A stretch of 32,386 nucleotides of DNA, taken from the NCBI GenBank assembly GCA_025054575.1, contig JANWZN010000020.1, positions 1-32,386 on the forward strand, in the 5' to 3' direction. Source of the stretch: Geminicoccaceae bacterium (lineage in GTDB: Bacteria > Pseudomonadota > Alphaproteobacteria > Geminicoccales > Geminicoccaceae). Numbering within the stretch: position 1 is the stretch's first letter; every line of letters starts with the position of its first letter. The notes under the pieces are model-generated. The model was not told where the DNA came from, did not search any database, and saw only the letters and a list, made by a program, of their open reading frames with translations. Positions 1 to 32,386 of the stretch are shown here, piece after piece. A program made the translations under genes and the position numbers.

Positions 1-385
1 GAAGCGCACCCGTGGGCGGCAGGATCCGCGCACCCGTTGCCCGTGCCCGCTCGACGAGATCGAGATGGTCGAGGAGCGCCCCGACCGAAAGCGGCAGCAA
101 GATCCGCCCGTGCGCAACCGCCGGCTCGGCGATCGCGCGGAACACCGTGGCCGGCGCGCACTCGACGACGACGTCGGCGATCTCGGCGAGCCGGTCGACT
201 GTCAGGACCGGGACCGGGCGGGAGACCGTTGCCCGCAACCGGGCCTCGGCAGCGGCTCGATCGCGCGCGCTCACCGCCACGAGTTCCAGGCCCTCGATCC
301 CGCGATCGAGGCGCTCCGCCACGGTGCGGCCGATGGCTCCCAGTCCGGCGATCGCGACTCGCAGCGGTGGGCGGGCTGGTCGCAT
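1..385 (-). CDS. Aspartate dehydrogenase-like NAD(P)-binding oxidoreductase (partial, 3' end beyond window)
   Basis: The minus-strand frame starts with ATG at 385 and runs off the left edge, giving the N-terminal ~128 residues. Residues 9-20 form a Rossmann nucleotide-binding start (VAIAGLGAIGRT, i.e. GxGxxG). It continues with the beta-alpha-beta pattern seen in L-aspartate dehydrogenase (NadX-like): VAVSARD after the second strand, ADVVVECAP, and then LSVGALLD. Aspartate dehydrogenases convert L-aspartate to iminoaspartate/oxaloacetate with NAD(P), and can feed NAD synthesis. The missing C-terminal catalytic domain means substrate identity cannot be confirmed; homoserine-dehydrogenase-like or other Gfo/Idh-type enzymes remain possible. 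It diverges from the amidase gene with 87 bases between the start codons, so the two may share a control region. Confidence 0.75.
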   Translation of the reverse strand, partial: MRPARPPLRVAIAGLGAIGRTVAERLDRGIEGLELVAVSARDRAAAEARLRATVSRPVPVLTVDRLAEIADVVVECAPATVFRAIAEPAVAHGRILLPLSVGALLDHLDLVERARATGARILPPTGAL

Positions 386-472
386 CGAAGGCTCCGCTCG
401 GGTTCGTCCCGGGTTCGCTGGACGGACGGTCGGCGGCAAGCTACGCCGGGAGCGGCGGATCGGAGAAGGGCC

Positions 473-1927
473 GTGCACGAGCTCCTGCGGTCGAGCGCGC
501 GCGAGGTGGTCGGCCTGTTGCGCGCGGAAGAGGTCAGCCCACTGGAACTGGTCGAGCTCGCGCTGGCCCGGATGGAGGCGGTCGAGCCTTCGGTCAACGC
601 GGTGCCCACCCGCTGTGCCGAGCGGGCGCGCGAGCAGGCGCGGCGGATCATGGCCGGTGCGATCGCGCCACCCGAGGACGGTCGCGGCTGGCTCGCGGGC
701 CTGCCGGTCGTGGTCAAAGATCTCAACGACGTGGCCGGCGTGCGGACGACCTACGGCTCGCCCGTCTTCGCCGAGCACGTGCCCGAGCGCTCGTCCTACG
801 AGGTCGAGCGCCTTGAGGCGATGGGGGCCGTGATCCTCGGCAAGTCGAACACGCCCGAGTTCGGGGCCGGCGCGCAGACCTTCAACGAGGTGTTCGGCGT
901 CACCCGCAACCCGTGGAACACCGATCTCACCTGTGGCGGCTCCTCGGGCGGCGCCGCGGTGGCGCTCGCCACCGGGGAATGCTGGCTCGCCAACGGCTCC
1001 GATCTGGGCGGCTCGCTGCGCACACCCGCGGCCTTCTGTGCGGTCGTCGGCCTCAGGCCGTCGCCCGGCCGGGTGCCGCACGGGCCCTCGCCCGCGCCGT
1101 TCCAGACCCTGGCGGTCGAAGGACCGATGGCCCGCGACGTGCGCGATCTGGCGCTGCTCTTGGACGCGCAGGCCGGGTTCGATCCGCGCGACCCGTTGAC
1201 CTTCGACCCGCCGGCCGAGCCGTTCGTGGTCGCCGTCGAACGCGATCCGGGGCTCCGGCGGGTCGCGTTCTCGGCCGATCTCGGCGGGATCACGCCCGTC
1301 GATCCGGAGGTGGCGCGGATCTGCCGTCAAGCGGCCGAGCGCCTGGCCGCACTCGGCTGCGAGGTCGTACTCGATGCCTGCCCCGACCTCGGTGCGGCGG
1401 TCGAGGTGTTCCGTGTGCTCCGTGCCGAGCACTTCGTCACCACCCGGGCGCCGCTGCTCGAGCAGCATCGGGCGAAGCTCAAGCCCGAGGTGATCTGGAA
1501 CATCGAGACCGGCATGAAGCTCACGGCCGAGGAAATCGGCCGGGCCGAGCGGCTTCGGGCGGAGATGCAGCGCTCGGCCGCGACCTTCATGGACCGCTTC
1601 GACCTCTTGCTCTGCCCGGCCGCGATCGTGCCGCCCTTTCCGGTCGAGCGCCGCTGGATCGACGAGCTCCAGGGCCATCGCTTCCCGAGCTACATCGACT
1701 GGGTGGCGATCACGTACGCGATCACGCTCACGGGCCTGCCGGCCCTCTCGCTGCCCTGCGGCTTCACCGAGACGGGCCTGCCCGTGGGGCTACAGATGGT
1801 GGGGAAGCCGCGGGGCGAAGCCGCACTCCTGGCTGCTGCCGCCCGGCTCGAAGAGCTGCTCGGGATAGCCCGCCTCCTGCCGATCGATCCGCGGCCACTG
1901 CCGATCTCGGCAGCGGCTGCAGGCTGA
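473..1927 (+). CDS. Amidase-signature family amidohydrolase
   Basis: This 484-residue protein of the amidase signature family hydrolyses C-N amide bonds, probably of a small amide in the cytoplasm; there is no signal peptide. The Ser-cisSer-Lys triad is visible: Lys82 in VVVKDLND, cis-Ser157 in CGGSSGG, and nucleophile Ser181 in GSDLGGSLRTPA, 24 residues after the cis-Ser as expected. Length is typical of the family (about 450-500). I chose the GTG at 473 because GGAGAAGG lies a few bases upstream and the family alignment begins there; the frame stays open further upstream only as antisense to the neighbouring dehydrogenase. The substrate cannot be read from sequence. A GatA role is unlikely because no gatB or gatC is adjacent. 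Confidence 0.88.
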   Translation: MHELLRSSAREVVGLLRAEEVSPLELVELALARMEAVEPSVNAVPTRCAERAREQARRIMAGAIAPPEDGRGWLAGLPVVVKDLNDVAGVRTTYGSPVFAEHVPERSSYEVERLEAMGAVILGKSNTPEFGAGAQTFNEVFGVTRNPWNTDLTCGGSSGGAAVALATGECWLANGSDLGGSLRTPAAFCAVVGLRPSPGRVPHGPSPAPFQTLAVEGPMARDVRDLALLLDAQAGFDPRDPLTFDPPAEPFVVAVERDPGLRRVAFSADLGGITPVDPEVARICRQAAERLAALGCEVVLDACPDLGAAVEVFRVLRAEHFVTTRAPLLEQHRAKLKPEVIWNIETGMKLTAEEIGRAERLRAEMQRSAATFMDRFDLLLCPAAIVPPFPVERRWIDELQGHRFPSYIDWVAITYAITLTGLPALSLPCGFTETGLPVGLQMVGKPRGEAALLAAAARLEELLGIARLLPIDPRPLPISAAAAG

Positions 1928-2066
1928 TCGACCGAACGGGTCGAGCCCGGGAAGGCGGGCTGCGGCCCACGCGGGGCCCGCTTCCGCCCGGTTCGCTTGT
2001 TCCGGCCGGCCGCGCATGCCACGTTCGCCGGGCCCGGAGAACCCGAACGATCGGGGAGGTTCGGTC

Positions 2067-3266
2067 ATGGATTGCGAGGCGCTGGCGCGGCGTTTCTACA
2101 GCATCGAGACGCTGCGCCGGGCTGCCCGACGGGTCCTGCCCAAGGTGATCTTCGACTTCGCCGACGGCGGGGCGGAGAACGAAGCGACGCTCCGGCGCAA
2201 CGAGGCCGATTTCGATCGGCTCGAGCTCGTGCCTCGGATGTGTGCGGGCGTGGGCACCCCCGATCTTTCGCTGGAGCTCTTCGGTCGGCAGCTGCGCCTG
2301 CCCGTACTGATCGGCCCCACGGGGCTTTCCGGCATCCTCTGGCCCGCGGGCGAGATCGCCGCCGCGCGGGCGGCGCAGGCGGCCGGCACGATCTACTGCC
2401 AGAGCCACGGCTCGACCTGCACCATCGAGGAGCTGGCGGCCGGCGCCCCGGGCGCCCGGTGGTTCCAGGTGTTTCTCTATCGCGACCGTGGGCTCACGCG
2501 CGGCATGGTCGAGCGGGCGCAGGCGGCGGGCTGCGAGGCGCTCGTGCTCACCGTCGACAACCAGGTGCTGGGCCAGCGCGAGCGCGATCTCGCCAACGGT
2601 TTCGCGATCCCGCCGCGGCTCGGGGTGCGCGGGATGCTCGACATGGCGCTGCATCTGCGGTGGCTCGTGCGGATGCGGGCGGCGCGCGGGATCGGTTTCG
2701 CCAACTACCGGGGTGCCGCCGGTCACGCCGAGGATATCGTCTCGCTCGGCGCATATGTCGCGCGCATGCTCGACCCCGAGCTGTCCTGGCGCGACGTCGC
2801 CTGGCTGCGCGAGCTGTGGCGGGGGCCGCTCCTTCTCAAGGGGATCCTCCACCCCGACGACGCCCGCATCGCGGCCGAGCACGGGGTCGACGGCGTGATC
2901 GTCTCGAACCATGGCGGCCGCCAGCTAGACGGCGCGGTGTCCTCGATCCGGGCGCTGCCGGCCGTGGCCGAGGTCGCGGGCGACCGGCTCGTCGTGCTGT
3001 TGGATGGCGGTGTTCGCCGCGGGGTGGACGTGCTGCGCGCGCTAGCGCTCGGTGCCCGCGCGGTGCTGATCGGTCGGCCGCACTGGTGGGGGCTCGCGGT
3101 CGCGGGGGAGGCGGGTGTCGCCCTGGTCCTCGACATCTTCCGCCGGGAGCTCGAGCGGGCGATGGCACTCTCGGGTTGTGCTTCCTTGCCGGCGATCGAT
3201 CGTCGCTTGCTCGCGCCGAGCGCGCCGAACGAGCCCGCGGCACCGCGGCTGCGGCTCGTGGGCTAG
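2067..3266 (+). CDS. FMN-dependent alpha-hydroxy acid dehydrogenase (lactate/mandelate dehydrogenase family)
   Basis: This 399-residue TIM-barrel flavoenzyme oxidises L-2-hydroxy acids to 2-oxo acids. The family active site is present: Lys258 in LLLKGI, catalytic His282 and Arg285 in SNHGGRQLD, and the FMN phosphate-binding LLDGGVRRG and GRPHWWGLA segments near the C terminus. The ATG at 2067 follows GGGGAGGT at 2053-2060, a strong ribosome site, so the open frame upstream to 2016 is not used. One oddity: the N-terminal substrate motif, usually DY(I/A)xGGA, reads DFADGGA, so the tyrosine that normally contacts the substrate carboxylate appears to be Phe31. L-lactate dehydrogenase is the safest generic guess, but glycolate- or mandelate-type substrates are equally compatible. 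Its TAG stop shares CTAG with the convergent methyltransferase stop. Confidence 0.9.
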   Translation: MDCEALARRFYSIETLRRAARRVLPKVIFDFADGGAENEATLRRNEADFDRLELVPRMCAGVGTPDLSLELFGRQLRLPVLIGPTGLSGILWPAGEIAAARAAQAAGTIYCQSHGSTCTIEELAAGAPGARWFQVFLYRDRGLTRGMVERAQAAGCEALVLTVDNQVLGQRERDLANGFAIPPRLGVRGMLDMALHLRWLVRMRAARGIGFANYRGAAGHAEDIVSLGAYVARMLDPELSWRDVAWLRELWRGPLLLKGILHPDDARIAAEHGVDGVIVSNHGGRQLDGAVSSIRALPAVAEVAGDRLVVLLDGGVRRGVDVLRALALGARAVLIGRPHWWGLAVAGEAGVALVLDIFRRELERAMALSGCASLPAIDRRLLAPSAPNEPAAPRLRLVG

Positions 3267-3829
3267 CGCGGCTTCGCCCAGACCGAGCCCTCGAGCCAGT
3301 CGGTCTCGGGCCCGAGTCGCTCGTAGCGGAGACAGACGAGGCGGGGTTCGAGCAGCCGACGCAGTTCGGCCTCGTCGAGGCAGAAGGCCGGATCGAAACC
3401 GGCTGCCGCTCGTTCCTTGCCGAACGAGCAGAGCAGCACCCGGCCGCCCGGTGCCAGCACCTGGAGGAGGCGATCCCACTGTTCGGCCGACGGCTTGTAG
3501 CGGACGATCACGAGCCCGGCGAACGGCCCGAGGCCCGCGAGTGCCTCCGGCTCGTCGAGATCCATCACGCGGGTCGTCACCTGGAGCCGGCGGCCGGCGG
3601 CGGCGCGCGCGAGCCGTTCGATCGCGGCCGGGGCGATGTCGACCGCGGTCACGGAAAAGCCCCGAGCGGCGAGCCAGAGCGCGTTGCGGCCGTCGCCGCT
3701 CGCCACGTCGAGAACGGGCCCCGGCGGCAGCTCGGCGAGATTGGCGACGAGCCAGCGCTCGGGTGGCCCCGGTCCGTCGAGGCGAGCTCGCCAGCGCGGC
3801 TCCCAGCGATCCCGATCGGCCTCGCTCAT
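3263..3829 (-). CDS. Class I SAM-dependent methyltransferase
   Basis: This 188-residue protein is a compact class I methyltransferase. Motif I is clear near residue 40 (VLDVASGDGRNALWLA), followed by the acidic end of beta-2 in VTAVDIAP and a post-motif segment FAGLVIVRYKP. The layout resembles TehB/UbiE-like small-molecule methyltransferases, but nothing fixes the substrate. The ATG at 3829 gives a normal N terminus; the frame extends upstream only as a shadow of the cyclase gene. It begins 22 bases after the stop of the cyclase/TPR gene on the same strand, so the two are probably cotranscribed. Its TAG stop lies on the same four bases (CTAG) as the stop of the convergent FMN dehydrogenase. 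Confidence 0.85.
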   Translation of the reverse strand: MSEADRDRWEPRWRARLDGPGPPERWLVANLAELPPGPVLDVASGDGRNALWLAARGFSVTAVDIAPAAIERLARAAAGRRLQVTTRVMDLDEPEALAGLGPFAGLVIVRYKPSAEQWDRLLQVLAPGGRVLLCSFGKERAAAGFDPAFCLDEAELRRLLEPRLVCLRYERLGPETDWLEGSVWAKPR

Positions 3830-3851
3830 GCGCGGCGGACGGATCCCTGGC

Positions 3852-5603
3852 TCATGGCGGCAACCCGGCGAGCAAGAGGCCTTTGCGAAATCGTTCGAGC
3901 TCGTCGGGATCGGTGTCGGGCTGGGTCGCGATCCAATCCGCGACGCTGAAGCCCGGCTGACGACGGCGCACGAGCTCGGCGTAGCGTCGCGCCTCCGCGA
4001 GCCGGCCGGCGAGGGCGTGGCTCGCGGCCAACAGCCGACCGCCCTCGGCCGGATCGCGCATCTTGGCGATGGCCGCCACGACCTCGTCGTAGCGGCCGAG
4101 CGAGAACAGCGCGTCGGCCTCGCTCCAGAGATAGAGATCGGGATAGTGCGGATTGAGCCGCTTGGCACGGGCGACGTGCTCGAGCGCCTCCCGGGCCCGG
4201 CCGGCATAAACGAGCGCGTCGGCCATCAACGCCAAAATGTCCGGATCGTTCGGGTTGAGCCGGTGCGCGGTCTCGTAGGCCTCGAGGGCACCCGCGACGT
4301 CCTTGGAATAGAGCCGGGCGAAGCCGAGCTCGGCGTGGCCGCGGGCATCGGCGGGATCGCGGGCGACCGCCTCGCGCGCGAGCTCGAGCGAGAGAGCGAG
4401 CGAAAGCTCGGCCTCGGGGCTCCAGCGGTAGCGCCAATCGTAGTTGTGGGTTCGCGAGAGCATCGCGATCGCGCGGGCATAGGTCGGGTCGAGCTCGAGC
4501 GCCCGCTCGAAGGCCTGACGCGCGGCGAGGTTGGTGGCGGCGGTGTAGCGATAGAGCTGCTGCAGCCCGACCAGCAAGTGGCCGTAGGCCTCGAGCCGGC
4601 GGGGACTGCCCTGCTGGAGGCGGTGCTGCTCGTGCTCCTCGACCCGACCCGCGAGGGTCGCGACGAGGCCACGGGCGAGCTCGCGTTCGGCTGTCAGCAC
4701 GACCTCGCCGTCGATCTCCCAGCGCTCGCTCCAGGCGACCTTGCCGGTCGCCGCCTCGACCAGGTGGGCGTGCAGCAAGAGCCGGTCGCGGTCGATCCGC
4801 AAGCTCGCATCGAGCGCGTAGTGGACGCCGAGCTCGCGGCCGACCTCGTAGGCCGGCATCGCGCGGTCGCGATAAGCGAACGAGCTCGCTCGGCCGATCA
4901 CGAAGAGGTCGCGAAAGCGGGCGAGGTCGGTGATGACCTCGTCGGTCAGCCCCTCGGCCAGGACCGCGGTACGGGGGTCCTGGCCCAGCGCTCGGATCGG
5001 CAAGATCACGATCGACGGCAGGGCCGGCAGGGCCAGGCTCGTGAGAGCGCGGCGCCGACCGGCGGCGTCGGTCGGCTCGTCGGCGCGGCGGGCACGGAAC
5101 ACCGCCACGGGCGCCGGCAGGTTCTTGAGCCGCAGCACACCCTCGGCGGCGAAGGCGATGCCGCTCGTCGCTCGCACCCGGGCCTGGACGCTGTCGGAGA
5201 CCAGCACCTCGCCCGGCTCGGCGATTTCCTGGATGCGGGCGGCGCGGTTGACGGGTAAGCCGTAGATCCCGTCGCCCTCGTCCAAGAGCTCGCCAAAATC
5301 CATGCCGACGCGATAGCGCAGAGGCTCGAGATCGCCGCGGCCGACCGGCGGCTCGGCCAGCCGGCGCTGGATGGCGAGCGCGCAGAGCACGCCCGCCTCG
5401 GGATCGGGGAACTCGGCCAAGACGCTGTCGGCGGCGAGGTTGACGATCCGCCCACCCGCGGCGGCGACGTTGCTCTCGAATACGGTTCGACAGCTCTTGA
5501 GCGCGACCACGGTGCCGCGCGGGTCGCGGGCCAACCGCCCGGTGTAGTTCTCGAGATCGGCGTGGAGGACCGTGGCGGCGCGCTCGCTCGCGGTCGAGGC
5601 CAA
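3852..5603 (-). CDS. Class III adenylate/guanylate cyclase with TolB-like and TPR domains
   Basis: This 583-residue signalling protein has three parts. Residues ~10-172 are a class III nucleotide cyclase domain: metal-binding Asp16 (ADLENY) and Asp59 (NLAADSVLAEF), and the transition-state pair Asn119/Arg123 in PVNRAARIQ. Residues ~195-310 form a TolB-amino-terminal-like module (PSIVILPIRAL ... GLTDEVITDLAR). The rest, to ~550, is a row of TPR repeats (for example the segments around AFERALELDPTYARA and AYETAHRLNPNDPDI). This architecture is common in rhizobial and other alphaproteobacterial cyclases; it has no membrane segment. Catalytic residues look intact, so cAMP synthesis is likely, triggered by protein partners through the TPRs. 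The start is a TTG at 5603: an in-frame TAA lies just upstream, no ATG or GTG falls between, and GGAGG precedes it by about 11 bases. Confidence 0.87.
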   Translation of the reverse strand: MASTASERAATVLHADLENYTGRLARDPRGTVVALKSCRTVFESNVAAAGGRIVNLAADSVLAEFPDPEAGVLCALAIQRRLAEPPVGRGDLEPLRYRVGMDFGELLDEGDGIYGLPVNRAARIQEIAEPGEVLVSDSVQARVRATSGIAFAAEGVLRLKNLPAPVAVFRARRADEPTDAAGRRRALTSLALPALPSIVILPIRALGQDPRTAVLAEGLTDEVITDLARFRDLFVIGRASSFAYRDRAMPAYEVGRELGVHYALDASLRIDRDRLLLHAHLVEAATGKVAWSERWEIDGEVVLTAERELARGLVATLAGRVEEHEQHRLQQGSPRRLEAYGHLLVGLQQLYRYTAATNLAARQAFERALELDPTYARAIAMLSRTHNYDWRYRWSPEAELSLALSLELAREAVARDPADARGHAELGFARLYSKDVAGALEAYETAHRLNPNDPDILALMADALVYAGRAREALEHVARAKRLNPHYPDLYLWSEADALFSLGRYDEVVAAIAKMRDPAEGGRLLAASHALAGRLAEARRYAELVRRRQPGFSVADWIATQPDTDPDELERFRKGLLLAGLPP

Positions 5604-5685
5604 GGCTCGCGCAACCTCCAGGCTATGTGCTCGTCGAGCTTTTTAACTGCCGGCGCCGTTTCCGGCAACCGGCGCGGCGGCGCGC

Positions 5686-5714
5686 TTGACGCTTGCGCCG
5701 CCCGGACCTACATG
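5686..5714 (+). promoter_or_regulatory. Promoter of tRNA-Lys
   Basis: A -35 box TTGACG (5686-5691) and a -10 box TACATG (5709-5714) are separated by 17 bases. The expected start of transcription, about 5721, lies just before the mature tRNA 5' end at 5728. The -35 is near consensus and the -10 is weak, as is usual for alphaproteobacterial housekeeping promoters. Confidence 0.6.
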
Positions 5715-5727
5715 CCGCCCGTCCCGC

Positions 5728-5803
<76 letters not shown>

Positions 5804-5849
5804 CTATTCCGAGGATCGCGAGGCGCGCTCGCTACGCTGCTGGCCGGCC

Positions 5850-7397
5850 TCAGTGCCGGAAATGGCGGCGGCCGGTGAAGACCATCGCGAGCCCGGCCCG
5901 ATCGGCAGCCGCGATCACCTCGGCATCCCGCTTCGAACCGCCGGGCTGGATCGCGGCGGTGGCACCACCCGCGATCGCGGCCTCGAGCCCGTCCGCGAAC
6001 GGGAAGAAGGCATCCGAGGCGACCACGCAGGGGCCCGGGCCGGGGCCTCGGCGCATCCGCTCGACCGCGTGGTGGACCGCGTCGACCCGGCTCGTCTCGC
6101 CCATCCCGATGCCGACCGTGGCCCGGCTGCGGGCCAAGACGATCGCGTTCGAGCGCACGTGACGGACGACCTTCCAGGCGAAGACGAGATCCGCCCACTC
6201 GGCCTCGCTCGGTGCCCGACGGGTCGGCACCTTCCACGATGCCCGCTCGTCCACCCCCGGATCGCGGGTCTGGACGAGGAGCGCTCCCGCGAGCGAGCGG
6301 ACCACGAGCCCGGGGGCAGCGGGATCGGGTAGGCCCTCGGGGAGGAGGACCCGGAGGCCCGGCTTGCGGGCCAAAAGCTCGGCCGCTTCGGGCTCGACCG
6401 CCGGGGCCACGATCACCTCGAGGAACAGGGCCGCCATCGCCTCCGCGGTCGCCGCATCGAGCGGCCGATTGACGGCGACGATGCCGCCGAAAGCCGAGAC
6501 CGGATCGGAAGCGAGCGCCTTCTCCCAGGCCGAGCGCAGGCTCGGGCCGACCGCGACCCCGCACGGGTTGGCGTGCTTGACGATCACCACCGCCGGCTCG
6601 CTGTGCTCGGCCACGGCCTCGAGGGCGGCATCGGCGTCGAGGAGGTTGTTGTAGGAGAGCTCCTTGCCCTGCAGGCGCCGCGCCGTGGCGACGCCCGGCC
6701 TGGGCGAGGACAGCCGGTAGAGCGCCGCCTCCTGGTGCGGGTTCTCGCCGTAGCGCAGCCGTTCGAGACGGCTGCCGGCGAGGACGAGGCGCTCGGGAAA
6801 GAGCTCGCCCGCGATCTCGGCCAAGAAGCCCGCGATCTCCGCGTCGTAGGATGCAGTGAGCGCGAACGCCTTGGCCGCGAGCCGCCGGCGCGTCTCGAGG
6901 CTCGTGCCGCCGGCGGCGTCCAGTTCGCCGAGCAGCCCCGCGCGATCGGTCGGATCGACCAGCACGGCCACCATGTCGTGGTTCTTGGCCGCAGCGCGGA
7001 TCATGGCCGGTCCGCCTACGTCGATCTGCTCGATGCAGTCGGCGAAGGAGGCCCCCGAGGCTCGCGTCGCGGCGAAGGGATAGAGGTCGACGACCAGGAG
7101 ATCGATCCGCGGGATGGCGTGTGCGGCGAGGGTCGCTTCGTGCTCGGCCGAACCGGTGGCGAGGAGGGCGCCGTGGATCTTGGGGTGCAGCGTCTTCACC
7201 CGGCCGCCGAGGATCTCGGGAAAGCCCGTGATGCCGGCAACGTCGACCACGTCGAGCCCGCCGTCGCGCAAAGTGCGCGCGGTGCCGCCGGTCGAGACGA
7301 GCTCGACGTTGCGCTCGGCCAGGGCGCGGGCGAAGTCGACGAGACCGGTCTTGTCGGCGAGCGAGAGCAGGGCGCGGCGGATCGGACGGACGGTCAT
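5850..7397 (-). CDS. purH: Bifunctional AICAR transformylase / IMP cyclohydrolase
   Basis: This 515-residue protein catalyses the last two steps of de novo IMP synthesis: formylation of AICAR with 10-formyl-tetrahydrofolate, then ring closure. The N-terminal cyclohydrolase part carries [21 protein letters not shown] and [12 protein letters not shown]. The C-terminal transformylase part starts around [15 protein letters not shown] and includes the active-site KHANPCGVA (Lys-His) motif, and ends with the typical [10 protein letters not shown]. Length is normal for PurH (about 510-530). The ATG at 7397 gives the usual short N terminus before the first strand. It is the last gene of a minus-strand set lysK-rsmB-purH, 21 bases after the rsmB stop, so it is probably translated from the same message. 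Confidence 0.97.
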
Positions 7398-7418
7398 CGA
7401 CGATGCTCCGAAGGCTGA

Positions 7419-8807
7419 TCAGGGCGCGCGGCGGAGACGGGCGATAAAAAAACCGTCCATGCCGCCGCGCTCCGCCCAGTGGCAAGGCAGCGTGCGGATC
7501 TCGCCCGCTTGCGAGCGCAGCACCGGCAGACCCGCGAGCTCGTCCGTGCCGATCGGATCGCGGAGGAGCGCAGGCGTGCGCTCGAGCAGCGCCCGGATGC
7601 GTTCCTCGCCCTCTTCCGGCTGCAGCGAGCAGACCGCGTAGACGAGCAGGCCTCCGGGTGCCAGCATCGCCACGGCCGCATCGAGCAAGCGGTCCTGCAG
7701 CGCGGCCATCCGTTCGATGTCGGCGGGCCGCTTGTGGTGCGGAATGTCCGGATGGCGGCGAATGGTGCCGGTGGCGGAGCAGGGCGCGTCGAGGAGGACG
7801 AGCGGGAAGGGGGCCTGCGGCCGCCACTGGGTCGCATCGGCTTCGACCAGCTCCGCCGACAGCCGGGTGCGGGCGAGATTGTCCCGGACCCGCGAGAGCC
7901 GGTCGCCGGAAATGTCGACCGCCGTCACCCGTGCGCCCGCAGCGGCGAGCTGCAGGGTCTTGCCGCCGGGTGCGGCGCAGAGATCGAGAACAGGGCGGTC
8001 GCGGACCTCGCCCAGGAGCCGGGCAGGCACGGTCGCGGCGACGTCCTGGACCCAAAAGGCGCCCTCGGCGTAGCCAGGAAGCGTCTCGATCGCGCCGCCG
8101 ACCGGCCGGCGGACGACGTCGCGCCAGAGAAGCTCGGCCTCCAGTCGCGTTGCCGCCGCACTCGGCTCGTCGCGGACCACGAGATCGAGCGGCGGCTCGC
8201 GCAGGTGAATCTCGGCGATCGCGCGCGCGCAGGGCTCGCCGAAGGCCGCCACCCAGCTCCGCCACAGCCAGTCCGGCGTATCGAGCCGCGGCCCGTCGAG
8301 CTGCGGCAGGCGCTCGGCGGCGTGGCTCGCGACCCGGCGCAGAATCGCGTTGATCATCGGCACCGCCTTTTCGTGACCGTGCCGGGCGAGCTCGACCGTG
8401 GTGTGCACGGCGGCGTGCGGCGGGGTGCCGAGGAACGCGAGCTGGGCGATGCCAAGGCGGAGGATGTGGCGCAGCCGCGGCGGCTCCGGGGTGAAGCGGA
8501 GGAAGGGTGCGGCGAGCGCATCGAGCTCGCCCGTGCGCCGCAGCGCGGTGGCGACCAGGAGCCGGGCGAGCTGGCGGTCGCGGAGGGCGAGCCGCGCCAG
8601 GTCCGGGTGGCTCGCGAACGCTTCCTCGAGCGGCTGGCGCCGTGGGCCGAGCACCGCCTCGAGCACGTCGAGGGCGAGCATCCGTGCACTCGCCGGCGGG
8701 CGCTTGGCCTCGAGCACCGGGGGCCCGCCATGCGCCGGGCCACGGCGCGGCGGCGGCTCGGGCGGCCCCTTGCGCCGCCGCGGCGGTTCCTCGTTCCGCC
8801 CCCTCAT
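7419..8807 (-). CDS. rsmB: RsmB-type 16S rRNA (cytosine-C5) methyltransferase
   Basis: This 462-residue protein has an N-terminal NusB-like helical domain (about residues 40-170, including the segment ending [12 protein letters not shown]) and a C-terminal NOL1/NOP2/Sun methyltransferase domain. The SAM site is [15 protein letters not shown]; the two family cysteines are in [16 protein letters not shown] and in the catalytic [12 protein letters not shown]. The family makes m5C967 in 16S rRNA. The first 35 residues are rich in Pro, Arg and Glu and may be a flexible extension. The ATG at 8807 overlaps the lysK stop as ATGA, pointing to translational coupling. Another RsmF/NSUN-like target cannot be fully excluded, but the NusB-like part favours RsmB. 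Confidence 0.92.
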
Positions 8808-10387
8808 GCGGCCTCGCTCTCGCGGGCCAGAGCGGCGGCGATCAGGGCCCGGGTCTCCTGGATCCCGTAGAGAGCGACGAAGGTGCCGAAGCGCGGTCCC
8901 TCCGACTGGCCCAAGAGCGTCTCGTAGAGTGCCTTGAACCAGTCGCGCAGGTTGGCGAAGCCATGCGCCTTGCCGAGCTCGTAGAGCAGGTCCTGGATCG
9001 CTTCGCCGCTCGTACCCGCGGGGAGCGCCGCGAGCCGGGCGTCGAGATCGGCGAGCGCGGCGCGTTCGAGCCCGGTCGGCGGGCGAAACCTTCGGGCGGG
9101 CAGGACGAAGTCGCGGCAGTAGGCGAGCGCGTGCTCGACCAGCCGGGCGAGTTTGGGATGCGTCTCGGCGGTGACTCCCGGGGCGTAGCGCGTGATGAAG
9201 CCCCAGAGCAGCTCGGCCGACTGGGCGTTGAGCACGGCCGCCAGGTTCAACAGCATCGCATAGGAGATCGGCAACCGGTCGATCGGCGGCTCGCCGTCGT
9301 GGATGTGGAAGACCGGGTTGGCGATCTTCTTCTCCTCGTCCTGGGAAGGATAAGCCTCCAGAAACTGCTGGTACTCGTCGACGTGGCGGGGGATGACATC
9401 GAAGTAGAGCCGCTTGGCCGCCTTCGGCTCTTTGTACATGAAGAGGGCGAGGCTTTCGCGGGTGCCGTAGCGCAACCACTCCTCGATCGTGAGGCCGTTG
9501 CCTTTCGATTTCGAAATTTTCTGGCCGTTCTCGTCGAGAAAGAGCTCGTAGGTGAAGCCTTCCGGCGGCACCCCGCCTAGGATCCGGCAGATCTGCGCAC
9601 CGAGCTTCACCGAATCGATCAAGTCCTTGCCGGACATCTCGTAGTCGACGTCGAGGGCGACCCAGCGCATCGCCCAGTCGCATTTCCACTGCATCTTGCA
9701 GTGGCCGCCGGTGACCGGGAGCTCGGTCAGGGTGCCGTCCTCGTCGCGGAAGACGACCGTGCCCGAGCCGGGCCGGGTCTCGAGGATCGGCACCTGCAGC
9801 ACGCGGCCGGTCTTGGGCGAGATCGGGAGGATGGGCGAATAGGTCGCGCGACGTTCGGGGCCGAGAGTGGGGAGGATGACGTCACGGATCGCGTCGTGAT
9901 GGTGCAGCACCTTGAGGAGCGTCGCATCGAACCGACCGCTCTTGTAACACTCGGTGGCGCTCGTGAAGCTGTAAGGAAAGCCGAAATCGTCGAGGAACGC
10001 CTTCAACCTGGCGTTCATGTGATGGCCGAAGGATTCGTGCGTGCCGAACGGGTCGGGAATGGCGGTCAGGGGGCGGCCGAGATACTGGGCCACCATCTCG
10101 CGATTGGGGATGTTGTCGGGTACCTTGCGCAGCCCGTCCATGTCGTCGGAAAAAGCGACGAGTTCGGTCGGCAGATCGCTCAACCGAGCGAAAGCGCGGC
10201 GCACCAGGGTGGTACGGAAGACCTCGCCGAAGGTGCCGATATGCGGCAGGCCCGAGGGCCCGTAGCCGGTCTCGAAGAGCACGTACCCTTTGGCCGGCGG
10301 GCGGCGGCGCACGCGCTCCACGACCTTGAGCGCCTCGAGCACGGGCCACGCCTTGGAGCGCGCGAACAGCTCGCGGTTGATGTTCAT
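8804..10387 (-). CDS. lysK: Class I lysyl-tRNA synthetase
   Basis: This 527-residue synthetase charges tRNA-Lys using a class I Rossmann catalytic core. The HIGH-type motif appears as [14 protein letters not shown] near residue 50 and the KMSKS-type loop as KISKSKGNG near residue 290. The order of blocks ([27 protein letters not shown], the segment with WKCDWAMRW, then the C-terminal helical domain) matches archaeal/alphaproteobacterial LysRS1, not the common class II LysS. Bacterial class I LysRS is restricted to alphaproteobacteria, spirochaetes and scattered others. It heads the minus-strand set lysK-rsmB-purH. A tRNA-Lys(CTT) gene lies about 3 kb downstream of its 3' end on the other strand. 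Confidence 0.97.
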
Positions 10388-10513
10388 GCTACGAGACTCG
10401 TTTCGGGGCCGCGGGCGGTGGCGGTGGGACGCGCGATCGTCGGTGCGTCGCGGCGCCTGTCCCGGAGCATAGCCGATCGTCGCCCGCCGACCAGGGGCGA
10501 GCCGCGCGGCGCC

Positions 10514-11038
10514 TCAGGCGATCGGCGCGAGCTCGCGCACGTAGCGTTTCCAATTGGCGACGTAAGCGCGGGTACCACGCGCCATGCGCTCGAGCTGCTC
10601 GGGCCGCACTTCGCCCACGACCTTGCCCGGGACGCCCATCACGAGGCTGTTGTCGGGGATCTCTTTGCCCTCGCCGACGAGGGCCTTGGCCGCGATCAGG
10701 CAATTGCGGCCGATCTTGGCGCCGCTCAGGACCATGGCCCCGATGCCGACGAGCGAGCCCGCACCGATCGTGCAGCCGTGCAACACAGCGGCGTGCCCGA
10801 CCGTCACGTCCGGGCCTACCACCAGCGGGAAGCCCGGGTCGGTGTGGCAGATCGTGCCGTCCTGGATGTTGGTCCGGGCGCCGATCTCGATCGGCTCGCC
10901 GTCGCCGCGCAGGACACAGTTCCACCACACGCTCGCCTCTTGGCCGAGCTTCACGCGGCCGATGATCACCGCGGTGGGAGCCACCCAGAAGGCATCGCTC
11001 TCGGTCTCGAGAACGGCCTCGCCCAGGCGATAGATCAC
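10514..11038 (-). CDS. Gamma-class carbonic anhydrase family protein (left-handed beta-helix)
   Basis: This 174-residue hexapeptide-repeat protein belongs to the gamma carbonic anhydrase / YrdA / PaaY group. The three zinc-ligand histidines are present: one in TICHTDPG and two in [15 protein letters not shown]. Repeated I-x-x-G hexapeptides ([27 protein letters not shown]) make the beta-helix, and a C-terminal helix closes it. The expected reaction is reversible CO2 hydration, although many family members show no measurable activity. It starts with GTG at 11038 that overlaps the argC stop as GTGA, so the two genes are translationally coupled. Supplying bicarbonate for carbamoyl phosphate in arginine synthesis would be a reasonable but unproven link. 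Confidence 0.92.
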
Positions 11039-11970
11039 GCTGCTTCCTCCGAGCCCGCGAGGCCCAGCATCAATCGCAGGTTCTGTACCGCCGCGCCCGA
11101 CGCGCCTTTGCCGAGATTGTCGAGCCGGGCGACGAGGACCGCTTGCTGCCGGGCCTGGTTGGCGAAGACGAAAAGCTCGAGGTCGTCGCGGCCCGCGAGT
11201 GCCGTGGCATCGAGCCGGCCCTCGCGCGGCGCCGGCACGACCCGGACGAGCGGGGTCGCCCGATAGCGCTCGGCGAGCACGGCCTCGAGTTCGGCGGCCC
11301 TCGGTCGGGTCGGCAATTCGTCGAGATGGAGCGGCACGCAGACCACCATGCCCTGCCGAAAATTCCCGACCGAGGGCACGAAGATCGGCCGCCGGGCGAG
11401 CCGCGACCAGGCCGTGATCTCGGGCAGATGTTTGTGCTCGAGGCCGAGCCCGTAGAGCTCGAACGGCGGCGCGGTTCCCCGCTCGTAGGCCTCGATCATG
11501 CTCCGCCCGCCACCCGAATAGCCCGAGACCGCGTGGATCGTGATCGGGTAGTCGGCCGGAAGCAGACCGGCATCGACCAGCGGGCGAAGAAGGAGCACGG
11601 CTCCGGTCGGATAACAGCCGGGATTGGCGACCCGGCGCGCGGCCGCGATCAGGGCTGGCGCCTCGGGTGTCAGTTCGGGCAGACCGTAGACCCAGCCCGG
11701 CGCCACGCGATGGGCCGTGCTCGCGTCGAGCACCCGCGGTCCCCGTGCGCCGAGCTCGTCGATCAGCGCCACGGCCTCGCGCGCCGCTTCGTCGGGCAGA
11801 CAGAGGATCGCGAGGTCGACCGTCGCCAGGAGATCACGCTTGGCCGCGGGATCCTTGCGCCGCGCCGGGTCGATCGAGACCAGCTCGATTCCCGCAAGGC
11901 CGGCGATCCGTTCGCGGATCCCGAGCCCGGTGGTACCCGCCTCGCCGTCGATGAAGACCCTGGCCGTCAT
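11035..11970 (-). CDS. argC: N-acetyl-gamma-glutamyl-phosphate reductase, type 2
   Basis: This 311-residue enzyme reduces N-acetyl-glutamyl-5-phosphate to the semialdehyde with NADPH, the third step of arginine/ornithine synthesis. The N-terminal nucleotide site reads [18 protein letters not shown]; the catalytic cysteine is in [17 protein letters not shown]; the substrate region contains [13 protein letters not shown] and the histidine in LEHKHLPEI. The short form (about 310 residues) with DGEAGTTG is the type-2 ArgC typical of alphaproteobacteria. ATG at 11970 is the only sensible start. It is followed directly by the carbonic anhydrase homologue (4-base overlap) and diverges from the Lhr-type helicase gene, with 108 bases between the starts. 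Confidence 0.96.
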
Positions 11971-12078
11971 CGCGATCGGTTCCTCGGCCGAATGGCAGTC
12001 GCACTCTAAGCAGCGAGGCCTCGCCGGTCGAGCCGTGCCGGCGCTGACCGGCCGCGCTCGGCGCGCTAGATCCCGGCC

Positions 12079-14532
12079 ATGAGCCTCGCTCTCGAGCGTT
12101 CCCGTCCCGTCGAGCCGCCGCCGGCAGCAGCACTCCCCGAACCCTTCGCGTCCTGGTTCGCAGCGCGCGGTTGGCGGCCGCGCCGCCACCAGCTCGCCAT
12201 GCTGGCGCTCGCGAGAGAGGGGCGCGACGCGCTGCTCGTGGCGCCCACGGGCGGCGGCAAGACCCTCGCGGGCTTCCTCCCGAGCCTCGTGGCCCTCGCC
12301 GAGCGGGGCGGCGGCAGCGGGATCCACACCCTCTACGTCTCGCCCTTGAAGGCGCTCGCCACCGACGTCGCGCGCAATCTCGAAGTGCCGATCCGCGAGA
12401 TGGACCTCGCCGTGACCGCCGCGGTGCGGACCGGCGACACGCCGGCGGCACGGCGGGCCCGGCAGCGACGACGGCCGCCCGATTTGTTGCTGACCACGCC
12501 CGAATCGCTGGCACTCCTGCTGTCCTATCCGGACGCGGCCGAGCGCTTCGCGCGGCTCGAGGCGGTCGTGGTCGACGAGCTGCACGCCTTGGCCGAGAAC
12601 AAGCGCGGGGTCCTCTTGGCCCTTTGCCTCGCGAGGCTGAAGGCGCTCGCGCCCGCGGCCCGTTTCGTGGGGCTCTCCGCGACCGTGGCCGAGCCCTGGG
12701 CGCTGCGTCGATGGCTCTCCCCCGCCCCCGAGCGGGTTGCCCTCGTCGAGGGCGAAGCGGGGGCCGAGCCCGTGGTGGAGCTCTTGATCCCCGAAGGCCC
12801 CATGCCCTGGGCCGGGCATTACGCGACCCATGCCGCCCCGGCCGTGCTCGATCTGATACGCCGCCATCGGACCAGCATCGTCTTCGTCAACACCCGCGCC
12901 CAGGCCGAGGTCCTGTTCGGGCTTCTTTGGCGGCTCAATCACGACAATCTGCCGATCGCGCTCCATCACGGCTCGCTCGACGTCGAGCAACGGCGGAAGG
13001 TCGAGGCGGCGATGGCGGCGGGCAGGCTGCGAGCGGTCGTCGCCACCTCTTCGCTCGATCTCGGGATCGACTGGGGCGATGTCGATCTCGTCGTCCAGGT
13101 GGGCGCGCCCAAAGGCGCCGCCCGGCTCCTGCAGCGGATCGGCCGCGCCAATCACCGGCTCGAGGAGCCGTCGAAGGCGGTGCTGGTCCCGGCCAATCGC
13201 TTCGAGGTGCTCGAATGCCTCGCGGCGCGCGAGGCGGTCCGGGCCGGGGCGCTCGACGGTGGCGCGATCGCGCCGGGCGGCCTCGACGTGCTCGCCCAGC
13301 ACGTCACGGGCGTGGCCTGCGCCGGGCCGTTCGACGCCGATCGCCTCTACGACGAGGTGCGCTCGACCGCGCCCTATGCCGGGCTCGCTCGCGCCGACTT
13401 CGATGCGGTGCTCGACTTCGTCGCCACCGGCGGCTACGCGCTCGGCCGCTACGAACGGTTCCGGCGGCTCGCGCGTGGCGCCGACGGCCTCTGGCGCCTC
13501 GCCGACCCGCGCCTCGCCAAACAGTGGCGGATGAACGTCGGGACGATCGTCGAGGCCCCGGTCATGAAGGTCCGGCTCGGGCCCCGCGGCCGCCGGCTCG
13601 GCGAGGTGGAGGAACATTTCGTGAGCACGCTCGCCCCGGGCGATACCTTCCTGTTCGCCGGCCGGCTGCTCGAGTTTCTGGGCGTGCACGAGGACGAGGT
13701 GATCGTTCGCCGGGCGAAGGGCGGCGGCGAGCCCAAAGTGCCGGCCTATGCCGGCGGCAAGCTGCCGCTCACGAGCGCGCTTGCAACGAGGGTCAAGGCC
13801 ATGCTCGCCGACCGCGGGCGCTGGCCCGACCTGCCAGCACCGGTCCGGGAATGGCTGGACGCCCAGGCACGCCGCTCGGCCACCGGCGAGCCGGACGAGC
13901 TCCTGGTCGAAACCTTCCCGCGCGGAGGTCGGGCGTTCCTGGTCGCCTACCCGATGGCCGGCCGCAACGCCCACCAGACGCTCGGCATGCTGTTGACCCG
14001 GCGGATGGAGCGTTGCCGGTTGGCGCCGCTCGGCTTCGTCGCCTCGGACTACTGCATCGCGGTTTGGGGACGCCGGCCGGTCGAACGACCGGAAGAGCTC
14101 TTCACTATCGATCTCCTGGCCGACGATCTCGAGGAGTGGATGGCCGAGAGTTCGGTGATCAAGCGTACGTTCCGCAATTGTGCGGTCGTTGCGGGCTTGA
14201 TCGAGCGGCGCCATCCGGGCCGGCAGAAGACCGGTCGGCAGGTCACGATGAGCGCCGATCTGCTCTACGACGTTCTGCGCAAATACGAGCCCGACCACGT
14301 GCTCTTGCGCGCGGCCCGTGCCGAGGCCGCACAAGGGATGACCGATATCCGCCGGCTTTCGGATCTGCTGAACGCGGTCCAGGGCCGGATCCGCCACGTC
14401 CGTCTCTCCCGCGTCTCGCCCTTCGCGGTCGCGATCATCGCCGGAATCGGCAAGGAGTTCGTGGGCGGCGAAGCGCTCGACCAGGAGCTCGAGGCGGCGG
14501 TCGCCGAGCTGGTCGCGGAGGCGATGAGGTGA
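12079..14532 (+). CDS. Ligase-associated DNA damage response DEXH-box helicase (Lhr-core family)
   Basis: This 817-residue superfamily 2 helicase has Walker A APTGGGKT at residues 55-62, Walker B DELH at 166-169, motif III LSAT, and motif [12 protein letters not shown]. These are followed by the winged-helix and Lhr-specific C-terminal domains, including [16 protein letters not shown] and a metallo-effector-like stretch. The length and ending match the helicase that usually travels with an ATP-dependent DNA ligase, a beta-lactamase-fold exonuclease and PdeM in a four-gene repair cassette. Here only PdeM is near (from 16350), and a foreign ATPase gene on the other strand separates them. ATG at 12079 is chosen because it is the first start after the divergent argC control region. 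No SOS box was seen upstream. Confidence 0.92.
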
Positions 14533-14552
14533 GCGGCGAACGAGCATCGGTC

Positions 14553-16184
14553 TCAGTCGGGGAGGCCCTTTCGATCGGGGCGACCGATCCACTCGAGCAG
14601 GAGCTTCCGGAGGAAGTCCCACACGTCCCCTTGGCCTGGGCGAACATAGGCAGGGGCGGCAGGATTCGAGCCGAGTCGCTTGAAGACCTGCGTAACCCAA
14701 GAGCCTTTGTTAGCTGGGACGGCGAGTTCCGGAAGCCAGGAGGTGAGTTCGCCGCTTGGCACCACGAAAATTCCATACTCGGCTAGATTGGACAATAAGT
14801 TCGAGGCACTTTCTTTGTTGTCCGAGGGAAGCATGTGGATGCCCGGCTGTGGCATGCTGGGATTACCATGTTGCGTGAATGCCTGTTGAAGGAGAGCCCG
14901 GGTCTGCGACCAGCCTTGCCGCAGCGGGCTGGGAACGCTCGCGGGATCCAGCAGAGCATTCCAGTCTCCTTCACCGCGGAGGAAGTCGAGATCGACGATG
15001 GCCGCGGCGGGCACGCCCATGGTGCGAAGGGCCCCGACGATTCGGTGGACCGTTTGCCGGTTCTGTGCCGCCAAGAAGCGGGCCCAGGGAAGCCCGGACT
15101 CCACTTCACCCAAGCGGTACGCGATCTCTTCGTAGAACGCACGGTCGTTGTCGCTTTCCGTGACCACTGCTCCGTCGTGGAACAGAGCCGAAAAGACGTG
15201 TGCGCTTCGGAACAGGGGATCGTTGAAGAAGCGACGCAACGTGTCGGCCTCGACCAAGCGGCCGCGGGACTTGCCGTCTCGGTACTCCAGGCGGAGGATA
15301 CGGGCGTCCGAGGGGCCGAGCAGGCAACCGATCACGAAGTCGGCACTGTGCGTCGCCGCCAAGAGCTGGAACGTCTTCTGCTGCGCCAAGCGGGAGAGTT
15401 GCGTGCCAAGCTTGCGAGCGAGCGGGGGGTGCAGAAACGCATCGGGTTCGTCGACGAGCAGGGTTCGAACGAGGCCCGAGGCGGCGTGGAGGATGGTTCC
15501 GAGATAAGCCCGGATGCCGTCGCTCGTTTCATACACAGGCAGCATCGACGCCAGTTTTTCTCGCTTTTTCCCTGAAATGTGAAACTCCAGGCCATTAGTA
15601 GGCGAAGTGGACAGGCGGAAAACAACATTTCCGTACTCTGTCAACGGATCACGTACGAGCCACCATCGCGGGAAGATTTCGCGGATAAGCTCATTTACAA
15701 GATTTCGGTACACTTCATCGTTCATGAACAGACATGCCCGCGCGCTGAGCTGGCGCTCCAAGGAGCCACGAGCCTTCTGAAGCACGCCGATGCGTGCGCC
15801 CACGTCGAGATGGACCGTGTAGCGTTGAATAAACACGCGCCTGCGAACGGCTTCGTTTCTAATAACCTCTCCGATAAGTTGTTTCGGTATATATTTTTGA
15901 TGGTCACCTAATCCAACGTTGATATATTCATCGCTGTCCCAATCGATGTCGGTCGGTGCAATCTGGCTCAAGAGACGCTTCAGAACGCTCTCCTCGGGCG
16001 CTCGATGTGTGATGTTCGTTACCATGCGACGCGGCTCGAGCGGGGCCTCGATGGCGTGCCGAATCTCAAGAAGGGCTAAACTCTTACCGGAATTGTTGGG
16101 GCCTACCAGCAGGGTAACGCCGTGAAGGGGTACCTGGATCTTGGTGGGTGGTTCCGTGAACGTCAGTTCCGCACGTTCCAACAT
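14553..16184 (-). CDS. OLD-like ATPase (ABC-type ATPase with TOPRIM-like C terminus), probably acquired
   Basis: I do not recognise a named family member. This 543-residue protein starts with Walker A GPNNSGKS (28-35). A signature-like SDGIRAYL lies near 221-228, Walker B TLLVDEPD near 241-248 (Asp245, Glu246), and a switch histidine in AATHS (His279). After residue 335, [14 protein letters not shown] has the E-x3-D-x2-F spacing of a TOPRIM motif (Glu343, Asp347; the usual glycine is serine), and IVDLDFL gives a DxD at 398-400. This is the layout of OLD-family nucleases, many of which act in phage defence. No partner gene (UvrD-like GajB, reverse transcriptase) is adjacent. GC is much lower than its neighbours, most sharply in its 5' half (one 60-base line is 38%). 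ATG at 16184 was chosen because the ATPase fold begins there. It lies between the helicase and pdeM, opposite to both. Confidence 0.82.
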
Positions 16185-16214
16185 GGAGACTCGATCCTTC
16201 GCAAACGTTTGAAG

Positions 16215-16241
16215 ATTACAGTCCTCTCCCTGCGGTTTCAA
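16215..16241 (-). promoter_or_regulatory. Possible promoter of the OLD-like ATPase gene
   Basis: On the minus strand TTGAAA (16236-16241) and TGTAAT (16215-16220) are 15 bases apart and lie 31 bases upstream of the ATPase start. The boxes are good but the spacing is short by two bases, so this is tentative. Position within the low-GC block suggests the gene arrived with its own promoter. Confidence 0.35.
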
Positions 16242-16349
16242 TACTCGACGGCAGCCGCGGCCTTCGTGTAAAGCAACGGCGAGGATGGTTTGCGCCGGGC
16301 GCTGATGTCGACGCCGAGGCGTTTCCCGTTTCTTGAGCGAGGCGCAAGG

Positions 16350-17090
16350 GTGGCATTCGAACTGCTCGAGGTCCGGCTGGCCGGGCGAGAGTTTCTCCTG
16401 GATCCAGCTGGTGCCCTGTTCTGGCCCGAGCGACGGATGCTGGTCGTGGCCGACCTCCATCTCGGCAAGGCGGAAGCGCTGGCGCGGCGCGGACTTCTGG
16501 CCCCCCCTTACGAGTTCGGCGCGACGCTCGCACGGCTCGAATCGGTGATCGCGCGGCATCGACCGCAGCTGGTGGCGAGCCTCGGCGACGGCTTCCACGA
16601 CGGCCGTGCCGCGCGTGGCCTCGAGGGCGAGGCGTTCGACCGGCTCGCAGCACTGGTCCGCCGGCAGGAGTGGCTCTGGATCACGGGCAACCACGATCCG
16701 ACGATCCCGCTCGCTCTGGGCGGGGCCGTGCTCGATCGGCTCGTGCTCGACGGTCTTTCGTTCGTGCACGTGCCGACCGGCGCGGAGGGCGAGATCGCGG
16801 GGCATCTCCACCCGGCGGCACGGATCGCCACCGCGGCCGGCCGAATCCAGAGGCGGCGCTGCTTCGCGGCCGACGGGGCGCGGCTGCTGCTGCCCGCCGC
16901 GGGCACGCTCGCGGGCGGGCTCAACGTGCTCGATCCGGCGATCGCCGGCCTCTTTCCGGCGGGCTTCACGGCCTACCTGCTCGCGACCGATCGGCTGTTT
17001 CCGATCCCGGCGCGGCGGCTTCTTCCGGACCTCGATCCGCGCCGGCACCGCCTGCCGCTCGAGCGATCCTCTTCCGCGCCCGAGGCGTAA
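16350..17090 (+). CDS. pdeM: Ligase-associated DNA damage response endonuclease PdeM (metallophosphoesterase)
   Basis: This 246-residue calcineurin-like phosphoesterase belongs to the group found with the Lhr-type helicase. The metal-binding blocks are in order: Asp35/His37 in VADLHLGKAEAL, Asp80/His83 in LGDGFHD, Asn114/His115 in TGNHDP, His140, and His152/His154 in GHLHP. The N terminus (LAGREFLLDPAGALFWPERRMLVVADLH) is typical of PdeM. I chose GTG at 16350 because GAGG lies 7 bases upstream and the length then fits the family; an in-frame ATG at 16305 has no ribosome site but cannot be excluded. It normally follows the helicase gene directly; here it starts about 1.8 kb after the helicase stop because of the inserted ATPase gene. 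The photolyase gene follows after 29 bases. Confidence 0.9.
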   Translation: MAFELLEVRLAGREFLLDPAGALFWPERRMLVVADLHLGKAEALARRGLLAPPYEFGATLARLESVIARHRPQLVASLGDGFHDGRAARGLEGEAFDRLAALVRRQEWLWITGNHDPTIPLALGGAVLDRLVLDGLSFVHVPTGAEGEIAGHLHPAARIATAAGRIQRRRCFAADGARLLLPAAGTLAGGLNVLDPAIAGLFPAGFTAYLLATDRLFPIPARRLLPDLDPRRHRLPLERSSSAPEA

Positions 17091-17119
17091 CGAGAAGGTA
17101 GTGCGCGGCGGGACGTGCG

Positions 17120-18562
17120 ATGGTCCGACCGATCCTTCTCTGGTTCACGCGCGATCTGAGGCTCGCCGATCATCCGGCCCTGCATGCCGCGGCCCGCGAG
17201 GATCGGCCGATCGTAGCGCTCTTCGTGCTCGACGACGTGTCCGCCGGGAGCTGGATGCGGGGCGCGGCCTCGCGCTGGTTCCTCGCCGGCGCGCTCGACG
17301 CGCTCGGCTCCGAGATCGCCGCCCGCGGCGGGCGTCTGCTCCTGCGACGTGGTGTCGCGGACGTCGTGGTCGCAGACGTGGCGCACGCGGTCGGGGCGGA
17401 GGCGGTCCATTGGACGCGCGGCTACGATCTCGCGAGCCGCGCGGTCGAGACCCGGCTCGCCGAGCGGCTCGCCGAGCTCGGCATCCGGGCCCGCAGCTTC
17501 CCGGGCTCGCTGATCCACGAGCCGCGGGAGGTGACGCAGAGAGGGGGCGAGCCCTACCGGGTGTACACGCCGTTCTCGCGCGCCTGGCTCGAGCGCGACG
17601 CGCCCGACCGGCCGCTGCCGGTGCCGGAGCGGCTCGCGTTCCTCGACCCGACGATCCCGAGCGAGACGATCGAATCCTTGGCGCTCCGACCGACGAAACC
17701 CGACTGGGCGGCTGGCATGCGGGCCGTGTGGGAGCCTTCCGAGCGCGGTGCCGAGGCGCTGCTCGACCGCTTCTTGAACGGACCGATCTGGTCCTACGCC
17801 CGCGCCCGCGACTTCCCGGGCCGCACGGGCGTCTCGCGTCTGTCGCCGCACCTCGCGATCGGGACGATCTCGCCCAGGCGGACCTACTGGGCAGCGCGCG
17901 CTCGGGCCGAGGTCGAGGGCCGGGGCTTCCAGGCCGCCTGGCCGTTCCTGCGCCAGCTCGTCTGGCGCGAGTTCGCTTGGTCGAACCTGTTCCACTTTCC
18001 CGACCTGCCCGACGAACCCTTGCGCGCGGAATTCGCTCGATTTCCCTGGGTCGAGGACGCTGTCGCTCTGCGCGCCTGGCAGAAGGGCCGGACGGGCTAT
18101 CCGATCGTCGATGCGGGCATGCGCGAGCTCTGGGCCACGGGCTGGATGCACAATCGGGTGCGCATGATCGTGGGCTCGTTCCTGACCAAAGACTTGCGGA
18201 TCCCCTGGCAAGAGGGCGAGCGATGGTTCTGGGACACGCTCGTCGATGCCGATCTCGCCAACAACGCCATGGGCTGGCAGTGGGTGGCGGGCTGCGGGAT
18301 CGATGCGGCACCCTATTTCCGCATCTTCAATCCCGTCTTGCAAGCCAAGAAGTTCGATCCGGACGGTGCCTACGTCCGGCGCTGGGTTCCGGAGCTCGCG
18401 AACCTGCCGAACGAGTGGATCCACGAGCCGTGGGCGGCACCCCCGCTCCTGCTCGAGGAAGCGGGCGTGCGGCTCGGTGCGACCTATCCGCGGCCGATCG
18501 TCGACCACGACCGAGCGCGCAAGGCGGCGCTCGCAGCCTTCGAGGCGATCCGCGGCGGGTGA
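17120..18562 (+). CDS. phrB: Deoxyribodipyrimidine photolyase (cryptochrome/photolyase family)
   Basis: This 480-residue flavoprotein should repair UV-induced cyclobutane pyrimidine dimers with blue light. The N-terminal alpha/beta antenna domain begins at LWFTRDLRLADHPAL. The C-terminal FAD domain contains GVSRLSPHLAIGTISPR, the LVWREFAWSNLFHFP block, GYPIVDAGMRELWATGWMHNR, and the FAD/tryptophan-rich ANNAMGWQWVAGCG followed by APYFRIFNP. All are hallmarks of class I CPD photolyases. Length is normal. ATG at 17120 is preceded by GGCGGGA. It follows pdeM by 29 bases, so the two repair genes may share a transcript. A cryptochrome photoreceptor role is less likely given the complete catalytic blocks. 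Confidence 0.95.
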   Translation: MVRPILLWFTRDLRLADHPALHAAAREDRPIVALFVLDDVSAGSWMRGAASRWFLAGALDALGSEIAARGGRLLLRRGVADVVVADVAHAVGAEAVHWTRGYDLASRAVETRLAERLAELGIRARSFPGSLIHEPREVTQRGGEPYRVYTPFSRAWLERDAPDRPLPVPERLAFLDPTIPSETIESLALRPTKPDWAAGMRAVWEPSERGAEALLDRFLNGPIWSYARARDFPGRTGVSRLSPHLAIGTISPRRTYWAARARAEVEGRGFQAAWPFLRQLVWREFAWSNLFHFPDLPDEPLRAEFARFPWVEDAVALRAWQKGRTGYPIVDAGMRELWATGWMHNRVRMIVGSFLTKDLRIPWQEGERWFWDTLVDADLANNAMGWQWVAGCGIDAAPYFRIFNPVLQAKKFDPDGAYVRRWVPELANLPNEWIHEPWAAPPLLLEEAGVRLGATYPRPIVDHDRARKAALAAFEAIRGG

Positions 18563-18574
18563 TCGGTGCTTGGC

Positions 18575-18603
18575 TTGGTCGGTCGCTCGACCGAGCGTAT
18601 AAC
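18575..18603 (+). promoter_or_regulatory. Promoter of the small secreted Cys-rich protein gene
   Basis: TTGGTC (18575-18580) and TATAAC (18598-18603) are separated by exactly 17 bases and lie 39 bases upstream of the ATG at 18643. The -10 is the best match to consensus noticed in the window. The spacer is largely occupied by a perfect inverted repeat, described separately. Confidence 0.6.
18579..18594. promoter_or_regulatory. Operator-like perfect inverted repeat between -35 and -10
   Basis: TCGGTCG (18579-18585) and CGACCGA (18588-18594) are perfect reverse complements with a 2-base centre. The 16-base palindrome sits between the -35 and -10 boxes, overlapping the last two bases of the -35, where a bound dimeric repressor or a MerR-type activator would act. 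No regulator gene is adjacent, so the factor is unknown. Confidence 0.45.
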
Positions 18604-18642
18604 GAGCTGCCCTTCGTGAACGCGCCGATCGGGAGGCCGAGG

Positions 18643-18951
18643 ATGATGCGAGCGGGCGCGGCGTGCGTGCTTTTCACCCTGACGACGGGGGAGGCGCGGG
18701 CGCACGACTGGTATCAGGGTCTGCGCAACCCCGTGGGCGAGCTCTGTTGCGGGGTGCAAGATTGCGCGCCTGTCGCGCAATGCGTGGTCGACGCCCGCGA
18801 GGGGATCGTCCACCGTGGCGCCTGCGTGCCCGTTCCGGGCGACCGGCTCGTGCCGCTGCCCTCGCCCGACGGGCGTGCTCATCTCTGCACCCGGCCGCAT
18901 CCCACCCTCGGCGAGCGGATCGTCTGCGTGATCCTGCCCGGCAGCGCCTGA
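18643..18951 (+). CDS. Small secreted cysteine-rich protein (function unknown)
   Basis: This 102-residue protein begins with a short signal peptide (MMRAGAACVLFTLTTGEARA, cleavage likely after ARA/AHA) and then reads HDWYQGLRNPVGELCCGVQDCAPV. The mature part has seven cysteines, so disulfides in the periplasm are expected, with a C terminus of the form RIVCVILPGSA. Small proteins with an HDWY...CC...DC.PV pattern recur in alphaproteobacteria without assigned function. ATG at 18643 follows GGGAGG (18631-18636) at ideal spacing; the frame is open much further upstream only as a shadow of pdeM and the photolyase. It has its own promoter at 18575-18603. Its stop is 7 bases from the stop of the convergent PLP enzyme. 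Confidence 0.82.
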   Translation: MMRAGAACVLFTLTTGEARAHDWYQGLRNPVGELCCGVQDCAPVAQCVVDAREGIVHRGACVPVPGDRLVPLPSPDGRAHLCTRPHPTLGERIVCVILPGSA

Positions 18952-18958
18952 GGCTCGC

Positions 18959-19984
18959 TCAGCCGAGCCCGAGATCCTCGGCATAGGCGAAGAGCGCTGG
19001 GGTTCCGCCCGAATGCAGGAAGATCACCCGCTCGTTCCGACCCACGATGCCCCTGCGGACGTGGTCGATCAGCCCGGCCATGGCTTTGGCGGTGTAGACC
19101 GGATCGAGGATCAGGCCCTCGGTCCGCGCACATAAGTGCAGGGCCTCGCGCGCCTCCGGGGTGAGCACGCCATAGTCGGGGCCGATGTAGTCGTCGGTGG
19201 CGTTGACCCGTTCGGGTGTAACGCGCACCGAGAGGCCGAGATGGGCGGCCGTGGCGTTGGCGATCCGGGCGATGTCCTCGCCGCGCGGCGTCGACCAGCG
19301 GATCGAGGTCACGGTGGTGAGCCGCAAGGGCGCGGCCAGCGCCTCGAGCCCGAGCGCGTGCCCCGCGGGCTGCAGGTTGGCACCGCACTGGTAGAGATGG
19401 TGGAAGGCGTGGCCGCTCGCCTCGATCTGATCGAGCAGTTCGAGCGTCGCCTGGACATAGCCGAGCGTGCCGAGCACGTTCGAACGCAGGCCCAAGGGTT
19501 CGACCACGTAGACCTTGCGGCCGCGCCGCCGCAGCTCCTCGGCGCGGGCGTCGATCAGCGGCTGCAGCTTCTCCATGCTGTCGAGATCGACGATCTCGAC
19601 CTCGGCACCCATGAGTCGATCGAGCAGGAGATTGCCCTGGAGCTTGGGGCCCTTCTGGCCGTGGAGCAGGATCAGATGGATCGAAAGGCGGAGCCGGGCG
19701 CAGGCCGCGGTCATCTGCCGGCACCAATTGGACTGGGTGTAGGCGCCGGCGATGACGGTGTCGGCACCCGAGGCCAGCACGTCGGCGAACAGGAACTCGA
19801 GCTGGCGGGTCTTGTTCCCGCCGAACGCGAGCCCGGTCAGATCGTCGCGCTTGACCCAGATCTCCGGGCCGCCCAGGGCTTCGGATAGCCGCGGCAGGGG
19901 ATGCAGCGCGGTCGGCAGGATGGCCAAGGGCACGCGCGGCTGGCGCGCGAGCGCGGCCTCGAGGTCGGCACGCGGCGTCGTCAT
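18959..19984 (-). CDS. PLP-dependent D-cysteine desulfhydrase / ACC deaminase family protein
   Basis: This 341-residue fold-type II PLP enzyme carries the family's cofactor lysine, Lys58, in GLAFGGNKTRQLEFL. The next motif, AYTQSNWCRQMTAACA, holds the PLP phosphate/substrate contact, and the C-terminal IFLHSGGTPALFAY is typical of the group. Family members cleave D-cysteine to pyruvate, H2S and ammonia, or deaminate 1-aminocyclopropane-1-carboxylate; D-cysteine desulfhydrase is more common outside plant-associated bacteria. Sequence alone does not decide between them. ATG at 19984 gives a normal start. It diverges from sufE with 129 bases between the starts, an arrangement that would suit joint control of sulfur mobilisation but is not proof of it. 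Confidence 0.9.
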   Translation of the reverse strand: MTTPRADLEAALARQPRVPLAILPTALHPLPRLSEALGGPEIWVKRDDLTGLAFGGNKTRQLEFLFADVLASGADTVIAGAYTQSNWCRQMTAACARLRLSIHLILLHGQKGPKLQGNLLLDRLMGAEVEIVDLDSMEKLQPLIDARAEELRRRGRKVYVVEPLGLRSNVLGTLGYVQATLELLDQIEASGHAFHHLYQCGANLQPAGHALGLEALAAPLRLTTVTSIRWSTPRGEDIARIANATAAHLGLSVRVTPERVNATDDYIGPDYGVLTPEAREALHLCARTEGLILDPVYTAKAMAGLIDHVRRGIVGRNERVIFLHSGGTPALFAYAEDLGLG

Positions 19985-20113
19985 GGGCCCCTGGGCTAGG
20001 CGCTCGGGCCACGCCTGTCCACGGCTGCCGATGCAGGGCCGCCCGCCGCCGAACGGTGGCGGTTGAAGAGGCGGGCCGGCGCCGCCAGATTGGCGTCGGA
20101 TCGGAGAACGAGC

Positions 20114-20572
20114 ATGCCCGCGACCGCGACCATCGCCGAGGCGGCCGAGCAGATCGCGGCCGATTTCGCGCTGTTCGACGAGTACCGCGACAAGATCGAG
20201 TACATCCTCGATCGCGGCCGCCATCTGCCGCCCTTTCCGGAGAGCGAGCGGGTCGACACCAACCTCGTCCCGGGCTGCCAGAGCCGGGTCTGGCTGGTCG
20301 CGCGACGCGATCCGGCGACCGGTCGGATCCGCTTCGCCGCCGACAGCGAGGCCTTCATCGTCAAGGGCCTGATCGCGCTGTTGCTGCAGCTCTACGACGA
20401 TCGCACGCCCGAAGAGATCCTCGCCAACCCGCCCAAGGTCCTGGACGAGGTCGGCCTCACGCTATTTTTGACCCCGGGCCGCTCGAACGGGCTCGCGAGC
20501 ATGATCGCGCGGATCCAGGCCGCCGCCCGCGCGCTCGCCCAGCAGCAGCCGCGCGCGCCGGCTCCGGCCTAG
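20114..20572 (+). CDS. sufE: SufE family cysteine desulfuration protein
   Basis: This 152-residue protein is a SufE sulfur acceptor: it takes persulfide sulfur from a cysteine desulfurase (SufS) and passes it to the Fe-S scaffold. The acceptor Cys55 is in NLVPGCQSRVWL; the preceding LPPFPESERVDTN and the later FIVKGLIALLLQLYD...EEI blocks are family hallmarks. The usual length is about 140-150. ATG at 20114 has GGAGA a few bases upstream (20103-20107). No other suf gene is in the window, so this is an orphan copy, as is common in alphaproteobacteria. It ends in a proline/alanine-rich tail and shares the bases CTAG as stop with the convergent GGDEF gene. Confidence 0.95.
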   Translation: MPATATIAEAAEQIAADFALFDEYRDKIEYILDRGRHLPPFPESERVDTNLVPGCQSRVWLVARRDPATGRIRFAADSEAFIVKGLIALLLQLYDDRTPEEILANPPKVLDEVGLTLFLTPGRSNGLASMIARIQAAARALAQQQPRAPAPA

Positions 20573-21618
20573 GCCGCACCGGCCGCGACCACGGCCCCGG
20601 TCTCGGCCTCGACCCGGTTCCGGCCGGCGTGCTTGGCGCGATAGAGCGCGCTGTCGGCGCGGGTCACGAAGGCCTCCAGGCTCTCGCCGGGCCGGAAGGT
20701 GGCGACGCCGATCGAAAGCGTCACGACCCCGAGACGCTTGCCGTCGGTCTTGAGCAACACCTCGCGGGTCGCGATCTCGCGGCGGAGTTGCTCGGCCAGA
20801 AGCAGACCGGCCTCGAGGTCGCTGCCGGGCATGAGGATGGCGAACTCCTCGCCGCCGTAGCGGGCCGCGAGCCGTGGTGGGCTCGCTTTCTCGGCGAGCT
20901 TGCTGGCGACGAGCTTGAGAACGAGGTCGCCCACCTGGTGGCCGTGGGTGTCGTTGAACTTCTTGAAGTGGTCGATGTCGATCATGAGCAGCGAGAGCGG
21001 CTCGCCCTGCTGCACGGCGGCCGCGGCCATGGCCTTGAGGCTGCGGTCGAATAGCCGGCGGTTGGCGATCCCGGTCAAGGGATCGCTGCTCATCGCCTCT
21101 TCGGCCCGGGCGAGCTCGCCGCGCAAGGTGCCGAGCTCGGCATCCCGCCTCGCGAGCTCGCGCTCGAGGCTTTCGGCCCGGCTGTGCATCGATGTCGTCG
21201 CATGGCGCAGCGCCTCCACCAGGCGGGCGAGCTCCTCGATCCGGGCCGCACCGGCGATCGTGCTCGCGGCCCCCTCGAGGGTGGCACCATAGGCCGCCGT
21301 GTCGGCGCGGAAGCCGCCGATCTCGCGGGCGACCGCTTGGAGTGCACCGTCGGCTCTGCCGACCAGCGCTTGGATCCGCTCGAGCTGGGCGCCGCGGCCC
21401 AGGAAACGCTCGGCCAGCTCGAGGTGCCGGACCTCGTCGAACGCGTCCCCGCTCGCCTCGAGCGCCTGGATGGCCCGGCTCAGCGCCGGGCTGTGCCCGG
21501 CGTGATGGGCGAACCACACGGCGTAATGAACGGCGTTCGGAGGCACGGCATGCCGCCGCATCGAAGCGAGCGCCGCCTCGGCGGCCTTTTGCAGATGCGC
21601 GAGATAATCCTCGGCCAC
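20569..21618 (-). CDS. Diguanylate cyclase (GGDEF domain)
   Basis: This 349-residue cytoplasmic protein should make cyclic di-GMP from two GTP. The C-terminal GGDEF domain (~175-340) has DPLTGIANRRLFD, the metal-site block LLMIDIDHFKKFND, and an intact signature RYGGEEFAIL. The RxxD inhibitory I-site expected seven to four residues before the signature arginine is absent, so product inhibition by that route is unlikely. The N-terminal ~110 residues (HAVPPNAVHYAVWFAHHAG...) resemble the uncharacterised N-terminal domain of other alphaproteobacterial cyclases, followed by a predicted coiled coil (~125-175, AESLERELARRDAELGTL). I chose GTG at 21618 because GAGG lies 5 bases upstream; a TTG at 21699 would add 27 residues. 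The stop overlaps the sufE stop in CTAG. Confidence 0.9.
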   Translation of the reverse strand: MAEDYLAHLQKAAEAALASMRRHAVPPNAVHYAVWFAHHAGHSPALSRAIQALEASGDAFDEVRHLELAERFLGRGAQLERIQALVGRADGALQAVAREIGGFRADTAAYGATLEGAASTIAGAARIEELARLVEALRHATTSMHSRAESLERELARRDAELGTLRGELARAEEAMSSDPLTGIANRRLFDRSLKAMAAAAVQQGEPLSLLMIDIDHFKKFNDTHGHQVGDLVLKLVASKLAEKASPPRLAARYGGEEFAILMPGSDLEAGLLLAEQLRREIATREVLLKTDGKRLGVVTLSIGVATFRPGESLEAFVTRADSALYRAKHAGRNRVEAETGAVVAAGAA

Positions 21619-21744
21619 CGCATCCTCACCGGGACGATGGCCGCCTGCGATCGGCCATGCGCTCCGTTCGAAGGGGTCATGCGTTTTTTCCTGTAGCAAC
21701 CTCGGGTTGTCAACCTCCGCCCGAGGTCGCCTAATCGAAGAGGG

Positions 21745-22530
21745 TCAGGGGACGCTCGCGCCGTCGATCCCGTCGAGCAGGCTCGTCACCGCAGGCGTGC
21801 CGGCGATCACGGTACGGCGTTCCAGCAGGGGGCGGCCGTCCAGGAACGGCGTGCTCCGACCTCCTGCCTCCTCGACCAACAGAAGCCCGCCGAGCACGTC
21901 CCAGGCGTTGGTGCGGAACGCGATCGCGGCATCGAGCCGACCGTCGGCGGCGTGCGCGAAGCTCAAGGCGGCCGAGCCCATGCGGCGATGATCGACGCCG
22001 GCCTCGAGCAACCGTCGCATCGCCTCGAGATAGGGCTCCGCGGGGGTTTTGAAATTGTGCGAGAAGCCCACGCAGGCGGCCTCGCGCGGCCGCGTCGCGA
22101 TCCGCATCGCGGTGCCGTTGCGATGCGCGCCGGCGCCGCGGCGGGCGAGGAAGAGCTCGTCGTGCACGGGATCGTAAGTGAGCCCGAGCTGCGCCCGGCC
22201 GGCCGCGACGAAGGCCATCGCCACGCACCAATAGGGCAGACCTTTCAAAAAGTTGGCGGTGCCGTCGATGGGGTCGATCACCCACAGCCTAGGGGCATCC
22301 GTACCACCCTGTTCCTCGCCCAGGATCGCATCCTCGGGAAAGGCCGCGGTCAACCGAGCGCGGATCGACGCCTCGCTCTCGCGGTCGGCGGCGCTCACGA
22401 GGTCCTGCAGACCTTTTTGCTCGATCGCGAGCCGCTCGCGCGCGCGGAAGTGGCGAAGCGCCAGCGCCCCGGCCTCGCGCACGATCGCCGTCGCTGCATC
22501 CAGCCGTGCTTCGAGCTCCCGCTCGTTCAT
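21745..22530 (-). CDS. Inositol monophosphatase family phosphatase
   Basis: This 261-residue Mg-dependent phosphatase has all FIG/IMPase motifs: the first metal-site GEEQGG, the central WVIDPIDGTANFLKGLPYWCV, and the C-terminal TNAWDVLGGLLLVEEAGG. Substrates in the family include inositol-1-phosphate, histidinol phosphate (HisN) and fructose-1,6-bisphosphate; SuhB-like proteins also act in rRNA antitermination. Nothing nearby decides between these. ATG at 22530 overlaps the stop of the RecD2-type helicase as ATGA, so the two genes are translationally coupled, an unexpected functional pairing. The length is typical (about 260). Confidence 0.93.
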   Translation of the reverse strand: MNERELEARLDAATAIVREAGALALRHFRARERLAIEQKGLQDLVSAADRESEASIRARLTAAFPEDAILGEEQGGTDAPRLWVIDPIDGTANFLKGLPYWCVAMAFVAAGRAQLGLTYDPVHDELFLARRGAGAHRNGTAMRIATRPREAACVGFSHNFKTPAEPYLEAMRRLLEAGVDHRRMGSAALSFAHAADGRLDAAIAFRTNAWDVLGGLLLVEEAGGRSTPFLDGRPLLERRTVIAGTPAVTSLLDGIDGASVP

Positions 22531-24860
22531 GCTCGTGCTCCCGCCCTCCTGTCGGGACGCGCTTGGAGCACGGAAAGCCGATGGCCGAGAAGCGTTTTGC
22601 GCGCCGGGCCGCCCCCCTCCCGCACCGCGCGTGCAAGGGCTGCGGGCTCGGCGACCAGCACCACGAGCCGACGGGCGCGGGTGATGGCGGTGTAGAGCAG
22701 CCGCCGGTTCAACATGCGACCGTGGGCACGGGCCAGGGCGAGCACGACGGCCGGGTATTCCGAGCCTTGCGCCTTGTGCACGGTGGCGGCGAAGGCGGGG
22801 GCGAGGGCATCCAGTTCGTCGAAGCCGTAGGTCAGCGCGCGCCCGTCGAACACCACCTCGACCGTTCGCGTCCGGCGGTCGATCGCCCCGATCCGGCCGA
22901 GATCGCCGTTGTAGACGTCGCGCTCGTAGTCGTTGGCGAGCTGCATCACCTTGTCGCCGACGCCGAGGCGTTGGCCGGACCGCTCGATCGCGTCGGCGGG
23001 GCTCGGATTGAGCCGCTCCTGGAGGCGACGGTTGAGGGCGCGCACACCGAGCGGGCCACGATTGACCGGGCTCAGGACCTGGATGTCGGACCAGGGATCG
23101 TGCCCGAAACGCTCGGGGATGCGCTCGGCCACCAGCGCCACGATCCGATCCGCCGCCTCTTCTGGATCCCGCACCCGCATGCCGAAGAAATCGCCGCCCG
23201 GATCCTCGCCCCGGGCGAGCTCGGGGAGCTCGCCGCGCAAGATCCGGTGGGCGTTGCGCACGATCCCGCTCTCCGCCGCCTGACGAAACACCTGGTGTAG
23301 GCGCACGGCCGGGATCGCCGGACAGGCGAGCAGATCGGCCAGGACTTGGCCGGGGCCGACGGAAGGGAGCTGGTCGGCGTCGCCCACGAGCACCAACGCC
23401 GCGCCGTCCGGCAGGGCCTCGAGGGTTGCGCGCATCAAGAGCGTGTCGACCATCGAGACCTCGTCGACGATCAACAGATCGTATTCGAGCGGCCGCCCGC
23501 GACCACGACGAAAGCCGCGAGCCGGCTCGGCCTCCAGCAGCCGATGCAGGGTCTTGGCCTCGCGCCCGGTGCTCTCGGCGAGCCGCTTGGCGGCGCGGCC
23601 AGTGGGGGCCGCCAGTGCGACGCGGATCCGCGGGCCTTCGAGGCCGGCCAGGATCGCCCGCACGAGCGTGGTCTTGCCGGTGCCGGGCCCGCCCGTGACG
23701 ACCAGGAGCTTGTGCGACAGCGCCGCCTCGAGCGCGGTGCGCTGCTCCGGCGAGGGGTCGAGTCCCAGGGCACCGAGCGCCGCTTCGACCGCGGCGGCCG
23801 GGTCGGCCAGCCGCCAGCCGATCGGCACGGCCAGAAGCCGCGCGAGCTCGCGCACGATCCCCTCCTCCGCGCGCGCGAGCTCGGGCAGCTGGACCCAGCG
23901 CTCGCCGTCGAGCGTGCTCTCGTGCAGGTTGCCATCGGCCAAGGCGCGATCGAGCGCTGCCTCGAGGCCCGGGACCGGACCATCGAGGAGCGCGCCGGCG
24001 CCGGCCAGGAGGCTGCTGCGGTCGAGGGCGGTGTGGCCCTCCTCGGCGGCCCGTCGAAGGGTCTCCTCGAGCGCGCCCACGAGGCGGGCGGGCGCGTCCT
24101 GGGCGAGCCCGAGCCGGCGGGCGAGCGCGTCCGCGGTGCGGAAGCCGACGCCCTGGATTTCCCGGGCGAGGGCGTAGGGGTCGGCCGTGATCCGGTCGAG
24201 CGCCCGCGGACCCCATGCCTCGAGCACCGTCCGTGCGCGGGCGAGCCCGACCCCGTGCGCATGGAGGAAGAGCAGGAGATCGCGGCCGGCCCGGTGCGCC
24301 CGCCAGGCCTCGACCAGCCGGTCGGCGAGACCACGTTTGAGGCCCCTGACCTCGCGCAATCGTTCGGGGCTGCGCTCCAGGATGTCGGGAAGGTCGGTGC
24401 CGAACCGCTCGACCAGTCGGGCCGCGGTCTTGGGGCCGAGCCCCGGCACGATGCCCGAGGCCAAATAGTCGGCGAGCGCTTCGGGGGAGGAGGGCGGCAG
24501 GATCTCGAGGCTCGAGGCCACGAACTGCCGCCCCCAACTCGGATCGTCGCGCCAGACGCCACGAGCGCGTACGAGCTCGCCTTCGCGCGGCTCGGGCACC
24601 GTCGCTAGGAGCACGAACCGTTCGCCGCCCGGCTCGGCCAATCGCAGCACACAATAACCCGTCTCCGGCCGCTGGAAGACGACACGATCGATCACGCCCG
24701 TGACCTGCGCCTCGGGCTCGACGATCGGAGCCGGTGCGGACGGCGCCGCGCCGGCGTCGGCGATGGCGGTCAGGGATGCCTCCAGCTGCGACGTCGTGGC
24801 TTGCTCGGCGTCGGTTGCGGGCCTAACGGAGCCGATCGTAGCGGAGCGGCGGTCGCGCAC
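22527..24860 (-). CDS. recD2: RecD2-type ATP-dependent DNA helicase
   Basis: This superfamily 1B 5'-3' helicase has an N-terminal OB-like domain (VTGVIDRVVFQRPETGYCVLRL), helix-hairpin-helix segments (ASGIVPGLGPKTAARLV), then the motor: Walker A TGGPGTGKTTLVR, Walker B LIVDEVSMVD, GDADQLPSVGPGQVL, and C-terminal TVHKAQGSEYPAVVL and LLYTAITRA. This is stand-alone RecD2; no recB or recC is near. The start is uncertain. GTG at 24860 (777 residues) is the only standard upstream start in a stretch with coding-like third positions, but it lies just 14 bases from the divergent phosphodiesterase start and has no ribosome site. GTG at 24695 (722 residues) fits the usual length but would trim the first strand. 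It is coupled to the downstream phosphatase by ATGA. Confidence 0.92.
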   Translation of the reverse strand: MRDRRSATIGSVRPATDAEQATTSQLEASLTAIADAGAAPSAPAPIVEPEAQVTGVIDRVVFQRPETGYCVLRLAEPGGERFVLLATVPEPREGELVRARGVWRDDPSWGRQFVASSLEILPPSSPEALADYLASGIVPGLGPKTAARLVERFGTDLPDILERSPERLREVRGLKRGLADRLVEAWRAHRAGRDLLLFLHAHGVGLARARTVLEAWGPRALDRITADPYALAREIQGVGFRTADALARRLGLAQDAPARLVGALEETLRRAAEEGHTALDRSSLLAGAGALLDGPVPGLEAALDRALADGNLHESTLDGERWVQLPELARAEEGIVRELARLLAVPIGWRLADPAAAVEAALGALGLDPSPEQRTALEAALSHKLLVVTGGPGTGKTTLVRAILAGLEGPRIRVALAAPTGRAAKRLAESTGREAKTLHRLLEAEPARGFRRGRGRPLEYDLLIVDEVSMVDTLLMRATLEALPDGAALVLVGDADQLPSVGPGQVLADLLACPAIPAVRLHQVFRQAAESGIVRNAHRILRGELPELARGEDPGGDFFGMRVRDPEEAADRIVALVAERIPERFGHDPWSDIQVLSPVNRGPLGVRALNRRLQERLNPSPADAIERSGQRLGVGDKVMQLANDYERDVYNGDLGRIGAIDRRTRTVEVVFDGRALTYGFDELDALAPAFAATVHKAQGSEYPAVVLALARAHGRMLNRRLLYTAITRARRLVVLVAEPAALARAVREGGGPARKTLLGHRLSVLQARPDRRAGARA

Positions 24861-24874
24861 GAAGGAGGCGGAGC

Positions 24875-25678
24875 ATGCGAGGCAAGGATTGGGAGCCGTG
24901 GCAGCCCGGTCGGCGGCTGCCTCTACCGGGTCTGCCGAGGGTGATCGCGCATCGCGGCGCGTCGGCTGCGGCCCCCGAGAACACGCTCGCGGCTTTCCGG
25001 CTCGCCCGCGAGCGCGGCGCACGAATGGTCGAGCTCGACACGCGGCTCACGCGCGACGGCGTGCTCGTGGTGATCCACGATTCGACCCTCGACCGGACCA
25101 CCGACGGTCACGGCCGGGTGATCGAGACCGACAGCGATCGCCTCGCCTTGCTCGACGCCGGTTCCTGGTTCGGTCCGCAGTTTCGCGGCGAGCGGGTCCC
25201 GACCCTGGCACAGGCGCTCGAGCTCTTGGCCGGGCTCGACATGGCCGTGAATGTCGAGCTCAAGGCCGATCCGGGCGAGGAGCGGCGCACCGGTGCAGAG
25301 GCGGCACGGCTGATCGAGCGGGTCTGGCCCGCCGACGGCCCGCCGGTCCTGGTCTCCTCTTTCGCCGAGGAGGCGCTCGCCGCGGTGCGTCGCGAGGTAC
25401 CGGAGCTGCCGCGCGGCCTCTTGCGCGAGCGGGCCGGCCCGGATTGGCGCGTGGCCATGGAGCGGCTGGCCTGCATCACGCTCCATCTCGGCTCCCATCA
25501 CCTCGACGAGTCGATCCTGCGCGAGCTCTATCGCGAGGCGGTGCCGGTGCTGGTCTACACCGTCAACGATCCGGCGGAGGCCAAACGGGTGTTCGAGCTC
25601 GGGGTTCGGGCGGTGTTCAGCGACGTGCCCGAAGCGATCCTGCCGATCGCGCCGCCGCTGCCGCACGCCTGGAGCTGA
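24875..25678 (+). CDS. Glycerophosphodiester phosphodiesterase (cytoplasmic, UgpQ-like)
   Basis: This 267-residue TIM-barrel enzyme hydrolyses glycerophosphodiesters to glycerol-3-phosphate and an alcohol. The catalytic pair is in IAHRGAS (His26, Arg27) with His68 in VVIHDSTLDRTTDG; metal ligands are Glu54/Asp56 in MVELDTRLTRDG and the Glu in VNVELKAD. No signal peptide is present, so it should act in the cytoplasm like UgpQ rather than in the periplasm like GlpQ. ATG at 24875 follows a strong ribosome site, GAAGGAGG, at 24861-24868. It diverges from the RecD2-type helicase and converges on lexA with 33 bases between stops. Confidence 0.94.
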   Translation: MRGKDWEPWQPGRRLPLPGLPRVIAHRGASAAAPENTLAAFRLARERGARMVELDTRLTRDGVLVVIHDSTLDRTTDGHGRVIETDSDRLALLDAGSWFGPQFRGERVPTLAQALELLAGLDMAVNVELKADPGEERRTGAEAARLIERVWPADGPPVLVSSFAEEALAAVRREVPELPRGLLRERAGPDWRVAMERLACITLHLGSHHLDESILRELYREAVPVLVYTVNDPAEAKRVFELGVRAVFSDVPEAILPIAPPLPHAWS

Positions 25679-25711
25679 GGGGACGGGGTTCGCCGCCGCG
25701 CGAGGCTGCCC

Positions 25712-26434
25712 TCAATAGCGCCGCAACAAGCCCACGAGCTTGCCCTGCACCTTGACCTGGTGAGGCCCGAAGATGCGGGTCTCGTGGGCGGGATTGGCGG
25801 CCTCGAGCGCGATCGAGGCGCCGCGGCGGCGCAGCCGCTTCAAGGTGACCTCGCGGTCCTCGATCAACGCCACGACGATCTCGCCGCTCTCGGCGGTCTC
25901 GGATCGGCGGATCACGACCCAGTCGCCGTCCTGGATGCCGGCCTCGATCATCGAGTCGCCGACGACCTGGAGGATGTAGTGCTCGCCCTCGCCCAGGAGC
26001 ACGCTCGGCACGTCCATCGTCGTGCCGTGATCGGCCAGGGCCTCGATCGGGGTGCCTGCAGCGATCCGGCCGTAGACCGGAAGATCGACGTTGCCGGCGA
26101 CACCGGCCAGAAACCCGGGCCGACGCGGTGCGCCGAACTCGGCATGGACCACGTTGGTGGTGCGGACCTCGGGCGCCGTCGCGGCGGGCTTGGCGACGGC
26201 GAGGCGGGCCGGCGCCGGACTCAGAGGCGCCTTCACCACCTCGAGCGCACGGGCGCGGTAAGCCAGGCGGCGGATGTAGCCGCGTTCTTCGAGCCCGGAG
26301 ATCAGCCGGTGGATCCCCGACTTCGACCGCAGGCCGAGTGCCGTTCGCATTTCTTCGAACGAGGGCGGCACCCCGTGCTCCTGCATGAACTGATGGATGT
26401 AGCGCAGGAGCTGGAACTGGCGTTGGGTGAGCAC
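25712..26434 (-). CDS. lexA: SOS repressor LexA
   Basis: This 240-residue repressor shuts off DNA damage genes until RecA-stimulated self-cleavage. The N-terminal winged helix (~1-65) begins [16 protein letters not shown] with recognition helix [17 protein letters not shown]. The linker ends at the cleavage site Ala126-Gly127 in [12 protein letters not shown]; the catalytic dyad is Ser161 ([10 protein letters not shown]) and Lys199 (EVTLKRL). Length and linker are typical of alphaproteobacterial LexA. The start is GTG at 26434, preceded by GGAGA at 6 bases. It is preceded by moeA on the same strand but has its own promoter and SOS box in the 73-base gap, so it is autoregulated. Confidence 0.97.
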
Positions 26435-26482
26435 GCCTCGTCTCCGGGTGCGCGCGAGGAACCGACCGGGCGTCGGTAATTT

Positions 26483-26497
26483 GTTCTACAGACGTTC
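26483..26497 (-). promoter_or_regulatory. LexA-binding SOS box (GAAC-N7-GAAC)
   Basis: Read toward lexA, GAAC (26497-26494), seven bases, then GAAC (26486-26483): the direct-repeat SOS box known from alphaproteobacteria. It ends 49 bases upstream of the lexA start and overlaps the -10, so LexA binding would block its own transcription. Confidence 0.85.
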
Positions 26498-26511
26498 GCG
26501 TTGTCGGTCAA
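26483..26511 (-). promoter_or_regulatory. lexA promoter
   Basis: On the minus strand TTGACC (26506-26511, one mismatch to consensus) and TAGAAC (26483-26488, four of six) are 17 bases apart. The -35 box overlaps the moeA stop codon (26508-26510), so lexA can be transcribed alone despite following the trp-moa-moe genes. The SOS box covers the -10 and part of the spacer. Confidence 0.65.
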
Positions 26512-27746
26512 GGCAGCAAGGGTGCCGCATGACGGGGTCCGCCGAGCCGCAGGGCCCGCTCGAGCGGCACGCAGGGCACGAGCGTACCCGCCGGCACCGG
26601 CGGCGCGTGCGGCGGCCGGAGGATCAAGGCGTCGGCGCGGGCGAGGGTGGCGAGCATCGAGCTGTCCTGCCGCTCGGCCGGCTCGACTGCCCGCTGTCCC
26701 TCCGCCTCGACGATCCGGGCGCGCAGATGATCGGCCCGCTGATCGTTGGCCGGCAGATCGCGTCGAACCGGCAGCGGCTCGACCGGGAGCTCGCTCGGCA
26801 AGCCCAGCATCGCGAGCAGCACGGCCCGCACGAACACCAAGCCGCAGACCAGCGCCGAGACCGGATTGCCCGGCACGCCCAACAACGGCACGTCGCGAAA
26901 CCGACCGAAGATCAAAGGTTTGCCCGGCCGCATCGCGACCGTCCAGAAATCGACCAAAAGCCCCTCGCGGCCGAGCGCGCTGCGCACGAGATCGTAGCTG
27001 CCGACCGAGGCGCCGCCCGAGGTGACGATCAGATCGACCGCACCCAGCCTGCCGAAGGCGGCGACCAGGCACTCCGGGCTGTCGGGCGCGATGCCAAGAT
27101 CGAGCGGCACACCGCCCAGCCTGCGCACCAGGGCCGCGAGCCCGATGCTGTTGGAGGCTGCGACCCGACCCGGCACGACCGGCTCGCCGGGCCACAAGAG
27201 CTCGTCGCCCGTGGCGAGGATCGCCACCCTCGGCTTGCGGCGCACGGGGATCCAGGCATGGCCCATGGCCGCGGCGAGCGCGAGCGCGGACGGATCGAGG
27301 ACCGTACCGGCCGACAGGCCGAGACTGCCGCGGCTGAAGTCGAGACCCGCCGGGCGCACGAACTCGCCGGGTCGGCTCGATCGCACGAACCGCACGCGCT
27401 CGCCGTCGACCTCCGCGTTCTCCTGAATCGCGATCGCGTCCGCCCCGGCCGGGAGAGGGGCGCCGGTGAAGATGCGCACCGCCGTGCCCGGCTCGACCGA
27501 CGGGCCTTCTGGGCCGCCCGCCCGCGACTCGCCGACAAGTCGAAGCCAGCGGCCGGGCGGATCGGTGTCGGCAGCACGGACCGCATAGCCGTCCATCGCC
27601 GAGACCGCCACGGGTGGCTGGTCGTGACGGGCGCGCAGGTCGTCGTCCAGGACGCGGTCGAGCGCGTCCGGTAGCGCCAACCACTCGCGGCCGACCGGCC
27701 GGGCGGCGGCGAGCACGCGCGCTCTGGCCTCCTCGAGCGGCAGCAT
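26508..27746 (-). CDS. moeA: Molybdopterin molybdenumtransferase MoeA
   Basis: This 412-residue enzyme inserts molybdate into adenylylated molybdopterin, the last step of molybdenum cofactor synthesis. Hallmarks are PPVAVSAMDGYAVRA near residue 45, the segment IFTGAPLPAGADAI, the MoCF-type active-site block DLIVTSGGASVGSYD, the loop VAMRPGKPLIFG and GVPGNPVSALVC. Length is normal (about 400). ATG at 27746 and the GTG directly before it (27749) are both possible; AGAAGCGG lies upstream. It follows moaC by 25 bases in a trpGDC-moaC-moeA set, and its stop codon overlaps the -35 of the lexA promoter. Confidence 0.96.
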   Translation of the reverse strand: MLPLEEARARVLAAARPVGREWLALPDALDRVLDDDLRARHDQPPVAVSAMDGYAVRAADTDPPGRWLRLVGESRAGGPEGPSVEPGTAVRIFTGAPLPAGADAIAIQENAEVDGERVRFVRSSRPGEFVRPAGLDFSRGSLGLSAGTVLDPSALALAAAMGHAWIPVRRKPRVAILATGDELLWPGEPVVPGRVAASNSIGLAALVRRLGGVPLDLGIAPDSPECLVAAFGRLGAVDLIVTSGGASVGSYDLVRSALGREGLLVDFWTVAMRPGKPLIFGRFRDVPLLGVPGNPVSALVCGLVFVRAVLLAMLGLPSELPVEPLPVRRDLPANDQRADHLRARIVEAEGQRAVEPAERQDSSMLATLARADALILRPPHAPPVPAGTLVPCVPLERALRLGGPRHAAPLLP

Positions 27747-27771
27747 CACCCGCTTCTCGCGCGGTTCGAGC

Positions 27772-28248
27772 TCATGCGGCCGTGAACGTTCCCGAGCGGC
27801 CGCCGGCCTTGTGGGTGAGGCGGATGTCGGTGATGCGCATGGTTTTGTCGACCGCCTTGCACATGTCGTAGACGGTCAAGGCCGCGACCGCGACCGCGGT
27901 CAAGGCCTCCATTTCGACGCCGGTCTTGGCGGTGACCTTGCAGGTCGCGGTGATGGCGACCGCGGGCGGATCGGCCACGAGGGCGAGCGTCACCGCGACC
28001 TTCTCGAGCGGCAAGGGATGGCACAGCGGGATCAGCTCCGGCGTCCGCTTCGCCCCCATGATCCCGGCGAGCTGCGCGACGCTCAGCACGTCGCCCTTGG
28101 CGAAGCCGCGCTCGGCGATCAGCCGGGCGGTTTCCGCCGAGATCAGGACCCGACCCTCGGCGGTGGCGGTCCGTTCGGTCGCGGCCTTGGCCGCGACGTC
28201 GACCATCACCGCGTTGCCGGCCGCGTCGAAGTGGGTGAGCCCGCTCAT
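27772..28248 (-). CDS. moaC: Cyclic pyranopterin monophosphate synthase MoaC
   Basis: This 158-residue enzyme converts the MoaA product into cyclic pyranopterin monophosphate, an early step of molybdenum cofactor synthesis. The N terminus [17 protein letters not shown], the core [34 protein letters not shown], and the catalytic [14 protein letters not shown] with the final THKAGGRSG are all canonical. ATG at 28248 overlaps the trpC stop as ATGA. MoaA is not in the window. Confidence 0.97.
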
Positions 28249-29042
28249 GCCGGACCGCCCAAGAGACGGCGCGTGGCGGCGACGAGATCCGGCTCGCGCA
28301 TCAGCGATTCACCGACCAGGAAGGCCCGGGCGCCGGCCTCGCGCGCGCGCAAGAGGTCGGCATGGGTGGAAAGCCCGCTCTCGGCCACGACGATACGATC
28401 CTCGGGGATCCGCGGGGCGAGTTCGAGCATTGTTCGCAGATCGACCTGCAACGTCTTGAGATCCCTGTTGTTGATACCCACGAGCCGGGTCGGCAGAGCG
28501 AGCGCCCGCTCGAGCTCGGCCGTGTCGTGGACTTCGACGAGCACGTCCATCCCGAGCGCGCCCGCGAGCCGGGCCAGCTCGGAAGCGGTCGCATCCTCGA
28601 GGGCCGCCATGATCAGGAGGATGCAGTCGGCACCCAAGAGCCGGGCTTCGAGTACTTGATAGGGCTCGAGGGTGAAGTCCTTGCGCAGCACGGGCAGACC
28701 GACCGCGGCGCGCGCCGCCAGCAGATGCTCGTCGCAGCCCTGGAAATAAGGCTCGTCGGTGAGCACCGAGAGGCAGGTGGCGCCGGCATGGGCGTAGAGG
28801 CGGGCGAGGGTGGCCGGATCGAAATCGGCGCGGATCAGGCCGCGCGAAGGCGAGGCCTTCTTGATCTCGGCGATCAATGCGAACCGGCCCGCCGCGGCCG
28901 CACGTGCGAGCGCGTCGGCGAAGCCGCGCAAGGGTGGCGCATCGGTCAGCGCCCGCTCGAGCTCGGCGAGCGGCCGACGCTCGCGCCGGCGGGCGATCTC
29001 GGCGCGCTTGTCGGCGCAGATCCGGGCCAGAACGTCGCTCAC
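28245..29042 (-). CDS. trpC: Indole-3-glycerol phosphate synthase
   Basis: This 265-residue TIM-barrel enzyme closes the indole ring in tryptophan synthesis. Diagnostic blocks are the catalytic lysine region [41 protein letters not shown], the segment [16 protein letters not shown] and [12 protein letters not shown]. It is monofunctional: no fused TrpF domain follows. The GTG start at 29042 overlaps the trpD stop as GTGA, and the stop overlaps moaC as ATGA, so translation is coupled along the block. Confidence 0.97.
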
Positions 29043-30079
29043 GACGCCTGCCGCTGGCGGTTGGTGATCTCGACGAGCCGAGCGAGCGTTCGCTCCGCCC
29101 GACCGCTGTCGATCGCCTCGGTGGCGAGGCCGACGCCGGTCGCCAGGTCCCTTGCGCGGCCGGCGACCACGAGCGCGCCGGCGGCGGCCAACAGAACGGC
29201 GTCGCGGAACGGCCCGCGGACCCCGGCCAGCACCGCCCGGATCGCCTCCGCATTGTGCGCGGCGTCGCCGCCTCTGAGATCCTCGGGACGCGCCCGGGGG
29301 AGGCCTGCCGCTTCCGGCGTCACCTCGAAGGTCTTCACCGCACCACCGTCCCACGCCGCCACGAGCGTGGGGCCCGTCGTGGTGAGCTCGTCGAGGCCGT
29401 CCGAGCCGTGCACGACCCAGGCCCGCTCGGCACCGAGCCGACCGAGCACGTGGGCCAAGGGTTCGACCCAGTGCGCCGCGAACACGCCCACGAGTTGGCG
29501 CTTCACCCCGGCCGGGTTGGCGAGCGGTCCCAACAGGTTGAAGATCGTGCGGGTGCCGAGTTCGAGCCGCGGGCCGGCGACGTGGCGCATGGCACCGTGA
29601 TGGCGCGGTGCCATCATGAAGCCGATCCCGGCCTCCCGGATCGCGTCTTCGATCACCGGAACCGGTGCCTCGATGTCGACGCCGAGGGCCTGGAGGACGT
29701 CGGAGGAGCCGGAGCGCGAGGAGAGCCCGCGATTGCCGTGCTTGGCGACCGGCACGCCGCAGGCGGCCACGACCAGCGCCGCGGCGGTCGAGATGTTGTA
29801 GGTACCCGCGCCGTCGCCGCCCGTTCCGCAGGTGTCGATGGCACCCTCGGGCGCGCTCACCCGGAGCATCCGCTCGCGCAACACCGTGGCGCCGGCCGCG
29901 AGTTCCTCGACCGTCTCGCCGCGGACGCGGAGGGCCATGAGGAAGCCTGCCATCTGCGCCGGCGTCGCATCGCCCGCCATCATGATCGCGAACGCCTCGC
30001 GCGCGGTCTCGAAATCGAGCGGCCGACCGTCCGCGACGATCGCGAGGATCTGTTTGAATCGCTGCAGATCGGCGCTCAT
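29039..30079 (-). CDS. trpD: Anthranilate phosphoribosyltransferase
   Basis: This 346-residue enzyme transfers phosphoribose from PRPP to anthranilate. The PRPP site [17 protein letters not shown] (near residue 81), [18 protein letters not shown], the anthranilate-binding region [11 protein letters not shown] and the segment [19 protein letters not shown] are all present. ATG at 30079 overlaps the trpG stop as ATGA. No TrpG fusion is present; the glutaminase is the separate gene just upstream. Confidence 0.97.
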
Positions 30080-30660
30080 GCCGGGACCGGGCTCGTGCAG
30101 AGGTCGAGAAAATTGCGCAACAGGCGCTTGCCGACCTTGGTCTCGATGCTCTCGGGATGGAACTGGACGCCGTGGATCGGCAACACGCGGTGCCGCAGGC
30201 CCATGATCACGCCGTCCTCGCTGCGGGCGTTGACGACCAACTCGCTCGGGATCGTCGCCGGATCGGCGCACAGCGAATGGTACCGGGTCGCCGAGAAGGG
30301 CGAGGGCAGGCCCGCGAAGATGCCGCTCCCGTCGTGCTCGATCCGGCTGATCTTGCCGTGCATCGGCACCGGCGCGCGCACGATCCTGGCACCGAACGCC
30401 TGGGCGATCGCCTGATGGCCGAGACAGACGCCGAGGATCGGGCAGCGTCCGGCGGCAGCACGGATCAACGGCAACGAGATCCCGGCCCGGTCCGGATCGC
30501 ACGGGCCCGGCGAGATCACGATCCCCGAGGGAGCCCGGGCGAGGGCCTCCTGCACGGTGAGCGCATCGTTGCGCACGACCTCGATGCGGGCGCCTTGCTC
30601 GCTCAGATAGTGGTAGAGATTCCAGGTGAAACTGTCGTAATTGTCGAGCAGCAAGAGCAT
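30076..30660 (-). CDS. trpG: Anthranilate synthase glutamine amidotransferase subunit
   Basis: This 194-residue class I glutamine amidotransferase supplies ammonia to anthranilate synthase. It begins [18 protein letters not shown]; the catalytic cysteine is in [14 protein letters not shown], and His/Glu are in [18 protein letters not shown] is the usual TrpG/PabA block, so a dual role in folate synthesis (PabA) is possible. The catalytic partner trpE is not in the window. It is the first gene of the trpGDC-moaC-moeA set, 94 bases from the divergent yibQ-like gene. Confidence 0.95.
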
Positions 30661-30698
30661 GGGCGACGCCCGGCGTGCGAGGCTTTCGGAGCCGCGGG

Positions 30699-30727
30699 AG
30701 CAAACCCGAGGGTCGAGGCCTCGTCAA
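30699..30727 (-). promoter_or_regulatory. Candidate promoter of trpGDC-moaC-moeA
   Basis: TTGACG (30722-30727) and TTTGCT (30699-30704) on the minus strand are separated by 17 bases, 38 bases upstream of the trpG start. The -35 is good and the -10 weak. No Trp-rich leader peptide or attenuator hairpin is visible in the short leader. Confidence 0.35.
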
Positions 30728-30754
30728 GGTCGCGGGCCGAGGCCGGAGGAGAGC

Positions 30755-32071
30755 TTGCCCAGACCCGCCCCGTCGCCGCCCCGGGCCGCGCTCCTGCCCT
30801 ATCGTCCGCGTCGGCGCCGGCGCTCGCGCCGCCTCGGCGGGCGATTGGCCAGATTGGGCCTGCTCTTGGCGAGCGGTCTCTTGCTCGTGCTCCTGCTCGC
30901 CGAGCCCGATCGCCGCGCGCATCGGGGGTTCGTGCCGAAGCCGCCACCGCCCGTCGAACGGACGATCCCGCCGCCGCTCGCCGAGCTGCCTTTGCCGGCG
31001 CAGGCGGTGGAGACGGTGTCCGCCTCGGCAGCGCTCGAAGCTGCAGCCGCCTCGGAGCCCGCGGAGGAGGCGACCACGGCACCGCCCGAGGAGAGCCGCG
31101 TGCGGTTGTCGGCTCCCCTGGTCCCGCCACCCGAGCCCACCACCCCGCATGCTGTCCCGCATGCGGGCGAGCCCGCGCCGGCCACCCTCGAGCCCCGGCC
31201 CGCCCCGCCCCTGGCCGTGCCGGCGCCGGGCGAGCGCGGGCCCGAGAACGTCCGGCCGATCCCGGTCGCTTTCCCGGGACCCTTGGTCCGACCACCGGTC
31301 GGCCGTGCCGGCGCGCTCGCCATCGTGCTCGACGACCTCGGACCGAGCGGGCCCGCCACAAGGCGCGCGATCGCGTTGCCCGGGCCGCTCACCCTAGCCT
31401 TCCTGCCCTATGCCGAGCTCACCGGCCCGCTCGCCCGGGAAGCCCGTGCGGCCGGCCACGAGGTCTTCGTGCACCTGCCGATGGAGCCGGTCGGCAACGA
31501 GGACCCCGGGCCGATGGCGCTCTTGGCCGGGCTCCCGGACGAGGAGCTGCGCCGTCGCCTCTTGTGGGCGATCGGCCGCGTGCCCGGTGCCACCGGCGTC
31601 AACAATCACATGGGCAGCCGCCTGACAGCGGACGTTCGTGCCATGGCGCTGGTCGTTCGCGAGCTGGACCGGCTCGGCTTGCCCTTTGTCGACAGCATGA
31701 CCACGGGCGCCAGCGTCGCTGCGTCACTCGCGCTCGAGAGCGGCCTGCCGACCACCGCGCGCGACGTTTTCCTCGACAACGACCCGGCCCCGGCCGCGAT
31801 CCGCGCCCGGCTCGAGCAGGCCGAGCGGCTCGCCCGGCGCAGCGGCTCGGCCCTGGCGATCGGCCATCCTTATCCCGCGACGTTGCAGGTGCTGGCCGAT
31901 TGGCTGCCGCGGGCGCGCGAGCGCGGGCTTCGACTCGTCACCGCGACGAGCCTGATCGAGCTGCGCGGTTGCCGCGGCGAGCTCGCGACCCGCGGCGGCT
32001 GCCTGCTGCGCGCGAGCGGCGAGCCCGATGCCGGCGAGCGCTTGCCGGGCTGCCTCGGCGAGGGCTGCTGA
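30755..32071 (+). CDS. Divergent polysaccharide deacetylase family protein (YibQ/DUF610), membrane-anchored
   Basis: This 438-residue protein starts with an arginine-rich segment (about 15-30) and a single hydrophobic helix LLLASGLLLVLLLAE (~34-48), giving a signal anchor. A long proline/alanine-rich linker (~50-185) leads to a C-terminal divergent polysaccharide deacetylase domain (~190-430). Motifs include LAIVLDDLGPSG, VFVHLPMEPVG, GVNNHMGSRLTAD, PFVDSMTTGAS and IGHPYPATL, matching the YibQ group. A periplasmic role on envelope polysaccharide is inferred from the family; activity is unproven. The TTG start at 30755 is set by GGAGGA at 30745-30750; upstream in-frame sequence overlaps the trpG control region. 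Confidence 0.9.
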   Translation: MPRPAPSPPRAALLPYRPRRRRRSRRLGGRLARLGLLLASGLLLVLLLAEPDRRAHRGFVPKPPPPVERTIPPPLAELPLPAQAVETVSASAALEAAAASEPAEEATTAPPEESRVRLSAPLVPPPEPTTPHAVPHAGEPAPATLEPRPAPPLAVPAPGERGPENVRPIPVAFPGPLVRPPVGRAGALAIVLDDLGPSGPATRRAIALPGPLTLAFLPYAELTGPLAREARAAGHEVFVHLPMEPVGNEDPGPMALLAGLPDEELRRRLLWAIGRVPGATGVNNHMGSRLTADVRAMALVVRELDRLGLPFVDSMTTGASVAASLALESGLPTTARDVFLDNDPAPAAIRARLEQAERLARRSGSALAIGHPYPATLQVLADWLPRARERGLRLVTATSLIELRGCRGELATRGGCLLRASGEPDAGERLPGCLGEGC

Positions 32072-32140
32072 CGGCGCAACCCGTCGCGATCGGGTCGGGT
32101 CGCGCGTGCCGCGAGGTGCGGAGTCGGAAGGCCGGCGGGA

Positions 32141-32386
32141 TCAATAGATCGGGAAACGGGCGCAGATCGCCGCCACTTCCGCGCGCACCCGCGCTTCGAC
32201 GGCCGGATCCCCCTCCTGTCGCACGGAGAGCGCGTCGAGCACGTCGGCCACGAGATGACCGATGCGCTGGAACTCGGCGATCCCGAAACCGCGCGTGGTC
32301 CCGGCCGGTGTCCCGAGCCGGATCCCGGAGGTGACGGTCGGCTTTTCCGGGTCGTTCGGCACCCCGTTCTTGTTGCAGGTGATCCC
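32141..32386 (-). CDS. glyA: Serine hydroxymethyltransferase, C-terminal end (5' part beyond window)
   Basis: Only the last 81 residues are present, entering from the right edge. They begin [16 protein letters not shown] and include [17 protein letters not shown], which carries the substrate-carboxylate arginine of GlyA. The stretch then runs through [15 protein letters not shown] to FPIY at the stop. The enzyme converts serine and tetrahydrofolate to glycine and 5,10-methylene-tetrahydrofolate. It converges with the yibQ-like gene, with 69 bases between stops and no clear terminator. Confidence 0.96.

Follow-up and report, generated by a model that had tools for sequence, protein, structure and literature searches.

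A Class 1 OLD gene, probably acquired horizontally, between helicase and pdeM in a Geminicoccaceae repair operon, with threonine at a near-invariant metal-ligand position

How does a low-GC gene come to lie antisense between two genes of a ligase-associated DNA repair cassette, and what does its product do? The gene is located in a window of 32,386 nucleotides, the whole stretch of Geminicoccaceae DNA that was analysed, and it encodes a protein of the OLD family. OLD is the kind of ATP-driven nuclease by which phage P2 blocks rival phages. The explanation that we regard as likely is that a Class 1 OLD gene arrived by horizontal transfer and was inserted, with no other gene, between helicase and pdeM; its product would act as an ATP-gated abortive-infection nuclease, a function predicted from characterised members. 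Sequence comparison and a predicted structure establish here an ABC-ATPase head with an OLD-type TOPRIM domain, the lack of a partner gene, an empty site in congeners, and a prophage link of the relatives. The features of the locus are:

12079 to 14532, plus strand: host flank, ligase-associated DNA damage response DEXH box helicase (Lhr-type); NCBIfam TIGR04121, 1093 bits against a cut-off of 850.
14553 to 16184, stop codon included, minus strand: OLD-family ATPase/TOPRIM protein of 543 amino acids; open reading frame, Pfam, PADLOC and structure.
15177 to 16184, minus strand: ABC-ATPase part, residues 1-336; alignment of 60 relatives, and Foldseek and VIA matches to Rad50/SMC heads and to Ts OLD.
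14556 to 15194, minus strand: TOPRIM and C-terminal part, residues 331-543; PF20469, a separate model and mapping onto P2 Old.
14742 to 14744, minus strand: codon ACC of Thr481, which aligns with P2 Old E543, a metal B ligand; residue alignment (PMC7049728).
16185 to 16349, no strand assigned: upstream portion of the insert, 59% GC, separating the OLD and pdeM starts, which diverge; no match in congeners.
16350 to 17090, plus strand: host flank, ligase-associated endonuclease PdeM, which since the insertion probably starts at GTG 16350; NCBIfam TIGR04123, 194 bits against a cut-off of 150.

The OLD reading frame is intact over 543 codons on the minus strand, from the ATG at 16184 to the stop at 14553. 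Its ATPase motifs are a Walker A at G28-S35 (G28-PNNSGKS) with K34, a signature-like S221-D222-G223, a Walker B at D245/E246 and an H-loop at H279. K34, D245, E246 and H279 are conserved across the aligned relatives, as is characteristic of the N-terminal ABC ATPase of the OLD family. The Pfam models AAA_21, AAA_15 and OLD-like_TOPRIM all score above their cut-offs, the last of these (PF20469) over residues 334-400. In the whole assembly, the sole PF20469 match is at 14985-15185 of the window. The best defence profile is PADLOC 'Old' (1.6e-24), which also matches all 60 aligned relatives, and a profile-profile comparison matches the family profile to P2 Old with a probability of 97%. A single-sequence search of the PDB returned Thermus scotoductus OLD (Ts OLD, 6p74) as the sole match, and the same entry tops the family-profile search. 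No NCBIfam model matched the protein above its cut-off. A Toprim sub-profile gave only noise against PDB sequences, so it is Pfam, the profile of the full-length protein and the fold that carry the Toprim assignment.

The AlphaFold model, built from a 60-sequence alignment, has a mean pLDDT of 88.7 and a pTM of 0.89. Foldseek with the full-length model ranks 6p74 first (2.6e-10), with the OLD nuclease of retron Eco8 next, then Rad50 heads and GajA. VIA aligns 343 residues between 1 and 531 with 6p74 (Z 15.1, rmsd 5.5, 18% identity); in most other rows the match is confined to the ATPase head. Residues 331-543 folded separately reach a pLDDT of 94.1; they align with the C-terminal parts of Xcc OLD and Bp OLD at Z of about 10, of 6p74 at 9.3 and of Bc GajA at 8. 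Retron Eco2 and PARIS AriB follow at Z 6 to 7.5, and unrelated folds stay below 6. Foldseek on this segment alone is weak, with a best E of 2e-3. Together with PF20469, the Z values of 8-10 against OLD and GajA Toprim structures identify an OLD-type TOPRIM fold in the predicted C-terminal domain. The original prediction, a 543-residue ABC-type ATPase with a TOPRIM-like tail lying antisense to its neighbours, is thus borne out by the reading frame, by Pfam and by comparison of the predicted structure with OLD, GajA and retron OLD proteins.

Relatives of the protein are patchily distributed. They occur in 12 of 385 genomes of the class (E 1e-10) and in 3 of 398 genomes of the phylum (E 1e-15), counts that use different cut-offs and that both include the window's own genome. 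A profile scan of GTDB genomes and IMG/VR found more than 100 loci in many bacterial phyla and some archaea, with 33 loci in IMG/VR. A single-sequence scan of IMG/VR and a tblastn search of INPHARED phage records gave no match. The relatives are 27-40% identical to the window protein, and the nearest intact one is at about 40%. In the tree, the window protein groups with nine alphaproteobacterial and viral-contig proteins (support 99) on a terminal branch of 1.56, compared with 0.2-0.6 in the sister group. P2 Old and YbjD fall far outside this group on long branches that make their placement unsure.

Among 117 proteins directly beside relatives there is no recurrent neighbour, with each Pfam family seen at most twice and each PADLOC family at most once. 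UvrD helicase, the window's helicase and pdeM were found near none of about 125 relatives. In four P2-like prophages (L141, L142, L150 and L151) portal and terminase genes lie near the OLD relative, which in two of them, L150 and L151, has a replication gene of gpA type on its other side. This gpA-portal locus is where P2 carries old and tin, and according to Rousset et al. (PMC9122126) it is a defence hotspot, lying between gpA and gpQ. A second, more distant OLD group (23-29% identity) is present on viral contigs L157-L165, directly beside an integrase-like gene. These contigs also have a gpA-like replication gene, and their OLD gene is not at the gpA-portal locus. The nearest relative by its C-terminal half (L119:5962-7093/L050, 48% identity) is an internally deleted, split copy, and a copy on a Paracoccus plasmid (L057:7926-9604) is split in two frames. 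Three relatives in all look broken (L057, L116 and L119, the last of these like L050). Such frequent decay is as expected of a dispensable gene.

The catalytic site was mapped in an alignment of 122 sequences that includes P2 Old. E343, D398 and D400 align with the metal A ligands E398, D453 and D455 of P2 Old, forming the E...DxD set, and D347 and E479 align with E402 and D541 at metal B. The original prediction had listed Glu343, Asp347 and the DxD at 398-400, all found as described, and it stopped at these four residues. What is new is T481, in place of a near-invariant glutamate. Position 481 is Glu in 117 of the 119 ungapped sequences, P2 Old among them; Thr occurs only in the window protein, and one other sequence lacks Glu. 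A sequencing read error is unlikely, because a change from GAA or GAG to ACC needs two to three base changes. In P2 Old, alanine at the equivalent E543 abolished the lethal effect in recBC cells (PMC7049728). As T481 replaces this ligand, the nuclease activity of the window copy, including the usual two-metal cleavage, is uncertain. Ts and Bp OLD have Ser or Thr at the first of the paired metal-B positions and Glu two positions further along (PMC7049728). E479/T481 could be a working swap of this order, or it could be a loss.

Loss is the core of the main rival explanation, which we judge unlikely while giving it some weight. It holds that the protein is no longer a nuclease: either it works through its ATPase alone, as truncated YbjD does, or it is a copy in decay. 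The unique threonine, in a codon hard to ascribe to a read error, favours it, as do the long terminal branch and the broken-looking relatives. In addition, the anti-phage effect of YbjD persists without its Toprim domain (PMC13261556). Against it, the frame is open throughout, E343, D347, D398, D400 and E479 are all kept, and E479/T481 could be the swapped arrangement of Ts and Bp OLD. There is a slim chance that the substitution gives a retargeted or ATPase-only defence protein, stopping phages by means other than the usual two-metal cleavage.

The explanation that we favour, a horizontally acquired nuclease, draws on the structure of the junction. The OLD protein has no match in any of the five other genomes of the genus, and the 176 bases upstream of its gene are likewise absent from all five. 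In all five congeners the helicase gene and pdeM are adjacent on one strand, with their ends touching or overlapping (extrapolated gap -6 nt). Where further relatives from the family and class have the two genes on a single locus, the largest gap is 111 nt, apart from one genome with about 1.06 kb. In that genome (G035, from another family of the class) the junction is filled by a different gene (L028:2147-3169), which by eye is retroviral-type aspartyl protease-like and not OLD. The helicase-pdeM junction therefore tolerates insertions. In the window, the helicase stop (14530-14532) is 20 bases from the OLD stop, and the homology of pdeM to congeners picks up again near 16350-16375, no more than a dozen codons into the gene. 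This puts the insert at about 1.8 kb, made up of the OLD gene and approximately 165 bp, between flanks collinear with the empty sites. Its ends have no terminal inverted repeats or target-site duplication, apart from short repeats at chance level, and it carries no integrase, transposase or other mobility gene.

The insertion also bears on pdeM. The open reading frame lister starts this gene at TTG 16290, while homology to congeners suggests GTG 16350. Sequence comparison suggests that the ancestral start was lost or displaced by the insertion. In relatives, pdeM is probably translationally coupled to the helicase gene; in the window, its expression would now have to start within the insert or depend on read-through.

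The composition of the gene sets it apart from the rest of the window. It is the lowest-GC gene-sized stretch (59% vs 71%); among stretches of 1632 nt, GC is lowest in the one that begins at 14660, at 58.3%, where the window as a whole averages 71.1%. The line of 60 bases at 15841, singled out originally at 38% as a sign of markedly lower GC, measures 38.3%. GC3 is 0.69 compared with 0.85-0.90, and a codon-adaptation-like index is 0.45 compared with 0.69-0.77, where the comparison is with window neighbours and excludes the values for pdeM (wrong frame), whose wrong-frame codons nevertheless form part of the reference set. The candidate promoter that had been proposed for the gene fares less well. 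A sigma-70 scan upstream found none at the scanner's quality, and inspection by eye gives a poor TTGAAA-17-TAATCT and an AAGGA ribosome-binding-like stretch. An Rfam search over 14400-16500 gave no match.

Acquisition is argued by absence of the gene from the five congeners, closed junctions and foreign codon use. The idea that an acquired gene had split the repair operon is strongly supported by the empty site in five of five congeners; rather than being carried here by all relatives with matching codon use, the gene is missing from every congener compared. The original prediction also called the acquisition recent. Presence and absence within one genus and foreign codon use uphold the acquisition; they do not extend to 'recent', because the nearest intact relative, at only about 40% identity, is too distant to date the event.

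The position of the gene raises a further alternative, which we consider very improbable: that a repair protein was recruited to the ligase-associated cassette and works with the helicase and PdeM on damaged DNA and not on phages. The gene does lie between two ligase-associated DNA damage response genes, and its head resembles Rad50/SMC. However, ABC ATPases of this type generally have heads that resemble Rad50. The gene is antisense to both neighbours and missing from all five congeners, the helicase or pdeM accompanies none of the surveyed relatives, and prophage relatives occupy a defence hotspot. The least credible proposal, that the gene is the last surviving passenger of a larger mobile element or prophage, can appeal to relatives in P2-like and other viral contigs, but it conflicts with an insert limited to the gene and its short upstream part, with the lack of mobility genes and end repeats, and with the collinear flanks.

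We now return to an acquired abortive-infection nuclease. By analogy with characterised members, the protein would be an ATP-regulated dimer that is quiet in healthy cells. It would be released when a phage disturbs host DNA-end processing, which is RecBCD for P2 and probably AddAB or similar here, or alternatively by another phage cue. The TOPRIM site would then cut nucleic acid, either DNA or host tRNA, and phage growth would be stopped, probably at the cost of the cell. According to PMC13261556, P2 Old reacts when lambda Gam inhibits RecBC and is reported to cut tRNA, and Vc OLD nicks DNA with its ATPase required. Gabija reportedly acts against phages that block RecBCD (PMC12407980). Because P2 Old, Ts OLD and YbjD are only very remote relatives, the window protein may have another trigger and another target. 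Defence by a nuclease is not guaranteed either, since YbjD works without Toprim and the OLD relative Cran1 has a cell-cycle role instead of defence (PMC13261556, PMC12796447).

As a chromosomal case the locus is clean: a stand-alone OLD gene has entered a conserved repair operon, and the empty site is pinned down to within tens of bases. The locus also ties a widespread, uncharacterised Class 1 OLD branch (about 80 proteins sampled, spread over many bacterial phyla and some archaea) to the defence hotspot of P2. With its change from E to T at metal B, the protein is a natural variant on which the need of nuclease activity for OLD defence can be tested. The Class 1 OLD kind is known already; T481 and the clean empty site are out of the ordinary and place the case slightly above routine.

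Among known systems, the window gene is of Class 1, which comprises OLDs that stand alone, with no helicase, reverse transcriptase or split partner. Stand-alone OLDs of this class are described, namely P2 Old, Ts OLD, Vc OLD and YbjD (PMC7049728, PMC10568477, PMC13261556). The suggestion of an undescribed single-gene system is not borne out, in view of these examples and of the PADLOC 'Old' match. The accompanying remark that no GajB, reverse transcriptase or toxin-antitoxin partner is adjacent was correct, as the flanks are host repair genes and the relatives have no recurrent partner. Class 2 (Gabija) does not apply, the flanking helicase being Lhr-type and not UvrD-type, with no UvrD match near the relatives. 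For Class 3 (retrons), both adjacent genes are identified as other proteins and Rfam is silent over the region; for Class 4 (PARIS), the ATPase and TOPRIM parts are here in one 543-residue frame.

PARIS AriA/AriB and the retron Eco8 OLD share the ATPase head and have a related Toprim fold, but they depend on a further component, a split partner in one case and a reverse transcriptase plus ncRNA in the other; the window gene has neither. GajA likewise combines ATPase and TOPRIM, and its Bc form is matched by the Toprim part at Z 8, compared with 10 for Bp and Xcc OLD; the window protein is shorter and its gene has no adjacent GajB/UvrD helicase. YbjD (OldB) of E. coli is also a chromosomal stand-alone OLD that forms no operon with its neighbours (PMC13261556), although it is very distant in the tree and acts without Toprim and without a RecBC link. 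Ts OLD, also stand-alone, is the best structural match over the whole length, with S478/E480 as its metal-B pair where the window protein has E479/T481. P2 Old differs in its distant branch (18% identity over 167 residues), in having E543 where the window protein has T481, and in that the window gene is chromosomal. Its domain order is alike, its ATPase and TOPRIM residues match except for that one, and relatives of the window protein are found at its own gpA-portal locus.
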